64,000 nt of DNA from Maricaulis sp. (GTDB lineage: Bacteria; Pseudomonadota; Alphaproteobacteria; Caulobacterales; Maricaulaceae): assembly GCF_030149235.1 (NCBI RefSeq), contig NZ_JASBRW010000041.1:1-64000 (forward strand), in the 5' to 3' direction. Made by a program: the position numbers and the translations under genes. Numbering within the stretch: position 1 is the stretch's first letter; every line of letters starts with the position of its first letter. A model generated the notes under the pieces. The model saw nothing but the letters and a program-made list of their open reading frames with translations, ran no database searches and was not told the DNA's origin. Shown piece by piece: positions 1 through 64,000 of this stretch.

Positions 1-653
1 GCCTCGGCCAGGCTGAGCTGGGTCGAGGATTTACCGAAATAGCGCTGCGCCGCAGCCTCCACGCCATAGGCGCGGGCGCCGAGATAGATGCGGTTGAGAT
101 AAAGCTCGAGGATCTCGGTCTTGGAGAGCTGGTCTTCCAGCGTCCAGGCGATGCGGATTTCCTGCAGCTTGCGGCGCAGGCGGCGTTCCGGGCTCAGGAT
201 CAGGTTTTTCACCAATTGCATGGTGATGGTCGAGCCGCCCTGCAGTGAGCGGCCCGCACCGATATTGGTCCACACGGCCCGCATCAGGCCGCGATAATCG
301 ACCCCGCCATGCTCGAAAAAGCGCTGGTCCTCAATGGCCAGGAAGGCGTTGGGGACATGCGCGGGAAGTGCATCGAGCGCCACGGCGCGGGCATAGAGCG
401 GCCCGCGCACGGCCAGCACCTCGCCATTCCTGTCCTGCAAGGTCACGGACGGTTCACGCCGCGTCGACCACAGTTCCGCGGCGGTTTGCGGCGTGTCGGG
501 CAGGTCGTGGAAAGCCCAGTGCCAGAGCGAGCCGGAGACAATAATGCCGAAAAAGAGCACCGCACCGGCAATGGCGCCGGCAATCAGGCGATTGCGGCGT
601 TCGCGGCGCTGCCGCTCCATCATATGATCGGCCCGGTAGGGCTCCATGCTCAT
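1..653 (-). CDS. Class A penicillin-binding protein / peptidoglycan glycosyltransferase, 5' part
   Basis: This is the N-terminal 217 residues of a bifunctional or monofunctional peptidoglycan glycosyltransferase; the rest lies beyond the left edge. A basic cytoplasmic stretch (residues 10-21) precedes one membrane anchor (about 22-46). The GT51 motifs are then seen in order: EDQRFFEHGG at 108-117 with the catalytic Glu108, and QGGSTITMQLVKN at 138-150, followed by an ILELYLNRIYLG segment near 181-192. The arrangement fits PBP1A/MtgA-like enzymes that polymerise lipid II in the periplasm. The start at 653 has an in-frame alternative Met two codons later. Whether a transpeptidase domain follows cannot be seen. 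Confidence 0.9.
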   Translation of the reverse strand, partial: MSMEPYRADHMMERQRRERRNRLIAGAIAGAVLFFGIIVSGSLWHWAFHDLPDTPQTAAELWSTRREPSVTLQDRNGEVLAVRGPLYARAVALDALPAHVPNAFLAIEDQRFFEHGGVDYRGLMRAVWTNIGAGRSLQGGSTITMQLVKNLILSPERRLRRKLQEIRIAWTLEDQLSKTEILELYLNRIYLGARAYGVEAAAQRYFGKSSTQLSLAE

Positions 654-747
654 TCCTGTTGTCCCCGCGCGCGGGCCAGCATCCCTTGCCGCGCCCCGCC
701 ACACCGTCTAAGGCTCCGCGAAAGCGGCGAAAATCAGGCGATCCTTC

Positions 748-1209
748 ATGTCACGGCCTTTCTGGAAGATGAAAACTCTCTCTGAGATGAGCAAGGATGA
801 GTGGGAGTCACTGTGCGACGGGTGCGGGAAGTGCTGCCTGGTCAAGCTCGAGGACGAGGATACCGGCCTGCGCCTGGAAACCGACATCGCCTGCAAGCTG
901 TTTGATGGCGAGACCTGCCGCTGCAAGGATTACACGAACCGCAAGGCCAAGGTCCCCGACTGTGTCGTGCTGACGCCTGAGAGCGTGCACACCCTGCCCT
1001 GGATCCCGAAAACCTGCGCTTACCGCCTGCTCGCTGAAGGCAAGGACCTCTATGACTGGCACCCGCTGGTCACCGGCGACCCGATGTCGACCCACAAGGC
1101 CGGCATGTCCGTCATCGGCCAGACCGTCTCCGTACCCGACGAGAAGCTCGACCAGATCGACTGGGAGGAGCACATCGTTGAATGGCCTGGTGAGGGTGAG
1201 GCCGACTAG
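748..1209 (+). CDS. UPF0260 family Cys-rich protein (YcgN-like)
   Basis: A 153-residue protein of the UPF0260/YkgJ-like zinc/iron-chelating cysteine cluster group. The N-terminal pattern PFWxxKTLxEMSxxEWESLC followed by C23-x2-C26-x2-CC30 matches my memory of E. coli YcgN closely, including the later [13 protein letters not shown] segment near 90-102, and supports the start at 748. The biochemical role of the family is not established; metal binding is inferred from the Cys cluster. It stands alone between the penicillin-binding protein (divergent) and the first hairpin repeat. Confidence 0.88.
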
Positions 1210-1220
1210 CTGCCCGTAAT

Positions 1221-1280
1221 AAACGGGGACAGACACATTTAATGATGCAGCCGGGCAGGAAAATGTGTCTGTCCCCGTTT
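1221..1280. repeat. Hairpin repeat copy 1 (GGGACAGACACA family)
   Basis: A perfect 20-bp inverted repeat: the left arm at 1221-1240 contains GGGGACAGACACATTT, the right arm at 1261-1280 is its exact reverse complement, and a 20-nt spacer separates them. Two further copies lie at 1746-1802 and 2376-2425. A run of T after the right arm makes it terminator-like for the gene on its left. The spacer shares a TGATG...CCGG-CAGG pattern with copy 2, so these are homologous elements rather than chance terminators. Confidence 0.85.
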
Positions 1281-1300
1281 TTACTGGGGACTAACAATAG

Positions 1301-1729
1301 TCATCCCAAGCTAAAATGCCGCTCAGGATAACCATCGCAATTTTCGGCTTCGCAAACAATCATCGCGTTGTACCCTTCGCGAAGATCAGCTGACAAATAT
1401 CTTTGGTAAATCACCCAATGTTCAGCCGCCCGGCAAACGAAAAACACCCTAACTATTTCACGTTCACGTATCTCACTCTGCGATTCATCAAGAACGAAAT
1501 CCATTGGTGCACATTCACCTGCGATTTCAAAAGCTTCCTCGCGTGAAATCGAATCTGATTCTGAACTAAAATACATTCGACTTGTTCTCCAGTCCGGAGA
1601 TTGAGAATGTATTGCTTCCAGTTCGTGGCGCGCTTCGTCAATTATTGAGTCAACGGAGAACTCAGCCACTCCGCAAGCACCGAGGCTCAATGCGATGATG
1701 AACACCAGCTTTATTGATAAGTTCCGCAA
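1301..1729 (-). CDS. Small lipoprotein of unknown function
   Basis: I chose a TTG start at 1729, because GGAGGGGG lies just upstream and the product then begins with a short basic region and a hydrophobic stretch ending in the lipobox LGAC (Cys at residue 19). An upstream in-frame ATG at 1762 would place the start inside hairpin repeat 2 and spoil the signal. The mature 124-residue protein is acidic, with three further Cys and no domain I recognise. Its base composition is visibly more A+T-rich than the flanking core genes, which suggests recent acquisition. It sits exactly between repeat copies 1 and 2. Confidence 0.6.
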   Translation of the reverse strand: MRNLSIKLVFIIALSLGACGVAEFSVDSIIDEARHELEAIHSQSPDWRTSRMYFSSESDSISREEAFEIAGECAPMDFVLDESQSEIREREIVRVFFVCRAAEHWVIYQRYLSADLREGYNAMIVCEAENCDGYPERHFSLG

Positions 1730-1745
1730 AACACCCCCTCCGAAT

Positions 1746-1802
1746 AACTGGGACAGACGCATTTATTGATGTCACCGGACAGGAAATGTGTCTGTCCCAG
1801 TT
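1746..1802. repeat. Hairpin repeat copy 2 (GGGACAGACACA family)
   Basis: Arms at 1746-1764 and 1784-1802 are 19-bp inverted repeats with one mismatch (G at 1759 in GACGCATTT versus GTGT in the right arm). A T tract follows at 1801-1806. The 19-nt spacer resembles that of copy 1. A short extra GTTCCCGTTTAT sequence at about 1810-1821 may be a worn half-copy. Confidence 0.82.
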
Positions 1803-1838
1803 TTTTCGTGTTCCCGTTTATTCAAGCGCGGCGACGGA

Positions 1839-2312
1839 TCATTTTCTGGATGGGAAGTCCCAGTGCTCGCTGAGCATCTCTTGATGGCGCCGAAGAATTG
1901 GGGAGCTTTCACCCCGCCTGTGGTGAGAGAGCCGCTCCTCGATCTGCTTCTTGGACCAAATTGCAGCCACTTCAAGACCTATGCAATCTTCCTTTGAAGC
2001 GGGTGCGGTACCGAAGTCATCGTGAAGGACATAATCTTTGCTTATCATATCTCGTGAGAAAAACAGTCTCTCTCGAAGATCATCTTCGGTAAGCGCGGTA
2101 GTGCCAATTTTTTTCCAGGCCTTGGAATTCACAGCTTCGTCCATGACCCACACGGAAAAGGCAGTCTTGGCGCTTGTAACGTCTGCAAGAGGCACGCGCT
2201 CAGCAGTGATACAATCGTAAAATGCAACAAGCGGGGACTTGAGTATTTTCGCATAGGCAAATCCCCCGTCCGGTAGAGAAAACTCCACGACATCGCCGGT
2301 CTTTTTTCGCAT
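1839..2312 (-). CDS. Imm26-like polymorphic-toxin immunity protein, orphan
   Basis: A 157-residue soluble protein beginning RKKTGDVVEFSLPDGGFAYA, which is the N-terminal signature I associate with Immunity protein 26 (a first beta-strand carrying GDV-x-P-L-xDG-x-YGY/AYA). The middle has the family-like W-x-x-IG pattern (AWKKIGTTAL near 65-74) and a later IGLEVAAIW strand. Imm26 proteins neutralise toxin domains of contact-dependent or secreted polymorphic toxins; no toxin gene is present here. It is enclosed by repeats 2 and 3 and is more A+T-rich than its surroundings. A GAGAGGG sequence precedes the ATG at 2312. Confidence 0.65.
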   Translation of the reverse strand: MRKKTGDVVEFSLPDGGFAYAKILKSPLVAFYDCITAERVPLADVTSAKTAFSVWVMDEAVNSKAWKKIGTTALTEDDLRERLFFSRDMISKDYVLHDDFGTAPASKEDCIGLEVAAIWSKKQIEERLSHHRRGESSPILRRHQEMLSEHWDFPSRK

Positions 2313-2375
2313 CTACACGCCCTCTCGAGGCAAGCTAAACCCTAGTTTCTATCGTCCAGTCGAGTTGTCCCGATA

Positions 2376-2425
2376 AACCAGGACAGACACATTTTCCGGA
2401 TTAATTGTGTCTGTCCCAGTTTTTA
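2376..2425. repeat. Hairpin repeat copy 3 (GGGACAGACACA family)
   Basis: The left arm AAACCAGGACAGACACA (2376-2392) pairs with the right arm TGTGTCTGTCCCAGTTT (2407-2423), with two mismatches in the distal stem. The spacer is shorter and unlike that of copies 1 and 2. It closes the islet just ahead of the GTA remnant. Confidence 0.75.
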
Positions 2426-2575
2426 GACGCCGGCGAGGGTGATGACGCGCAGTGAGCGGGGATAGAGACCCGCCTGTCCCGTCAAACCTGGGCCCTTTCC
2501 AGTCACTTGCCACAAACAATCCGGCTGACACGCCGCCCGGCTATATTTGGCTATGGCCGGAAATGGGGCAGGGCG

Positions 2576-3067
2576 ATGGTGAGCTCGGCGCAGTGGGATG
2601 ATTATGTGCTGCAAAGCATTGAGGGCAAAACCTCGGCTGAGGCGATTGCCGCCGAGACCGGGCGGGAGCTGGACTATGTCCAGCGCCGTCTCCGCGAGGG
2701 GCTGCGTGCGGCCGAGTGGAGCCTGGCGCAGGATATGTCCGTCTCCCTGAGGCGCCAGCTTATCCTGGCCCGGGCCGCCATGGATAAAGGCCAGGGCAAG
2801 ACAGCCGATGCGCTCTTGCGCCGCATAACTTTGGCGGCGAAAGCCGCGCGCGATCTGGAGGGATTAGTGGCTCTAAATGGCAGGAAGACTAACGCGGTCG
2901 AGGCGGGCCGGATGCAAGTCGTCGGAGATGCTGGCGATCCCGCCGCTGAACTCATCGCTCGCCTTGATCGCCTCGCTGCCGCGCAAGACCAGAAATCGCT
3001 GGGTGCGAGCCCAGTCGACCGCGCAGCAGATCCGGCTGCTCTACGACTGGAGCGAGCAGAGGAGTGA
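2576..3067 (+). CDS. GTA small-terminase-like protein
   Basis: A 163-residue protein directly before the GTA terminase fragment. An N-terminal helix-turn-helix-like stretch (SAEAIAAETGRELDYVQRRL, about 17-36) is followed by long charged helices, fitting a small terminase or terminase-associated protein. I prefer the ATG at 2576 to one at 2507, because the extra residues look non-coding. Its end overlaps the terminase reading frame by about 140 nt, more than usual for this cluster. The family assignment is from position and fold pattern only. Function is doubtful because the rest of the particle genes are gone. Confidence 0.5.
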   Translation: MVSSAQWDDYVLQSIEGKTSAEAIAAETGRELDYVQRRLREGLRAAEWSLAQDMSVSLRRQLILARAAMDKGQGKTADALLRRITLAAKAARDLEGLVALNGRKTNAVEAGRMQVVGDAGDPAAELIARLDRLAAAQDQKSLGASPVDRAADPAALRLERAEE

Positions 3068-3515
3068 CGCCCAGAAACCGCCCGCTGGCGACTGGCTGAT
3101 CTGGCTCTTCCTGGGCGGGCGCGGGGCGGGCAAGACCCGCGCCGGCGCGGAATGGGTCCGCGCCCAGGTCAAGGCCGGTCGCCGCCGTGTGGCGCTTGTC
3201 GGGCCGGCCTTTGCGGATACGCGCGAGGTGATGATTGATGGCGAGTCGGGTTTGCTGGGTGTCGGGCCGCCGGACGAGCGCCCGCGCTATGAGGTCAGCC
3301 GCCGCCGCCTGGTCTGGCCTAACGGGGCTGTCGCCCAGGCGTTTTCCGCGGAAGACCCGGACAGTCTGCGCGGGCCGCAGTTTGAAATCGCCTGGTGTGA
3401 CGGATCGGGCTGCCGGCGGCGGACAAGGGCGCCAATCAGCCCAATGTCTTCTTCGATCCGAAAAGCACCGAGAGTGCCTTGCCGCATTTTTCCAGCGGTG
3501 AGCGCGATGACCTGA
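2928..3515 (+). pseudogene. GTA terminase large subunit, truncated at Walker B
   Basis: N-terminal part of the phage/GTA DNA-packaging ATPase. From the start at 2928, residues 33-60 match the family (LLYDWS, GDWLIWLFL), Walker A is GGRGAGKT at 63-70, and SLRGPQF at 146-152 leads to the Walker B strand EIAWCD at 153-158. Just there, where the catalytic Glu and the rest of the ATPase and nuclease domain should follow, the sequence changes to gp15 coding sequence in another frame, and this frame runs on without meaning to a stop at 3515. About two thirds of the protein is missing, so it cannot package DNA. Confidence 0.85.
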
Positions 3516-5305
3516 TCCAGCGCCGGGGCCTGGAGGCCTTGCTGTCGCATTGGTCGCAAAGCGGCGCGCATAATCCGCTCTCCTCGCTTTATGACGGGCC
3601 GATGGTGGAAGCTGATTGGGTGCATGTCTTGGCCTTTGATGCACGGCCCTGGCCGGACTTCCCGGCTCGGCAAACCGTGTGGGCTGATGGCGGAAACTGG
3701 CGCCTGGGCCATTGGCTCAATGGTCGAGCCGGTCTGGTGCCGGTGGCTCGGATCGTCAGCGACATCGCCGGACAATGCGAGGTGAGCGCGCTGGATGTCG
3801 AGGCGCTGGATGATCTCGTCTCGGGCTATGTGCTGGCCCAGGCCGGGACCGGTCGCGACGCGCTGGCGCCGCTGGTCAATCTGTTAGGCCTGTCAGTCAT
3901 CGAGGGGCCGCAGGGCCTGGTGGTGCGGTCCGCGGGCCGTTTTGACGGGTCGTTTCAAATCCATGATCGGCAGGCCGGCGATGCCGGAGATTTTCAGGTG
4001 CATTACCCCGCTGCAGAGGATCAAAGCCGCGATACCCGTCTCTATCATCTCGATGACAGTGCGGATTACGCGCCCGCGGTGGCCAGCGCGCGCCAGGCCG
4101 TCGGCGCGTCGGGCGTTGATATCATTTCTGCCCCGGTGCTGGCGGACCCCTCCCTGGCCCAGCGCTGGGCCGAGCAGCATTTTGCCCGCCAGCGCTCGTC
4201 CGGCGGATCGGTCATCATCACGCTGCCGCCGTCCGCCCTGGCCCTGATGCCGGGCGACAAGGTCGGGTTTGCGGGACAGGATTATCGCATTGAGGCCCTG
4301 CAGGGCGGGACAGAGCGGCAGGCCCACCTCGTGCCTTGGCAGGCGGAGACACCGAGGCTGGCTGGTAGTGAAGCCGGCACCGCCACCGGCCCCCTGATGC
4401 CGCCGGCGCGACCGGTTCTGCTCCTGCTCAATCGCCATCCGGACGGGCTGCTGGCTGCTGTCCATGGCCGTCCCTGGTCGGCGCCGGTCGAGCTGGCAGT
4501 CTCAACTGACGGGGCGGTTTTCGAGGCTCGTGGCCAGTGCGACCAGCGGGCTATCATGGGTGAGCTGCTCACCGATCTGGCGCCGGGCCCTGTGGGCTAT
4601 TGGGATGAGGCGGGCTCGCTGGAGGTCTGTGTGTATGAGGGCCGGCTTGAAAGCCGGGCCCGGCGAGATGTGTTCGCCGGCAAGAATCGCCTGGCTATCG
4701 AGCAGGCGGGCGGCGAGTGGGAGGTGATGGATTTCGCCCGGGCCGAGCTGGTGGCCGAGCAGTGTTACCGGTTGAGCGGGTTATTGCGCGGGCAGGCCGG
4801 CTCGGTCGCCGCGGGCGCCAAGGTGGGCGCGCGCCTTGTGCTCCTCGACGGGGCCTTGGCAACGCTGTCCCTGGCCGCACACGAAACCGGTATTGACCTG
4901 AGTGTGCGGGCCTGGCCGGCGGCGAGCAGCGTGCAAAACGCGGCGATCGAGCCGGTTGTCTCCCGTCGCCGGGGTGCGCGATGTCATGCGCCCGTGCATT
5001 TGCGTCTCTCCCGGTCCGCCGATGAGGTGCGGGCCCGCTGGATCCGGTGCACGCGGATCGGGGGCGATCACTGGGGCGTAGAAGACGTGCCCCTGGGCGA
5101 GGCGGAAGAGCTCTATGAGGTCCGTGTTTCGCGATCGCAGGGCGAGGTGCTGCGCCAGCGGGTGACGACCCCGGCCTGGCAGTCGGATGTGAGCACACTG
5201 ACAGCCCTGGCGGGCGGGGCGGGCACGGTCTTGACGATCCATGTTGCGCAGATCTCCCGTGACAGCGGAGCCGGGCTGAGCGCGCGCGCTGACATCACGC
5301 TGTGA
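3401..5305 (+). pseudogene. GTA gp15-like tail/host-specificity protein, C-terminal half
   Basis: The open frame beginning at 3401 reads GLPAADKGANQPNVFFDP and then SALPHFSSGERDDLIQRR, which I recognise as the end of the TIM-barrel domain of GTA gp15, followed by the phage-tail_3 region and the C-terminal domains to a stop at 5305 (634 codons; full-length gp15 proteins are about twice that). There is no proper start: the frame is closed by TGA at 3398-3400, and only a chance TTG at 3479 could initiate. In intact clusters gp15 is the last gene, about 12 kb after the terminase, so a single deletion has removed portal, protease, capsid, tail and tape-measure genes. The remaining frame has not collected stops, so the loss may be recent or the frame may still be used. 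Confidence 0.85.
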
Positions 5306-5374
5306 GGGCGGCCTTTGCGATCGGCGCGAAGACGCTTACATGCATGAGGTCAAACCGCCCGACGGACCCTGTGC

Positions 5375-6307
5375 ATGGAAGACCCTTACAAGACGCTTGG
5401 CGTGAGCAAATCCGCCTCCCAGGATGAAATCCGCAAGGCCTATCGCAAGCTGGCCAAGGCGCTGCATCCGGATGCCAATCCGGGCGACAAGGCTGCTGAA
5501 GAGAAATTCAAACAGGTCTCTGCCGCCTTCAACCTGCTGTCCGATCCGGACAAGCGGGCCGATTATGACACCGCAGCGCGTGCCGGTTTCGGATCGCAAT
5601 ACCAGCCGGGCATGGGCGCGGGCATGGGCGGTGCCGGTATGGGCGGTCAGCGCGGACCTTTCAATTTCCGCCAGACCCGTACCGGCGGCGGCCGCGGGTT
5701 CGAGGATATCTTCTCCGACCTGTTCACCGATTTTGGGGGCGGGGCCGGGCAGCAGCAACAACAGCAGCAGCGGTCCAAGGGCGAGGATGTGCGACAGAGC
5801 CTCAAGCTCGATTTCATGCAGGCGGCCCAGGGTGGCAAGCACCGGGTGGTCCTGCCCGGCGGCCGCTCTGTCGATGTCGCCGTGCCGGCCGGTGCGGCGG
5901 AAGGCCAGGTGCTGCGCCTGCGCGGCCAGGGGCATCCCTCGCGCGTTGGTGGTCAGCCCGGTGATGTGCTGATCGAGATTACCGTCGCTGAACACAAATT
6001 CTTCTCTCGCGATGGCCAGGATGTGCGCCTCGATCTGCCAATCACGCTCAAGGAGGCGGCCCTTGGTGCCAAGGTCCGTGTCCCCACGATTGACGGCATG
6101 GTCGATGTCCGCGTGCCCGCCGGTGCATCCAGCGGCGGTCTTCTGCGGCTGCGTGGCAAGGGATTTGCGGGAAGCGGGGGCAAGCGCGGCGATCAGATCA
6201 TCCGTTTGATGGTGGCGCTGCCTGAGCGGGACGAGGCCTTGCAGGAATTCCTGCAGACCTGGTCACCGCCGAGTGGTTATAATCCGCGCAAGGGCTTGCA
6301 GTCCTGA
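5375..6307 (+). CDS. DnaJ-family co-chaperone without zinc finger (CbpA/DnaJ type II)
   Basis: A 310-residue J-domain protein. Residues 1-65 form the J-domain with the HPD motif (HPDANPGDK near 32-40) that triggers DnaK ATP hydrolysis. A Gly/Phe-rich region follows, with a run of Gln near 127-133 (CAG-rich), and then the two beta-rich substrate-binding domains (QSLKLDFMQAAQGG..., LPITLKEAALGAKV...). The four CxxCxGxG zinc motifs of true DnaJ are absent, so it is a type II protein. It follows the GTA remnant by 70 bp but belongs to the core genome. ATG at 5375 is the natural start because MEDPYKTLGV is the usual N-terminus. Confidence 0.93.
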   Translation: MEDPYKTLGVSKSASQDEIRKAYRKLAKALHPDANPGDKAAEEKFKQVSAAFNLLSDPDKRADYDTAARAGFGSQYQPGMGAGMGGAGMGGQRGPFNFRQTRTGGGRGFEDIFSDLFTDFGGGAGQQQQQQQRSKGEDVRQSLKLDFMQAAQGGKHRVVLPGGRSVDVAVPAGAAEGQVLRLRGQGHPSRVGGQPGDVLIEITVAEHKFFSRDGQDVRLDLPITLKEAALGAKVRVPTIDGMVDVRVPAGASSGGLLRLRGKGFAGSGGKRGDQIIRLMVALPERDEALQEFLQTWSPPSGYNPRKGLQS

Positions 6308-6371
6308 GCGCAAGCATCCGTTAGGGTGTCGTTCAGGCCGGGTTCAGCGGCGGTCGGTAAATGTGTGTGTC

Positions 6372-6713
6372 ATGTTGAGAAAACTGGTCATCATCACAGC
6401 GCTTGTCGCAGGAATCAGTGCTCCGGCCGCCGCCCAGGCGTCCGGGCCGGTCAGTGCCATGCTGGCCTTTGCCAGCCAGAGCGAACGCTTCACTGCCGGC
6501 GAGGCCCGTCGTAGCCGCCAAAGCGGGGAAACCATCCCCGCGCGCCGGGCTCGTGCCATTGTGCGCGACATGTATCCCAATGGCGATATCCTTGATGTCG
6601 AGCTGGTCCGTGATCGCGAACCGCGCTTTGTCGTCAAGGTTATGGTCGATAATGGCCGGCGTATCGATGTGGTATTGGATGCGCGGACGGGTCGCGTATT
6701 ATCGAGAGGCTAG
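6372..6713 (+). CDS. Exported PepSY-domain protein
   Basis: A 113-residue protein with a signal peptide (MLRKLVIITALVAGISAPAAAQA) and a PepSY-like C-terminal half (ILDVELVRDREPRFVVKVMVDNGRRIDVVLDARTGRVL). PepSY modules are small periplasmic inhibitory or sensing domains. It ends 9 bp before a response regulator and sensor kinase, which is the usual arrangement for PepSY proteins thought to modulate the kinase. The start at 6372 is chosen from the signal peptide; the ribosome site is weak, and longer in-frame starts would bury the signal. Confidence 0.8.
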   Translation: MLRKLVIITALVAGISAPAAAQASGPVSAMLAFASQSERFTAGEARRSRQSGETIPARRARAIVRDMYPNGDILDVELVRDREPRFVVKVMVDNGRRIDVVLDARTGRVLSRG

Positions 6714-6722
6714 GGAGATAAG

Positions 6723-7400
6723 ATGCGCGCACTTATTGTCGAAGACGATTCGGATCTGAGCCGCCAGCTTGGCCGTGCCCTGGAAGACTCCGGCTATGCC
6801 GTGGATGTCGCCCTGGACGGTGAGGATGGTCATTTTCTCGGTGATACCGAGCCGTATGACGTCGTCGTGCTCGATCTCGGCTTGCCCAAGCTTGACGGTG
6901 TGACCGTGCTGGAGCGCTGGCGCTCGGACGGACGCGATTTCCCGGTACTGATTCTGACGGCGCGGGATCGCTGGTCGGAAAAGGTCGCAGGCTTTGATGC
7001 CGGCGCTGATGATTATCTGACCAAGCCGTTCCATACCGAGGAATTGCTGGCGCGACTGCGGGCCCTGACCCGCCGCGCCGCCGGTCACTCCTCCTCGACG
7101 ATCGAGTGCGGGGGCCTGAGCATCGATACGCGCGGTGCCCGCGTCTTCATCGAGGGTGCACCGGTCAAGGTGACGTCGCACGAGTTTCGCATGCTCAGCT
7201 ACCTCGCCCACCACCAGGACCGGGTGATTTCGCGGACCGAGCTGGTCGAGCATATCTACGATCAGGACTTCGACCGCGACAGCAATACGATCGAGGTCTT
7301 TGTCGGGCGTTTGCGCAAGAAGATCGGGTCTGACCGGATCGAGACCGTGCGCGGGCTCGGCTACCGGCTGGTCGATCCGGTGGCACGACCGGTTTCGTGA
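6723..7400 (+). CDS. OmpR/PhoP-family response regulator
   Basis: A 225-residue two-component regulator. The receiver (1-115) has the acidic pair ED8D9, phospho-acceptor Asp51 (VVVLDLGLP), and KPF with the conserved Lys near 102. The winged-helix output domain (about 130-220) ends with the typical TIEVFVGRLRKKIG and RGLGYRLV signatures. It is preceded by a PepSY protein and its stop overlaps the kinase start (GTGA), so it is one operon. The order PepSY-regulator-kinase resembles FeuPQ/PhoPQ-like systems of alphaproteobacteria; the signal is not deducible here. Confidence 0.93.
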   Translation: MRALIVEDDSDLSRQLGRALEDSGYAVDVALDGEDGHFLGDTEPYDVVVLDLGLPKLDGVTVLERWRSDGRDFPVLILTARDRWSEKVAGFDAGADDYLTKPFHTEELLARLRALTRRAAGHSSSTIECGGLSIDTRGARVFIEGAPVKVTSHEFRMLSYLAHHQDRVISRTELVEHIYDQDFDRDSNTIEVFVGRLRKKIGSDRIETVRGLGYRLVDPVARPVS

Positions 7401-8776
7401 GGCGGACGGGCTCGCTCGCCTTTCGTCTTTTCGCCGGGGCAGCTGCCTGGGCGTTGGTCCTGTTGCTGCTCGGCGCGATCGCGCTGTCCGTGCTCTATCA
7501 GCGCAATGTCATGCGCACCATGGATGACCGGCTGACCAGTGTGGTCGGCGCCCTGGTCGCGGCCGCGGAAACCGATCCCGGCGGCGATGTGGCGCTCGCC
7601 CGGCGCCCGTCAGACCCGGCCTATGCGCGTGTTTTCTCCGGTCGTTACTGGGAAATTCTCGACCTAGCCGGCGATGAGCCGGCCCGGGTTCTGGTCGTTT
7701 CGCGTTCGCTGTGGGATGAGCAATTGGCCGTGCCGCCACCGCTCCTGGAGCGGGCCCGATCAGCGCCTGGCGAGATCATATCCAGTGATACCAAGGGCCC
7801 GGACCGCGAGCCGCTGCGCGTCGTGCTGCAGGCGGTGCAATTGCCGAACCGTCCCGACTTCGTGGTCATGCTCGCCGCCGAGGACCGGCGCCCTGCAGAC
7901 CGCGAAGTGCGCAATTTCGCCATCACCTCGGCCCTGATGTTCCTTGGCTTCGCCGCGGCGATCGCCGCGGGCGTCTTCTTCCAGGTCCGTATTGGCCTCG
8001 AGCCCGTGATCCGCATGCGTGACAGCGTCTCGGAGGTGCGCGAGGGGCATGCGGAGCGCGTTGATGGTCAATTCCCCAACGAATTGCAGCCGCTGGCTGA
8101 CGAGCTCAATGCCATGCTCGACCATTCGCGCGAGCTGGTGGAACGTTCGCGCACCCATGTCGGTAATCTGGCCCATGCGCTGAAAACCCCGATTGCCGTT
8201 TTGACCAATGAAAGCCGGGCCTCTGAAGGCGAGCTGGCGGATATTGTCGAGCGCCAGACCGGGGTGATGGCCAAGCAGGTGGATCACCATTTGCGGCGTG
8301 CACGGGCTGCCGCCCACGCCAAGGCGGTCGGGGCCCGGACCGATGTGTCCGCCGTCATCGGTGATCTCTCCCGCACGTTGGAGAAAATCTACGCCCGCCG
8401 CGGCATCTCAATCACAACGGATCTGGCCGGCGAAGTGACTTTCCGTGGTGAACGGCAGGATCTCGAGGAAATGATCGGCAATCTACTCGACAATGCCTGT
8501 AAATGGGCCACCTCCGAGGCCCGAATCACGGCTCGGCGCAGTGGCGAGCGTGAGCTGGAAATCCTGATCGAGGATGACGGGCCGGGCCTGACCGATGAGG
8601 AGAGCGAGACTGCCCTGCAGCGCGGTGTACGTCTCGATGAGCAGGCGCCCGGGTCCGGTCTGGGGCTGTCGATCGTCACCGATCTGGCCAAGGCCTATGA
8701 CGGTCAGGTCGAGCTTTCACGCTCCGGGCTGGGCGGCTTGTGCGCCCAGGTTTTATTGCCTGCCCCGTCGCGCTAA
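7397..8776 (+). CDS. Membrane sensor histidine kinase (partner of 6723-7400)
   Basis: A 459-residue kinase starting with GTG at 7397 inside the stop of the regulator gene. Membrane segments at about 14-35 and 175-198 enclose a periplasmic domain of about 140 residues, where the PepSY protein may act. A HAMP-like linker follows, then the H-box with His260 (GNLAHALKTPIAVL), N-box NLLDNACKWA, G1 DDGPGL and G2 GSGLGLSI. The H-box AHALKTPI and the short ATP domain fit the PhoQ-type group. Confidence 0.93.
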   Translation: MRRTGSLAFRLFAGAAAWALVLLLLGAIALSVLYQRNVMRTMDDRLTSVVGALVAAAETDPGGDVALARRPSDPAYARVFSGRYWEILDLAGDEPARVLVVSRSLWDEQLAVPPPLLERARSAPGEIISSDTKGPDREPLRVVLQAVQLPNRPDFVVMLAAEDRRPADREVRNFAITSALMFLGFAAAIAAGVFFQVRIGLEPVIRMRDSVSEVREGHAERVDGQFPNELQPLADELNAMLDHSRELVERSRTHVGNLAHALKTPIAVLTNESRASEGELADIVERQTGVMAKQVDHHLRRARAAAHAKAVGARTDVSAVIGDLSRTLEKIYARRGISITTDLAGEVTFRGERQDLEEMIGNLLDNACKWATSEARITARRSGERELEILIEDDGPGLTDEESETALQRGVRLDEQAPGSGLGLSIVTDLAKAYDGQVELSRSGLGGLCAQVLLPAPSR

Positions 8777-8835
8777 ATCATCCTTAACCCTATTGGGCCG
8801 AAACTGGCGTGTAATCCGGAGTTTCACGGCCCGTC

Positions 8836-10194
8836 ATGGCTAAACTTTCGCCGTCCCAAAGAGCAAAGCTGGAAGCGCTATGGCGCAGCATGCCCGCGCA
8901 CATGCGCGATGCGCTGGCGGCCTCGGCGCGGGCTGCGGCGGCCACGGATCCCAGTTCCAAACGCCTCGTTGAAGTCTTCCAGGAATTGCAAACCGCAATC
9001 CAGGAGCCCGCCGGTGATGCGGCCAAGGGCTATCTGCTCGCTCCGCTGAAACCGCTGGTCGGCGACCCGGCCACCACGCCGCCCTCGCGCGCCCGGTTCA
9101 GCCCGGAGCAGATCTCGAAAGTATGGGGCTGGCTCGGTCGCCAGCTGGCCAAGGAAACGATCGAGATGGCGAAGAAGTGCAAACAGCCGCCATCGGAACC
9201 GATCTGGTATGAATTCCGCGGCAAGCTCGCCGATGCGCTCGAAGACGCTGTCAACAAGGCTGAGCGCGTGCCCAAGGACATGACCGCCCTGGCCAAGCGC
9301 TTCAGCGGTGATGGCGGCGCCATGCTGCGCGATGCCGTCATTTTGCTGCGCAATAGCCAGGCCATCGACCAGGCCATGTCACGTATCCCGCCGAAGATTT
9401 TCGATCTCGACGAGGATTTGTGCACGCGCCTGAAGAAAATTCACGACGAGATGATGGAAACCGCGCCGGACGCGGCGGTCTGGGTGTTGATCATCACCAT
9501 GGGGCGGCTCGATCGCCCGTGGGAGATTTTCCGGGTCATCGAGCGGATCGGCAAGCGCGGTGATGACCTCGTCGTCTCCAAAACCGAGCTGGCTGCGGTC
9601 GGTGATGCCGTACTGGCCGATACCGGATATTTCGCCTCGCGCCTGCAATCGCCGCCGGCGACGCTGGAAGAGGCCAAGGCGACCTACGCGCTGTTCGACA
9701 AATTCGTCAATTATTCGGTCGGCATGACCCAGGAATTCGGAATCCGCAAGGCGGGCCGCTGGGGCCAGTCGCTGTTTTCGTTGCGGGCTGAAGCCTCGAT
9801 GCATGTCGAGAAGATCCTCGCCAAGGTTCCGCTGGCGCTTGATTCCGGCCTGCCGGAGCCGCGCCGCGGCAAGTCCGGCCGCATCATCCCGGCGCAATTG
9901 CCGCCGGACAGCGCCATCGAACGGGCTGAAGGTCTGCTCTACTTCGCCACCAAGGCCCGAGAGCACGCGACCGCCGCTGCGATTGCCAGTTCGCAGAAGC
10001 GGATTTCGACCGATGCGGTGACGCGCATGCAGGATGCCGGCGAACTGCTGGTCGACCTGGTCGCGGAAAGCGAGGGCCAGAACCGCAATGTGGCCCGTGA
10101 AGGCCTGGAAATCACGGCCCGCCTGCTTGCCATTGCAGATGCCGACGAAGTTGCCGCCACGCTGCGCCGCCGGGGTAATGCAGCCGCGGCATAG
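8836..10194 (+). CDS. Conserved cytosolic protein of unknown function (452 aa)
   Basis: I recognise no catalytic domain. The product is an all-helical, soluble 452-residue protein with many charged and Ala-rich helices, a basic-acidic N-terminus (MAKLSPSQRAKLEALW...), no signal peptide and no membrane segment. Residues near 195-230 (DLDEDLCTRLKKIHDEMM) and 355-372 (LPEPRRGKSGRIIPAQLP) look like ordered landmarks to search with. It is monocistronic, 60 bp after the kinase gene. Codon use matches its neighbours, so it looks like a lineage gene rather than an import. Confidence 0.75.
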   Translation: MAKLSPSQRAKLEALWRSMPAHMRDALAASARAAAATDPSSKRLVEVFQELQTAIQEPAGDAAKGYLLAPLKPLVGDPATTPPSRARFSPEQISKVWGWLGRQLAKETIEMAKKCKQPPSEPIWYEFRGKLADALEDAVNKAERVPKDMTALAKRFSGDGGAMLRDAVILLRNSQAIDQAMSRIPPKIFDLDEDLCTRLKKIHDEMMETAPDAAVWVLIITMGRLDRPWEIFRVIERIGKRGDDLVVSKTELAAVGDAVLADTGYFASRLQSPPATLEEAKATYALFDKFVNYSVGMTQEFGIRKAGRWGQSLFSLRAEASMHVEKILAKVPLALDSGLPEPRRGKSGRIIPAQLPPDSAIERAEGLLYFATKAREHATAAAIASSQKRISTDAVTRMQDAGELLVDLVAESEGQNRNVAREGLEITARLLAIADADEVAATLRRRGNAAAA

Positions 10195-10236
10195 CGTCCG
10201 CTTGCACACGGCCGCACAAGTGCCTAGTTCAGGCCC

Positions 10237-10908
10237 ATGAGCGCACCCAGAGAGACCCCTCCCGCATTGGAAGCCCGCCGCAATGAGGCGGATCGCCTGT
10301 TTTCGCCCAGTGCGGGGCGCAATCGTCACGCCATTGCCGAGGTGCTGGCGCGCATTTTGCCGGCGCAGGCTTGGGTGCTGGAGATCGGCTCGGGTACCGG
10401 CGAACACGCCGCGACCCTACTGGGGCTGCGCCAGGATGTCGTCTGGCAGCCAAGTGATCCGGATTCGGCCTCGCGTCTGAGCGAGGATGCCTGGGGGTCA
10501 GATTTCGACGGCCGCATGAAGCCCTCGCTGGCGCTTGACCTGGTCCGCCCGGGCTGGATGGACGGGCTGGGGCCGTTCGATGCGATCGTGTCGATGAATG
10601 TGATCCACATCGCGCCCTGGGATGTGGCGCGGGCGATTGCTGAGGCCTCCGAACACATGCTCAATCGGCCAGAGGGGCTGGTTTATTTCTATGGTCCCTT
10701 CCAGGAGGGCGAGGCCACCGCGCCGTCCAATCTCGATTTTGACCGCAATCTCAAGGCCCGCAATCCCGACTGGGGCGTGCGGGCCCTGAGCGATGTCCAG
10801 GCTCTGATGGCAGGCAGCGGTCTGGTTTCACTGGAACGGGTCGACATGCCGGCCAATAATCTCTCCCTGATTTTCCGTACCGGAGTATCCGCTGATGCGT
10901 CATCGTAA
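10237..10908 (+). CDS. DUF938 family SAM-dependent methyltransferase-like protein
   Basis: A 223-residue protein of the DUF938 group. The motif I loop VLEIGSGTGEHAATL (about 47-61) forms the SAM-binding site, WQPSDPD follows, and FDAIVSMNVIHIAPWD (near 113-128) is the family signature. The N-terminal ERN-like segment (SAGRNRHAI) is present in altered form. The substrate is unknown. It overlaps the start of ccmE by 14 nt, so the two are cotranscribed. Confidence 0.85.
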   Translation: MSAPRETPPALEARRNEADRLFSPSAGRNRHAIAEVLARILPAQAWVLEIGSGTGEHAATLLGLRQDVVWQPSDPDSASRLSEDAWGSDFDGRMKPSLALDLVRPGWMDGLGPFDAIVSMNVIHIAPWDVARAIAEASEHMLNRPEGLVYFYGPFQEGEATAPSNLDFDRNLKARNPDWGVRALSDVQALMAGSGLVSLERVDMPANNLSLIFRTGVSADASS

Positions 10909-11350
10909 TCGCCGCCTTGCCACGATTGCCGCGGCCGGCACTGTTCTTGTCGCGGCCGTTGCCCTTGGCCTGTTCGCCCTGCGCGACGCGGTTGTTTTCT
11001 TCTACAGCCCCTCCGAGCTCGCCTCCGAGCCGCCGGCTGTCGGCGAGCGTATCCGGGTCGGCGGTCTTGTTGCCGAGGGTTCGGTCGGGGATGCCGAGGA
11101 TGATGGATTTGTCTTCGTCATCACCGATGGTGCGGAAAGCGTCGACGTGACTTATTTCGGCATTCTTCCCGACCTGTTCCGCGAGGGGCAGGGGGTCGTT
11201 GCCGAAGGGCGCATGACACAGGATGGCCGCTTCAATGCAGAGACTGTGCTGGCCAAGCATGACGAGACCTACATGCCGCCGGAGGTGGCTGAAGCCCTGC
11301 GCGAAGCGGGAACCTGGCAAGGCGAGGAGGATGAGCCCGGCTCGCGATGA
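10895..11350 (+). CDS. ccmE: Cytochrome c maturation heme chaperone CcmE
   Basis: A 151-residue CcmE. An N-terminal anchor (about 8-29) places an OB-fold domain in the periplasm. The heme-attachment motif LAKHDETYMPPE gives His122, which binds heme covalently, and Tyr126. CcmE receives heme from CcmABC(D) and passes it to CcmF/H for cytochrome c assembly. The other ccm genes are not beside it, as is common in this lineage. A substrate for the pathway, a CxxCH cytochrome, is encoded at 59825-60385. Confidence 0.94.
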   Translation: MRHRNRRLATIAAAGTVLVAAVALGLFALRDAVVFFYSPSELASEPPAVGERIRVGGLVAEGSVGDAEDDGFVFVITDGAESVDVTYFGILPDLFREGQGVVAEGRMTQDGRFNAETVLAKHDETYMPPEVAEALREAGTWQGEEDEPGSR

Positions 11351-11424
11351 CATGATCGTCATCGCAAGATGAGTTGCGTTTTGCCGTCGCGTCACTAGCT
11401 GTTTCCCAAGACAAGGAGACAGGC

Positions 11425-12645
11425 ATGGCCCGTTCACAACGCGTAGACTTCACCGGTTCTCTGGGAGAAAAGCTCGCCGCCCGCCTGGAATGGCCGGCCG
11501 GCAAGGCGGATGCCTTCGCCATTTTCGCGCATTGCTTTTCCTGTTCCAAAGACATTTTTGCCGCCAACCGCATTGCCCGGCGCCTGGCCCAGTCGGGAAT
11601 TGCCGTGCTGCGCTTCGATTTCACCGGGCTCGGTCAGTCCGACGGCGACTTCGCCAACACCAATTTCTCTTCCAACATTGAGGACCTGGTGAAGGCCGGG
11701 GAGTTTCTGGCGGCGGAATATGAAGCGCCCGCGCTTCTTGTGGGCCACAGCCTCGGCGGTGCCGCGGTAATCGCAGCGGCGCATCAACTCCCCTCGGTCA
11801 AGGCGGTGGCGACGCTTGGCGCGCCGGCCGACGCCGAGCATGTCGGTCATCAATTCCACGCCCATCTCGAAGATATCGATCGCGACGGTATTGCCAAAGT
11901 TTCTCTGGCCGGGCGTCCCTTCACCATCAAGAAGCAGTTTCTCGACGACATCAAAGGCCGGTCGCTGGAAGAGGCGGTCGCGACGCTCAAGCGTCCGCTG
12001 TTGATCGCTCATGCGCCCACCGATGGCACGGTCAGTATCGACAATGCGACCAAGCTGTTTGTCGCGGCCAAGCATCCCAAGAATTTCGTCAGCCTTGACG
12101 GTGCTGATCACCTGCTGACCCAGCTGGAGCATGCCGAGCATGCGGCCGATATCATTGCTGCCTGGGCAAAGCGCTATGTTGTGGTCGAGCCGCTACCGCC
12201 GCTGCCGCGCGGACGATCCGGTGAAGTCCTGATCGAAGAGACCGGGCGCGGCAAGTTCGAGAATTTTGTCATCGCCGATGATCACGTCATGCTGGCCGAT
12301 GAACCGGAAAGCGTGGGCGGAACGGATAATGGCCCGACGCCCTATGGCTATCTCACCGCGGCGCTGGGGACGTGTTCGGTGATGACGGTGCGCATGTATG
12401 CCGATCACAAGGGCTGGCCGCTGGAAAAAATCTCTCTGCGCCTGACCCATAACAAGGGTCACGCAGAGGACTGTGAGACTTGTCTCGAGGGCCAGGAGGT
12501 GAAGGTGGATATCTTTGAACGCCGCTTCACCTTCGACGGGGATTTGGATTCCGGGCAGCGGGCCAAACTCCTTGAAATCGCGGACAAATGCCCGGTTCAT
12601 CGGACCCTCAACGCGCCTGTCGTGATCCGGACGGAAGAAGCCTGA
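11425..12645 (+). CDS. Bifunctional alpha/beta hydrolase-OsmC fusion protein
   Basis: A 406-residue fusion. Residues 1-255 are an alpha/beta hydrolase with nucleophile elbow GHSLGG (near 110-115), oxyanion region AHCFSCSKD and the late Asp/His (APTDGT, DGADHLL). Residues about 270-406 are an OsmC/Ohr-like domain with the catalytic cysteines GTCSVMTVRMYAD and CPVHRTL. OsmC proteins reduce organic peroxides with thiols. The fusion is a known architecture whose substrate is unclear. AAGGAG precedes the chosen ATG at 11425; an upstream start at 11374 is less likely. Confidence 0.9.
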   Translation: MARSQRVDFTGSLGEKLAARLEWPAGKADAFAIFAHCFSCSKDIFAANRIARRLAQSGIAVLRFDFTGLGQSDGDFANTNFSSNIEDLVKAGEFLAAEYEAPALLVGHSLGGAAVIAAAHQLPSVKAVATLGAPADAEHVGHQFHAHLEDIDRDGIAKVSLAGRPFTIKKQFLDDIKGRSLEEAVATLKRPLLIAHAPTDGTVSIDNATKLFVAAKHPKNFVSLDGADHLLTQLEHAEHAADIIAAWAKRYVVVEPLPPLPRGRSGEVLIEETGRGKFENFVIADDHVMLADEPESVGGTDNGPTPYGYLTAALGTCSVMTVRMYADHKGWPLEKISLRLTHNKGHAEDCETCLEGQEVKVDIFERRFTFDGDLDSGQRAKLLEIADKCPVHRTLNAPVVIRTEEA

Positions 12646-12680
12646 GCCCGATTTGTCTAGATGAACGGGAAGTTACCGTT

Positions 12681-12699
12681 TGTAATGTTATTGTAATGT
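12681..12699. promoter_or_regulatory. Direct repeat TGTAATGT x2 upstream of degP operon
   Basis: TGTAATGT occurs at 12681-12688 and 12692-12699, an 11-bp period, about 75 bp before the DegP-like start codon. Direct repeats with one helical turn of spacing are the usual operator form for OmpR/PhoB-type regulators, and one is encoded in this operon at 14288. Autoregulation is an inference. Confidence 0.45.
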
Positions 12700-12772
12700 A
12701 GAGGTCAGGCAGCGGATAAGGTCCGCCTGCGACATCTATCGTCAGTTTGGAAGTGAAAGGTCGTTTCTACAG

Positions 12773-14272
12773 ATGAAGCCGATTCAGCGTCTTGGCCGCC
12801 TTGGCGGTGCCTCTCTCATGGTCCTCGCCATCGCCTCTGCGGCGTTCCTTGTCGATAATGCCACGAACCCGGCTTTTGCCGTTCAGGATGAGCCGCGATT
12901 TGCGGCGGCCGTGCCCAATGGCGCGCCGATGTCCTTTGCCGATCTGATCGAAAGCGTGAGCCCGTCCGTGGTGACGATACAGGCCAATACGTTGCCGGAC
13001 GAACAGGCCGAGGACCAGCAGTTTGAAAACCCGCGCCAGTTCCGCGAATGGCTGGAACGCCAGTTCCGCGGTGACGGGCAAGCGCCGCAGACGCGGCCGC
13101 GCCAGAGCCTGGGTTCGGGTTTCTTCATTTCCTCCGAAGGTCACATTGTCACCAATGAGCACGTGGTGCGCGGGGCTCAGGAGATCACCATCGGCACCAG
13201 CGATGGCGAGAGCTATTCGGCAACCCTGCTCGGAACCGATCCGCAGACCGACCTGGCCCTGCTCAAGGTCGATGAAGACATTGCATTCCCGTTTGTGACG
13301 CTGGATCGTGATCCAGCCTACCGCGTCGGTGACTGGGTCGTCGCCGTTGGCAATCCCTTCGGCCTCGGCGGCACCGCGACCGCGGGTATCATTTCCGCGA
13401 CCGGCCGCGAGATCGGCAACTCCACCTATAATGATTTCATCCAGATCGATGCCCCCATCAACCAGGGCAATTCCGGTGGTCCGACCTTCGACCTGGAAGG
13501 CAATGTGGTCGGCGTGAACTCCCAGATCTTCTCCCCGACCGGCGGCAATGTCGGGATCGGTTTTGCCATTCCGTCTGATGTGGCGGCCCGTATCGTTGAC
13601 GAGCTGATCGAAGACGGACGCGTGTCGCGCGGCTGGCTGGGTGTTTCAATCCAGAATGTCACCGAGGATATTGCCGAGGCTGAAGGCCTGGATGAGCCGG
13701 TAGGCGCCATCATTAGCTCCATCGTCGCCGGTGGGCCGGCCGATGAAGCCGGTTTCCAGCGCCGCGACGTCATTCTCGAAGTCAATGGCGAGGCGGTTGA
13801 AGGCTCGCGTGACCTGACGCGCCGGATCGGCCAGTTCAATGCAGGTGACCGGATCCGTTTTCGGGTCGTGCGCGAGGGCCGCGAGATCACGGTTCGCGCC
13901 GAGCTCTCCGATCGTCCGGACGAAAACGCGCTGAACCAGATGCAAAGCCGCCAGCAGGCGGAAACCGAAGTCGTGATGTTCGGTATGCGCATGATGGCGC
14001 TGACCGACGAGGTTCGCGAGGCCCGTGGCCTGGCGGATGACCAGGTCGGCCTGGTGGTTGAAAGCGTTGCTCCGGGCAGTGAAGCCAACCGCAAGGGGCT
14101 GATGCGCGGTGATGTCGTTCTGGAAGCGGGCGGTGATGCCGTCGGTTCCATCGATGCATTCCAGGCGGCGGTGGATGAAGCCGCCCGCGATGGCCGTTCC
14201 GCCATCCTGCTTCTGGTCGAGGGCCGTGGCGGCCAGCGTTATGTCGCCATGCAGCTCGACGAGAACGAATAA
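12773..14272 (+). CDS. DegP/HtrA-family periplasmic serine protease
   Basis: A 499-residue Do-type protease. The N-terminal signal/anchor is at about 8-36. The trypsin-like domain has the triad His130 (VTNEHVV), Asp160 (QTDLALLK) and Ser234 (QGNSGGP). Two PDZ domains follow, at about 275-370 and 395-490. It degrades or refolds damaged envelope proteins. The gene runs into a response regulator (15-bp gap) and kinase, suggesting an envelope-stress operon like other MucD/DegP-two-component groups in Caulobacterales. Confidence 0.93.
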   Translation: MKPIQRLGRLGGASLMVLAIASAAFLVDNATNPAFAVQDEPRFAAAVPNGAPMSFADLIESVSPSVVTIQANTLPDEQAEDQQFENPRQFREWLERQFRGDGQAPQTRPRQSLGSGFFISSEGHIVTNEHVVRGAQEITIGTSDGESYSATLLGTDPQTDLALLKVDEDIAFPFVTLDRDPAYRVGDWVVAVGNPFGLGGTATAGIISATGREIGNSTYNDFIQIDAPINQGNSGGPTFDLEGNVVGVNSQIFSPTGGNVGIGFAIPSDVAARIVDELIEDGRVSRGWLGVSIQNVTEDIAEAEGLDEPVGAIISSIVAGGPADEAGFQRRDVILEVNGEAVEGSRDLTRRIGQFNAGDRIRFRVVREGREITVRAELSDRPDENALNQMQSRQQAETEVVMFGMRMMALTDEVREARGLADDQVGLVVESVAPGSEANRKGLMRGDVVLEAGGDAVGSIDAFQAAVDEAARDGRSAILLLVEGRGGQRYVAMQLDENE

Positions 14273-14287
14273 GAAGGAGAGACGAGG

Positions 14288-14959
14288 GTGCGCATTCTCA
14301 TTGTTGAAGACGATCGCGAGGCGGCCAGCTATATCCGCAAGGGCCTGCGCGAGAGTGGCCATGTCGCCGACCATGCCGCCGACGGTGAAGAGGGCCTGGA
14401 AATGGCCCGGGCCGCGGAATACGACATCCTCGTGGTTGATCGCATGATGCCGCGCATGGACGGTCTGACCATGATCGAAACCCTGCGCGATGATGATGAC
14501 CGCACCCCGGTGCTCATCCTGTCTGCGCTGGGCGAGGTCGATGACCGCGTTGAGGGTCTCAAGGCCGGTGGCGATGACTATCTGGTCAAGCCCTATGCCT
14601 TCGCCGAGCTTCTCGCCCGCGTCGAGGCCCTGGCCCGTCGCCGCGATCCGGAAACGGTCCGCACCAAGCTGGTGGTCGGGGATCTGGAAATGGATCTCCT
14701 GGCCCGCACGGTGGTTCGTGGCGAAGAAGAAATCCTGCTGCAACCGCGCGAATTCCGCCTGCTGGAATTTCTCATGAAGCATTCCGGCCAGGTCGTGACC
14801 CGCACCATGCTGCTGGAGAAAGTCTGGGATTATCATTTCGACCCCCAGACCAATGTCATCGACGTGCATATCTCGCGTCTGCGGTCGAAGATCGACAAGC
14901 CCTTCCCGCGTGCATTGCTGCACACGGTGCGTGGCGCCGGCTACCGTCTGCAGGCCTAG
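14288..14959 (+). CDS. OmpR-family response regulator (envelope-stress operon)
   Basis: A 223-residue regulator starting with GTG at 14288. The receiver has ED8D9, phospho-acceptor Asp51 (ILVVDRMMP) and Lys in VKPYAF. The winged-helix domain shows QPREFRLLEFLMKH and NVIDVHISRLRSKID, the pattern of CopR/CusR/QseB-like proteins. It lies between degP and its kinase. Given the TonB/DUF2946 copper-type genes just downstream on the other strand, a metal-stress role is possible, but the sequence does not show the signal. Confidence 0.92.
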   Translation: MRILIVEDDREAASYIRKGLRESGHVADHAADGEEGLEMARAAEYDILVVDRMMPRMDGLTMIETLRDDDDRTPVLILSALGEVDDRVEGLKAGGDDYLVKPYAFAELLARVEALARRRDPETVRTKLVVGDLEMDLLARTVVRGEEEILLQPREFRLLEFLMKHSGQVVTRTMLLEKVWDYHFDPQTNVIDVHISRLRSKIDKPFPRALLHTVRGAGYRLQA

Positions 14960-14965
14960 ATCAGC

Positions 14966-16396
14966 GTGCAGACCCGTCTTCCCGCCATCCTGCGGACGAC
15001 GGCTTTCCGGCAAACCCTCCTGTCGGCAGCCCTGTTCGCCCTGTCCAGCTTCGTCATCCTCGCCTTTGTCTACGCGGCTTCGGCGGGGATGATGCTGCGG
15101 CGTGCCGATGCGGTGGTGAATGAAGAGGTCGCGACCCTGTCCGAGCGCTTCGACGCCGGCGGTATCCGCGCCATCAATCGCTATATTCTGCAGCGCACCG
15201 TCGGCGGCGGGGCGGATTATCTCTACCTGCTGGTCAATCCCAATGGCCGCAGCCTGTCAGGCAATCTGATCACCGGCCTGCCCGATGCCCAGGCGGATGA
15301 TGAGGGACGGGTCCAGTTCACCTATCGCCGACCGCGCGTGCTGGGCACAGAGGACAGCGAGAAGGATGACCGCACGGCGCGCGGCCGCATTATCGATCTG
15401 CCCTCGGGCTACAAGCTGTTTGTCGGTGTCGATGTCGATGAGGAGAGCTCGCTCGTCGACAGGATGTTCAACACCATCCTGGCCGCCTCGGCCCTGGCCC
15501 TGGCGCTGGGTGTTGCCGGTGGCATCTTCATCTCGCGCCGTTTCGTGCGCCGCCTCGACCTGATCAATGACGTCGCCCGGTCGGTCCGCTCCGGTGACCT
15601 CAAGCAGCGTGCGCCGCGCAATCATACCGGCGACGAGCTTGACGAGCTGTCGGAGAATTTCAATGACATGCTCGACCGCGTCGAAGCGCTGATGCACCGC
15701 ATGCGCCAGACCGGAGACAGTATCGCCCATGACCTGCGCACGCCGCTGACGCGCATGCGCAGCCGGCTTGATGAAGCCTTGCGCGAGGATGGCGATCTGG
15801 AAGCGCGCGAGCAGACGCTGGAGCGCGCCATCAGCGATACCGATGAATTGCTCGGCATCTTCAACGCCATCCTGTCCCTGTCGCGACTGGAATCCGGTGA
15901 GAGCCGCAAATCCATCCAGCCGATCGACCCGGCCGATATTGCCGCGGATCTGGCCGAGCTCTACGAGCCGGTCTGCGAGGATGAGGGGCTGGGCTTTGCC
16001 AGCGAGATCGAGCGCGGCATGATCGTGATGGGCGATCGCGGACTGCTCTCCCAGGCGCTGGCCAATATTCTCGACAATGCCGTGAAATACACGCCCGATG
16101 GCGGTGCCGTGACCTTGCGTCTGCGCAAGAATGGCGAGGGCCGGGCGGAGTTTTCGGTCACCGATACCGGGCCGGGCATTCCCGATGAGGACCGGTCGCG
16201 CGTGACCCAGCGCTTCGTGCGGCTGGACAATTCGCGTACCCTGCCGGGCTCAGGCCTCGGCCTGTCGCTGGTGCAGGCGATTGTCGATGTGCATCATGGC
16301 CGTTTCGAGCTGGGCGAAGGCCCCGGCGTCTCTGTCGACGGCCGGGGCCCCGGTTTGCGGGCCAGCATGTGCTTCCCGCTGAAGGATGAGGGCTGA
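14966..16396 (+). CDS. HAMP-domain sensor histidine kinase (envelope-stress operon)
   Basis: A 476-residue kinase with a GTG start at 14966. Membrane segments at about 16-40 and 168-190 bracket a periplasmic sensor of about 125 residues. HAMP is at 190-245, the H-box has His255 (DSIAHDLRTPLTRM), and the ATP domain shows NILDNAVKYT, DTGPGIP and GSGLGLSLV. It ends 3 bp before the convergent TonB receptor gene. Confidence 0.93.
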   Translation: MQTRLPAILRTTAFRQTLLSAALFALSSFVILAFVYAASAGMMLRRADAVVNEEVATLSERFDAGGIRAINRYILQRTVGGGADYLYLLVNPNGRSLSGNLITGLPDAQADDEGRVQFTYRRPRVLGTEDSEKDDRTARGRIIDLPSGYKLFVGVDVDEESSLVDRMFNTILAASALALALGVAGGIFISRRFVRRLDLINDVARSVRSGDLKQRAPRNHTGDELDELSENFNDMLDRVEALMHRMRQTGDSIAHDLRTPLTRMRSRLDEALREDGDLEAREQTLERAISDTDELLGIFNAILSLSRLESGESRKSIQPIDPADIAADLAELYEPVCEDEGLGFASEIERGMIVMGDRGLLSQALANILDNAVKYTPDGGAVTLRLRKNGEGRAEFSVTDTGPGIPDEDRSRVTQRFVRLDNSRTLPGSGLGLSLVQAIVDVHHGRFELGEGPGVSVDGRGPGLRASMCFPLKDEG

Positions 16397-16399
16397 GCC

Positions 16400-18484
16400 C
16401 TAGCGCTGGATGCTGAGGCGCAGGCCGATCGAGCGGCCCGAGCCGGGCAGGCGCTCGCCCAGACCGACTACAGAGGCGGCATTGCGGTTATAGCCCGCCA
16501 GATGCTGCTCATAGTCCTCGTCCAGCAGATTTTCCGCGCTCAGTGCCAGCGTAATGCCGTCGCCGATTGCCCAGCCGGCATAGGCATTGGCGATGGCATA
16601 GCCATCCGTGGCCTGCTCGGAATTGGAGGCCGAGATGCGATCCTGCTCGCCGACCATCAGACCTTCCAGCGTGGCGTACCAGTCGCCGGTCTCGTAAGTG
16701 GCTCCCAGGCGCAGGGAGGGCGGGGCGATGCGATAGAGATTGTCGTCGATATCGCGGCGCTCGCCGCGGACCCAGCTGACCACACCATCAAGGTGCCAGT
16801 GATCACTCAGGCGATATCCGAAATCGACATCGAGGCCATAGATGCGCGCGTCGACATTGCCGAAACGCAGAGGCGTCGGATCGCCATTCATGCTCGAGAC
16901 CATCTCGACCGGAGAATTGATCACACCCGGCGTATCATCGAAGGGTACACCCTGGATGTAATTGTCGATCTCGCGCCAGTACACGGTGGGGCGGGCATAG
17001 GCGCGGTCATGCTGCCAATCGAAACCGGCTTCCGCGATCCAGGCGGTTTCCGGGACCAGGTCGCGATCACCGACATAGGTATTGCCGTCGGCCAGACCGC
17101 CCGAGGCCGGGGTCGGCAGCCAGGCGAAACGCTCGACATAGCCCGGGACACGGGATTTGTGGGCGAGGGCAAAGCGTGCGGTGAGTGTGTCCGACAGCTC
17201 GCGCCAGAAGCGGCCGGCGGCGTCGATCGTGCCGTCACTCCAATTGCGGTCGCTGTTATTATAGCCCGTGGCGAGCATGGACGGGCCCATCGGAACCGCC
17301 GTTCCGGTACTGGCCGGTGCGCCCATGGCGTCGTGGGAATCGATCCGGATCCCCATCTCCGAAGACCAGCCGAGCGGGCCTTGGCCCGTCCACTCGACGA
17401 AGACACCGGTGCGCTTGACGTCGATGTCGGCGAAGCTGTTGAGGAAGAAATCGGGATTGTTCGGGTTGGTGATGGTCACATCGTGATCCGAGCGCGACCG
17501 GTCCGCACCGAGGGTCAGGCGGCCGCCCATGGCGTCCATCTCGACCTCGGCGCCCAGGCTGCGGCTGGTGGCATAGGCGAAGGTTTCGCGCTGGCGCATG
17601 GCCGGTGGTGCCGGGCGCAGGTGGAAATTCGTCATCGCATGGTCGACATCGCTGTAGCCCGCATGCAGCCGCACCTCGGTGTCTCCGAGATCAAGCGTGT
17701 AGGCGAGGCGGGCGATATCCGTGTCGAAAAAGCGGATATCCATGGCGAAGGGCGGATTGCCGGTTTCCCCGGTTTCACTGCGGCGCAGATCGAGGGAAAT
17801 CTCGTGCGCACCGGAGCGCCAGCCAGCACCGACACCATAGACAAGGCGATTATGCTCGGTCCCGACCAGCGTCCCGCGCGGCGTCTCCACATCGCCGCCA
17901 TTCTCGATCGAATAGAGGGCATGGACGCGCCAGTTTTCATTGGCGATGGCGGTCAGGCCGCCAGCGGAATAGCTTTCATCGACCGAGCGCGCGCCCAGGC
18001 TCCAGTCGAGCTCCGACACAAAGTCTGCGCTGTCACCGAACTCGGAGCGTTTCAGCACCGCATTGAGACCGCCGCCCAGGCCCGGTCCGGCGCTGACCGG
18101 CGACAGGCCGCGATCCAGTTCGAAGCGTTCGACCAGGGGCAGGGGGGCATAGTGCAGCGGCGGGTCCATCAGATTGGGACCGCCCGAGGCAAAGGCATGC
18201 CCGTCGATGCGGATATTGATCCGCGAGCCGAACATGCCGCGATACTGAAGCTGTCCCGACAGGGCGCCATTGCCGATAGCTGCGGCACCGGGCAGGCGCG
18301 CGATCAGGGCTGCCGGATCCGGACCGGCATTGGGCGGTAGGGTCTCCGGCGACAACACCTCAGTCGTGTCATGCACGGTGGTGTGGGAATGGATGGTGAT
18401 GATGTCGACCAGCGGGTGGTCGGCCGCAGCCGGGGCTGCAAACAGGGCGAGGGCGCTCGTGGATACGAGGAAATGGCGGGTCAT
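16400..18484 (-). CDS. TonB-dependent outer-membrane receptor, probably for copper
   Basis: A 694-residue TonB-dependent receptor. A signal peptide (about 1-22) is followed by a plug domain (PDPAALIARLPGAAAIGNGALSGQLQYRG...) and a 22-strand-type barrel ending ...IGLRLSIQR. In the plug, RGMFGSRINIRIDG and the Gly-rich PGLGGGLNAV segment are family landmarks. The His/Asp-rich mature N-terminus (DHPLVDIITIHSHTTVHD) and the DUF2946 gene just upstream are typical of OprC/NosA-like copper receptors, so copper is the likely substrate (inference). Gap to DUF2946: 92 bp, same strand. Confidence 0.9.
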   Translation of the reverse strand: MTRHFLVSTSALALFAAPAAADHPLVDIITIHSHTTVHDTTEVLSPETLPPNAGPDPAALIARLPGAAAIGNGALSGQLQYRGMFGSRINIRIDGHAFASGGPNLMDPPLHYAPLPLVERFELDRGLSPVSAGPGLGGGLNAVLKRSEFGDSADFVSELDWSLGARSVDESYSAGGLTAIANENWRVHALYSIENGGDVETPRGTLVGTEHNRLVYGVGAGWRSGAHEISLDLRRSETGETGNPPFAMDIRFFDTDIARLAYTLDLGDTEVRLHAGYSDVDHAMTNFHLRPAPPAMRQRETFAYATSRSLGAEVEMDAMGGRLTLGADRSRSDHDVTITNPNNPDFFLNSFADIDVKRTGVFVEWTGQGPLGWSSEMGIRIDSHDAMGAPASTGTAVPMGPSMLATGYNNSDRNWSDGTIDAAGRFWRELSDTLTARFALAHKSRVPGYVERFAWLPTPASGGLADGNTYVGDRDLVPETAWIAEAGFDWQHDRAYARPTVYWREIDNYIQGVPFDDTPGVINSPVEMVSSMNGDPTPLRFGNVDARIYGLDVDFGYRLSDHWHLDGVVSWVRGERRDIDDNLYRIAPPSLRLGATYETGDWYATLEGLMVGEQDRISASNSEQATDGYAIANAYAGWAIGDGITLALSAENLLDEDYEQHLAGYNRNAASVVGLGERLPGSGRSIGLRLSIQR

Positions 18485-18576
18485 GGCTGGACTCCGTTAC
18501 AGCCGTCATCAACGGCAATCTGATCAATCAGCGTCAGCCCGCAGCGAGTGCGAGCCAACAATACAACAAGAGAAGA

Positions 18577-18993
18577 TCAGAGACGTGCGGGAGGAGCACG
18601 ACCAGGTGGCCGGGTCAGTTCCGGTGACCGGGCGAGGACCAGGTGCAGGTCGGCGGCGCGGCGCTGCTCGATCTGCAGTTCCGGCGCGCGCAGCAGGCCG
18701 TCCACCGGGAAGGCCGCATCGCCCAGCCCGGCAACTGTCAGGGCACACAGGTTGGAGCCGCCGGATTCGGGGAGTTCGGCCGCGGAAGTGAATTCACCGG
18801 TCTGCAGATCCATCATCCGCACTTGAGTGCCCATGCCGGCGGAGCAGAAGACAACCGAGACCTGGCCGGTATCGGCGCTGCGATCGAGCATGTAGCCTTT
18901 CGGGATCATCGCATGAGTACCGGCAGCCAGCAGCGCCAGAACCAGGAGGGTCTGGGCGAGGAAAGACGGACGCGGGTTCGAGGCCGATTGCAT
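18577..18993 (-). CDS. DUF2946 family exported protein
   Basis: A 138-residue protein with an N-terminal hydrophobic segment (QTLLVLALLAAGTHAMIPKGYML), the hallmark of DUF2946, two mid-chain Cys (CSAGMG and NLCALTV) and a Pro/Arg-rich end. DUF2946 genes commonly lie beside copper-type TonB receptors, as here. The molecular role is not established; periplasmic metal handling is a guess from context. Confidence 0.8.
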   Translation of the reverse strand: MQSASNPRPSFLAQTLLVLALLAAGTHAMIPKGYMLDRSADTGQVSVVFCSAGMGTQVRMMDLQTGEFTSAAELPESGGSNLCALTVAGLGDAAFPVDGLLRAPELQIEQRRAADLHLVLARSPELTRPPGRAPPARL

Positions 18994-19080
18994 ACATCGC
19001 GCATATCATGCTGAATTGAGCTCCTCCATGAATAATGTTTGCAAGCCTGTGCGGCCCATGCGCGCAGCGCGACCGGTCCG

Positions 19081-19704
19081 ATGTCCCACGAGCTAGTCCA
19101 CACGCATCTGCTTGAAGCCGCCGAGCCCTTTGCGCCGGACCTTCATGCTGCCTTGATACGCCTCGGACCGCTGGAGTTTCCGCGCCGCGATGATGTGGCC
19201 TTTCCGGAATATCTCTGCCGCGCGATCTCCGGCCAGCAAATCTCGGTCAAGGCGGCGCAGAGCATCTGGAGCCGCGTCGTCGCCGGTGCCGAAGGCGCGG
19301 ACCTGATCGAGCATTTCGCCGGCTGCTCGCATGATGCGTTGCGCGGCTGCGGCCTGTCCAATTCGAAAGCCAAGACCATCCAGGGCATTGCCCGGGCGCA
19401 TCTGGACGCGGGGCTGGAACGGGATGCTCTCGCGGTTGTTGCTGCTCCCGAGCGCGCGGCGCGCCTGACCCAGCTCTGGGGCGTAGGACAATGGACGGCA
19501 GACATGATGAACATGTTTTATTTCGGCGAGGAGGATATCTGGCCGGACGGAGACCTGGCGGCGCGTAAGGCGCTGGAGGCCCTGACCTCGAAGCGCCGCA
19601 AGACCCTGCGCACGGCTGAGCGTTTCAAACCCTATCGGTCCTGGCTGGCGCTTTACATGTGGGCACACCAGGATGCTCCGCCGGATGGAGAGGCGATCGG
19701 CTAG
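19081..19704 (+). CDS. DNA-3-methyladenine glycosylase II-like (HhH-GPD)
   Basis: A 207-residue base-excision glycosylase. The helix-hairpin-helix is LWGVGQWTADMMNMF (132-146) and the catalytic Asp is most likely Asp158 in WPDGDLA. The N-terminal SGQQISVKAA segment at 50-59 is the conserved family signature. It removes alkylated purines from DNA. I chose ATG 19081, since upstream residues look non-coding. It precedes the SOS-controlled ssb gene by 145 bp. Confidence 0.9.
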   Translation: MSHELVHTHLLEAAEPFAPDLHAALIRLGPLEFPRRDDVAFPEYLCRAISGQQISVKAAQSIWSRVVAGAEGADLIEHFAGCSHDALRGCGLSNSKAKTIQGIARAHLDAGLERDALAVVAAPERAARLTQLWGVGQWTADMMNMFYFGEEDIWPDGDLAARKALEALTSKRRKTLRTAERFKPYRSWLALYMWAHQDAPPDGEAIG

Positions 19705-19791
19705 AGCGTCTGTGCCTGCAGCGCTCAGCGCTGGACAGGCCGTTCGCGGCGGGTCCACAGTGGCCTCCGAGAATCGGGTGTTTGACGCCCG

Positions 19792-19806
19792 GAACATAAT
19801 GTGAAC
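19792..19806. promoter_or_regulatory. LexA box (GAAC-N7-GAAC) upstream of ssb
   Basis: GAAC at 19792-19795 and GAAC at 19803-19806 are separated by exactly seven bases; on the other strand this reads GTTC-N7-GTTC, the established alphaproteobacterial SOS box. It ends 42 bp before the ssb ATG, where it could overlap the promoter. Confidence 0.78.
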
Positions 19807-19848
19807 AAAATAGCGGTAGTGACGACCGCAAGAAGTGGAGACTGGGCG

Positions 19849-20310
19849 ATGGCTGGCGTGAACAAGGTAATTCTGGTCGGTAATCTGGGACGTGATCCGG
19901 AAATCCGGCGCCTGAACTCGGGCGATCCGGTGGTCAATCTGCGCATCGCGACGTCGGACCAGTGGCGCGACAAGTCGACCGGTGAGCGCCGTGAGAAGAC
20001 CGAATGGCACAATGTGGTGATCTTCAACGAGAACCTGGCCAAGGTCGCCGAGAATTATCTGCGCAAGGGCTCGAAGGTCTATGTCGAGGGCTCTTTGCAG
20101 ACGCGCAAATGGACTGATCAGAACGGTCAGGAAAAATACACCACCGAGGTCGTGCTGCAGCGTTTCCGCGGCGAGCTGCAGATGCTCGACGGTCGTAATG
20201 AAGGTGGCAGCAGTTTTGAATCTGCTCCCTCTCGTGGCGGCGCGGCGGCGATGGATGCTCCGAAGGAAAACTTCCAAAGCGCCGATCTGGACGACGAAAT
20301 CCCGTTCTAG
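19849..20310 (+). CDS. ssb: Single-stranded DNA-binding protein
   Basis: A 153-residue SSB. The OB-fold occupies 1-110 ([19 protein letters not shown], then TEWHNVVIF and [11 protein letters not shown]). A Gly/Ser-rich linker follows, and the acidic tip DLDDEIPF is the usual partner-binding tail for recombination and replication proteins. AGTGGAGA precedes the ATG at 19849. An upstream GTG at 19801 lies inside the LexA box and is not the start. Confidence 0.96.
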
Positions 20311-20326
20311 GCCACGAAATTGCCGT

Positions 20327-20356
20327 CTTGCCCGGCCAAGTTCGGGCAAGTGTTTC
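20327..20356 (+). terminator. Hairpin terminator candidate after ssb
   Basis: CTTGCCCG (20327-20334) and CGGGCAAG (20343-20350) form a perfect 8-bp stem with an 8-nt loop, followed by TGTTTCG. The T tract is weak, so termination may be partial. Confidence 0.5.
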
Positions 20357-20396
20357 GAAGCTGGACAGGTGTCCGGACAGTGTACAGGGGACCGGG

Positions 20397-21110
20397 ATGC
20401 GGGTTGCAGGTGTATTGAGTTTGGCGTTGGCGCTCGCCACCGCTCCGGCCGTGGCGCAGGACAACACGTCTGGCGATGCGGATCCCAATCTACGTCGGCC
20501 GCAAATCCATACCATCGAGATTGAAGGCACCCAGGTGCAGTATGTCGTCGGTGAAACGGCCTGGGGCAATGTCTACGGCGCCCTGGCGCGCCTGGCACAG
20601 CTGCCTGAGGAAAACAGCGCCGCGATTTCCCAGCAGCTCTGGGCGGAGCGTGACAACAACCCGCCGATCTTCCTGATGGAAGTGGCGCGCCGCTCGGTCA
20701 CGACCAATCCCGAGCTGGCGATTGAAGCCTATATGCTTGGACGGGTGCGCACGATTTACGACATTTCCCGCTGTCTCGATTCCAGCTCGGCCGGCATTCT
20801 CAACATTGCCACGGCCTATGCCGGCGAAGAGGTTGAGCAATTGCTCAATGACCGTCTGGAGACGGTCTCCAGCGTACTGGAAACCATGTATTCCGCCGGC
20901 ACGGCCTATACCAGCCAGGCTTCGCCCTGGTGGGCCTGCTCCTACGGCACCAGCGCGTACACGGCCGCGTCCAATGGTGCGGAAATGACCGGGCCTGAAT
21001 GGCTCAAAGTGCAGTCGCGCTGGGCCACCGAGCAGAGCAATATCAACGCGAATCTTCTCAGCCAGATCAATCTTCTGCGCGCGGCGCTTGCGGCCCGGGA
21101 CGCGCAATAG
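20397..21110 (+). CDS. Exported protein of unknown function
   Basis: I chose ATG at 20397, which gives a signal peptide (RVAGVLSLALALATAPAVAQ) and a mature protein of about 217 residues. It contains a helical, repeat-like region (EEVEQLLNDRLETVSSVLETM near 141-161), a Trp-Trp-Ala-Cys site near 176-179 and a helical C-terminus. It ends in SNINANLLSQINLLRAALAA. No domain recognised. It is transcribed alone between ssb and gyrA. Confidence 0.7.
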   Translation: MRVAGVLSLALALATAPAVAQDNTSGDADPNLRRPQIHTIEIEGTQVQYVVGETAWGNVYGALARLAQLPEENSAAISQQLWAERDNNPPIFLMEVARRSVTTNPELAIEAYMLGRVRTIYDISRCLDSSSAGILNIATAYAGEEVEQLLNDRLETVSSVLETMYSAGTAYTSQASPWWACSYGTSAYTAASNGAEMTGPEWLKVQSRWATEQSNINANLLSQINLLRAALAARDAQ

Positions 21111-21380
21111 CGTCCGGCCGGGGCGATAGGCCGTCGGGAGGCGGCCATATTCCAGTCCGCGACAGCCATCAGATGGGTCCGAAGTCTGCCGACCTTGGCC
21201 CGGATGGTGACCAAGAGCTGCGGTCAGCGCCGTTTGCGCCGAACCGGCCTAATTGTTAAAGCTTGGTGACAGCGATACCGCCTGATTCACGGGCCGCATG
21301 ACCGGTCTCTAAATCGGGCGGTGTTTGTCTTCTGCCGCAGGGCCGTCCGCCCTGTCCCAAGCGTAGCGAAAGAGGCCGCC

Positions 21381-24158
21381 TTGAGCGATCACGACGACGA
21401 CCTGAACTCCTCCGATTCCGGCTTGCCTGAAGGTGTGGGCAATATCGCCATCGAAGAGGAAATGCGCCGTTCCTATCTCGATTACGCCATGAGCGTGATC
21501 GTCAGCCGCGCCATCCCCGATGCGCGCGACGGGCTGAAGCCGGTGCACCGCCGGATCCTCTACACCATGCACGAGAACGGGCAGACGCACGAAAAGTCCT
21601 ACCGCAAATGTGCGACCGCCGTCGGTGACGTGATGGGCCGATATCACCCGCATGGTGACCAGGCGGTCTATGACGCCCTCGTGCGCCTGGCCCAGGACTG
21701 GTCGATGCGGGTGCCGCTCATTGACGGCCAGGGTAATTTCGGCTCCATCGATGGCGATCCGCCGGCGGCTTATCGTTACACTGAAAGCCGCATGCAGAAG
21801 GTCGCGCAGTCGCTGCTGGCCGATATCGACAAGTCGACTGTCGATTTTGTCGAGAACTATTCCGCCGAGCGCCAGGAGCCGGTGGTCCTGCCGGCGCGCT
21901 ATCCCAATCTTCTGGTCAATGGCGCCAACGGTATCGCCGTGGGTATGGCGACCAATATCCCGCCGCATAATCTCGGCGAGGTGATCGATGCCTCGCTGGC
22001 GCTGCTGGACAATCCGGCGCTCAGCGATGAGGAATTCCACGAATTGCTGCCGGGTCCGGATTTCCCGACGGGTGGTTTGATCCTCGGTCGTTCCGGCGCC
22101 CGCAACGCGGTGCAGACCGGGCGTGGATCCATCGTCATGCGCTCGAAGACCGAAATCGAGGAAGTTCGCAAGGACCGCCAGGCCATCATCGTCACCGAGA
22201 TTCCTTACCAGGTGAACAAGTCGACGATGATCGAGAAGATCGCCGACCTGGTGCGCGAGAAGAAGATCGAGGGCATTGCCGATCTGCGTGATGAAAGTGA
22301 CCGCTCGGGTATCCGTGTCGTCATCGAGCTCAAGCGCGATGCCAATGCGGACGTCATCCTCAACCAGCTCTATCGCTGGTCGCCGATGCAGACGAGCTTT
22401 GGTGCCAACATGCTGTCGCTGGTCGATGGCCGGCCGCAATTGCTCGGCGCGCGCGAGATCATCCAGGTCTTCCTGCGCTTCCGCGAGCAGGTCGTGGCCC
22501 GACGTGCCAAGCATGAGCTCAACAAGGCTCGCGACCGGGCCCACGTCATCGTCGGCCTCGCCCTGGCGGTGGCCAATATCGACGAAGTCATCGCCCTGAT
22601 TCGCAATGCGCCCAACCCGGCTGAGGCCCGTGCCCAGCTGATGGCGCGCGACTGGCCGGCTGCTGATGTGGCGCCGCTGGTCGAGCTGGTGGCTGATCCG
22701 CGTTCCATCCTGACCGATAAGGGCACCCTGCGCCTGACCGAGGAGCAGGCCCGCGCCATTCTCGAGCTGCGCCTCAACCGTTTGACCGGTCTGGGCCGTG
22801 AGGAGCTCGGCAATGAAGCGGCCAAACTGGCGGAAGAGATTGCGGACCTGCTGGACATCCTGCGCTCGCGCGTCCGCGTGTTGCAGATCATCCGCGATGA
22901 GATGACCGAGGTGCGTGACAACTTTGCCACCCCGCGCCGCTCCGAGTTCACTGACGCCGGTCTCGATTTCGAGGATGAGGACCTCATCCCGCGCGAGGAG
23001 ATGGTGGTGACGGTGACCCATGGCGGTTATGCCAAGCGCACCGCCCTGTCGGACTACCGGGCCCAGCGCCGCGGCGGCAAGGGCCGCTCCGGCATGGCGA
23101 CCAAGGACGAGGATTTCATCTCCACGCTCTTCGTCGCCTCAACCCATTCACCGCTCCTGTTCTTCTCCAACAAGGGCATGGTCTACAAGACCAAGACCTG
23201 GCGCCTGCCGCTGGGTGCGCCGAATACCAAGGGCAAGGCATTGGTGAACCTCCTGCCGCTGGATCAGGGCGAGACCATCACCTCGATCATGGCGCTGCCG
23301 GAGGATGAGAGCAGCTGGGCCGATCTCAATGTGATGTTCGCCACCAAGTCCGGCACCGTGCGCCGCAACAAGCTGTCCGACTTCGTCCAGGTCAATCGCA
23401 ATGGCAAGATTGCGATGAAGCTGGAGGGCGAGGATGAGCGCATCATCGATGTCCGCCTGTGTACCGAGGATGATGATGTCTTCCTGGTCTCCGACAAAGG
23501 CCGGGCGATCCGCTTCCCGGTTACCGATGTGCGTGTCTTTGCCGGCCGCAATTCGATCGGTGTGCGCGGCATCCGTCTCGGTGCCGAGGATACGCTGATC
23601 TCCATGGCCATCCTGCGCCATGTCGAAGTGACTTCGCCGGAAGCCCGCGCCTATATGAAACACGCGACGGCCATGCGTCGTGCCCTGGGTGATGACGAGG
23701 CCGAGATGCCCGCCGTCGAGCCGGGTGAAGAGGGCGAAGAGGCGGCCCTGTCGCCGGAACGTATTGCCGAGCTGGGCGCGGCGGAGCAATTCCTGCTCAC
23801 CGTCGGAGCTGACGGCATGGGCAAGCGCTCCTCGGGCTATGATTATCGCGTCATGGGCCGTGGCAATCAGGGCGTCGCCGCACAGGACCTGTCCCGCGGT
23901 GCCATGCTGGCAGCCAGCTTCCCGGTCGAGGATGCCGACCAGATCATGGCCGTCACCGATGGTGGTCAGCTGATCCGCTTCCCGGTCGACGGGGTGCGCA
24001 TTGCCGGACGCTCCACCCGGGGTGTGCGTCTGATCCGCTTGAATGAAGGTGAAAACGTCGTCGCGGTTGTCAGAATTGAAGATGCGGGCGATGAAGAGGG
24101 CGACGACGCCGAAACCGGCGACAACACGGCCTCTGAAGGCGGCGAAAGCGAGACCTGA
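21381..24158 (+). CDS. gyrA: DNA gyrase subunit A
   Basis: A 925-residue GyrA. The start is probably TTG at 21381 (AGAGG five bases upstream; an earlier GTG at 21321 adds an unlikely leader). The breakage-reunion domain carries catalytic Tyr133 (AAYRYTE). The quinolone region reads [13 protein letters not shown]: the residue matching E. coli Ser83 is Gln94, while Asp87 is kept as Asp98. The C-terminal domain carries the six-bladed beta-pinwheel; the GyrA-box [10 protein letters not shown] is present near 571-580, which supports GyrA rather than ParC. An acidic insert near 775-800 and an acidic tail follow. coaD begins 3 bp after the stop. Confidence 0.96.
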
Positions 24159-24161
24159 TCC

Positions 24162-24650
24162 ATGTTCCGCACGGCACTCTATCCCGGCACGTTTGATCCT
24201 CTGACCAACGGCCATCTCGATATCATCCGCCGTGCGGTGAAACTGGTCGACAAGCTGGTTATCGGTGTGGCGATCAATGAGGCGAAGAAGCCGCTCTTTG
24301 ATCTGGAGGAGCGGGTTGCGATGGTCGAGGCCGAGGTCGAGGACCTGCGCGAGACGGCCGAGATCGAGGTGCGGCCGTTTGAGGGCCTGCTGATGCATTT
24401 TGCCGAGGCTGTGCGGGCGCAATCCATCGTCCGCGGGCTTCGCGCCGTGTCGGATTTCGAGTACGAATTCCAGATGGTCGCTATGAACCAGAAGCTCAAT
24501 GATGATATCGAGACTGTCTTCCTTATGGCCGATCCCCAGCACCAGGCCATTGCATCGCGCCTGGTGAAGGAAATTGCCGCACTGGGCGGTGACATTACGG
24601 CCTTTGTGCCGCCGGCCATCGAGCGCCGACTGAAGGAGCGTTTTGCGTGA
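24162..24650 (+). CDS. coaD: Pantetheine-phosphate adenylyltransferase
   Basis: A 162-residue CoaD that makes dephospho-CoA from 4'-phosphopantetheine and ATP, the penultimate step of coenzyme A synthesis. The nucleotidyltransferase signature YPGTFDPLTNGH (7-18) includes the T/HxGH element, and the late SSRLVKE-type motif reads ASRLVKEIAALGGD (near 131-144). Its stop overlaps the next start (GTGA), so it forms an operon with the two cyclophilin genes. Confidence 0.96.
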   Translation: MFRTALYPGTFDPLTNGHLDIIRRAVKLVDKLVIGVAINEAKKPLFDLEERVAMVEAEVEDLRETAEIEVRPFEGLLMHFAEAVRAQSIVRGLRAVSDFEYEFQMVAMNQKLNDDIETVFLMADPQHQAIASRLVKEIAALGGDITAFVPPAIERRLKERFA

Positions 24651-25591
24651 TCATGCGTTTGTCTTTTGCCACCCTGGCCAGCCTCGCGCTGGCAACCACG
24701 GCCTGTGCCCGCGAGGCGGAAACGGCAGAAACCGGGAGTGAAGGCGCTGCGGCTGTCGCCGTCAGCCAGGAAGCCAGCGCGGCCCCGGTCTTTGATTTCC
24801 CGGAAGATGCCTGGCGCGACCTGGATCCGGAGAACACGCTTTATATCGAAACCAATCACGGCCTTGTGGTCGTCGAGCTGGCCCCGGAATTTGCGCCTGC
24901 CCATGTCGAACGCATGAAGACGCTGGCGCGTGACCAGTTCTATGATTTCCTGGTCTGGCACCGGGTGATTGACGGCTTCATGGCCCAGGCCGGCGGTACC
25001 CGCTCCAATCCGAGCCACCGGACCGACCTGCCATCGCTGCAGGCCGAGTTCACCGTTCAGCGGGGTCCGGAACTGGCGATTTCCGAGCTTATGCCGCGCC
25101 AGGTCAGTCCGACCCTGCCGCAGATCGGCCAGGCTGGTTTCTGGAATTCCTTCCCGGCTGGCACCCAGCCGATTGCCCAGGCCATGATCACGGCGACCGG
25201 CCAGGTTCAAAGCTGGCTGCTGCATTGCCAGGGCGCGGCCGCCATGGCGCGCACCAGTGATCCCAACAGCGCCGGCAGCCAGTTCTACATCACCCGTGGT
25301 GATGCCGAGCATCTCAATGCGACCTACACGGTCTGGGGCCGTGTGCGTTATGGCCAGGAGGCTATCAATGCGATTGAGGAAGGTACGCTGTTCGAGACCG
25401 AGGGCTTTACCCCGGATGTGATCCGCTCCATGCGCGTCGAGGCGGATATCGCCGAAGACGAGCGCACCAATATCCAGGTCGTTGACAGCACTCATCCCGC
25501 TTTCAATGCCTATCTCGACAGTCTGCGTGACGCTTCGGGTGCTCTGCCCGACGTTTGCGAAATCGATATTCCCTCCCGCATTCAGGATTAG
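24647..25591 (+). CDS. Lipoprotein cyclophilin-type peptidyl-prolyl isomerase with insertions
   Basis: A 314-residue cyclophilin. Start GTG 24647 (or ATG 24653). A lipobox near residue 20 (LATTAC) suggests anchoring in the envelope. The cyclophilin core runs from about 63, with FHRVIDGF replaced by WHRVIDGFMAQAGG, the usual catalytic Arg in HRVIDGF, and later GSQFYIT. Compared with its short neighbour it carries an extra segment of about 45 residues in the middle (HRTDLPSLQ... to ...QSWLLHCQG) and a 60-residue C-terminal extension. It probably assists folding of exported proteins. Confidence 0.88.
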   Translation: MIMRLSFATLASLALATTACAREAETAETGSEGAAAVAVSQEASAAPVFDFPEDAWRDLDPENTLYIETNHGLVVVELAPEFAPAHVERMKTLARDQFYDFLVWHRVIDGFMAQAGGTRSNPSHRTDLPSLQAEFTVQRGPELAISELMPRQVSPTLPQIGQAGFWNSFPAGTQPIAQAMITATGQVQSWLLHCQGAAAMARTSDPNSAGSQFYITRGDAEHLNATYTVWGRVRYGQEAINAIEEGTLFETEGFTPDVIRSMRVEADIAEDERTNIQVVDSTHPAFNAYLDSLRDASGALPDVCEIDIPSRIQD

Positions 25592-25596
25592 GACCC

Positions 25597-26049
25597 ATGG
25601 CTGAAGAACAACTCGTATTCACCGTCGACGGCGGCGATGTCATCATCAAACTGCGCCCGGACCTGGCGCCCAAGCACGTGGCGCAGATCACCAAGCTGGC
25701 CAAGGACGGCTTCTATGACGGGCTGACCTTCCACCGCGTGATTGACGGTTTCGTGGCCCAGGGCGGTTGCCCGAATGGCAATGGCATGGGTGGTTCCGGC
25801 ACCAATATCCCGGCCGAGTTCTCTGCCGAGCCGCACAAGCGCGGTACCATGTCCATGGCCCGCGCCGCTGATCCGGATAGCGCATCGAGCCAGTTCTTCA
25901 TCTGCCTGGATGATGTGCCTTACCTCGACAATCAGTACACGGTCTGGGGCGAAGTCATCTCCGGCATGGAACATGTCGATGCCCTGCCGAAGGGGGAGCC
26001 GCCGGCCAGCCCGGGCAAGATCGTCAAGGCGAGCGTCGTCGAGGCGTAG
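25597..26049 (+). CDS. ppiB: Cytosolic cyclophilin peptidyl-prolyl isomerase
   Basis: A 150-residue single-domain cyclophilin with the core motifs TFHRVIDGFVAQGG (near 47-60), GTMSMARA and SSQFFICL. No signal peptide, so cytosolic PpiB-type. It starts 5 bp after the preceding cyclophilin gene and is followed by a strong hairpin terminator, which closes the gyrA-coaD-ppi run. Confidence 0.93.
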   Translation: MAEEQLVFTVDGGDVIIKLRPDLAPKHVAQITKLAKDGFYDGLTFHRVIDGFVAQGGCPNGNGMGGSGTNIPAEFSAEPHKRGTMSMARAADPDSASSQFFICLDDVPYLDNQYTVWGEVISGMEHVDALPKGEPPASPGKIVKASVVEA

Positions 26050-26070
26050 GCCGATTTGTTTCTGATTGAG

Positions 26071-26109
26071 CGGGGCGGTTCCAGATCTGGAGCCGCCCCG
26101 TTTCATTTT
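26071..26109 (+). terminator. Intrinsic terminator after ppiB
   Basis: CGGGGCGG (26071-26078) pairs with CCGCCCCG (26093-26100), and the inner CCAGATCTGG is itself palindromic; the tail TTTCATTTT follows. The stem ends 27 bp before the end of the convergent glycosyltransferase gene and may serve both. Confidence 0.8.
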
Positions 26110-26127
26110 CGGTCTGGGCGCTTGCGA

Positions 26128-26960
26128 TCAGGCGTTCGCGGACAGTGCGGCGAGACGCCGCGTCAAATGCCCGGTCAATTCCTGTTCCGCCGCGAACCGG
26201 TCGGTCTCGTTTTCAAGCAAGCGGTTGGCATAATTGATCATGACGCGCGTGGTGGAGACAAAGTCCGCCGCCTCGACATTCCACTGCGCATGAGTGCTGT
26301 CGGGATGATAGCGCTTTCGCAGTCCGCCGCGCGGGGCGTAGGTGAATCGCCCGACAAAGGCGAGACCGGCCAGCCAGGCGCGTTCGGAATGTATGAGCCG
26401 GTCGGTGCGCTCAATCCATAATCGATGCCGTCTGACTGCTGCAGCTCGAACCAGTCCTTTGAACGCGCCGCTGAAACGGCCGGTCGAGAACAGCCGGGCG
26501 CCCTCAAGCCGGTCCCATGGCTCTCCATTGCGCTCGGCTTCGTCGAGATTGAGTTCATTTCTTGCCGGCAAGGGCTCGCCTTCAAGCGTCTCGGCATGAA
26601 CCGGCCCGAAGCTCAAAACCGCGTCGGGGGTGTCCAGAAGGGCCTGATGCAGGGCGGCCAGATCTTCCAGCCCGCTCATGTCATCGTGCGGTAGAATGCG
26701 AAAGAACTCGGTCTCGCACGCCTTGATCAGCACATTGATATTGGCAACCCAGTCGCCGCCTGTGTCGTTCGCCAAAACGCGAATATTCTCGTGGCCAGCA
26801 TAGCGTTGGCGCAGCCGTTCGGCGCAGTCATCATGGCCGTGCTGATCGGAGAGCAGCACCTTCACACCCTGATCCAGCACCGCATCGATATTGCCGCAAA
26901 TATTCTCGAAAAACCGGTTGGAGCGGTAGAGCGGGATGAGAGAGTGATTGACGAGACCAT
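26128..26960 (-). CDS. GT2-type glycosyltransferase with an apparent frameshift near the start
   Basis: The long frame (26128-26880) encodes a GT-A glycosyltransferase domain: DQGVKVLLSDQHGHDDC, NIRVLANDTGGDW, ILPHDD (DxD-like metal site). It lacks the first beta-strand. An ATG at 26960, one base after the stop of the upstream gene, begins MVSSIT in a different frame. Deleting one CT unit from the GAGAGAG tract at 26938-26944 (plus strand) joins it to read MVSSITLIPLYRSNRFFENI, a classical GT2 N-terminus. So either the gene is broken, the tract switches, or the base calls are wrong. No normal start codon exists in the long frame before the GTG at 26880. Confidence 0.75.
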
Positions 26961-26961
26961 G

Positions 26962-28209
26962 TCACAGAACATCCAGCAGCATGTTGGCGGCAGCAAGCGC
27001 CGCAGACGGCGCGGTACAGTATTTCCCGGTATCGACACTGATCCAGTTGCCGACTGAGCGCGGTCCGATCCGGTAGCGTTGATGCAGTTCGCTGTTGGCG
27101 TCGGTTATATCGCTGCTGCCGCGCGCCATGATAAAGCCGCCGGCGATGTCGATGTCAGTCGCCTTGTCGGCCGCGCAAGCGAGGCCGGGAATAATTTCGC
27201 CGAGGGCGGCCAGCGTTTCACGGTAACGCGCCGAGCGGTCGGTTGCAGCGATGATGTGTTCAAGCGAACCGGTATCCAGGTCCTGCGTTTCCGCCAGCTT
27301 GCAGGCGGGATACCAGGACAGGTAAAAACGCCCATCGCCATGATTGACCACATCGCCATAGGGCCCGGAGACGAAAGTCGCTGTGGGGATGGTGTCGATC
27401 TGGCCGGGCGGCAGGTTGAGCGTGATCGCCAGCTTGTACCGCATCAATTGCGCCGCCGCGGGCGGCAGGCCGGCACTGGCGTCAATCTGCAAACGGTTTT
27501 GCCACAACGCGTTGATGACGAAATCGGCACCAAGGTCGCGGCATCCGTCCGGGTGATCTAGCGAGAGTATGTAGGTGTCATGCTTACCGCCTCTCGCGCT
27601 CTGCACACGGGTATTCCACAATGGCGTAATGCGCGGACAGGTCTTGATGGCATTCCGGACAGCGTTTGCGAGGCTGCGGGTGTCCACCGAGACTTCATTC
27701 GTCTGGAAGGCTGCGGTGACACAGTCTGGATTGAAGCGTGAGGCCAGCTCTGCGGAGTTCAGCCGGCGGGCCGGGGCAAAGCCGCCGGGCCAGTCGGCGG
27801 GCGCGCCGGGATAGGCCGCAATCGCTGCGTCGACACGTGCAAGGTGGTCTTCGATCGCGGTCGTGTGCAGCCGGGAGTCTGCCATCACGCCATAGATGAA
27901 GGGGCGTGACCACGCGGCCGGCGGGATGGAATGTCCGGTCAGCTCCTCCACGATCCGGATAAAGCTCAGACTCCCCTCGATCATCCGGGCATAGGTCTCG
28001 CCGCTCTGGTCTGCGCCATAGACATAGCCCAGATGCAACTTGCCCTCATTGTGCAGGCTCGCACCACGCATCGCGTCCGCCGCTGCATCGATCAAGATGA
28101 CGTCAAACCCGGTGCGAGCGAGCTTCAGCGCGGTCAGGCTGCCAGCGAGACCTGCGCCAAGAACGGCAATCCGGCCTGTTGAAGAGGGGGCAAGAGCGCG
28201 GTCACTCAT
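26962..28209 (-). CDS. FAD-dependent oxidoreductase (DAO-like)
   Basis: A 415-residue flavoprotein. The dinucleotide-binding motif VLGAGLAGSLTALKLA (18-33) and the acidic residue of strand 2 (LIDAAAD) are clear, and GDVVNHGDGRFYLSWYP and VDTGKYCTAPSAALAAANML mark the C-terminal flavin-binding region. It resembles glycine/D-amino-acid oxidase-like proteins found beside glycosyltransferases; the substrate is unknown. One base separates its stop from the frameshifted GT2 gene, so they form an operon. A divergent promoter region faces queA. Confidence 0.8.
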   Translation of the reverse strand: MSDRALAPSSTGRIAVLGAGLAGSLTALKLARTGFDVILIDAAADAMRGASLHNEGKLHLGYVYGADQSGETYARMIEGSLSFIRIVEELTGHSIPPAAWSRPFIYGVMADSRLHTTAIEDHLARVDAAIAAYPGAPADWPGGFAPARRLNSAELASRFNPDCVTAAFQTNEVSVDTRSLANAVRNAIKTCPRITPLWNTRVQSARGGKHDTYILSLDHPDGCRDLGADFVINALWQNRLQIDASAGLPPAAAQLMRYKLAITLNLPPGQIDTIPTATFVSGPYGDVVNHGDGRFYLSWYPACKLAETQDLDTGSLEHIIAATDRSARYRETLAALGEIIPGLACAADKATDIDIAGGFIMARGSSDITDANSELHQRYRIGPRSVGNWISVDTGKYCTAPSAALAAANMLLDVL

Positions 28210-28314
28210 ACGGGTTTCCAGACAGGTTCAAGCCGAAATCCGGCCGCATGAATCGGCCGAGCTGAGTGACAATATTGCTTGGGCGCAATCGGGGTATCGA
28301 TTACTGCAGCTGCC

Positions 28315-29379
28315 ATGCGCGTTTCCGATTTCGATTTCCATCTCCCCGAGGAGAATATCGCTCTGCGCCCCGCCCGGCCGCGCGATAGCGCACGCCTGCT
28401 GCATGTCGCACCCAATGGGGCGCTCGACGACAGGGGTGTGCTGGATCTGCCTGACCTGCTGCAGCCCGGCGATGTCCTCGTGTTCAACGACACCAAGGTG
28501 ATTCCGGCCGCGCTTGAGGGGATCCGCCCGGCTCGTGCCGTTGGCGGGGGCGGGGATGTCACGCTTGAAGTCAATCTGCACAAACGCGACGGCACCGATG
28601 GCTGGCGCGCCTTTATCCGCCCGGCCAAGCGCGTGAGGGAGGGCGATGAAATCGCCTTTGGCGAGGCGCTGAAGGCCGTTGTCGAAGCCAAGTATGAGGG
28701 CGGCGATACGCTCTTGCGCTTTGATTATTCCGGCGCTCAGCTGGATGAGGCGATTGCCGCCACCGGCGCGCCGCCGCTGCCGCCCTATATCGCTTCCAAG
28801 CGTGATGTCGATGAGCAGGACGTTGAGGACTATCAGACCGTCTATGCGAATGAAGAGGGCTCGGTCGCAGCCCCGACGGCGGGTCTGCATTTCACTGATC
28901 GTCTGCTCAAAGCGCTCGATGAGCGCGGTGTGATTCCCGTCCATGTGACCCTGCATGTCGGCGCGGGCACTTTCCTGCCGGTCAAGGTCGAGGACACGGA
29001 CGATCATGACATGCATTCGGAATGGTGCACGATTTCCGCTTCGGCTGCGGAACAGATCAATGTGGCCAAGGCGGCGGGGCGCCGTGTCATTGCGGTTGGC
29101 ACGACGGCGCTTCGGACGCTGGAGAGCCTGGCCGATGGCAAGGGCCGGGTGCGCGCGGGTAGCCGCGACACTGATATCTTCATCACGCCGGGCTATGAGT
29201 TCCAGGTCATCGATGCGCTGATGACCAATTTCCACCTTCCCAAATCGACGCTGTTCATGCTGGTCAGTTCGATTTGCGGTCTCGATGTCATGCAGCGCGC
29301 CTACGCCCATGCCATCGAGACCGGCTATCGTTTCTATTCCTACGGCGACAGCTCGCTGCTGGAACTGGCGGCGGACTAG
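28315..29379 (+). CDS. queA: S-adenosylmethionine:tRNA ribosyltransferase-isomerase
   Basis: A 354-residue QueA, which transfers and isomerises the ribosyl part of SAM onto preQ1 at the wobble position of tRNAs, giving epoxyqueuosine. Landmarks are [19 protein letters not shown] (1-19), [10 protein letters not shown] (near 57-66), [12 protein letters not shown] (near 182-193), [14 protein letters not shown] and [14 protein letters not shown]. The ATG at 28315 gives the family N-terminus. tgt, the earlier step, lies 1.5 kb downstream; the two are separated here by the repeat-bearing paralogues. Confidence 0.95.
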
Positions 29380-30101
29380 CCCGGGCAGCGGGGCAAGGCG
29401 TTATCGACCTGTACCGATGTTAAGCGGGTCCGGGTGCGAAGAACATTGCGCGATCCGCGGCCGGCTGTGGTTTGCGCCTCTTCCTCGACGACACCGCGTT
29501 CTCCCACGATACCGCGCTCTCCGACGATACCGCGCTCTCCGACGATACCGCGCTCACCGACAATCCCGCGCTCACCAACGAACCCGCGCTCTCCCACAAT
29601 ACCGCGCTCTCCGACAATCCCTCGCTCACCAACGATGCTGCGGCGATTGAGGCGTGCGCGAGCCGGTTCACCGGTGGCAACGCGCTGGTAGCAGACCCCT
29701 TCACCGTCTGGGCAAAGGCGCTCGACGCGGGCTGCATTGCCATCGGATAGCTGGCACTGCCCGGCCGGGCGCCATTCCTCGGTCGGAAACCACTCCTCGG
29801 TCGGGAACCATTCTTCAGTCGGAAACCATTCCTCGGTCGGAAACTCGATCCGGCCAACATGCTGAACCCTGGTCGAGGTCCAGTCGACGCCGGGGAACAA
29901 GTCGGGTTGTCCAGCCAGTAAATCCCGACGGGGATAGACGGCGTCGGGAACCGGCTCGGACGCGACGCGAAGGGCGGACGGATCGACCTGGGTGGTAACG
30001 GGCGGCAGGTGCCGACGGTGGCTGGAGGCCTGCCCCGTGGCCGGGTCTTGCTGAATATCAGTCATCAACAGGCTGGCAGCCGTGATCAGAAAAATGCTCA
30101 T
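29376..30101 (-). CDS. Unknown secreted protein with two hexapeptide tandem-repeat blocks
   Basis: A 241-residue product of unknown function. Residues 1-15 look like a short signal or membrane segment ([15 protein letters not shown]). Residues 62-75 ([15 protein letters not shown]) also occur in the gene immediately upstream. Then come four copies of [13 protein letters not shown], a Cys-containing stretch, eight VGERGI-type copies and a basic Thr/Arg-rich end. Each block is an exact 18-bp tandem repeat in DNA. GAGGGGGAA precedes the ATG at 30101. Its stop overlaps the convergent queA stop. It is a diverged duplicate of 30120-30728. Confidence 0.65.
29488..29649. repeat. 18-bp tandem repeat, 8 units plus a worn one
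   Basis: Eight 18-bp units of the form acgataccgcgctctccg run from 29488 to 29631, then a degenerate ninth to 29649. Because the period is six codons, the reading frame is kept; on the reverse strand it encodes the VGERGI repeats. Differences between units are few, mostly at the third and 14th-18th bases. Confidence 0.9.
29772..29843. repeat. 18-bp tandem repeat, 4 units
   Basis: Four 18-bp units of the form ccattcctcggtcggaaa lie at 29772-29843 and encode FPTEEW on the reverse strand. The unit is unrelated to the block at 29488, so two independent expansions occurred in one gene. Confidence 0.9.
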
Positions 30102-30119
30102 AGTGTTTCCCCCTCGGCC

Positions 30120-30728
30120 CTAGCGCGGGCAATGATTGCTGGATGAGATGTCGAATGCGGACAACTGATAGGGCCATTGCACTGAAGCAGCGGTCCGGCG
30201 CGGGCTCTGGACCTGGCCCATGTCATCGCGGAAGACTTCCGTTTCGGTATTGGCGGTCGCGCTGAGATCGCTGCCGATATTTTCCCGCTCTACGCCGCGC
30301 CGGCGCGTGGCGCCGGTCGCGCCGCTGCCGGGCTGGTGTACGCCCCGGCCATCACCGGAGGGTGCCTGGGCGAAGAGGATTTTCTGGTAGTAGAAATTGA
30401 CCTCTTCGGTCGGGCGTTCATTGTTATTGCCGCGGGCGCGGTAGACATAGCCAACCTGACCATTGCGGCCCTGGCAATGCCCTGCGGGCTGCCAGTCGAC
30501 GCCGGGAAAGGCAGTGGCGTCGACCTGGCGAATCTCGATGCCGCTCCAGTCCACGCCGGGAAAATGATTGGGCTGTCCGGCGAGCAGATCATTGGCCGGA
30601 TAATTTCCGGCGGCCCGGACGGGCTCATAGGTGCGCCGACCAGTGGCTAGGCCGGAGCCGCGCTCACGTTGCTGAAAATCTGCATCGGTGGCCAGAAGGC
30701 TGGCCGCTGCCATCAAAAGAAAACTCAT
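30120..30728 (-). CDS. Unknown secreted protein, repeat-free paralogue of 29376-30101
   Basis: A 202-residue protein of unknown function with the same plan as its downstream neighbour: MSFLLMAAASLLATD start, NDLLAGQPNHFPGVDW, and a second FPGVDW before QPAGHCQ exactly where the neighbour has its FPTEEW array. The C-terminal half is Gly/Arg-rich with a terminal Cys (SSSNHCPR). GGGGAGG precedes the ATG at 30728. Only 18 bp separate the two genes, so they are one transcription unit. Confidence 0.65.
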   Translation of the reverse strand: MSFLLMAAASLLATDADFQQRERGSGLATGRRTYEPVRAAGNYPANDLLAGQPNHFPGVDWSGIEIRQVDATAFPGVDWQPAGHCQGRNGQVGYVYRARGNNNERPTEEVNFYYQKILFAQAPSGDGRGVHQPGSGATGATRRRGVERENIGSDLSATANTETEVFRDDMGQVQSPRRTAASVQWPYQLSAFDISSSNHCPR

Positions 30729-30750
30729 CTCTACCTCCCCGTTAGAGCGA

Positions 30751-30764
30751 ATATGCTAGCATAT
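30751..30764. promoter_or_regulatory. 14-bp palindrome in the divergent region before tgt
   Basis: ATATGCTAGCATAT is a perfect palindrome within an A+T-rich patch 22 bp upstream of the reverse-strand gene (start 30728) and 75 bp before tgt. It could be a regulator site or part of overlapping -10 elements. No regulator is assigned. Confidence 0.35.
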
Positions 30765-30838
30765 ATTCCCCTGCGTCTGAGCTGAAGATGAACGCCATGG
30801 CTTTCGCTTTGGCCCAAGGCGGACTAGAAGCGCGCCCC

Positions 30839-31966
30839 ATGAGCGCATTTCCTTACACGATCAAAGCGACCGACGGCGCGGCCCGTTCCGGTGTCCTGAC
30901 CACTTCGCGCGGCGAGATCCGTACTCCGGCCTTCATGCCGGTCGGCACGGCCGGCACGGTCAAGGCGCTGTATATGGATCAGGTCAAGGAGACCGGGGCC
31001 GATATCATCCTGGGCAATACCTATCACCTGATGCTGCGTCCTGGCGCGGAGCGGGTGAAGAAGCTCGGCGGGCTGCACAATTTCTCCACCTGGAAAGGCC
31101 CGATCCTCACCGATAGCGGTGGCTTCCAGGTCTGGTCGCTGTCCAAGCTGCGCAAGATGAGCGAGGAGGGGGTGACCTTCTCCTCGCATATCGACGGGTC
31201 GAAGCATTCGCTGACCCCGGAACGCTCGATCGAGATCCAGGCCGACCTGCTGGGCGCTGACATCTCAATGCAGCTGGATGAATGCACCGCCTTTGGCTGC
31301 TCCAAGGACGAGGCCGCCTCCTCGATGGAGCTCTCCCTGCGCTGGGGCGCGCGCTCCAAGGCCGCGTTTGGCGAGCGGTTTGACCAGGCGCTGTTCGGGA
31401 TCGTCCAGGGCTCCGTCTTTGACGATCTGCGCCGGGAAAGCGCCGAGCGTTCGATCGAGACCGGTTATGACGGCTATGCCATTGGCGGGCTGGCGGTTGG
31501 CGAAGGCTTTGAGCTGATGTGCCAGGTGCTCGACTTCACCACCCCGCACCTGCCGGTCGAACGGCCGCGCTATCTGATGGGCGTGGGCAAGCCGATTGAT
31601 CTGGTGGAAGCCGTAGCCCGCGGTGTCGACATGTTTGACTGCGTGCTGCCGACCCGGTCAGGCCGGCATGGCCAAGCCTGGTCGGATTATGGCCCGATCA
31701 ATATCAAGCGGGCCGAATTCATCGAGGACGACACGCCGCTCAATCCGGAGCTCAACTGTCCCGCCAGCCGCGATTATTCCAAGGCCTATCTCAACCATCT
31801 CTTCCGCTCGGGCGAATACCTCTCGGCCATGCTGCTCAGCTGGCACAATATCGCTTACTTCGAGGACCTCACCGCACGCATGCGCGCGGCCATCGAAGCG
31901 GGCGAGTTCGCGGCCTTCCGGGCTGAATTCAATGCGCGCTGGGCGCAGGGGACCTCGAAGGGCTAG
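30839..31966 (+). CDS. tgt: Queuine/preQ1 tRNA-guanine transglycosylase with a degenerate zinc site
   Basis: A 375-residue Tgt that exchanges guanine 34 for preQ1 in GUN-anticodon tRNAs. The catalytic loops [14 protein letters not shown] and [18 protein letters not shown] are intact, with both active-site Asp. The zinc site is not: where the family has C-x-C-x2-C followed by His, this reads [15 protein letters not shown] (near 301-315) and later SWHN, so two of the three Cys are Leu and Ser, while the His is kept. I chose ATG 30839, giving a normal N-terminus ([16 protein letters not shown]); upstream in-frame ATGs at 30788 and 30797 exist. Confidence 0.93.
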
Positions 31967-32601
31967 CGACTGGCGTTATGGCTGCCGTCGGCTTCCTCGA
32001 TCAGGCCATAGGCTTCAAACGCCCGTTCCATATAGCTTTCCGGGCAGCCAAACCCGTCATAAAGCCCGCGCAGATAGGCGCGACGGCGCTGGGCGTGGTC
32101 GCGCTGTTCCTGCGCTTCACGTTCAATCCGTCCGGCACCGCCGATAAAGCGGACAACCGGGCGCACCGGGTTGAGGCCGACAATGGTCGAGCGATACAGA
32201 CCTCGGGTCGCATCGGCGGCGGCGCCGGGGGCCTGACGCGCCGCATGGGCACCCCGTCCGATCCAGGTCTCGTGTTCATGGTCGGCTTCTTCTTCGATGC
32301 GCCGCTCTTCCTCGATATCCGGGCCGAGAACCACGGTCAGCCGGGCAATATCGCGTGACACGGTCGAGCAGCGCCGGCGCGACCCCTCACCGCCATAGGG
32401 GGTGGGCACGGTGTCATCGCCTTCATCGACCATGATCTCGCCTGGACGCTGGCGCGGCAGGCCGACCGCATCTTCCACCGCCGTGCGGGTCTCATCGCGC
32501 GCAAAACCGCCCGCCTGGCTCGCCCGGTCCCTTGTGGAACTGCACGCACTCGCCGCTAACGCCGCGAGAACACATGCGAAAATCTGAACTCTCCCCGTCA
32601 T
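31963..32601 (-). CDS. Lipoprotein of unknown function
   Basis: A 212-residue predicted lipoprotein: [20 protein letters not shown] with a lipobox (ASAC) and Ser-Ser at +2/+3. The mature part is highly charged, with a stretch of acidic-basic helices ([21 protein letters not shown]), a conserved-looking [12 protein letters not shown] strand, and a helical end ([29 protein letters not shown]). No domain recognised. An alternative ATG at 32613 is four codons upstream. Convergent with tgt (4-bp overlap). Confidence 0.7.
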
Positions 32602-32718
32602 GCAAACCATCATACAAATGATTGTGACGAAAACGCATCAAAAATACTGAAATCGATCAGCAAATGCGCATTGACCACACAGATTCGCGCGTATACGTTC
32701 CGCGCTCTTCCGAAACGG

Positions 32719-32794
32719 GAGCCGATAGCTCAGCTGGTAGAGCATCTGACTTTTAATCAGACGGTCCAGGGTTCGAATCCCTGTCGGCTCACCA
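32719..32794 (+). tRNA. tRNA-Lys (UUU)
   Basis: A 76-nt cloverleaf: acceptor GAGCCGA (32719-32725) pairs perfectly with TCGGCTC (32784-32790), followed by discriminator A and encoded CCA. The D-arm has AGCTCAGCTGGTAGAGC, the anticodon loop CTTTTAA gives UUU, and the T-arm has GTTCGAATC. Confidence 0.96.
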
Positions 32795-32864
32795 TTTCAA
32801 TCCTTTCCAGCAATTGTCAGCGCGCTCGAAACGCCTACTCTTCTCTACAAACGGGGAGGGCTTC

Positions 32865-34541
32865 ATGCGTTTGTTCAAATTCTTTGCGGTGCCAGCTGCG
32901 CTGGCCGGACTGGTGGCTTGCGGGCAAACGGACGAGGCGCCGCCCGTCGTGGACGACACGACCACGCGGACGATCAGCCAGGGCGAGCTGGTCGGTTTCA
33001 CCAATGCAGCCGGTGCACAGGTCTGGCGCGCTGTGCCGTATGCCGCCGCGCCTGTCGGTGATTTGCGTTGGCGCGCGCCACGGCCGGCGGAAGCGTTCGA
33101 GACCCGTTTTGAAGCCCTGGAATTCGGTCCGCGTTGTCCGCAGATCACCAATGCGCTCGATGAGGGCGAGGGGCTTGAGGCGGGCCAGATCATCGGTAAC
33201 GAGGACTGCCTGACCCTGGATATCTACGCCCCGCCGGACACGCAGCCGGGTGATGACCTGCCGGTGATGCTGTGGATCCATGGCGGTGCCAATACCTGGG
33301 GGCGTTCCTCGGCCTATGATGGGTCGCAACTGGCCATCGACCGCGATGTGATTGTCATCGCCATGCAATACCGGCTCGGGCCACTCGGCTGGTTTGCCCA
33401 CCCGGCGATCCGTTCTGATGCCGAAACAAGTGAGGACGCGGCCGCCAATTTCGCCGTGCTCGACATGATCGCCGCGCTGGAATGGGTGCAGGCCAATGGT
33501 GAAGCCTTTGGCGGTGACACCTCGCGTGTGACGATATTCGGCGAGAGTGCCGGCGGGCATAATGTCGCCGCGCTTCTGGCCAGTGCGCCGGCGCGTGGGC
33601 TCTTCCATGCCGCGGTCATCCAGAGCGGCAGCACCCGCACTGTGACGCTGGAAGAGGCCGAACAGACGGCGCCGAACTCCGCCATCGATAGGGCCAATGT
33701 CTTTGCCGGGCCGGATGCCGATGCTGCCACGATCCGGTCGACGCCGCTGAACACGGTCTATGAGGCCTATCGTGCGGCCCTGGCCGAGGGCAGCAATCTG
33801 CCGCGCATGATCGAGGATGGTGTGGCCATTCCCGAAGGCGGCATCCTCGCTGCGGCACTGACACCGGAGGGATTTGCACCGGTGCCGGTCATTACCGGGG
33901 CCAATCTCGACGAAATGAAACTGTACGGCCTGCTCAACCCGCTACTGGTTAACCGTATCGGCCCGTTCATCTGGGCCAAGGACCGCGATGTCTATGATGC
34001 GGTGTCGGAATATCCCAGCCGCCTCTGGCGCGCCCTGGCGGTGGATGAGCTCGCCATCGCCCTGAACGCGGCCGGGCATGATCAGGTCTGGGCCTATCGT
34101 TTTGACTGGGACGAGGGTGGGAGTTTCCTGGTGACCGATTTGGCCCACCTCATGGGGGCGGCCCACTCGATGGAAATCCCCTTCGTGTTCAACCATTTCG
34201 AATTCTACGGCCAGCTCGATCCGATCCTGTTCAATGGCTCGAACGCTGCGGGGCGGGCCGATGTTGCAGGGGCCATGGGGCGTCACTGGGCCAGCCTGGC
34301 TGCGACGGGGCGCCCGGGCGCGGATTGGGCAGCCTGGAGCGAGGCGGGGAGCTTGATGCGCTTTGACACGGTTGAGGGTGGCGGCGAGATGATGTCCGGT
34401 GTTGAAACACCGGCGCAGATCGCGGCTGACCTGGCCAGTGATGACCGCCTGACCGATGATCTCAAATGCGCCGTTGCCGCGTCGATCCTGTCGCGTGATC
34501 CGCAATTGCGGCCGGACTTCGATGCGGTGCTGACCTGCTAG
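32865..34541 (+). CDS. Carboxylesterase type B lipoprotein
   Basis: A 558-residue esterase with a lipobox (AGLVAC near residue 19). The type-B signatures are present: IIGNEDCLTLDIYAP, the nucleophile elbow FGESAGGHN, the acid region TGANLDEMKLYG and the catalytic His in GAAHSMEIPFVF. WIHGGANTWG supplies the oxyanion hole. It probably hydrolyses small esters at the cell envelope; the substrate is unknown. GGGGAGGG precedes the ATG at 32865. It starts 70 bp after tRNA-Lys. Confidence 0.92.
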   Translation: MRLFKFFAVPAALAGLVACGQTDEAPPVVDDTTTRTISQGELVGFTNAAGAQVWRAVPYAAAPVGDLRWRAPRPAEAFETRFEALEFGPRCPQITNALDEGEGLEAGQIIGNEDCLTLDIYAPPDTQPGDDLPVMLWIHGGANTWGRSSAYDGSQLAIDRDVIVIAMQYRLGPLGWFAHPAIRSDAETSEDAAANFAVLDMIAALEWVQANGEAFGGDTSRVTIFGESAGGHNVAALLASAPARGLFHAAVIQSGSTRTVTLEEAEQTAPNSAIDRANVFAGPDADAATIRSTPLNTVYEAYRAALAEGSNLPRMIEDGVAIPEGGILAAALTPEGFAPVPVITGANLDEMKLYGLLNPLLVNRIGPFIWAKDRDVYDAVSEYPSRLWRALAVDELAIALNAAGHDQVWAYRFDWDEGGSFLVTDLAHLMGAAHSMEIPFVFNHFEFYGQLDPILFNGSNAAGRADVAGAMGRHWASLAATGRPGADWAAWSEAGSLMRFDTVEGGGEMMSGVETPAQIAADLASDDRLTDDLKCAVAASILSRDPQLRPDFDAVLTC

Positions 34542-34547
34542 CCGGTA

Positions 34548-35570
34548 CTAGGCCTTAACCGGGGCCGCGATGTCTCGCATGAGATAGCACAGGCAGTCCT
34601 CGCGCAGGATCTGCGGGTCCTGGGTCAGCATGGACGGGGTGATGGCGCGCGCTAGCCGGATCACCTCGCCTTCACGCGTGAAGAAGCGCTCGGTGATGTC
34701 TTCCCGCTCGGCATTGAGCACGCGCAGGACCGGGGCCGGGACGCGGCTGGTGGCGAACGGCGTGCCGGCTTCGAGCGGCGTGAAATTCCAGCGTTCAAGA
34801 TCAGCGGGAAAGACCAGGTCCGCATCGGAGGTTTCGGTGAAACCGAAGGAGACATGGCGCGCCAGCTCGACCCGCCCGATGGTCTCGTAAATGCTGACCT
34901 CGCGGTCGAGGCCGGAGGCGCGGAAGGCGTGCAGGTGCAGCGTGTCGAGGACAAGGTCGAAGGCGCGTTCAATGCCGCGCGCATCACCCGACTTGCCGGC
35001 CTCTACCGTGACCGACGGGCAGATCTTCGACATTGCCATTGAGATCACGCTGGAAGGATTGTTGAAGGTCACCAGGGTCGGGCTGAACAGGGATCCCAGA
35101 TGCAGGAATTCCGGCTCCAGCCGGTTGACGCAGGCATAGTGCGGGTTGAGGCCGGTATTGTTGTGGATGTCGATGGCGGCAAAGGGCTGAGCCGCGCGTA
35201 CTTCGGCGAGGACCTGTTGCGCCAAGTCATGTTCGCGGTCCCGGCCGCCTTCCCAGATGCGGTTATAATCCGGTTGACCGCTGAGATGCCGGACACCGGC
35301 CTCGGTCGCAGTGACATTGCCGACGAAGACGAGCAGGGGGCGCGGCAGTTTGTGGGTGCGCATCCAGTGCGCCAGGCGCTGCAGCACGTAAAACCCGGTC
35401 GTCTCATTGCCGTGCAGCAAGACCGACAGGAAGACCGGCGCACCGGCGAGGCCCGTGAGCTCGATCAGCGCAGAGTCGGGAAAGACGGAACGGATATCGC
35501 GCGGCCCGATACGCAAAAGCGCGTCGGGCAGGGCGTCATACCGGGCCAACGGCAGGGCTAGATGGTCCAT
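34548..35570 (-). CDS. Succinylglutamate desuccinylase/aspartoacylase-family deacylase (M14-like)
   Basis: A 340-residue zinc deacylase of the AstE/aspartoacylase family. The metal ligands are seen in LLHGNETTG (His53, Glu56) and DIHNNTG (His near 136), with the catalytic Glu probably in VTVEAG (near 190). Family members remove acyl groups from amino acids or peptides. Its start overlaps the last codons of the GCS2-type ligase upstream by 13 nt, so the two act together. Whether it serves the astA-astD pathway 8 kb downstream is open. Confidence 0.82.
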   Translation of the reverse strand: MDHLALPLARYDALPDALLRIGPRDIRSVFPDSALIELTGLAGAPVFLSVLLHGNETTGFYVLQRLAHWMRTHKLPRPLLVFVGNVTATEAGVRHLSGQPDYNRIWEGGRDREHDLAQQVLAEVRAAQPFAAIDIHNNTGLNPHYACVNRLEPEFLHLGSLFSPTLVTFNNPSSVISMAMSKICPSVTVEAGKSGDARGIERAFDLVLDTLHLHAFRASGLDREVSIYETIGRVELARHVSFGFTETSDADLVFPADLERWNFTPLEAGTPFATSRVPAPVLRVLNAEREDITERFFTREGEVIRLARAITPSMLTQDPQILREDCLCYLMRDIAAPVKA

Positions 35571-36985
35571 CGATGAACCGGGGCTCCTTCCTGCTGGCGG
35601 GCAAGATAGTCGAGAATGAGCTTTTGATGGTCATTGCCATTGCAGTTGGCATGGGCGCGCTGCCAGGCGGCGCCGGTCTGACCATTGCGGCTGCGGCCGC
35701 GGATAATGTCGATCGCGCTCTTGGCATCCATGGCCGCAACCCCCGCCTTGACCAGGGCCTGCTCAGCCGCGTCGGCCAGGCGCTCACGGATCAGAACCTG
35801 GGTATTGATCACCTCGCCATCAAGCCAGACCAGATCGGCGCTCAGGCCTTGCTTGGCGCCGGCATAGAAATTCCGCCGGGCCATTTCAAACGGCAGACGG
35901 TCCGCCAGGTTTTCCTCGTCCCGCAGATGCAGGATGAGTCCGATGCAGAACGCGGTGTTGGCCACCATGTCAATGACGGTCGGGCCGGCCGGCATGACCC
36001 GGTTCTCCAGCCGCAGGTGCGGGGTCTTGCCCTTGCCGGGGTAGAGGATCGGCCGCGTCCAGCGCCAGATGGTTCCATTGTGCAGGTTGAAATGCACTAG
36101 GTGCTCGTCGGGCGTGTCCGAGACCATCGGCAGGAAGGGCGGATAGCCGTCGAGATTCTCCAGGAAGAGTTCCATCATGGAGCTGCGCAAATGGTTCTGG
36201 CCGAACGAGACCCGGTTGGCTCGGCGGCCATCGGCCTGACGGTAGCCGGGCAGGTTGACGGCAGACTCAAAGGCCGGGATCCGGGTCTCCTCCCACAGCC
36301 GGCGGCCATACAGGAAGGGGGAGTTGGAGCTGATGGCGATCAGCGGCGCCGAGGCGATCTGTGAGGCGTTATAGCTGGCGGCCGCATTGTCCTGGGTCAG
36401 CATCAGATGGACCTGGAGCGAGGTACAGGCGGCCTCGATCATGAGATGGTCCTGCACTAGATCGAGACGTTCGCGGCCGTCGATGGCGATGGTCAGTGGC
36501 GCACCGCCGCGCAATTGGAACAGACGGTCATTGAGCAGGCGATAGCGTGCCGACTCGGTAATGGTCTCGAGCGACAGCATCGGTTCACGCAAGGTGGCAG
36601 GAATGCCGGTCATCAAAGGCGTAAGCTCGAGGCTTTCGGCGGCGTCGCTGGCGGCTTTCCAGACCCGGCTCAGCCGCGCCGTCATGTCGGCGAAAACACT
36701 GCCCCCCAGTTCCGCTGGCGGGGCGTTGTACTCAAAATTGAAGGCAGCCAGTTCCGGCACCATCAGTGGATCGTCGAGGATGTTGAGAAACTCGATATTG
36801 CGGGGGCTGGGCAGCCCGTCACGATCGACCAGCCAGGCCTCGACTTCAAGACCGATACTGGGTGTGTCGGGCGCCTCGAACGCCTTGTCCCTGAACCAGG
36901 TCATGGCGAGCTTGCTCTCAGCGCGCAACCGCTCCTGGAAAGCGCCTTCGTCGAGGCGTTCGTCCGACGTAATCTCGCGGCCCAT
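35558..36985 (-). CDS. Glutamate-cysteine ligase-family (GCS2-like) carboxylate-amine ligase
   Basis: A 475-residue ATP-dependent ligase-like protein. Landmarks are SIGLEVEAWLVD (near 43-54), FNFEYNAPP (near 80-88), SLQVHLML (near 184-191) and HLRLENRVMPAGPTVIDMVANTAF, which fit the GCS2 fold joining an amino acid to a gamma-carboxylate. GGGAGG lies six bases before the ATG at 36985. Together with the overlapping aspartoacylase-like gene it forms a two-gene ligase/deacylase unit whose product is unknown. It differs enough from GshA that I would not call it glutathione synthesis. Confidence 0.78.
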   Translation of the reverse strand: MGREITSDERLDEGAFQERLRAESKLAMTWFRDKAFEAPDTPSIGLEVEAWLVDRDGLPSPRNIEFLNILDDPLMVPELAAFNFEYNAPPAELGGSVFADMTARLSRVWKAASDAAESLELTPLMTGIPATLREPMLSLETITESARYRLLNDRLFQLRGGAPLTIAIDGRERLDLVQDHLMIEAACTSLQVHLMLTQDNAAASYNASQIASAPLIAISSNSPFLYGRRLWEETRIPAFESAVNLPGYRQADGRRANRVSFGQNHLRSSMMELFLENLDGYPPFLPMVSDTPDEHLVHFNLHNGTIWRWTRPILYPGKGKTPHLRLENRVMPAGPTVIDMVANTAFCIGLILHLRDEENLADRLPFEMARRNFYAGAKQGLSADLVWLDGEVINTQVLIRERLADAAEQALVKAGVAAMDAKSAIDIIRGRSRNGQTGAAWQRAHANCNGNDHQKLILDYLARQQEGAPVHRWTI

Positions 36986-37110
36986 GGATGTCCTCCCTTT
37001 ATATGAGGGTATTGAGGCCCGCGCCGCTTGACCATGCGACCAAAAAGCCGCGCTTTCATAAAGTTTCTCCTGCAAGCGTCGGAAATGGGTATTGGAATCG
37101 ATTTTGCTTG

Positions 37111-37128
37111 GTTAAGATAAGTTAAGAT
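37111..37128. promoter_or_regulatory. Direct repeat GTTAAGAT x2 before the L,D-transpeptidase gene
   Basis: GTTAAGAT occurs at 37111-37118 and 37121-37128, a 10-bp period, ending 15 bp before the GTG start. It contains TTAA-N6-TTAA, one base short of the CtrA consensus spacing (N7). It may be an operator for a cell-cycle or envelope regulator. Confidence 0.35.
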
Positions 37129-37143
37129 CTCGGGGGACGACTG

Positions 37144-38730
37144 GTGCGAGCAGTCCTGACCACATTGATGTGCCTGGCCGCCTTTGCCTCACCGGTAATG
37201 GCACAGGACCCGGATGGCCCGGGCATGCCGGCGCCGGTGGTCGAGGATATCGCACCGGAACCGGAGGTGCCCTTGCTCGCCATGCCGTCGCGTGCGGCGT
37301 GGAGCGAAACCCATATCGACGCCCTGGCGGGGCAATTGTTCGAAGCGCCCAGTCATGGCCTGCCCTCGCTCGACGATACTGCGTTCATGCTCTCCAATCC
37401 CACCATTGCGCTGGCTGACCGTGCCGCCATGGCCGAGCGGGCTTTCATGCGCTTTGGCGGCTGGTTGCGGTTCGGGCTGGTCGACCAGGAGAGCCTCGAG
37501 ACCCGCCAGCTGAACAATGCCGAGCGCAATATCCTGATTGACGGGTTGGCAAGTGCCCTGGATAGCGGCGATTTTGCTGCCGTGCTGGCCGAGTTTGCGC
37601 CTCGGGTGCGCGATTATGACATCCTGCGCCGGGAGATGATCCGGCTGACGGCGCTGCAGCCGATCTGGCCGACCATTGAAACCGGAGCGTCGCTGACGCT
37701 GGGCGATAGCGGCCCGCGCGTGGATCAATTGCGGGCCCGGCTGGTGGCGGAGGGTCTTTATCCCGGACGCTGGGAAGAGGGCGATGCCTTCGATATGCGC
37801 CTGGAAACCGCCGTGCGCCGGTTCCAGGGGCGGGTCAATCTGGCTCCGACCGGTCGCATGGATCAAAATACGCTGCGCCAGCTCAATATCCAGCCAGAAG
37901 CCCGTATTGCGCAGTTGCGCGCCAATATGGAGCAGCGGCGCTGGCGCGATCGCGAGCTGGGCCGGCGCCATATCTGGGTCAATATCGCCGACTTCCATCT
38001 CGAGGCCTGGGAAGACGGATCTCTGGTACGCGAGCACCAGGTCATGGTTGGAGGCGTTGCCAGCTCGACCCCGGAATTCTCCGACATGATGGAGTATCTG
38101 GTCATCAATCCCTGGTGGGGTGTGCCGACGGGGTCGGCGCGCTCACGTTTCCGGTCAATCCGGCGTAATCCCAATGTCGCCGCCTATCACGGCTTCCGGG
38201 TGTTCGATGGGGCCGGGCAGGCCGTGCGCCCCTACGAGATCGACTGGTCGCGGTGGGGCACCAGCAACTGGCCTTACCGGATGTCCCAGGCGCCCGGTCC
38301 GACCAATCCGATGGGCGAGGTCAAGTTCATCTTCCCCAATCGCTATAATGTCTACATTCACGACACGACGGAGCGCGACCAGTTTGTCCGTACTCGGCGT
38401 GATTTCTCCGCTGGCTGTATCCGGGTCCAGGACCCGTTTGCGCTGGCCGAGTGGATTCTCGATGGCCAGGACGGCTATGACCGGGCGCGCCTCGATGAGG
38501 TGGCTGCCGGCAACTCCCCAGACGTGGTCTGGCTCGACGAGCAATTGCCGGTTCACATCGCCTATTGGACCGTTGTCGGCGATAGCGATGGCGAGGTGCG
38601 CTATCTGAATGACCTTTATCGGCGTGATAGCGCTCTCATTTCTGCATATGTGCGGGCCTTTGACGCGTTCCAGCCTGATCAGAGCGCCGTCGCGGCTGTG
38701 CATGAGTCGCTGGAAGCGGCGCTTCATTAA
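37144..38730 (+). CDS. L,D-transpeptidase (YcbB/YkuD type) with peptidoglycan-binding domain
   Basis: A 528-residue murein transpeptidase with a GTG start and a signal peptide (RAVLTTLMCLAAFASPVMAQ). A helical N-terminal region precedes a PG-binding module (SGPRVDQLRARLVAEGLYPG ... FQGRVNLAPTGRMDQNTLRQLN) and a YkuD domain with catalytic His in VYIHDTTERDQF and Cys in FSAGCIRVQ. It forms 3-3 cross-links in the cell wall. The overall order is that of E. coli YcbB/LdtD. Confidence 0.93.
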   Translation: MRAVLTTLMCLAAFASPVMAQDPDGPGMPAPVVEDIAPEPEVPLLAMPSRAAWSETHIDALAGQLFEAPSHGLPSLDDTAFMLSNPTIALADRAAMAERAFMRFGGWLRFGLVDQESLETRQLNNAERNILIDGLASALDSGDFAAVLAEFAPRVRDYDILRREMIRLTALQPIWPTIETGASLTLGDSGPRVDQLRARLVAEGLYPGRWEEGDAFDMRLETAVRRFQGRVNLAPTGRMDQNTLRQLNIQPEARIAQLRANMEQRRWRDRELGRRHIWVNIADFHLEAWEDGSLVREHQVMVGGVASSTPEFSDMMEYLVINPWWGVPTGSARSRFRSIRRNPNVAAYHGFRVFDGAGQAVRPYEIDWSRWGTSNWPYRMSQAPGPTNPMGEVKFIFPNRYNVYIHDTTERDQFVRTRRDFSAGCIRVQDPFALAEWILDGQDGYDRARLDEVAAGNSPDVVWLDEQLPVHIAYWTVVGDSDGEVRYLNDLYRRDSALISAYVRAFDAFQPDQSAVAAVHESLEAALH

Positions 38731-39081
38731 CCGGAAAGGTTCGAGAGGCGCGACAAAGGCGCACGCCAGAGGGGAAGCGGCTCGCCTCTGAGGCGATCGG
38801 GTGTCGGCCCTGTGTCGCCGCGACGGCAATCGAGATACTATAAAACAATCACTTACGAGATTTTTTGTGCCGGGTGTAGCAGTCTTGCAACGGAACTGAT
38901 TTTTCGCACCAAATGCCTGAAATCGCGCAGCTTGCTATAGCTTCCGATTGTTAATTGCTGTAGTCAAATTGGTAGGAATGTCCGCAGGGGGCACTCCAAG
39001 GAAATTCAGTTCGGTCCAGTTTCGGCCGGATGAGAATTGTTTAGTCACACCAAGGGGGCGCATGCCTCCGGAGGGGGAATG
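38731..39081. other. 350-bp intergenic region ahead of the OmpA-like gene
   Basis: An A+T-richer stretch without a supportable small gene. An Arg-rich reading frame on the reverse strand is only the complement of the proline tract downstream. The last 80 bp contain the strong ribosome site GGAGGGGGA. I see no convincing -35/-10 pair, but a strong promoter and a long leader are expected for an abundant porin. Confidence 0.5.
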
Positions 39082-40143
39082 ATGAAAACACGGCTTTTCA
39101 CGGCGGCCGCCGTTGGTGCCATTCTCGCAGCGGCTCCTGCGTTCGCTGACGAAGGCTGGTACGTTCGCGGCGCTGTAGGCTATGGCGCTCCGGGCGATAC
39201 CGCAGTTTCTGGCGCGCTCGCTGGCGAAATCAACGGCGAAGGCAATCTGCGCGAAGCACTTGCTCTCGGCTATGAGTGGGCTGACGGCCTGCGCATCGAA
39301 GGTGAACTCGCTCACCGCTTCAACCAGACCGGCGCGATTGACGGTGGTCCGGAAAGCGACAGCGACTTCCAGATGTGGTCCGCGATGGCGAACATTCTGT
39401 TCGACTTCAACCCGGACGGCTCCTACCACCCGTATGTTGGTATGGGTGTTGGTTTCACCGAAACCGATGCGTACATCGTTGGCTTCCCGGGCAGCGTCGT
39501 TGTTCCCGGCAGCCTGGTTCAGGTTCACGACGATGACACGGTCTTCACCTGGCAGGTGATGGCGGGTATTGGTTGGGAACTGACCCAGCGTCTGACCCTC
39601 GACACCGAATACCGCTACGTCTCGGTTGGTCCGGCTGACTACGAGAACGGCGTGAACGTTGATGCACTGGCCGGCCACGAGGCCTGGGTTGGTCTGCGTT
39701 ATTCCTTCGCAGCTCCGCCGCCGCCGCCTCCGCCGCCGCCGCCGCCGCCTCCGCCGCCGCCGCCCCCGCCTCCTCCGCCGCCGCCTCCGCCGCCGCCGGA
39801 TTGTGACGACGTCGACTTCGTCGTCTACTTCGAGTGGGATCGTTCGGATCTGACCGATCAGGCACGTGCCGTGATCGCTCAGGCTGCGAACCAGACCGGT
39901 TCTTGCGACGTGACCCGCGTGTCCGTTGCTGGCTTCACCGACCGTTCGGGCGCAGCTGCCTACAACGTGCGTCTGTCTGAGCGCCGCGCCAACGTCGTCC
40001 GCGACGAGCTGGTTCGCCTGGGCATCGCCGGCAGCTCCATCTCGATGGAAGCCTTCGGTGAAACGAATACCGCAGTCTCTACGGCTGACGGCGTTCGTGA
40101 GCCGCTGAACCGTCGTACGGAAGTGGTTATCACGCTCGACTAA
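39082..40143 (+). CDS. OmpA-family outer-membrane protein with polyproline linker
   Basis: A 353-residue porin-like protein: signal peptide (MKTRLFTAAAVGAILAAAPAFA), an eight-stranded OmpA-type barrel (YVRGAVGYGAPGD... to ...HEAWVGLRYSF), a linker of 28 consecutive Pro, and an OmpA C-terminal peptidoglycan-binding domain (VYFEWDRSDLTDQA, GFTDRSGAAAYNVRLSERRA, NRRTEVVI). It ties the outer membrane to the wall. GGAGGGGGA precedes tandem ATGs at 39079 and 39082; the second has better spacing. Codon use looks like that of a highly expressed gene, and a strong terminator follows. Confidence 0.93.
   Translation: MKTRLFTAAAVGAILAAAPAFADEGWYVRGAVGYGAPGDTAVSGALAGEINGEGNLREALALGYEWADGLRIEGELAHRFNQTGAIDGGPESDSDFQMWSAMANILFDFNPDGSYHPYVGMGVGFTETDAYIVGFPGSVVVPGSLVQVHDDDTVFTWQVMAGIGWELTQRLTLDTEYRYVSVGPADYENGVNVDALAGHEAWVGLRYSFAAPPPPPPPPPPPPPPPPPPPPPPPPPPPPDCDDVDFVVYFEWDRSDLTDQARAVIAQAANQTGSCDVTRVSVAGFTDRSGAAAYNVRLSERRANVVRDELVRLGIAGSSISMEAFGETNTAVSTADGVREPLNRRTEVVITLD
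39715..39798 (+). repeat. 28 consecutive proline codons
   Basis: An 84-bp run of CCG/CCT/CCC codons encodes 28 Pro in the OmpA-like protein. CCG dominates and is interrupted by scattered CCT and one CCC, which lowers the perfection of the DNA repeat. The length is likely to vary between strains, and the run should need elongation factor P for translation. Confidence 0.93.
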
Positions 40144-40164
40144 TCGTCGATCGTAACCGATTGG

Positions 40165-40198
40165 AACGGCCCGGCATTTCGCCGGGCCGTTCTTTTTT
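40165..40198 (+). terminator. Strong intrinsic terminator after the OmpA-like gene
   Basis: AACGGCCCGGC (40165-40175) and GCCGGGCCGTT (40181-40191) form a perfect 11-bp G+C-rich stem with the loop ATTTC, followed by TCTTTTTT. Confidence 0.93.
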
Positions 40199-40270
40199 GG
40201 AATAAAATTGCTCAAACAGGCTGCGATCGAGGGCGTTTCGGTCGCTTTTTTTGTGCTGCTGAGTATGGGC

Positions 40271-40334
40271 TTGACCCGCCCCCTAGACCTCGTCAAATGC
40301 CCTCACGGAACACACAGCTCGCGCCTTCGCGAGC
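40271..40334 (+). promoter_or_regulatory. Possible promoter and leader hairpin of the PLP gamma-synthase gene
   Basis: TTGACC (40271-40276) with TCAAAT (40293-40298) makes a plausible vegetative promoter at 16-bp spacing. The short leader then contains a perfect 7-bp hairpin, GCTCGCG (40317-40323) and CGCGAGC (40328-40334), just before GGGAGGAAATT and the start codon. I could not match it to a known SAM riboswitch class. Confidence 0.35.
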
Positions 40335-40348
40335 CACGGGAGGAAATT

Positions 40349-41635
40349 ATGAGCAAGCCGGACAAACCCTACCGCAAGCGCGATGTCGCCGGTCACGTAC
40401 TGAGCCCGGAAACCCAGATGATGAGCTATGGGTTTGATCCCAAGCTCTCTGAAATGTCGATCAAGCCGCCGGTCTTCCTGACCTCGACCTTCGCCTTTTC
40501 CAGCGCTGAAGAGGGCGCGGCCTTCTTCCGTGTCAATCTCGGCCAGGCCGAAGAGGGGGATCCGGAAGCCGCAGGCCTTATGTATTCGCGTTTCAACAAC
40601 CCGAATATGGAAGTTCTGGAAGACCGTCTTGCGATCTATGACGGGGCTGAAGAGGCGGCGGTCTTTTCTTCTGGCATGGCCGCGATCTCGACGACGCTCA
40701 TGGCCCTCGCCCATGCTGGCTCGGTGATCCTGCAATCCACACCGCTCTATGGCGGCACGGAAAGCCTGATCCGCAAGTTCCTGCCCAATTACGGCATCAA
40801 GGCGGTTGATTTCGACGCCGGTGCTGAAGAGGCAGACATCATGGTTGCCGCTGAGCAGGCCATGGCCCAGGGCGAGGTTTCGGTTATCTACACGGAAAGC
40901 CCGACCAACCCGACCAATGACCTGGTTGAACTGGCCGCCGTCGGCCGTGTCGCAGACTTGATCGCTGAAAAGCAGGGCAAGCGGCCGACCATCGTCACTG
41001 ACAACACCTTCCTCGGCCCGGTCAATACCTCGCCGCTTTCTCTGGGTGCAGATGTGCTGGTCTACTCGCTGACCAAATATATCGGCGGTCACAGTGATCT
41101 GATCGCGGGCTCCGCTGTCGGATCCTCTGAGCTGATGGCCAAAATTCGCGGGCTGCGCGGTTATCTCGGAACCAACCTCGATGCTCACACCAGCTGGATG
41201 CTGCTGCGCTCGCTGGAAACGGTAAAGGTCCGCATGGAGGCTGCTGCAGCCGGTGCCCGCAAAGTCGCCGAGTATCTGCGCGACCACCCCAAGGTCCAGC
41301 GTGTTCGCTATCTTGGTTTCCAGGAAGAGGGCAGCCGCGATGCCCGCGTCTTTGCAGCCCAGTGCACCACGGCCGGTTCGACCTTCGCTTTCGATCTCGA
41401 AGACGAGGCGGCCGCCTTCCGCATGCTCAACGCCCTGCGGGTCATGAAACTTGCCGTCAGCCTCGGGGGCACCGAGACGCTGATTTGCCATCCTGGCTCG
41501 ACCACGCACCGCGGTGTCGACCCGGCTCTGCGCGAGCGTCAGGGCTTTACCGACGGTCTTGTCCGCATGTCGGTCGGTATCGAGAATCCCGATGATCTGA
41601 TCGCCGATCTGAAACAGGCGCTGGAACACGTCTGA
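40349..41635 (+). CDS. Cystathionine gamma-synthase family PLP enzyme
   Basis: A 428-residue fold-type I PLP enzyme of the Cys/Met metabolism family. Seen are YSRFNNPNMEVLEDRL, FSSGMAAISTTL, STPLYGGTE, the Asp of VTDNTFLGP and the PLP Lys in VYSLTKYIGGHSDLIAGS. C-terminal GGTETLICHPGSTTH is typical of gamma-synthases or methionine gamma-lyases. It works in trans-sulfuration or in O-acylhomoserine sulfhydrylation; which one cannot be decided from sequence. GGGAGG sits before the ATG at 40349. Confidence 0.9.
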   Translation: MSKPDKPYRKRDVAGHVLSPETQMMSYGFDPKLSEMSIKPPVFLTSTFAFSSAEEGAAFFRVNLGQAEEGDPEAAGLMYSRFNNPNMEVLEDRLAIYDGAEEAAVFSSGMAAISTTLMALAHAGSVILQSTPLYGGTESLIRKFLPNYGIKAVDFDAGAEEADIMVAAEQAMAQGEVSVIYTESPTNPTNDLVELAAVGRVADLIAEKQGKRPTIVTDNTFLGPVNTSPLSLGADVLVYSLTKYIGGHSDLIAGSAVGSSELMAKIRGLRGYLGTNLDAHTSWMLLRSLETVKVRMEAAAAGARKVAEYLRDHPKVQRVRYLGFQEEGSRDARVFAAQCTTAGSTFAFDLEDEAAAFRMLNALRVMKLAVSLGGTETLICHPGSTTHRGVDPALRERQGFTDGLVRMSVGIENPDDLIADLKQALEHV

Positions 41636-41640
41636 CCGTT

Positions 41641-41674
41641 TTCACCCCCGCAATGATGTCATTGCGGGGGTGAA
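41641..41674. terminator. Perfect 16-bp hairpin between the PLP enzyme and M20 genes
   Basis: The arms TTCACCCCCGCAATGA (41641-41656) and TCATTGCGGGGGTGAA (41659-41674) are exact complements, with a two-base spacer. No T tract follows on the plus strand, so it may terminate poorly or serve as a protein site; it lies 6 bp after the stop codon. Confidence 0.6.
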
Positions 41675-41704
41675 CCCGCCGCGCGAAACGGCTATCAATT
41701 CCCT

Positions 41705-42967
41705 ATGCTAGAACGGGTAGAGCTCAACGCCGACGAGCGCGCGGTCCTCGATTGGATCGACAGCCGCGCTGATCACATGATCGCGACCGTCAAGGACTGG
41801 TCCGCGATCAATTCAGGCAGCCATAACGCGGCCGGGCTGGAGCGTATGCGCGCCAAGCTCGAAGAGGCCTTTGCCGAGCTAGGCGGGGAGATTTCCGCGG
41901 TCGACCTGCCGCCCTCGACCGTAGTCGAGCGCGATGGCACGGTGACCGAGAAAGCCTACACGCCCTCTTTCCACTGCCGTATCCGACCGCAAGCTCCGAT
42001 TCGCATCGTCATGACTGGGCACCACGACACGGTGTTCCCGGAAAACAGTCATTTCCAGACCTCGCAGCTGTGGGATGAGGACACGCTCAACGGCCCCGGT
42101 GTCGCCGATATGAAGGGCGGGATCATCGTGATGCTGCATGGCCTTTTAGGGCTGCAGCGCTCGCCCTGGAAGGATGAGATCGGGGTCGATGTCCTGATCA
42201 GCCCGGACGAGGAAATCGGATCGCGCGGCTCCGCGCCCATCCTCGCTGAACTGGCCTCGGGCGCTGATGTCGGCATGACCTATGAGCCGGCGCTGGCAGA
42301 CGGGTCTCTGGCCGGGGCGCGCAAGGGCTCGGGCAATTGGGCGCTGAAGGTCTCCGGTCGCGCGGCCCATGCCGGTCGCGAGCACCATCTTGGCCGCAAT
42401 GCGATCGCCGCGGCCTGCGCTTTCGGCCTCGGTCTTGATGACCTCAATGGCAAGCGGCCGGACGTCACTTTCAACCTGGCGCGAATCGATGGCGGTGGGC
42501 CGGAAAATGTGGTGCCGGACACCGCCGTGGCGCGCTTCAACGTCCGTGTCGCCAGCGAGAATGACAAGATCTGGGTCGAAGCCGAGCTGGAACGTCTGCT
42601 CGACGAGGTCCGCATCCGCGACGGGATCGAGGCCGAGCTGCATGGTGGTTTTACCCGCCCGCCCAAGCCGATGACACCGGCCAATGCGAAAATGTTCGAG
42701 TGGACGCGCGCTGCCGGCGGTGCCATCGGACTGGATATTCGCTGGCAGGACACGGGTGGTGTCTGCGAGGGCAATAATCTCTGGGCTGCCGGTTGTCCCA
42801 ATGTCGATACGCTGGGTGTACGCGGCGCGGATATCCATTCCGACCGGGAAATCGTGAAACTGTCCAGCTTCGCCGAGCGGGCGAAACTGTCTGCCGTGAT
42901 GCTGATGAAATTTGCACAGGGCGAATTTGATGCCCGCCAGGCGCGTGCTTTGGCGCGCGGCGAGTAG
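41705..42967 (+). CDS. M20-family metallohydrolase, first gene of the ast operon
   Basis: A 420-residue M20/ArgE-like deacylase. Metal ligands appear in MTGHHDTVFP (His/Asp near 101-104), GPGVADMKGG (Asp near 138), SPDEEIGS (Glu pair near 170) and the terminal GADIHSDRE (His near 379). It starts an apparent operon with astA and astD (22-bp gap), so it may act on acylated arginine or glutamate, for example in place of succinylglutamate desuccinylase (inference). Confidence 0.85.
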   Translation: MLERVELNADERAVLDWIDSRADHMIATVKDWSAINSGSHNAAGLERMRAKLEEAFAELGGEISAVDLPPSTVVERDGTVTEKAYTPSFHCRIRPQAPIRIVMTGHHDTVFPENSHFQTSQLWDEDTLNGPGVADMKGGIIVMLHGLLGLQRSPWKDEIGVDVLISPDEEIGSRGSAPILAELASGADVGMTYEPALADGSLAGARKGSGNWALKVSGRAAHAGREHHLGRNAIAAACAFGLGLDDLNGKRPDVTFNLARIDGGGPENVVPDTAVARFNVRVASENDKIWVEAELERLLDEVRIRDGIEAELHGGFTRPPKPMTPANAKMFEWTRAAGGAIGLDIRWQDTGGVCEGNNLWAAGCPNVDTLGVRGADIHSDREIVKLSSFAERAKLSAVMLMKFAQGEFDARQARALARGE

Positions 42968-42989
42968 GCGTCTTTAGGGGGGAAACAGG

Positions 42990-44000
42990 ATGCTTATAGT
43001 CCGGGCGGCGCGCCGCACTGATATCGACGCCTTTGTCCAGCTGGCCAAGGAGGCTGGGACTGGCTTTACCTCGCTGGCCGTGCCGCCGGAAGCGCTGGAA
43101 GCGCGTCTGGCCAAGTCCGAGGCGGCGTTTGCCTCGCCCGGGACAAAGCAGACCGAGGACACCTATCAGCTCATGCTGGAGGATAGCGAGACCGGCCGCG
43201 TGGTTGGCTGTTCGGCGGTCAAGGCAATGGTTGGGGTGTCCAAACCCTATTGGGATTTCAAGATCCTGACCCTGGCCCAGCATTCCGTCGAGGCGGATCG
43301 CCGTTTTGATATGGATGCGATGATGCTGGTCAATGACTTTGCTGGCGCGACCGAGGTCGGGACGCTCTTCGTATCCGAGGCCGGGCGTGGCACCGGCGCC
43401 GGGCGGCTGGTCGCGCAATCGCGCTATCTGCTGATCGCGGCCGGACGCGAGCGGTTCGGCGAGAAAGTGCTCGCCGAGCTGCGCGGTGTGGTTCACGACG
43501 ACGGCTCCTCGCCCTTCTACGACGCCGTCTCGCGCCCCTTTTTCCGCATGGATTTTGCCGAGGCCGACAAGCTGAGCGCGTCGACGGACAACCAGTTCAT
43601 CCTCGATCTGGGCCCGCAGCACCTGATCTATCTCGATCTGCTACCCAAGGCGGTCCAGGACGTGGTCGGCAAGACCCACAAGGACGGTGCCGGGGCCCTG
43701 CGCCTGCTGGAGTGGGAAGGCTTCCACTATAACCGCTATGTCGACATCTTCGATGGCGGTCCGCTGGTCTCGGCCTGGACCGAACAGATCCGCACCCTGA
43801 ATGAGAGCCGTGCCGTGACGGCCCGCGCCGCTTCGGTGGCCGGTGGCGTGTCCGGCATCGTGTCGACAGACCGGGTCGATAATTTCCGTACCTGCCAGAC
43901 CCAGGCCATGATCGACGGCGATGTGGTCGGGCTGCCCTATGAGACGATGCAGGCGCTTGACCTGCAGGATGGTGAACGCGCCCGCTTCTGGCGCCGCTAA
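42990..44000 (+). CDS. astA: Arginine N-succinyltransferase
   Basis: A 336-residue AstA, the first enzyme of the AST pathway (arginine plus succinyl-CoA). The N-terminus MLIVRAARRTDIDAFVQLA and the segments GTLFVSEAGRGTGAGRLVAQSRYLLIA, HDDGSSPFYDAVSRPFFRMDF and EWEGFHYNRYVDIFDGGP match the family. Ribosome site GGGGGGAAA precedes the ATG. The next gene, astD, follows after 10 bp. Confidence 0.94.
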   Translation: MLIVRAARRTDIDAFVQLAKEAGTGFTSLAVPPEALEARLAKSEAAFASPGTKQTEDTYQLMLEDSETGRVVGCSAVKAMVGVSKPYWDFKILTLAQHSVEADRRFDMDAMMLVNDFAGATEVGTLFVSEAGRGTGAGRLVAQSRYLLIAAGRERFGEKVLAELRGVVHDDGSSPFYDAVSRPFFRMDFAEADKLSASTDNQFILDLGPQHLIYLDLLPKAVQDVVGKTHKDGAGALRLLEWEGFHYNRYVDIFDGGPLVSAWTEQIRTLNESRAVTARAASVAGGVSGIVSTDRVDNFRTCQTQAMIDGDVVGLPYETMQALDLQDGERARFWRR

Positions 44001-44010
44001 GGATGATGGC

Positions 44011-45456
44011 ATGAACTATATTGATGGAAACTGGGTCGAGGGCAGCGCCGAGGTCATGCGCTCGGACAACCCGGCAGACGGTAGCCTGATCTGGGAAGGC
44101 CGGGCCGCCGGTGCCGATCAGGTCGACCAGGCTTTCAAGGCGGCGCGCGCTGCTTTCCCGGCCTGGGGCCGCCGTGCCTATCCCGAACGCGTCGAGATCG
44201 TGCTGGCCTACAAGGCCTATCTGGACGCCCACAAGGATGAGCTCGCCGAGCTGATTGCCCGCGAAACCGGCAAGCCGCTGTGGGAAACGGCGGGCGAGGC
44301 CGGGGCGATGATCGGCAAGGTCGAGATCTCCCGCACTGCCTACCAGGAACGTACGGGCGAGCAATCGGCCGATACCGCGTTCGGCTATGCGGCCCTGGCG
44401 CACAAGCCGGTGGGTGTGATGTTCGTGCTCGGGCCGTATAACTTTCCGGGCCATTTGCCGAACGGGCACATCATCCCGGCGCTTCTGGCGGGCAATACGA
44501 TTGTGTTCAAACCGTCCGAGATCACCCCGGCGGTGGGCGAGTTCATGGTCAATGCCTTCGAGGCGGCCGGCGTGCCGGCCGGTGTAGTCAATCTCGTCCA
44601 TGGTGCACGGGATACCGGCGCAGCCGCGCTCGATCATGCCGAGCTCGATGGTGTGCTCTTCACCGGCTCCTGGCCGACCGGGAAATTCATTCATCAGAAA
44701 TTCGCCGGCCGCACCGGCGTCCAGCTGGCCCTGGAAATGGGTGGCAACAATCCACTCGTGGTCTGGGATGCCGCAGACGCCGAGGCCGCGGCCCGGATCG
44801 CCGTCAATTCCTCTTTCATCACCGCCGGCCAGCGCTGCTCCTGCGCGCGCCGCCTGATCGTGCCGCAGGGCGAGGCGGGAGATGCCGTGGTCAATCGCAT
44901 CGCCGAGATCGCGCGCGAGCTGAGCATTGGAAAATGGGATGCCGATCCGCAGCCCTTTATCGGCCCGCTGGTCTCCGAAAGTGCGGCGCAAGGCGTGCTG
45001 GCGGCGCAAGATGATCTTATCAAGCGCGGCGCTAAAATCGTCATCCCGGTTGAACAAAGTGATCTCGGCTCGGCCTTTCTCAAGCCGGGCGTGGTCGATG
45101 TCACTGGTGTCGAGGTGCCGGACGAGGAGGTCTTCGGGCCGCTGATCCAGGTTGTCCGCGTTGACAGTTTCGATGCGGCGATCGCCGAGGCCAATAATAC
45201 CGCCTATGGGCTGTCCGCGGGTCTCGTCAGCGATGATGAAAGCCTGTGGGAGCGGTTCTGGGTGGAAAGCCGAGCCGGTATCGTCAACTGGAACCGTCCG
45301 ACCTGCGGTGCCGCCTCCAATATGCCGTTTGGCGGTCCGGGGCAGTCCGGAAACCTGCGCCCCAGTGCCTATTATGCAGCCGATTATTGCGCCTACCCGG
45401 TAGCCACGCAGGCGGCACGAGAACCGGAGCGGATGAGCGTGCGGGGTCTGGACTAG
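44011..45456 (+). CDS. astD: Succinylglutamate-semialdehyde dehydrogenase
   Basis: A 481-residue aldehyde dehydrogenase of the AstD type that oxidises N-succinylglutamate 5-semialdehyde with NAD. Landmarks are GPYNFPGHLPNGHIIPALLAG, FTGSWPTG, the catalytic Glu in LALEMGGNNPL and Cys in TAGQRCSCARRL, and the C-terminal NWNRPTCGAASNMPFGGPGQSGN. astB and astC are not in the window; the operon ends here. Confidence 0.94.
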   Translation: MNYIDGNWVEGSAEVMRSDNPADGSLIWEGRAAGADQVDQAFKAARAAFPAWGRRAYPERVEIVLAYKAYLDAHKDELAELIARETGKPLWETAGEAGAMIGKVEISRTAYQERTGEQSADTAFGYAALAHKPVGVMFVLGPYNFPGHLPNGHIIPALLAGNTIVFKPSEITPAVGEFMVNAFEAAGVPAGVVNLVHGARDTGAAALDHAELDGVLFTGSWPTGKFIHQKFAGRTGVQLALEMGGNNPLVVWDAADAEAAARIAVNSSFITAGQRCSCARRLIVPQGEAGDAVVNRIAEIARELSIGKWDADPQPFIGPLVSESAAQGVLAAQDDLIKRGAKIVIPVEQSDLGSAFLKPGVVDVTGVEVPDEEVFGPLIQVVRVDSFDAAIAEANNTAYGLSAGLVSDDESLWERFWVESRAGIVNWNRPTCGAASNMPFGGPGQSGNLRPSAYYAADYCAYPVATQAAREPERMSVRGLD

Positions 45457-45666
45457 TCGGGTAGGGTTTTGGACGGCCGAATCACTAGGCGCAGCCATTG
45501 TAAATCTTGCGCCTAAGTGGCGCAGACTGTTTGTGAATGTTTTTATGCCTGCAACCGCCTGAAAGACTATCAATAGTCCCGGGCTAAACTGGCCCGTGCC
45601 ATTGCTGGTCTCTGGTCAGCTGGAAATTTGTGGTAGTTTCGCGCAGTTTTTTGTTGGGGGGCAATA

Positions 45667-46110
45667 GTGAGCGAGGGTCAACGCGTTCCGATCATCCTGG
45701 TGGATGATGACCCGGACGAACATTTCCTGTTCCGAGCCGACCTTGAGGATGCGGGTGTGGATTTTGACTTCCATGCCTTCACCAAGGCGGAGGAGGCGCT
45801 TGAGCATTTACGGGCTCAGGCAGGCCAGGCGGCGCTGGTGCTGACGGACCTCAGTCTGGCCGCTGATGGCGCCATGCAGCTTATTCGAGAAACCGCGGAC
45901 ATGCTCCCGGTTGGCGCCATCGGCGTCTATTCCGGCACCCGCAATCCCGAGGCCGAGCAGCGTTACCGCGATGCCGGCGCGCGTTTCTATATCGTCAAAC
46001 CGGTGACCCGGCAGAAGCTCGAGGAAGTCATCATTGAGGCGCCGGGCCTGCATGCAGAGCGCCGCGAAGATGGCAGCCTGCACATCGTCATCAAGCCGGC
46101 AGACCTCTAG
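45667..46110 (+). CDS. Single-domain response regulator
   Basis: A 147-residue receiver without an output domain, starting with GTG at 45667 (TTGGGGGGC upstream). The acidic cluster is DDD13-15, phospho-acceptor Asp61 (LVLTDLSLA), Thr/Ser position in GVYSGT, and Lys in YIVKPV. It resembles CheY-like shuttle receivers; no kinase is adjacent. A 210-bp upstream region contains an imperfect hairpin, CACTAGGCGCA with TGCGCCTAAGTG, near 45483-45519 that may end the ast transcript. Confidence 0.85.
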   Translation: MSEGQRVPIILVDDDPDEHFLFRADLEDAGVDFDFHAFTKAEEALEHLRAQAGQAALVLTDLSLAADGAMQLIRETADMLPVGAIGVYSGTRNPEAEQRYRDAGARFYIVKPVTRQKLEEVIIEAPGLHAERREDGSLHIVIKPADL

Positions 46111-46131
46111 GCTCAGCGCCTGGGTCCAGAC

Positions 46132-47013
46132 CTAGACCGCTTCGGCGTGGCCGGTGAGCCCGCCGCTCATGGCGTATTCCTGTGTACCGCGGGAATAGAC
46201 CTTGTCCCCTTCGACTATATCAGACGGCTTCAACTCGCCCAGGTCCGGCAGACGCTCATAGATCGGCGCGAAGTCGGCATAGGTCGCTTCCATCAGCTCG
46301 TCGAAACTGTCGATGACGAAATAGGTCTGCTGGAAATCATCATAACGGTAATCGGTCCGCATGATGCGCTCGAGATCGAAATGGACCCGGTTGGGTGAGC
46401 GGGCTTCCAGCGAGAAGATGGATTCCGATTTCGATGACACGATGCCTGCGCCATAGATGCGGCGGCCTTCCGGTGTGTTGATGAGGCCAAACTCCACAGT
46501 ATACCAGTACAGCCGCGCCATGTTCTGGATGGCGTCGAACTCCATCGAGCGCAGCCCGCCCTTGCCGTAGGCCTCCATATAGTCGGCAAACACCGGCTGG
46601 GTCAGCAGCGGCACGTGTCCGAAGACATCATGGAAAATGTCCGGCTCAGGCAGGTAGTCCAGCTTGTGCGGATCGCGGATGAAGCGGCCGGAGACAAACC
46701 GGCGATTGGCCAGGTGCTCGTAGAATTCCTTTTCCGGGATCAGGCCGGGAACGGTCACCACGGTCCAGCCGGTCAGCTTTTCCAGCTTCTCATTGACGCG
46801 GCGGAAATCGGGAATGCCGCCCTCATTGAGGTCGAGCAGTTCGAGACCCTTGAAATGCTCGGGAGCGGCACGCCCACTCAGCACGCCCATCTGGCGCTCA
46901 TACAGCTTGCTCCAGATTCCGTGTTCCTCGCGTGAATACAGATCCCACTTCTGGTCGATGGTAAAATCATCGGCCGGGGTCTGTTCGGTCACCACGGGAT
47001 CATTGACAGGCAT
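46132..47013 (-). CDS. phhA: Phenylalanine 4-monooxygenase
   Basis: A 293-residue monomeric phenylalanine hydroxylase converting Phe to Tyr with tetrahydropterin and iron. Iron ligands are in EPDIFHDVFGHVP (two His) and YWYTVEFG (Glu); TGWTVVTVPGLIP and FVSGRFIRDPHKLDYLPEPD are the usual lead-in. No regulatory ACT domain. A perfect palindrome lies 15 bp before the start codon, suggesting tight repression. Confidence 0.95.
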   Translation of the reverse strand: MPVNDPVVTEQTPADDFTIDQKWDLYSREEHGIWSKLYERQMGVLSGRAAPEHFKGLELLDLNEGGIPDFRRVNEKLEKLTGWTVVTVPGLIPEKEFYEHLANRRFVSGRFIRDPHKLDYLPEPDIFHDVFGHVPLLTQPVFADYMEAYGKGGLRSMEFDAIQNMARLYWYTVEFGLINTPEGRRIYGAGIVSSKSESIFSLEARSPNRVHFDLERIMRTDYRYDDFQQTYFVIDSFDELMEATYADFAPIYERLPDLGELKPSDIVEGDKVYSRGTQEYAMSGGLTGHAEAV

Positions 47014-47027
47014 GGCTTGCTCCAGGG

Positions 47028-47051
47028 AACTAGTTTCATTTGAAACTAGTT
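47028..47051. promoter_or_regulatory. Palindromic operator in front of phhA
   Basis: The arms AACTAGTTTCA (47028-47038) and TGAAACTAGTT (47041-47051) are exact reverse complements with TT between them. The site lies 15-38 bp upstream of the phhA ATG, where a bound repressor would block initiation. The shape suits a MarR/TetR-type dimer; which one is unknown, since no regulator gene is adjacent. Confidence 0.68.
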
Positions 47052-47114
47052 ATAGCTCGGCCACCCCATCCGGCCAATGGTCAAAAGTGCGCAGCGCAGG
47101 CCTTCACGCAGGGC

Positions 47115-49226
47115 CTAGTCCGGCCCGTCGCCATTATCATCATCGGAAGAGCGGCTGCCGAACAGGCCGCGCAAGAGTTGCTCCGCCGGGTCGACCTCTT
47201 GCGGTTCGCTATTGCCGTCATCGGAGGCCGGCTCTTCATCCCGCTGGCCCAGGCCGATGGCGTCGAGCAGGCCCTGGCGCAACGCGTCCTCCGGGCTTTG
47301 TGCACCGCCATCACCGCCCAGCGCATTGCTCAAGGCACCGCCCAGGAGGGCGCGGCCGACCGCATCGGTATCCACACCGACGGAGACGTCATTGAAACCG
47401 CCGCGGATGCGGACCGGAATTTCCACCCCTTGAAGATCAGACGCGCCGCCCTGGCCCTCGATCGAGGCGACCAACCGCGGGCGCATGCGCAGGTCGAGGT
47501 TTTGCTCGCCCATATTGACCCAGCCATTGCCGCCCACCCGCAGCAGGGGGCTGAGCATGGACAGATCGTCGGTCGTGGCGCGGCCACCGGTCAGGGTGAA
47601 AGAGCCGTTGAGCGAGGAGAAATCGGTTTGCGCCTGGTCCCCGGTCTCGGCCTGGCTCTCATCCTCGCTGCTGGTTTCCGCTTCGCCGGCCGGGGCCGCG
47701 TTGAAGAAGCTGTTCACATTGCGGATCGTCTCGGCCAGGTTGATGCCGATAATGGCGCCGTCGCGGAAGGCGAACTGACCATTGCCCGAGAGCGAGCGCA
47801 TGATCGCCGCTTGGCTGTTACCCGACGCGCGCAGATCGACATTCATGCCGCCGTGACCGGCAAGCCGGTCAAAACCCGCTGCTGCTGTCAGGAAGGGGCC
47901 AGCATCAAGCCCGTCAAGATTGGCAGTGACGCGGAAAGAGGGGCGATTAGTGCGATTATTGGCCACAACACGAACCGCACCACTTCCGTCATAAAGGCCG
48001 AAACGGCGCAGACGTGCATCCAGGCGGCTGTTTTCGATCGCCACATCCAGATCAACATCGGAGATGTCGACTTCACCATATTCGAACAGGCCGACGGAAA
48101 GATCGAGATCGGCATCGATTACACCCAGGCCGGACAGGTCGATGGGGGCTTCGCTCCACGGCGGAATGCCAGCGCCTTCACCATTGCCGGAGCCACCGGT
48201 GGACTGTTCGGGGAGATAGGGGGTGATATCGAGTGCCGGGACCGTCAATGCGCCTGTGACGCGCGGGCGCGGGCCGCTGAGGGCAATGTCGAGATCGCCA
48301 TTCCCTGTAATCTCGTCGAGGCGGACCTGGGCGCCGTTTAGCTCGATCCGCTCAGCGCTGGCGACCAGATTGCCGGAGGCTTCGACCCGTTGCAGCTGAT
48401 CGCCCGGCGGCAGTTCGCTGCCGGCAAAGGTGGCCAGGCTGCGCAGTGACGGGATTGTGGTGTCGATCGTGCCGGCCAGCACGAAATCAGGGCCTTCGCG
48501 AACCAAGCCATCAAAACTTGCCCGCATGATATCTCCGCCGAGACGGAGCGAGATCGGGGTTTCAGCGCCTTCGAACAGGCCGCGCACCGAGCCCAGCTCG
48601 GCATTGAAGGTCAATTGCTCGCCATCGGCGTTCAAGGCGCCGGTCAGACCGGCCGGCTCGTCCAGAGATGGCAGGGCAAGGCGGGCATTGAGGCCGCGGA
48701 TCTCGCGGGTCTGGCCATTGCCGGAATAGATCAGCGTGGCGTTTTCCACCCGGACATCGCCAAAGGAGGCGTCAAAGGGCAGCGCGCCCGGGCGGCGCTC
48801 AAAACCCGGTCCGGCGGCCGGCTGGGCGGCCGGGGCGGTGTCGCTGCGGAAGGTCCAGTTATTCCCTCGCGCATTGCTCGAAAGCCGGATCACCGGATCC
48901 ACGAGGACGAATTCCTCGACCTCCACCGAGCGCGAGAAGAGCGGGATCAGGCGGATGCCGACCCGCAGTTCCGACATCTGCGCCATCGGATCGCCGCCAA
49001 AGCCCTCTGCATTCGCGATGCTTACATCACCGGCCCGGATCTCGACCCGCGGTAGTAGTGACAGGCGCATATCCCCGGCCAGCACGACATCACGGCCCAG
49101 CGCTGTGGACGCTTCGCTGGCGACGCGCTCGCGATAAGCCTCGGCGGGAATCAGCATCGGCACAGCGATCGCCAGGCCAACCAGCAAGACAATGAGGATC
49201 AGAAGAAAGCGTAAAAGGCGGGGCAT
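47115..49226 (-). CDS. AsmA-family envelope protein
   Basis: A 703-residue AsmA-like protein. A short cytoplasmic start and one membrane helix (RLLRFLLILIVLLVGLAIAV) are followed by the AsmA domain (IPAEAYRERVASEASTALGRDVVLAGDMRLSLLP...) and repeated beta-rich segments ending in a second AsmA_2-type domain. The family forms periplasmic bridges for lipid transport to the outer membrane. The C-terminus is a long acidic tail. GAGGAG is placed before the ATG at 49226; a longer frame begins at 49325. Confidence 0.88.
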   Translation of the reverse strand: MPRLLRFLLILIVLLVGLAIAVPMLIPAEAYRERVASEASTALGRDVVLAGDMRLSLLPRVEIRAGDVSIANAEGFGGDPMAQMSELRVGIRLIPLFSRSVEVEEFVLVDPVIRLSSNARGNNWTFRSDTAPAAQPAAGPGFERRPGALPFDASFGDVRVENATLIYSGNGQTREIRGLNARLALPSLDEPAGLTGALNADGEQLTFNAELGSVRGLFEGAETPISLRLGGDIMRASFDGLVREGPDFVLAGTIDTTIPSLRSLATFAGSELPPGDQLQRVEASGNLVASAERIELNGAQVRLDEITGNGDLDIALSGPRPRVTGALTVPALDITPYLPEQSTGGSGNGEGAGIPPWSEAPIDLSGLGVIDADLDLSVGLFEYGEVDISDVDLDVAIENSRLDARLRRFGLYDGSGAVRVVANNRTNRPSFRVTANLDGLDAGPFLTAAAGFDRLAGHGGMNVDLRASGNSQAAIMRSLSGNGQFAFRDGAIIGINLAETIRNVNSFFNAAPAGEAETSSEDESQAETGDQAQTDFSSLNGSFTLTGGRATTDDLSMLSPLLRVGGNGWVNMGEQNLDLRMRPRLVASIEGQGGASDLQGVEIPVRIRGGFNDVSVGVDTDAVGRALLGGALSNALGGDGGAQSPEDALRQGLLDAIGLGQRDEEPASDDGNSEPQEVDPAEQLLRGLFGSRSSDDDNGDGPD

Positions 49227-49357
49227 GGTGCGGCGTGCTCCTCGGGCGGGACTGTTCCGTGTTAGCCGCCCGTCGTGACCATTTCTGGGCGAGACAGGCA
49301 GAAACTGCTGCGCTATTCTATACATAGACAGACCATCAGTCGAAGGGGGAAGAAGGC

Positions 49358-50155
49358 ATGTCGTCGAACGAGTTGAAAAATCTGATGCAGCGTCGCGAGG
49401 TCATCATGGGCCTGGCTGCGGGTTCCATCGTGCCCATGCTGGGGGGCTGCGCCGACAATGCAGCGCTGGGCCGGTCCCAACTGATGCTGGTCTCGGACGG
49501 GCAACTGGCCCAGCTCTCAGACCAAGCCTGGCGCGACAGCCTGCAGCGTGAACGGGTGTTGCGGGATCCGAGCTATCAGCGCCGCCTGAACCGGGTCGGC
49601 CAGCGCGTCGTCGATGCCTCCGGCCAGACTGACAAGGACTGGGAATTCGTTGTCTTCGACAGTGACACCATCAATGCCTGGGTCCTGCCCAACGGCAAGG
49701 TCGGCTTCTACAAGGGCATTCTCGACATCATGGAGAGTGATGACCAGATCGCCACCGTGATGGGGCATGAAGTCGGTCATGTCGCGGGTCGCCACTCTGC
49801 CGAGCGTGCCAGCCAGCAAATCGCGGCCCAGATGGGCGTCTCTCTGATTACCTCTGCGCTGGGCTCGAACCAGCAGACCGCGGCCTATAATGACGATATC
49901 GGCGCGGCGCTTGGCATGGGTGTGACGCTCGGCGTTATTCTGCCCTATAGCCGTCAGCACGAATACGAGGCTGACCGCCTCGGCGTCGATTACATGGTGC
50001 AGGGCAATTACAATCCGCGCCAGGCGATCGATTTCTGGCAGAACATGTCCGACCTGCACCAGGGCGGCCGTCTCGAATTCATGTCGACCCACCCGTCAGA
50101 CGATAACCGCATCGCCGCGATGCGTTCGCACATGACGGCGCGAGGGTATGTGTAG
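49358..50155 (+). CDS. M48-family periplasmic metallopeptidase lipoprotein
   Basis: A 265-residue M48 protease of the YggG/LoiP/BepA type. Lipobox LGGC near residue 31; the N-terminus also carries a twin-Arg (QRREVIMGLAAG), so Tat export is possible. The zinc motif is GHEVGHVAGRH (HExxH) with the third ligand Glu in HEYEADRLG. It likely degrades misfolded outer-membrane proteins. Alone before tRNA-His. Confidence 0.9.
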   Translation: MSSNELKNLMQRREVIMGLAAGSIVPMLGGCADNAALGRSQLMLVSDGQLAQLSDQAWRDSLQRERVLRDPSYQRRLNRVGQRVVDASGQTDKDWEFVVFDSDTINAWVLPNGKVGFYKGILDIMESDDQIATVMGHEVGHVAGRHSAERASQQIAAQMGVSLITSALGSNQQTAAYNDDIGAALGMGVTLGVILPYSRQHEYEADRLGVDYMVQGNYNPRQAIDFWQNMSDLHQGGRLEFMSTHPSDDNRIAAMRSHMTARGYV

Positions 50156-50276
50156 GGCAGGTTCTGCCAGCGTGTAATCGCGCCTGAAAAAGCCCTGTTC
50201 CGATGCTTGCCTAATCAGGGCGCGGGCGCTAATTTCCCGCGCCTTGACGCAGGTCGTGTGCCACCTGCTCACGCGT

Positions 50277-50353
50277 GCCGCCTTAGCTCAGTTGGTTAGA
50301 GCGCTAGATTGTGGATCTAGAGGTCCCCCGTTCGAACCGGGGAGGCGGTACCA
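50277..50353 (+). tRNA. tRNA-His (GUG), lacking G-1
   Basis: A 77-nt cloverleaf: acceptor GCCGCCT (50277-50283) pairs with AGGCGGT (50343-50349) including one G-U end pair; the anticodon loop TTGTGGA gives GUG; T-arm CCCCG/CGGGG with TTCGAAC. The base at -1 is T and the discriminator is A, not the almost universal G-1 with C73. CCA is encoded. Confidence 0.94.
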
Positions 50354-50380
50354 TTTTTCTCCTACGACACCATCACGACG

Positions 50381-50800
50381 TTATACCGGCTGAGACACCC
50401 GGTCGTTGGCAGGCCGGGTATCCTTTTTATTGGTGGCGGGATCGGTATCGGCCTGGCCTGCGGCGACCCCGGCGGCCAGGGTCTGGATAAGAAAGATCAG
50501 CGCCGCCATTTCCAGGCTTTCCTCCAGGGTCGCGAACAGGTCCCGCGTAGGGTGTGTGATCCCGAGATGGTGCGGATCGATGTGGGCGAGGTATTCGCCG
50601 GCGATCAGTTCGATCCCGACGGCGCCGCTGACGAAGGCCGCACCAGCGAGGACCAGCCGCAGCGCCAGGGCACGCGCCAGGCAGAAAAACCAGCGCCGGA
50701 GAATCACGCCCAGCGCGACCACTCCGAGTACATAGGGGATAGGCGAGGCGGCGTAGGGCAGGACATCCGAGCCGAGATAATAGCGCAGAGCCGAGTTCGA
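50381..50800 (-). pseudogene. Membrane protein gene lacking its 5' end
   Basis: The reverse frame from about 50800 down to 50381 encodes hydrophobic segments (YVLGVVALGVILRRWFFCLARALALRLVLAGAAFVSG and LEMAALIFLIQTLAAGVAA) but has no true start: it runs back without a Met into the neighbouring pseudogene and meets a stop near 50809. GTG at 50722 could start a 113-residue remnant with two membrane helices. Family unknown. Confidence 0.55.
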
Positions 50801-51248
50801 CCTGACCTATATCATTACCGATCTCTCTCTCGCATATGGCCCGGTGACCTTCACGGCCGGTTGGCGTGTCCTAAAGGGTGACGACAGCAAACGCATTCTC
50901 AACCCGCTCGGGGCCAATCATTCCGTGCTGGGCTATGCCGATGTCTTCACGGGTGGTGGTCTCCAGGGGAGCGTTGATGGTCTCGAGGACGCTAACCTTG
51001 CTGTCTACTAATTCGTTGAGCCGGAGCTTGGCTTTTTCGAGCAGGTCGAGTTTGGGCTGTGCCGGCACGAGCTTTCCGCTCCGCGTACGGGCCGTGACCT
51101 GGGCAGCGAATGGGGTGCCTGGGTGTCGTTCGACCCGCACGGCAATATCGCGCTGCGCTTTGATTCTTTTGACTTCGAGGGAACCAATGACCCGGTGTAG
51201 CCGGGAGACCAGTCAAAAATCTGGATCGCTCTGACCTATCGCCATTGA
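50790..51248 (+). pseudogene. Decayed outer-membrane porin-like C-terminus
   Basis: The frame beginning EFDLTYIITDLSLAYGPVTF encodes alternating beta-strands (HSVLGYADVFTGGGLQGS, GSEWGAWVSFDPHGNIALRF) and ends KIWIALTYRH before TGA at 51246-51248, as outer-membrane porins of the alginate-export type do. It contains in-frame stops TAA at 51009-51011 and TAG at 51198-51200 and lacks all of the N-terminal part. Its 5' border abuts the headless membrane gene on the other strand. Confidence 0.65.
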
Positions 51249-51273
51249 TGCCGGGCCAAGCAGTCGAAAAAGC

Positions 51274-51690
51274 TCAGCGCGATCCGGCTTCCGCGTCTTC
51301 GGCGGCGTCCGCGGCAGCGCGTTGTTCGATCAGGATGCGGGCTGCTTCCTCGCTGTCCACCTCTTCAATACTGCGGATATAGCAGCGTCCCTCGCGGGTG
51401 GTAATGTATTCAAATTGCGGGCTGTAAATCGTCTGGGTGCGCCCGAAACTGGTCCGGATATGGACGCCCGCGCGCAAACCGAAGCACTGGCGCTGCATCG
51501 TCACCAGATAACGGCGAGATACACCGCCGCGCAGAAGCAGATGCTCGTTATCCATCACGGTGTAGCCATTGATATGGACGAGGCGGACACGCTCATTGCG
51601 CCGTTCCTCCTCGCCCTCATCCGCGGTCGCGGGCAGGGCCATCAGGCAGGCGGCAATGGCGGCGGTCGTGATACTTGCGGCGATCTTCAT
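51274..51690 (-). CDS. DUF6491-like exported protein
   Basis: A 138-residue protein with signal peptide (MKIAASITTAAIAACLMALPATA). The mature part INGYTVMDNEHLLLRGG, RRYLVTMQRQCFGLR and the late GRCYIRSIEEVDSEE match my memory of the DUF6491 family of alphaproteobacteria, with two conserved Cys that may form a disulfide. Function unknown. GGAGAG precedes the ATG at 51690; an upstream ATG at 51732 is less likely. Confidence 0.65.
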   Translation of the reverse strand: MKIAASITTAAIAACLMALPATADEGEEERRNERVRLVHINGYTVMDNEHLLLRGGVSRRYLVTMQRQCFGLRAGVHIRTSFGRTQTIYSPQFEYITTREGRCYIRSIEEVDSEEAARILIEQRAAADAAEDAEAGSR

Positions 51691-51827
51691 GGCATCTCTC
51701 CACAGATTCATCCCTCGGTTGAACCCTAGCACGACGACCCGGGAGAACCAAGGCGTTAACGAGCGGTTAGGAGCGGCGCAGCGAGGCTTGGGCTCGATTC
51801 GTTTTCAAGCCTTGCAGGAGCCGCGCT

Positions 51828-52652
51828 GTGGTGAGCCGCGTCGAAATGAATATCCCCGAGGCCACAGCCGGGCTTTTGCGCCAGACGGCCAGCGAGACCG
51901 GGGTCGATTTTGGCTATTTGGCTCGGACAGCAGCGCGCGAGAGCAATTTCGATGCGCGGGCCGAGGCGCGGACATCCAGTGCTGCCGGTATGTTCCAGTT
52001 CATCGAACAGACCTGGCTGGGCACGTTGCAGCGCCATGGCGCCAAGCATGGCTATGCCGCTGCCGCGGCCGCGATCGATCGCGGCGCCGATGGCCGCTTC
52101 ACCATTTCCGATCCGGCCCGGCAACAGGAAATCCTCGATCTGCGGTTTGACCCGGCTGCCTCGGCGCGCATGGCCGCCGAACTGGCCGGAGAGAATGCGC
52201 AGGTCATCGAAAGCCGACTCGGACGCCCGGCCAGCGGAGGCGAGCTGTACGCCGCCCATTTCCTGGGAGCCAATGGAGCCGCCGGGTTGATCGCTGCGGC
52301 CGAGCGTACGCCGCAGCGCCGTGCTGATGAATTATTCCCGCAGGCTGCCGCTGCCAATCGCCCGATTTTCTATGATGGTGCCCGCCCGCGCGGCGTCGCC
52401 GAGGTGCTGGCCTCTCTCACTGGCGAGGCCAATGGCTCCGCAGCGGTTATGGCGCCGGTCCCTGTCAATCCGGTCCCTGTCAATCCGGTCCCGATCCAGA
52501 TTGCCGCCGCACCAGGTGCGACGGCGTCCCGTTCAACTGGTCCGGTGGCACCGGGTATGACGCGTTTTCACGGCGGCGAACTGTCACCGGCGGTCGTGGA
52601 AATCCTGGCCGAGCTGGATGCGCCGGAGCGTGGGGACCGGGAAAAGGCTTAA
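51828..52652 (+). CDS. Lytic transglycosylase (SLT-type) protein
   Basis: A 274-residue protein with a GTG start (GGAG seven bases before). Residues 10-170 form an SLT lysozyme-like domain: catalytic Glu in AARESNFDARAEA, SAAGMFQFIEQTWLGTL and YAAHFLGANGA, as seen in transglycosylases linked to flagella or stalk assembly. No obvious signal peptide, so export would need another route. A short Pro-Val-rich linker at 209-222, made by two 15-bp DNA repeats (52455-52484), precedes the C-terminus. TTAA-N7-TTAG at 51756-51770 resembles a CtrA site. Confidence 0.8.
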   Translation: MVSRVEMNIPEATAGLLRQTASETGVDFGYLARTAARESNFDARAEARTSSAAGMFQFIEQTWLGTLQRHGAKHGYAAAAAAIDRGADGRFTISDPARQQEILDLRFDPAASARMAAELAGENAQVIESRLGRPASGGELYAAHFLGANGAAGLIAAAERTPQRRADELFPQAAAANRPIFYDGARPRGVAEVLASLTGEANGSAAVMAPVPVNPVPVNPVPIQIAAAPGATASRSTGPVAPGMTRFHGGELSPAVVEILAELDAPERGDREKA

Positions 52653-52733
52653 CCGGACGCGGTCAGCGAAAGACTTCATTAAGCATACCGGCTCATCCTG
52701 CTCGCTCAGACCCATTTATCCGGCGAGCAAGCG

Positions 52734-53867
52734 ATGAGCGTTGTTACCCTTCGAAACCGACTGACTGATACCGATATCCGGCGCCTGGTGCGCGGACGGG
52801 ATGAGGAAGACCGGGCCCTCGCGGCGCGCAAGGTGTGTCAGCTGATCGATACTGCCAAGCTTACCGATGTCGAGCGGTCTGCCGTCGGCGGTATTCTGGA
52901 TCTCATTGTCCAGGACGCTGCGGAAATGGTGCGCCGCTCCATGGCGGTGACGCTACGCCAGTCCAAGAACCTGCCGCGCGAGATCGCCATCAAGCTTGCG
53001 GCGGATGTTGATTCGGTTGCCACGCCAGTCCTTTTGTCCTCGCCGTCGTTTGAGGCCGAGGATCTGGAGGTGCTGGTTCGGGCCTCGGACAGCTCCAAGC
53101 GCTGCGCCATTGCCGCGCGCGAGAGCCTGCCGCCCAGCGTTGTGCACGAGATTATCGAGTCCGGTGACGACAAGGCGACCGGTATCGCGGCGTCGAATAA
53201 CGGCGCCGAGTTTGACACCGAGGCCTATGAGAAGGCGTTCGCGGCTTTCTGCGAGAATCCGGCCGTGATGGATTCCTTTGTGGCCCGGACGCATCTGCCG
53301 GTGGAGATCACCGAGAAGCTGGTCGCCCATGTCAGCCAGGAGGCGGCCGAGCGCCTGGTGCGAAACCACGCCCTGCCGCCGCAGCTGGCGATTGAGCTGG
53401 CCGAGGGCGCGCGTGAGCGGGCGACGATCGATCTCGTCGATCAGGCTGGCGTGGCGCAGGACCCGGAAGCCTTCGTCAAACATCTGCGGATGAGCGGGCG
53501 CCTGACGCCTTCTCTCATCCTGCGGGCCGTCCTGCGTGGTCACATCGTTTTCCTCGAGCACGCCTTTGCCGAGCTCGCCGGCGTCACGCATGGCCGAGCC
53601 TGGTTGCTGGTCCATGATGCCGGTCCGCTGGGGCTGCGTGCGGTCTATGACCGTACCGGCATGCCGCCGCGTCTCTATCCGGCGATCCGGGCGGTTCTGG
53701 ATGTCTATCATTCTATGGAAATGCCTCAGGACGAGGCCGGACGCTCGCACTTCCAGCGCGTCCTCGCCGAACGCGCCATCACCCGCTTCCAAGGCATCCC
53801 GGAGGATGATCTGGACTATGTGCTGTCGCGTTTCGACAGCGATGCGCCCATGAAAATGGCCGGGTAA
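52734..53867 (+). CDS. DUF2336 protein (first of two)
   Basis: A 377-residue alpha-helical, HEAT-like protein of the DUF2336 family known from alphaproteobacteria. The core shows repeated helical pairs (EIAIKLAADVDSVATPVLLSSP; EDLEVLVRASDSSKRCAIAARESLP) and a late GRAWLLVHDAGPLGLRAVYDRTGMPP. Its function is not established; the family often lies near chemotaxis or phosphorelay genes, as here. The C-terminal codons form one arm of the terminator. Confidence 0.85.
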   Translation: MSVVTLRNRLTDTDIRRLVRGRDEEDRALAARKVCQLIDTAKLTDVERSAVGGILDLIVQDAAEMVRRSMAVTLRQSKNLPREIAIKLAADVDSVATPVLLSSPSFEAEDLEVLVRASDSSKRCAIAARESLPPSVVHEIIESGDDKATGIAASNNGAEFDTEAYEKAFAAFCENPAVMDSFVARTHLPVEITEKLVAHVSQEAAERLVRNHALPPQLAIELAEGARERATIDLVDQAGVAQDPEAFVKHLRMSGRLTPSLILRAVLRGHIVFLEHAFAELAGVTHGRAWLLVHDAGPLGLRAVYDRTGMPPRLYPAIRAVLDVYHSMEMPQDEAGRSHFQRVLAERAITRFQGIPEDDLDYVLSRFDSDAPMKMAG

Positions 53868-53900
53868 AAACCCGGCCGCTTTCAGTCTTCCAATTTTTTA
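53858..53900 (+). terminator. Terminator overlapping the end of the DUF2336 gene
   Basis: GGCCGGG (53858-53864) and CCCGGCC (53871-53877) enclose TAAAAA, which includes the stop codon. T-rich sequence and a six-T run follow near 53892-53898. It can also end the convergent Hpt transcript. Confidence 0.65.
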
Positions 53901-53907
53901 TAAGACC

Positions 53908-54408
53908 CTAGTCGTCTTTCCACGGCTCGGCGAAGGCTGCCGACTGCGTTTCCAGCTCTTCTGCCAGGGCTGCGGCAACTGCGTCATTGGTGTCGCGGAT
54001 ATTCTGGCTCAGCGCCGCGCGGATTGCATTGACGTGGGCTAGGGCGAGGGCGCGCGGAGCCTTCTCACGTTTCTCGTCCAGATCGATCAGCTTGGTCAGG
54101 GATTTCGCCAGACGGGTAATGATCGGGAATTCATAGGTCGAGCCGACGCCGCGCAGGTCGTGCGCGCGAATGAACAGAGTCTCACCGGCCTTGCCCTTGA
54201 GCCCTTCGGCTTTGACCTCGGCCGCTGCTTCCTCAAGCTTCTGAACCTCTTCTTCCAGCCAGGTGCCAAAATCGCTGCGCAGATCCTTGATCGCATCTTC
54301 CGCTTTTTCGATCAGGTGCAGATCGCCCGCGCTGATTGGACCACCGATTTTCACCTGCAGAAGGTTCGGCGGATTCACAATCTCGACATCTTGTTGCGGC
54401 TTGGCCAT
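53908..54408 (-). CDS. Hpt-domain phosphotransfer protein
   Basis: A 166-residue all-helical protein. The segment FIRAHDLRGVGSTYEFPIITRLAKSL contains the phosphotransfer pattern H-x-L-R/K-G, with His83 as the likely phosphorylated residue. Long amphipathic helices surround it (WLEEEVQKLEEAAAEVKAEGLKGKAG). It would pass phosphate between a hybrid kinase and the receiver encoded 11 bp upstream (54420-54923). Confidence 0.82.
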   Translation of the reverse strand: MAKPQQDVEIVNPPNLLQVKIGGPISAGDLHLIEKAEDAIKDLRSDFGTWLEEEVQKLEEAAAEVKAEGLKGKAGETLFIRAHDLRGVGSTYEFPIITRLAKSLTKLIDLDEKREKAPRALALAHVNAIRAALSQNIRDTNDAVAAALAEELETQSAAFAEPWKDD

Positions 54409-54419
54409 GGGGCGTTCCT

Positions 54420-54923
54420 TTACCTGGCAATAGTCATGGGGCCATCGAGGGACCTGTCTCTCGATCGACGATCTGGCCCTAAAAACGTTTCGGTTTGGAT
54501 AAAATTCCGCTCATCTGTAATGACTTCGCGCAAAGTCTGGGACAATGAGGCGGCCGTGAAGGGTTTGACGAGGAAGCCATTGGCGCCCGCAGCGCGGGCC
54601 ATGGTGATGCGCTCGGCGTCGTCATAGGCCGTCAGCATGACCACCTTGACCCCGGGCGCGGGGGTGCGCTGCGGATCGCGCAGTTCGCGCAACAGGTCGA
54701 AACCGCTGCGCGGGCGCATCTTCTTCCAGTCTGTCAGCACAATGTCGTACGGATCCTGGCGAAGCTGGGCGAGGGCACGGTCGACGCCATCCACATCGGT
54801 GACCTTGGCGACACCGAAGGCGTTTAGCGAAACCCGCAGCAAACCCCGCAGGGCCGCATTGTCGTCAACGACAAGTACGCGCTGCCGGCTGATGCCGTAA
54901 TCGTCCTGGGTCTGTTCCGTCAT
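54420..54923 (-). CDS. Receiver-domain response regulator
   Basis: A 167-residue single receiver with a short basic C-terminal tail. DD20/21, phospho-acceptor Asp65 (IVLTDWKKMRP), Thr in MLTAYDD and Lys in FLVKPF are all present. The 11-bp spacing to the Hpt gene implies they are cotranscribed and are partners. The C-terminal tail (LGPDRRSRDRSLDGPM) is Arg/Asp-rich and disordered. Alternative ATG at 54944. Confidence 0.88.
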   Translation of the reverse strand: MTEQTQDDYGISRQRVLVVDDNAALRGLLRVSLNAFGVAKVTDVDGVDRALAQLRQDPYDIVLTDWKKMRPRSGFDLLRELRDPQRTPAPGVKVVMLTAYDDAERITMARAAGANGFLVKPFTAASLSQTLREVITDERNFIQTETFLGPDRRSRDRSLDGPMTIAR

Positions 54924-54992
54924 GGCCTGGCGCCCGTCATTCAAAACCGACCGCTAGCATAGGGTCGCTTGCTTAACGGCGCGCTAAACCGG

Positions 54993-55769
54993 TCAGCTTT
55001 CGAACTGTTCGGCCAGGATGCGTTCGGAGAGATTGCGGTCGCCGTCGAACAGCATGGTCAGGGTTATGTCGCGGGCTTCCTCGACCTCGACGCGGACGAT
55101 TTCGCGAAATTCCTTGTTGTCCGCCACCGCCGATACCGGCCGATAAGTCGGTTCGCAGACCTCGAAACTGACCTTGACCGTGTGCGGCAGGAGCGCGCCG
55201 CGCCAACGCCGGGGCCGGAAGGCACTGATCGGCGTCAGGGCCAGCACCCGGCTGTCCAGCGGCAGGATGGGCCCGTGGGCGGACAGGTTGTAGGCGGTCG
55301 ACCCGGCGGGCGTGGCGACGAGAACGCCGTCGGCTTGCAATTCGGCCAGCCGGTCCTTGTCGTCGATCCGGATCTTGATCTTGGCGGTCTGGCGGGTTTC
55401 GCGCAGCAGCGAGACCTCATTGATCGCCAGCGCCTCGAAGGCGTTGTGATGGATGTCTTCGCCCGTAGCCCGTAGCGGGCGGATCCTTGCCGGCTCGGCC
55501 GCCTGGATGCGCTCGACAAGATTGTCCTCATGAAAATCATTCATCAGGAATCCGACCGATCCGAAATTCATGCCGTAGACCTGGGCCCCGGTTGCAATCG
55601 AGGTGTGCAGGGCATCCAGCATCAACCCGTCACCGCCAAGGGCGACGATAATGTCGGCGTCATAGACGGACACGGATCCATAGCGCTGCTCGAGCCGCTC
55701 CTTGGCGGCAAGCGCACCCGGCTTGCGGCTGGCGAGGAAGGCGAGGGAAGGCTGGGAAGTGGAGGTCAA
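54993..55769 (-). CDS. nadK: NAD kinase
   Basis: A 258-residue NadK that phosphorylates NAD to NADP. GGDG lies near 45-48 ([16 protein letters not shown]), NE near 119-120 ([10 protein letters not shown]), and [21 protein letters not shown] (near 151-171) forms the family signature. Compact cytosolic form. Placed between the receiver and the second DUF2336 gene, so it may be read in the same unit. Confidence 0.95.
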
Positions 55770-55797
55770 AATGTACGCCCGGCTAAGTGGACGTCAT

Positions 55798-56856
55798 TCA
55801 AACTCCCCGGCCCATCTGACGCAAGACTTTCGACGCTTTTTCCGGACCATACATGCGGAAAACATTCGCGGCCGCGGTCATGGCATCGCCTTCGAGCGCC
55901 TGGTGCATGCGGCCATGGTGGCGCAGGCCCTTGTGCATGACGGGATAGGCGGTGCGGTCAAGACCGGCGGCCTGGCAGGCCATGGCCGCAGCGCGTACGC
56001 CGCCCATAGCCAAGGCTACGCGCCATTGCGCCGGGGTCACCGAGCACAGCTTGGCGAGGGCATGGTCGAACAGCGCAAGATTGCCGGTCTTCAGCGCCGA
56101 CAGGGCGAACTGGCCGTTCAGTGTTCCCGCGTCCTCAGCGGCGATGACAGCCGCCGCAGCTTCGTCCTCGAAATTTTCGTTCGGCACCCGCAGGGCCGCT
56201 TCCACGGTCAGCTCCTCGACCCGGTCCTTGTCGAGACCGAAACGGCGGCACAGCTCTTCGCGCCAGCTTTCCGGCAGCATGATGCAGAGCTGGGTCGCGT
56301 AGTCGGTCGACAGGTCATGCCGGCGGGCCAGGGCCTCGCGCAGCTTGGGGTGGTTCTTGGCAACGGTCAGGCAGATTTCCAGCGTGCCTTCGGAAATCTC
56401 AGCCGTATCATTATCGGCGAGCGCGCGCAGCACCGGGGCTTCGCCCGGCTGGGCCACCGCATCGGTCACGCGGACGCGCAGATTCTGACGCTTGGCCAGG
56501 ATCAGGCGATGATCCGGCGAGGTCGTCTGCGCGATGTGGATCATGTCCTCATCGGTCAGATTGGCGCTTTTCTTGATGATGATGCTGGCAATTTCCAGCT
56601 CTTGCGTGGCCAGATGGCGAAGAATAGCGTTGGGCGCGAACTTGCTGGCGGAGAGTTTCTCCGCCATGGCGATTTTCGTTTCCGTCTGGGCCGTCCCGGA
56701 CAGTGTAACCAGCAACTCGCCCGCGACGGGCTCGGCACTCGGAGAGAGTTTTTGAGCGATGCACATATCCGTCACGCCAAGGGCGAGCTGGTGCCGCTTG
56801 GACGGGTCGCGCATTTTTGCGAGCGCGGTCAGAGCTTCTTGCGGATTGGCAGCCAT
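55798..56856 (-). CDS. DUF2336 protein (second of two)
   Basis: A 352-residue helical protein of the DUF2336 family, a distant relative of 52734-53867. It shows the same repeated helical pairs (APNAILRHLATQELEIASIIIKKSANLTDEDM) and, in place of the shared GRAWLLVHDAGPLGLRA, a PAQWRVALAMGGVRAAAMACQAAGLD segment. Together they bracket the Hpt, receiver and NadK genes. Function not known. Confidence 0.82.
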   Translation of the reverse strand: MAANPQEALTALAKMRDPSKRHQLALGVTDMCIAQKLSPSAEPVAGELLVTLSGTAQTETKIAMAEKLSASKFAPNAILRHLATQELEIASIIIKKSANLTDEDMIHIAQTTSPDHRLILAKRQNLRVRVTDAVAQPGEAPVLRALADNDTAEISEGTLEICLTVAKNHPKLREALARRHDLSTDYATQLCIMLPESWREELCRRFGLDKDRVEELTVEAALRVPNENFEDEAAAAVIAAEDAGTLNGQFALSALKTGNLALFDHALAKLCSVTPAQWRVALAMGGVRAAAMACQAAGLDRTAYPVMHKGLRHHGRMHQALEGDAMTAAANVFRMYGPEKASKVLRQMGRGV

Positions 56857-56951
56857 GCAGTCCTGATGCGTACTAAATCCTGTTTGGCGTTATTTATCCC
56901 ATTCAGTTTGAGAACTTGTTAATTCCATTGGTGGGGAAGGGGAAAACGGCT

Positions 56952-58214
56952 GTGACGCAGGTATTGGACGACACTGTTTTGACGCTTTATTCGGGCGTTC
57001 GGGAGCGCTCGCAGGCCCTGGTTGTGACGCTGAGTGCCGAGGACATGTGTGTGCAGACCATGCCGGACGTGTCGCCGACCAAGTGGCACCTGGCCCATAC
57101 GACCTGGTTCTGGGAGCGGTTTCTGCTCCTGCCGGAGCTCGAGGGGTATGTGGAATTCAATAAGGAATTCAACTATCTGTTCAACTCCTACTATGAGCGG
57201 GTTGGAGCCCGCCACCCGCGGCCCGAGCGGGGTTTCCTGACCCGTCCCTCGCTGGATGAGGTGATGGCCTATCGGGCGCATGTCGATGCCGGTATGCGGT
57301 CTTTACTCGTCGGTGACTATGTCGCGAGAAACCCGGATGCCGAGGCGCTGATCCGGCTTGGCATTGCTCATGAGGAGCAGCATCAGGAATTGCTGCTGAC
57401 GGACATCAAGCATGTCCTCTCCCGGCACCCCTTTGGTCCGGCCGCCTACCCGGCCGGGAACACCTCAGTGTCTGCGCCCGCGCTGGGCTGGGTCGAGTTC
57501 GACGGCGGCCAGTACAGTTTCGGACACGTGGGCGATGGGTTTGCCTTCGACAATGAGAGCCCGGTGCATGAGGCCCTGCTGACACCCTTCGCTCTGGCGA
57601 CACGCGCCGTGACCAATGCCGAATACCAGGCCTTTATCGACGATGGCGGCTATCGCACGGCCACGCTCTGGCTGTCGGATGGCTGGGGCACAGTACTCGG
57701 CGAGGGCTGGCAGGCGCCGCTCTACTGGCGGCGCCAGGAAGACGGCAGTTGGAACGAGTTCACCCTGGCCGGCGAGGCGCCGCTCAATCCGCATGCGCCG
57801 GTCACCCACATCAGCTTTTATGAAGCGGCCGCTTTCGCAGAATGGGCCGGGGCCCGCCTGCCGGAAGAGCGGGAATGGGAGCTCGCAGCGCGAACCGCCG
57901 GCGGCGCTCAGGGTCGCTTCATGGATCCGGCTATTGCCGCGCATCCTGCACCAGCTTCGGCGGGTGAGGGGCTGGTACAGATGTTTGGCGATGTCTGGGA
58001 ATGGACGCGCTCGGCCTATAGCCCATACCCGCGCTATCGCCCGGCAGCGGGAGCCGTGGGCGAGTACAATGGCAAGTTCATGTCTGGCCAACTGGTTTTG
58101 CGCGGGGGCTCGTGTGCCACGGCGCCGGGCCATGTGCGTGCCAGCTATCGCAATTTCTTCCCGCCGGATGCGCGCTGGCAGTTCTCCGGTCTCCGGCTGG
58201 CGAAGGATATTTGA
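56952..58214 (+). CDS. egtB: Ergothioneine biosynthesis protein EgtB
   Basis: A 420-residue EgtB, the iron-dependent sulfoxide synthase that joins a thiol donor to hercynine. Residues 10-160 are a DinB_2 domain with WHLAHTTWFWE and the metal motif AHEEQHQE; residues about 180-420 are an FGE-sulfatase domain (VTHISFYEAAAFAEWAGARLPEEREWE; GDVWEWTRS; LRGGSC; RASYRNFFPP). GTG at 56952 follows AAGGGGA. EgtD, its usual partner, is not in the window. The transcript may run into the aldolase gene. Confidence 0.93.
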   Translation: MTQVLDDTVLTLYSGVRERSQALVVTLSAEDMCVQTMPDVSPTKWHLAHTTWFWERFLLLPELEGYVEFNKEFNYLFNSYYERVGARHPRPERGFLTRPSLDEVMAYRAHVDAGMRSLLVGDYVARNPDAEALIRLGIAHEEQHQELLLTDIKHVLSRHPFGPAAYPAGNTSVSAPALGWVEFDGGQYSFGHVGDGFAFDNESPVHEALLTPFALATRAVTNAEYQAFIDDGGYRTATLWLSDGWGTVLGEGWQAPLYWRRQEDGSWNEFTLAGEAPLNPHAPVTHISFYEAAAFAEWAGARLPEEREWELAARTAGGAQGRFMDPAIAAHPAPASAGEGLVQMFGDVWEWTRSAYSPYPRYRPAAGAVGEYNGKFMSGQLVLRGGSCATAPGHVRASYRNFFPPDARWQFSGLRLAKDI

Positions 58215-58293
58215 CCTGAGCGCTCTGAGGGCAGATGTTGTCGACCAGTTGGCGATAATCGAAGACGGGTAACAAACCCGGGGAGGCTTCAAG

Positions 58294-59061
58294 ATGGATG
58301 ATCAATCCGCACCGAATGTAAAAGATCTGGTTTCAGCTGAAGAGTGGAAGGCGCGCTGCGATCTCGCCGCCCTTTACCGTCTTGTCTACATGCACGGCTG
58401 GGACGACCTTTTCTTCACGCACATCTCGATGCGCGTTCCAGGCCCCGAAGAGCACTTTCTGCTCAACCCGTTCGGCCTGCTTTACGAGGACGTGACGGCA
58501 TCGAACCTGGTGAAGGTGGATCTGGAAGGCAATGTTCTGCCGCCTTCGACCTATGGCATCAATCCGGCCGGTTTCACCATCCACTCGGCCATCCACGCCG
58601 CGCGCCCGGACGTGAAGGTCGCCTTGCACCTGCATTCCGACGCCGGTGTTGCTGTTGCCGCCCAGAAGCGCGGCCTGCTTCCGATCAGCCAGCTGGCCAT
58701 GAATGTCTATAACGACGTCAGCTATCACGAGTATGAGGGCATCGCCTTGGAGGCGGATGAAAAAGTCCGCCTGGTTGGTGATCTCGGTGAGAAAAACCTG
58801 ATGATCCTGAACAACCATGGCACGTTGTCGGTTGGCGATCACCCGTTTAGCGCGTATGTTCGCATTTATCTACTGGAACGTGCTTGCAAGATCCAGGTGA
58901 TGGCGCAGGCTGGCGGCGAGCTGATTGAATGCGATCAGGCAATGCAGGACCGGGTCTTTGGCCAGTCGGCCGAGATTTCGACCAACGATCTTTTCAAGGA
59001 GATCGGCTGGGCGGCGATCCTCGATCGCGTGCGCCGGCAAAGCCCGGGCTTCGACGTCTAG
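58294..59061 (+). CDS. Class II aldolase/adducin family protein
   Basis: A 255-residue zinc aldolase-like protein. Its fold shows the N-terminal YRLVYMHGWDDLFFTHISMRVP, zinc His in ALHLHSDAGVAV and the third in NNHGTLSVG. Such enzymes cleave sugar phosphates, but the group closest to adducin has no assigned reaction. GGGGAGGC precedes the ATG. Confidence 0.88.
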   Translation: MDDQSAPNVKDLVSAEEWKARCDLAALYRLVYMHGWDDLFFTHISMRVPGPEEHFLLNPFGLLYEDVTASNLVKVDLEGNVLPPSTYGINPAGFTIHSAIHAARPDVKVALHLHSDAGVAVAAQKRGLLPISQLAMNVYNDVSYHEYEGIALEADEKVRLVGDLGEKNLMILNNHGTLSVGDHPFSAYVRIYLLERACKIQVMAQAGGELIECDQAMQDRVFGQSAEISTNDLFKEIGWAAILDRVRRQSPGFDV

Positions 59062-59828
59062 GGCAGTCTCTTTGCCTCGCCGTATTTGCGGCGGCCCCGG
59101 TCGAGGCCGGGGCCTGGCCGCAGGGCAAGGGGGAGGCCCTGCTCATCTCCACCGCGCTCTACGACCGGGCCGACGGGTTCTGGGATGATGAGCGCGAGCG
59201 CCGGGATGAGGGCTATTTCTACAAGGATGAGGTCGCCCTTTACGGCGAATACGGCCTGACCGACCGGATTACCTTGGTTGGCCGCACGGCTTGGCAAACA
59301 GTCGAACAGGTCAGCGCAGACGGCTATGACAGCGCCCGCGGCCTCGCCGCTTCCGAGTTTGCCATCCGCCGTCTGTTCTGGCGCCATGACCAGGATGTTG
59401 TTTCGCTACAAGCGGGCATGCTGATCCCGGGGCCCGGTGAGAATGTCACCAACCAGCCGCTCGGCGAAGGTGAGCGCGCCCATGAGCTGCGCGCCCTGTG
59501 GGGGCGCGGTCTCGAGGGCAACAGCTTCTGGGATGTCCAGCTCGCGCATCGCTGGCGCGGTGGCCGCGATCTCAATGAAGTGCGTCTTGACCTGACCTAT
59601 GGCTTTGAGCCCATTGAAGACTGGCAGGTGCTGGCGCAGTCCTTTTCGGTATGGAGCGCTGAACGCGAACGTCCGGGCGCGCCGGAATTCGACCAGCACA
59701 AAGTCCAGCTCTCGGTGCGTCGGGCCTGGGGAGAAGTCGACATCCAGGCGGGAGCCTTCTTCACCCCGTCAGGCCGCAATGCGCTCGATGAGCGTGCGCT
59801 CTTCCTGTCGGTCTGGCGCCGGTTCTAG
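58929..59828 (+). CDS. Exported beta-rich protein, start uncertain
   Basis: From about 59060 this frame encodes RLGQSLCLAVFAAAPVEAGAW, which reads like a signal peptide, then a mature beta-rich protein of about 245 residues (GYFYKDEVALYGEYGLTDRITLVGRTAW ... SVRRAWGEVDIQAGAFFTPSGR...FLSVWRRF) ending in aromatic-Arg-Arg-Phe, as outer-membrane barrels do. There is no ATG, GTG or TTG in frame near the signal peptide; the only nearby in-frame ATG, at 58929, overlaps the aldolase by 133 nt and adds an Arg/Pro-rich leader. A small indel or a lost start is likely. Confidence 0.65.
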   Translation: MRSGNAGPGLWPVGRDFDQRSFQGDRLGGDPRSRAPAKPGLRRLGQSLCLAVFAAAPVEAGAWPQGKGEALLISTALYDRADGFWDDERERRDEGYFYKDEVALYGEYGLTDRITLVGRTAWQTVEQVSADGYDSARGLAASEFAIRRLFWRHDQDVVSLQAGMLIPGPGENVTNQPLGEGERAHELRALWGRGLEGNSFWDVQLAHRWRGGRDLNEVRLDLTYGFEPIEDWQVLAQSFSVWSAERERPGAPEFDQHKVQLSVRRAWGEVDIQAGAFFTPSGRNALDERALFLSVWRRF

Positions 59829-60385
59829 CGCGCAGATTCAACGGCCATGTAGGCGATGACATTGCGGCGCGCTTCCGGATCGCGCAGGCCGACAAAGCTC
59901 ATCCGGTTGCCGGGTACGAAGGCGCGCGGATTCTCCAGCCAAGCATCCATGGTTTCCACATCCCAGACCAGGCCTGCTTCTGTCAGCTGGCGGGAATAGC
60001 CAAAGCCCTCCCGGGCGCCCGCCGGTTGCCCGATGATGCCATAGAGGTTCGGCCCAACCAGGTTCCGGCCCCCTTCATTCAGTGTGTGGCAGGACTGGCA
60101 GCGGCGATACTGTCGGCCGCCATTGGCAACGTCGGCATTGGCGAATTCAGGGCCGAGGGTCGCGAGCACGGCCTGTACATCGACGGCGGGGGCTGCGGGC
60201 TCTGCCGGTGCTTCAGCCGCGGCCGGTGCTTCAGCCGCGGTCGGTGCTTCAGCCGCCGGCTGCGTCGCCGGGCTTGGCGTAGCTTGTGCCGTTTCACGCG
60301 GTTCCGGTGCCGGCGCTTCATCGCCTCCACCGCCACAAGCGGTCAGGGCAAGCGTCGAGACGGCAATCAACAACAGACGGGACAT
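59825..60385 (-). CDS. Lipoprotein c-type cytochrome with Ala-Pro linker
   Basis: A 186-residue monoheme cytochrome. Lipobox LTAC near residue 17, an Ala/Pro/Glu linker of about 50 residues, then a class I cytochrome c: heme motif CQSCH and distal Met in PGNRMSFVGL. It is likely held at the membrane as an electron carrier to an oxidase. The linker contains three exact-length 18-bp DNA repeats. Earlier in-frame starts extend to 60724 but lack the lipobox context. Confidence 0.9.
   Translation of the reverse strand: MSRLLLIAVSTLALTACGGGGDEAPAPEPRETAQATPSPATQPAAEAPTAAEAPAAAEAPAEPAAPAVDVQAVLATLGPEFANADVANGGRQYRRCQSCHTLNEGGRNLVGPNLYGIIGQPAGAREGFGYSRQLTEAGLVWDVETMDAWLENPRAFVPGNRMSFVGLRDPEARRNVIAYMAVESAR
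60204..60257. repeat. 18-bp tandem repeat in the cytochrome linker, 3 units
   Basis: Units 60204-60221 and 60222-60239 are identical (gccggtgcttcagccgcg) and 60240-60257 differs by two bases. On the reverse strand they encode the repeated AAEAP-x hexapeptide of the linker. Confidence 0.88.
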
Positions 60386-60590
60386 GGGCACTACTCCGGT
60401 TTGTTTCGTTACTGTCGTTATAGAGCCTCGATGCATCAGGGCTATGCGGCAGGTTGCCGCCAAAAGCACTACATGCACACCTCGACAGGGCTGCAGGCGC
60501 AAACTAACGTCGCGAACAGTGTTCACACGAGCGTCCGGATTGCCACAAGAGACGCGGGTGGACCGGTCGATTAAGTCAAAAGGGGACATC

Positions 60591-61553
60591 ATGGCCGAAC
60601 CGGATATTCTCAAGGGTAAGCTGCGCCTGCCGGTCATTGGCGCGCCGCTCTTCATCATTTCCAATCCCGATCTTGTCATCGCCCAGTGCAAGGCCGGCAT
60701 TGTCGGATCTTTCCCGTCGCTCAATGCGCGTCCGGTCAGTCAGCTCGATGAATGGCTCGACCAGATCACGTCCGAGCTGGAGAGCTACAACCGCGCCAAT
60801 CCGGATCGGCCCGCCGCTCCTTTCGCGGTCAACCAGATCGTCCACCGCTCCAATAATCGCCTCGAGGAAGACATGGCGATGTGTGAGAAATACAAGGTGC
60901 CGGTGGTGATCTGTTCGCTCGGCGCCCGCGAGGACGTTTACAAAGCCGTTGACGGCTGGGGCGGTATCACCCTGCATGATGTCATCAACCAGCGCTTTGC
61001 CCACAAGGCGATCGAGAAGGGGGCGACGGGCCTGATCTGCGTTTCCGCCGGCGCCGGCGGCCATGCCGGTGCGCTCTCGCCCTTCGGCTTCATCGCCGAG
61101 ACCCGCGAATGGTTTGACGGCCCAATCCTGTGTTCCGGTTCAATCTCGACCGGTGGCGGTGTCCTTGCAGCCCAGGCCATGGGTGCGGACTATGCCTATA
61201 TCGGCTCGGCCTTTATCGCGACGCAGGAAGCGCGCGCCGATGAGCGCTACAAGCAGGGCATCGTCGAAGGCTCCGCGGAAGACATTGTCTACACCAACCT
61301 CTTCACCGGCGTGCACGGCAACTATCTGCGCAAGTCGATCGAGGATGCCGGTCTCGACCCGGACAATCTGCCGGTCAGTGATCCCTCGGCAATGAATTTC
61401 GGTTCCGGTGGCAATACCGACGCCAAGGCCTGGAAGGATATCTGGGGTTCCGGCCAGGGCATCGGCTCGATCAAGGCCGTCCAGAGCGCGGGCGATTACA
61501 TCGATCAGCTGGAGCGCGAATACAAGGCCGCACAGGCCCGCGTCTGCGGCTAA
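60591..61553 (+). CDS. Nitronate monooxygenase-family FMN enzyme
   Basis: A 320-residue FMN-dependent protein of the NMO/2-nitropropane dioxygenase family, an (alpha/beta)8 barrel. Landmarks are LRLPVIGAPLFIISNPDLVIAQCKAGIVGSFP, the substrate loop GLICVSAGAGGHAGALSPF with the presumed catalytic His, and SISTGGGVLAAQAMGADYAYIGSAFI for the phosphate. The AAAGGGG site precedes the ATG at 60591. Detoxification of nitronates such as propionate-3-nitronate is the usual role. Confidence 0.9.
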   Translation: MAEPDILKGKLRLPVIGAPLFIISNPDLVIAQCKAGIVGSFPSLNARPVSQLDEWLDQITSELESYNRANPDRPAAPFAVNQIVHRSNNRLEEDMAMCEKYKVPVVICSLGAREDVYKAVDGWGGITLHDVINQRFAHKAIEKGATGLICVSAGAGGHAGALSPFGFIAETREWFDGPILCSGSISTGGGVLAAQAMGADYAYIGSAFIATQEARADERYKQGIVEGSAEDIVYTNLFTGVHGNYLRKSIEDAGLDPDNLPVSDPSAMNFGSGGNTDAKAWKDIWGSGQGIGSIKAVQSAGDYIDQLEREYKAAQARVCG

Positions 61554-61628
61554 ACAAAGCTTAACGCCGGCGGCGCGTTAAACCTGTTATGTTCAATGCA
61601 CTGGGGGGCGCATTGAGGATGATGGAAA

Positions 61629-61769
61629 ATGCGCCGCCGTTTCGATCCAACAATCGCGGTTTTCGTGACCGCTGTCCTGGCAACGGCCTATGCGGCCTGG
61701 TTGCTGGGCGGCCATGAGCCTTTGGGAATTCCGGCAAGCGGGGCAACTGCCCAACTAATCACCCGCTAG
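61629..61769 (+). CDS. Small one-helix membrane protein (46 aa)
   Basis: A short frame not overlapped by another gene except for 4 nt at its end: MRRRFDPTIAVFVTAVLATA, then YAAWLLGGHEPLG and a polar C-terminus. The positive N-terminus and the hydrophobic stretch fit a single-spanning protein with its N-terminus inside. The ribosome site is weak (GAGGATGATGGAAA). Unknown function; it could be non-coding. Confidence 0.4.
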   Translation: MRRRFDPTIAVFVTAVLATAYAAWLLGGHEPLGIPASGATAQLITR

Positions 61770-62422
61770 GCGCCGCGCGCCAACACCGGCTGGCTGGCCG
61801 ACAGAGATCCAAGCATCGCAGGCGAGTCGAGCAGCAGGTCTGCGGCCTCGCGCTCGAGTGCATCGCGGGTGGCAAAGCCCCAGGATACAGCCGCGCAGTC
61901 GCAGCCCGCTTCGCGCGCCGCTTCGATGTCACGGGTTTCATCACCGACTGAAAGCGTGCGATCCGGCGTCGCATGTGCCTTGCGCATGACCTTGCGGAAG
62001 ACCGAGGCCTTGCCGAACAGGGCTGCGCCGCAGGAAAACTGGCTGAACAGGCTGCTCAGTTCAGGCCCGAGAACCTCGCGCACGGCGGTTTCACCATTGG
62101 AGCTGACCAGGGCCAGTTTCACGCCCGAGGCATGCAGTTCGTGCAGCGCCGGTGCAATGCCCTCAAACAAATGGATCTTGTCGACATTCTCGGCTGCGCG
62201 GGCCCGGACATCGGCGGCGATGAAGGGGAGTTTCCAGGCCGGGATGCCGAGCTCGGTCATGATCTCTTTAGGACGCATGCCGCGCAGGGCCTCGGCCCGC
62301 TCCTCACAGAGCGGTTTGAGACCATGGCGGTCGATCACTTCGGTCATCGCTGTGCGGAACCAGGTCAGGCTGTCCGCAAGCGTGCCGTCGAAATCGAATA
62401 TCACCAGATCATAGCGTCGCAT
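61766..62422 (-). CDS. HAD-superfamily phosphatase (subfamily IA)
   Basis: A 218-residue HAD hydrolase: motif I IFDFDGTLAD (9-18), motif II LVSSNGE, motif III Lys in LFGKASVFRKV, and motif IV SVGDETRDIEAA. A helical cap between motifs I and II (FRTAMTEVIDRHGLKPLCEERAEALRGM) suggests a phosphoglycolate phosphatase-like enzyme; the substrate is not certain. Confidence 0.9.
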   Translation of the reverse strand: MRRYDLVIFDFDGTLADSLTWFRTAMTEVIDRHGLKPLCEERAEALRGMRPKEIMTELGIPAWKLPFIAADVRARAAENVDKIHLFEGIAPALHELHASGVKLALVSSNGETAVREVLGPELSSLFSQFSCGAALFGKASVFRKVMRKAHATPDRTLSVGDETRDIEAAREAGCDCAAVSWGFATRDALEREAADLLLDSPAMLGSLSASQPVLARGA

Positions 62423-62594
62423 GCGTGGCGTCCCCTGGTCCCCTAGCGCGCCGGACTACACCGACGCTGTTACGGTTTTATGATTCTCCTGCCGGTTGCA
62501 CCAGTTATTGGGTTAAATTGAGTGTGGTTTTCCACGACGGATCATCCATTTGCCGCTAGTTTGCGTAACAAGGGGAAACGGGCTGGGGAGCGTC

Positions 62595-63365
62595 ATGAAA
62601 CAGGCCAATATGTCAGACTGGATGCGCGGGCTTTACACGCTGGGCGGAGCTGTCGCCCAGATTGTCTTCGGAGCGCTGCCTTTCATTCTCGGGTGGGAGC
62701 ATACGGTCGGGTCGCGCTCGGCGGAGACCTTCACCCTGATCACCCCGGCGGGCTATGCCTTTTCCATCTGGAGCGTGTTGTTCGCCGGCTCTTTGCTGTT
62801 CTCGATCTACCAGCTTGCCCGGCCGGCTCATGAGCCGCTCCGGCGCATCGGTTGGCTGGCCGGCAATGCCTTCTGGCTCAATGCGATCTGGGAAACCTAT
62901 GTCCCCTTCCAGGGTCTGGACGGTGTGTCCCTGGTGATCATCCAGCTGACCTGGCTTCTTCTGGTGGTGTTGTTGCTGCGGGCTTCTGGTGATGATCAGG
63001 CGGGGTTCTGGGACCGGGTGTTCCGGGCACCGCTATTCGCGCTTGCGGGCTGGCTCAATGCGGCAGCCTTCGTCAATATTCTCGCGACCTCGAACTTCTA
63101 TGAACTCACCTGGCTCGGTTCAGGCGAGCTTGCGCCGGCCGTGCTGGTTCTGGTGGCAGCGTCGCTGGCCGCTTCGCTTGTCCTGTCGCGGCTGCCGTCC
63201 CTGTCTTATTTCGCTGCGGTCGCCTGGGCACTCTACGCCGTTCATATCGCGACGGATATGCGTGGGGATGAGGTTCTGCCGATGCTCGCGCTGGGTTTGA
63301 TGGGGGCGGTAGCTGCGACCCTGCTGGCCAGCGGTGTCCGGGCCATGAGAAAACCCCGCGCCTGA
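62595..63365 (+). CDS. TspO-like integral membrane protein
   Basis: A 256-residue hydrophobic protein with about seven or eight membrane segments. The stretch ITPAGYAFSIWSVLFAGSLLFSIYQ (near 51-75) is reminiscent of the TspO/MBR family, whose members are shorter. GGGGAG precedes the ATG at 62595, and a terminator is formed around its stop codon. Function unknown. Confidence 0.7.
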   Translation: MKQANMSDWMRGLYTLGGAVAQIVFGALPFILGWEHTVGSRSAETFTLITPAGYAFSIWSVLFAGSLLFSIYQLARPAHEPLRRIGWLAGNAFWLNAIWETYVPFQGLDGVSLVIIQLTWLLLVVLLLRASGDDQAGFWDRVFRAPLFALAGWLNAAAFVNILATSNFYELTWLGSGELAPAVLVLVAASLAASLVLSRLPSLSYFAAVAWALYAVHIATDMRGDEVLPMLALGLMGAVAATLLASGVRAMRKPRA

Positions 63366-63378
63366 GACGCGGGGTTTT
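63350..63378. terminator. Terminator around the stop of the TspO-like gene
   Basis: AAAACCCCGCG (63350-63360) and CGCGGGGTTTT (63368-63378) form a perfect 11-bp stem; the loop contains the TGA stop. T- and A-rich ends make it bidirectional, serving also the alanine dehydrogenase transcript. Confidence 0.88.
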
Positions 63379-63409
63379 AGCCATTTACAGCTAATCGCGG
63401 CTAAGCCGC

Positions 63410-64000
63410 CTAGATGCTGGTGAGCCAGTCCGGCTTCACATAGGGCAGGCCGAGATCGTCAGCGACGGACTTGTAGCTGATCTCACCGGCTTCGACATTG
63501 AGGCCACGGGCCAGGTTGGCGTCGTCATTGAGGGCTTGCTTGACACCCTTGTTGGCGATCGCGATGGCGTGCGGCAGGGTCGCGTTATTGAGGGCAAAGG
63601 CCGAAGTGCGGGCATAGGCGCCTGGCATGTTGGCCACGCAATAGTGGACGACCCCGTCGACGACATAGGTCGGGTCATCATGCGTGGTCGCCTTCGAGGT
63701 TTCGAAACAGCCGCCCTGGTCAATGGCAATGTCGACGAGCACGGCCCCGTCCTTCATCTCCGACAGCATGGCCTTGGTGACCAGCTTCGGAGCCGCAGCG
63801 CCCGGGATCAGGACAGCGCCGATGACCACGTCCGCATCACGCACGGCGGCGTCAAGCGCAGCCTGGGTCGAGTAGGCGGTCTTCACAGCGCCGGCAAACT
63901 GCACGTCAAGCTCTGCCAGGCGCGCGTTGGAGCGGTCGAACACGGTCACGTCGGCGCGCGCACCGATCGCCATTTCAGCGGCATGGGTGCCGGCGACACC
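63410..64000 (-). CDS. ald: Alanine dehydrogenase, 3' part
   Basis: The C-terminal 196 residues of an NAD-dependent alanine dehydrogenase; the start lies beyond the right edge. Visible are the end of the nucleotide-binding segment (GVAGTHAAEMAIG), DADVVIGAVLIPGAAAPKLVT, VLVDIAIDQGGCFETSKATTHDDP and NMPGAYARTSAFALNNATLP, all characteristic. It converts alanine to pyruvate and ammonia. The order of the family is kept up to the final KPDWLTSI. Confidence 0.94.
   Translation of the reverse strand, partial: GVAGTHAAEMAIGARADVTVFDRSNARLAELDVQFAGAVKTAYSTQAALDAAVRDADVVIGAVLIPGAAAPKLVTKAMLSEMKDGAVLVDIAIDQGGCFETSKATTHDDPTYVVDGVVHYCVANMPGAYARTSAFALNNATLPHAIAIANKGVKQALNDDANLARGLNVEAGEISYKSVADDLGLPYVKPDWLTSI

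What the first reader, a model, noticed from the sequence alone, without database searches (positions are those of the whole stretch)
2928..5305. Collapsed gene transfer agent: terminase joined to gp15
The sequence passes from the TerL Walker B strand (...EIAWCD) to the gp15 TIM-barrel end (GLPAADKGANQPN...) at about 3401-3410, and the frame changes. A single deletion therefore removed about 12 kb of head and tail genes. The left and right ends of the cluster remain, including a small-terminase-like gene. Such a scar dates GTA loss in this lineage and shows that the host can do without it.
Basis: partly seen in the sequence, partly recalled or inferred. Interest (0 to 1): 0.72.

Follow-up and report, generated by a model that had tools for sequence, protein, structure and literature searches.

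The report
Repeatedly collapsed gene transfer agent
A bacterium has lost the middle of its gene-transfer-agent gene cluster by one deletion, and the same two points of the cluster turn out to have been joined, often to the same codon, again and again in many other alphaproteobacteria for a reason that is not yet known.

Summary
At 3402/3404 the first two-fifths of an RcGTA-like large terminase (TerL, cut at its Walker B Asp-Glu) is joined out of frame to the C-terminal half of gp15. Both flanks are collinear with an intact cluster in the nearest relative found; about 10.1 kb is missing.

This is not a private scar. The same TerL Glu codon joined in frame to the same gp15 Glu codon was found in 11 of 218 genomes of another family. 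A junction-specific pattern found 66 places in the genome collection; 65 of 66 have TerL right before the join. On a gp15 tree the fused state changes 40 times, at least 31 on supported branches. Four fused records have an unfused relative at 92-99.9% DNA identity, so those fusions look young. In the one case resolved to the base the overlap is 2 bp, local similarity is ordinary, and neither site shows synonymous constraint. Microhomology, shared descent and a spreading allele are disfavoured as general causes. A fixed break point or selection on the chimera remain open.

The parts
748..1209 (+). CxxCxxCC (PF03692) protein, left flank gene of the GTA locus
   Evidence: 91% to the G008 gene left of its intact cluster
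2576..3067 (+). TerS-like gene, kept
   Evidence: no Pfam or PHROG hit; 62.6% over 163 aa to the G008 ORF just before TerL; TerS by position only, inferred
2928..3402 (+). TerL N-terminal remnant (open frame 2877-3515), to Walker B Asp and the first base of the next codon
   Evidence: Terminase_6N E 2.1e-13; 76% to G008 TerL aa 2-179
3395..3412 (+). junction TerL | gp15; the frame changes here
3404..5305 (+). gp15 C-terminal remnant (from aa 656 of 1284), open to its stop
   Evidence: GTA_TIM end, Phage-tail_3, Rcc01698_C; 64% to G008 gp15
5375..6307 (+). DnaJ-like gene, right flank
   Evidence: 90% to G008
6723..7400 (+). response regulator, right flank
   Evidence: 99% to G008

Best explanation
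The window carries a real in-place deletion of about 10 kb of an RcGTA-like cluster. It is one case of a recurrent event that removes the head and tail block between two fixed points: the Walker B Glu codon of TerL and, most often among the joins found, a Glu codon at the end of a TIM-barrel strand of gp15 (strand assignment inferred). Shown: the join, collinearity, recurrence to the codon, many changes of state on trees, a close unfused relative in four cases, ordinary local similarity in the one resolved case. Inferred: the TerL point breaks (or is selected) as such and is rejoined to a gp15 point with little or no homology, usually in frame, sometimes not, as in the window. What makes the TerL point special is not known.
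For: Join and flanks. Same codon pair in 11 of 218 genomes of another family, all 11 in frame. Pattern scan: 66 places, 65 of 66 with TerL before the join; 40 full ORFs, 4 broken, 22 cut by the end of the sequence held. Independence: 40 changes of state, at least 31 on supported branches, in 185 rows; in two groups of rows the residue after the Glu is that of the own intact relatives (Tyr in G596 and G878, Met in G893 and two intact relatives). Youth: Ruegeria sp. HKCCD7303 equals an intact contig at 99.87% and 99.85% on the two sides with a 2-bp overlap; Roseovarius pacificus, Devosia marina and Thioclava sediminum have unfused relatives at 96.7, 98.7 and 92.0% on the gp15 side. Frame is not required: the window, G022 and G032 are out of frame, with the shift at the join and both halves otherwise open. 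TerL ends at about aa 178-186 in 12 of 18 truncations that I could class by eye in the order sample, and at that same codon or one or two before it in 12 of 18 in the Rhodobacteraceae sample; decayed and contig-end fragments were not classed.
Against: No enzyme, motif or intermediate was found. Synonymous codons vary freely at both sites, which speaks against a DNA-reading enzyme. A reciprocal-junction pattern gave 2 hits in viral contigs, neither with GTA matches. In the largest tree the fused state is clustered more than chance (40 changes; shuffled mean about 51, 0 of 500 shuffles as low), so some fusions may be shared by descent. 'Intact' for the viral contigs rows of that tree means that gp15 runs on upstream; TerL was checked for the Ruegeria contig only. 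The right-hand partner differs in the window's order (gp15 about 541, 656, 674, 1009, 1047). In joins at gp15 541 the break is ambiguous by 4-5 nt. One left side only (Ruegeria) is resolved to the base; other left parents are 79-90% relatives. Trees are quick searches with SH-aLRT support alone.
Confidence: 0.7

Rival explanations
1. Convergent selection: deletions arise anywhere, but the in-frame TerL-N::gp15-C chimera (about 780-900 aa) is useful and is what survives.
For: 11 in-frame joins and no out-of-frame join at that codon in the Rhodobacteraceae sample; 40 full ORFs against 4 broken among the 44 not cut; low dN/dS between fused congeners, about 0.04-0.18 in the finite Ruegeria, Thioclava and Roseicyclus comparisons and up to 0.39 in the other pairs listed; domains kept; no DNA motif; some clustering of the fused state.
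Against: Close unfused relatives show that fusions can be young and unfused rows nest among fused Ruegeria, so dN/dS may mostly measure the time before fusion. Codon-exactness is more than a protein should need. The window, G022 and G032 are out of frame at the join. No function is evident.
Confidence: 0.2
2. Plain microhomology deletion between similar codon runs (W-x-D-E in TerL, W-x-T-E or L-W-x-D in gp15).
For: By mean in-phase 18-nt identity the gp15-541 partner ranks 9, 61 and 37 in three families and the 656 partner 314 in Rhodobacteraceae, among about half a million codon pairs.
Against: The 656 pair ranks only 17028 in the window's family and 34249 in the Parvularcula family, which also used it. 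In the resolved Ruegeria case the overlap is 2 bp and 3-19% of all position pairs are as similar. No 541 fusion was seen outside the order in the one class sample searched for it (381 genomes).
Confidence: 0.05
3. One ancient fusion allele inherited or spread by transfer.
For: Identical codon join in several orders; some clustering on the largest tree.
Against: Fused rows are scattered among intact ones; in the resolved case the sequence up to the join on both sides is that of the own species.
Confidence: 0.03
4. Assembly artefact in the window.
For: The own genome is fragmented (87 contigs) and 90% complete.
Against: No repeat at the join that could collapse; TerL Walker B joins also lie in single-contig genomes, G596 and G032; the missing part of TerL was not found elsewhere in the fused assemblies searched with full-length TerL.
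Confidence: 0.05

Closest known systems
RcGTA-like gene transfer agent cluster (alphaproteobacterial type I GTA)
   Same: gene order, TerL, gp15 with GTA_TIM and Rcc01698_C domains, fixed host locus
   Different: portal to gp15 N-terminus missing; not expected to make particles
Incomplete RcGTA-like clusters (a genome screen cited in PMC9662315, passages seen, says RcGTA-like regions are often annotated as intact or incomplete prophages)
   Same: partial cluster left in the genome
   Different: here the ends are the same codons in many lineages; not mentioned in the passages seen
Programmed excision elements such as nifD or skin (recalled, not from a call)
   Same: about 10 kb removed, two gene parts joined, often in frame
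   Different: no repeat and no circle found, recombinase not searched for; no sign of a programme

Membership tests
RcGTA-like cluster | GTA-type TerL and gp15 at a conserved host locus | tested here: met
   both remnants, flanks collinear with intact G008
RcGTA-like cluster | portal, capsid and tail genes between them | tested here: not met
   absent at the locus; no PF05065 match in own genome
Functional GTA | particles that transfer DNA | not testable with these tools
   genes missing, so not expected
Recurrent TerL::gp15 join (defined here) | join at TerL Walker B Asp-Glu and gp15 Glu near aa 655 | tested here: met
Recurrent TerL::gp15 join (defined here) | single open chimeric frame | tested here: not met
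   frame changes at the join in the window
Programmed excision | recombinase, matching site repeats, excised circle | tested here: inconclusive
   2-bp overlap only in the resolved case, no GTA hit for the reciprocal junction in viral contigs; recombinase not searched

The most novel reading that the evidence does not exclude
Alphaproteobacteria hold an unrecognised process that cuts the GTA cluster out at two fixed codons, TerL Walker B Glu and gp15 strand-end Glu, so that GTA loss is a frequent, directed switch and not random decay.
Probability: 0.35. Interest if true: 0.92.

Novelty: new variant of a known kind. Interest (0 to 1): 0.72.

Why it matters
Why costly GTAs are kept or lost is a long-standing question. 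If the cluster is lost again and again by the same codon-exact join, in strains whose near relatives are unfused, then loss can be counted, timed and provoked. The join is also a ready-made marker (one degenerate pattern) for GTA-negative strains, and warns that the ends of the cluster alone do not prove a GTA.

Tried and rejected
Shared descent or spread of one allele as the general cause: disfavoured by scattered tree positions and by own-species sequence up to the join in the resolved case; clustering in the largest tree leaves room for some shared fusions. Microhomology: computed in three ways and found weak. Purifying selection on the chimera: first suggested by dN/dS, then found inconclusive once close unfused contigs appeared. 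Excised circle: not found. Fused junction among viral contigs: 0. DNA motif: none by synonymous variation. Homing endonuclease beside TerL: I only listed the ORFs between TerL and portal in 7 loci; no family search was run on them, and one looks like a DUF559 nuclease by eye (recalled). Chi-directed repair: idea only. Structure of the chimera: six submissions met a busy machine; nothing was predicted. The first own-genome capsid search used an unsuitable family (PF03864). Literature: five listings held nothing on such a join, judged from titles and abstract starts; two more searches returned no paper; one paper was seen by passages.

Limits of the counts: at most 4 candidates a genome were scored and the list of places is cut; I followed 29 genomes with weak TerL hits and left out at least G333. 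One search's list of places is cut at about E 4e-52; 53 genomes with weaker or odd rows were followed, with four fused ones. A protein query shows an out-of-frame join as two hits, so the absence of out-of-frame joins in that family rests on the TerL open-frame lengths. One search finds exact in-frame joins only. In one search fused rows with under 330 filled columns were dropped (60 of 68 kept). A further tree (146 rows) left 69 rows unclassed and is not used for a count. In one search the rows shown are the best 28 of those that passed length and alignment filters.

Full report
What is in the window. The window is the first 64 kb of contig C84 of a 2.76 Mb, 87-contig genome, 90.3% complete. 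The frame 2877-3515 (probable start 2928) matches the N-terminal part of a GTA-type large terminase and ends its match just after the Walker B Asp; the frame 3479-5305, with homology from 3404, matches the end of the GTA TIM-barrel domain, Phage-tail_3 and Rcc01698_C of gp15. The two parts lie in different frames. Against the nearest relative found, G008, the left part aligns to TerL aa 179 and the right part starts at gp15 aa 656; G008 has the full cluster between the same host genes, CxxCxxCC on the left and DnaJ and a response regulator on the right. A TerS-like ORF before TerL is 62.6% identical to the ORF at the same place in G008. About 10.1 kb is missing by this comparison. No match to the HK97-type capsid family PF05065 and one TerL and one gp15 match were found in the assembly.

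How old. Taking G008 as the intact sister and five outgroups in turn, amino-acid changes assigned to the window against G008 were 2-9 against 5-11 in the TerL part and 46-53 against 27-40 in the gp15 part; three flanking genes, with one or two outgroups, were about even. So TerL shows no consistent loss of constraint and gp15 a modest one. The deletion is probably young, but this is inference.

The same break elsewhere in the order. Of 137 genomes of the family, 112 have a TerL match and 120 a gp15 match. Collapsed loci are frequent and of many shapes: TerL cut near aa 178-183 and followed by gp15 in G022 and G032 (gp15 aa 544) and G034 (in frame, about 674), and by an insertion-sequence-like ORF in G020; TerL cut later or whole and followed by gp15 in G122 and G123; capsid to gp15 in G084 and G109; and others. 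In the order sample TerL matched in 322 of 398 genomes; 29 with weak hits were followed, adding G228 and G236 (join as in the window but in frame), G184 and G296 (gp15 about 541, in frame), G304 (gp15 1009), G441, G315 (an N run follows) and, with TerL cut elsewhere, G221, G223, G331 (not fetched) and G342. By eye, 12 of the 18 truncations that I could class end at about aa 178-186; decayed and contig-end fragments were not classed.

The same join in other orders. A junction protein from G236 searched in 385 genomes of the class matched in 107; one genome, G596, gave one hit over nearly all of it (5-163 of 163). A site-541 junction searched in 381 genomes gave no such hit. In 218 genomes of the family of G596, 198 matched and 11 gave one hit over the whole junction protein (1-190), in 11 genera, all in frame at the same Glu codon. 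Four of the 11 were also searched with a full-length TerL and held only its N-terminal part, so the missing part of TerL does not sit on another contig of theirs. Other TerL breaks in that family were at about aa 67, 155, 183 (joined in frame to TerL aa 367), 192, 291 and 374. A protein query would show an out-of-frame join as two hits; that none was found at this codon rests on TerL open-frame lengths.

The pattern scan. A degenerate pattern written for the fused codons gave 66 places in the genome collection: mostly Rhodobacterales, with Devosia, Mesorhizobium, Chelativorans, Aminobacter, Phyllobacterium and Parvularcula. In 65 of 66 TerL homology runs up to the join; in L292 the sequence ends there. 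40 ORFs are full, 4 broken, 22 cut by the end of the sequence held. Titles name isolates as well as MAGs and uncultured genomes. Two chimeras scanned carry Terminase_6N, the end of GTA_TIM, Phage-tail_3 and Rcc01698_C.

Independence and youth. In three trees fused and intact rows are mixed: 16 changes in 60 rows, 28 in 109 and 40 in 185, with at least 13, 17 and 31 on supported branches. All are quick searches. The first two trees also hold joins at other gp15 points; the fused rows are those with the exact gp15-656 join. In the first tree the label is no more clustered than chance (178 of 500 shuffles as low), in the second slightly (29 of 500) and in the third clearly (0 of 500), so some fusions may be shared by descent or the lineages differ in their tendency; the fused and most of the intact rows of the third also come from different collections. 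Some changes could in principle be regains; loss is the simpler reading. Ruegeria sp. HKCCD7303 (fused) is 99.87% identical to an intact contig up to the join on the TerL side and 99.85% on the gp15 side, with exactly two bases, GA, shared at the join. Roseovarius pacificus, Devosia marina and Thioclava sediminum have unfused relatives at 96.7, 98.7 and 92.0% on the gp15 side, with the aligned stretch starting at the Glu codon or within two bases of it; their TerL side was not seen.

What does not explain it. Mean 18-nt similarity ranks the gp15-656 pair 314th of 505,877 codon pairs in Rhodobacteraceae and 17,028th of 531,249 in the window's family; the 541 pair ranks 9th and 61st. In the Ruegeria case 3-19% of all position pairs are as similar as the actual one, depending on the window. 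Codon choice at both Glu sites is as free as elsewhere (110 and 96 sequences), so no DNA motif is visible. dN/dS between fused congeners is low, but since unfused rows nest among fused ones this may mostly measure time before fusion. No excised circle was found.

Reading. A fixed point in TerL that breaks, or is favoured, and is rejoined to gp15 fits best: the TerL side is the same within a few bases with different gp15 partners and also when the result is out of frame (window, G022, G032). The lack of a DNA motif and the excess of in-frame joins in Rhodobacteraceae keep selection on the chimera alive. I cannot decide between them.

Novelty. RcGTA-like regions annotated as incomplete prophages are reported (PMC9662315, passages). 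Searches of the held library listed no paper that by title or abstract start treats a recurrent TerL-gp15 join; papers outside that library were not searched.

Noticed in passing
window 1218-2424: Three copies of a palindromic GGGACAGACACATTT element (20-22 nt arms) around two small minus-strand genes, one an Imm26 immunity protein; looks like a REP-type repeat (recalled).
   Followed up: partly
L166, L167, L168: GTA-like TerL split between aa 282 and 294 by about 500-570 bp with both halves matching, in genomes of two families; no Rfam match.
   Followed up: partly
L115 about 16894-17517, minus strand: ORF resembling a DUF559 nuclease (by eye, recalled) between TerL and portal in an intact cluster.
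   Followed up: no
L067: G011: TerL cut near aa 196, portal from aa 38, and the first 339 aa of gp15 inverted: a complex rearrangement in the window's genus.
   Followed up: no
L065 about 3800-4160, minus strand: An insertion-sequence-like ORF (by eye, recalled IS3-type) follows TerL at the Walker B site in G020.
   Followed up: no
L269 485-4201: Ruegeria sediminis fusion ORF is 1239 aa from its first start (1310 from stop to stop), open much further upstream than the others.
   Followed up: no
G497:C1:1673170-1673445: The search reports an open frame of 32612 aa around gp15; perhaps masked sequence.
   Followed up: no
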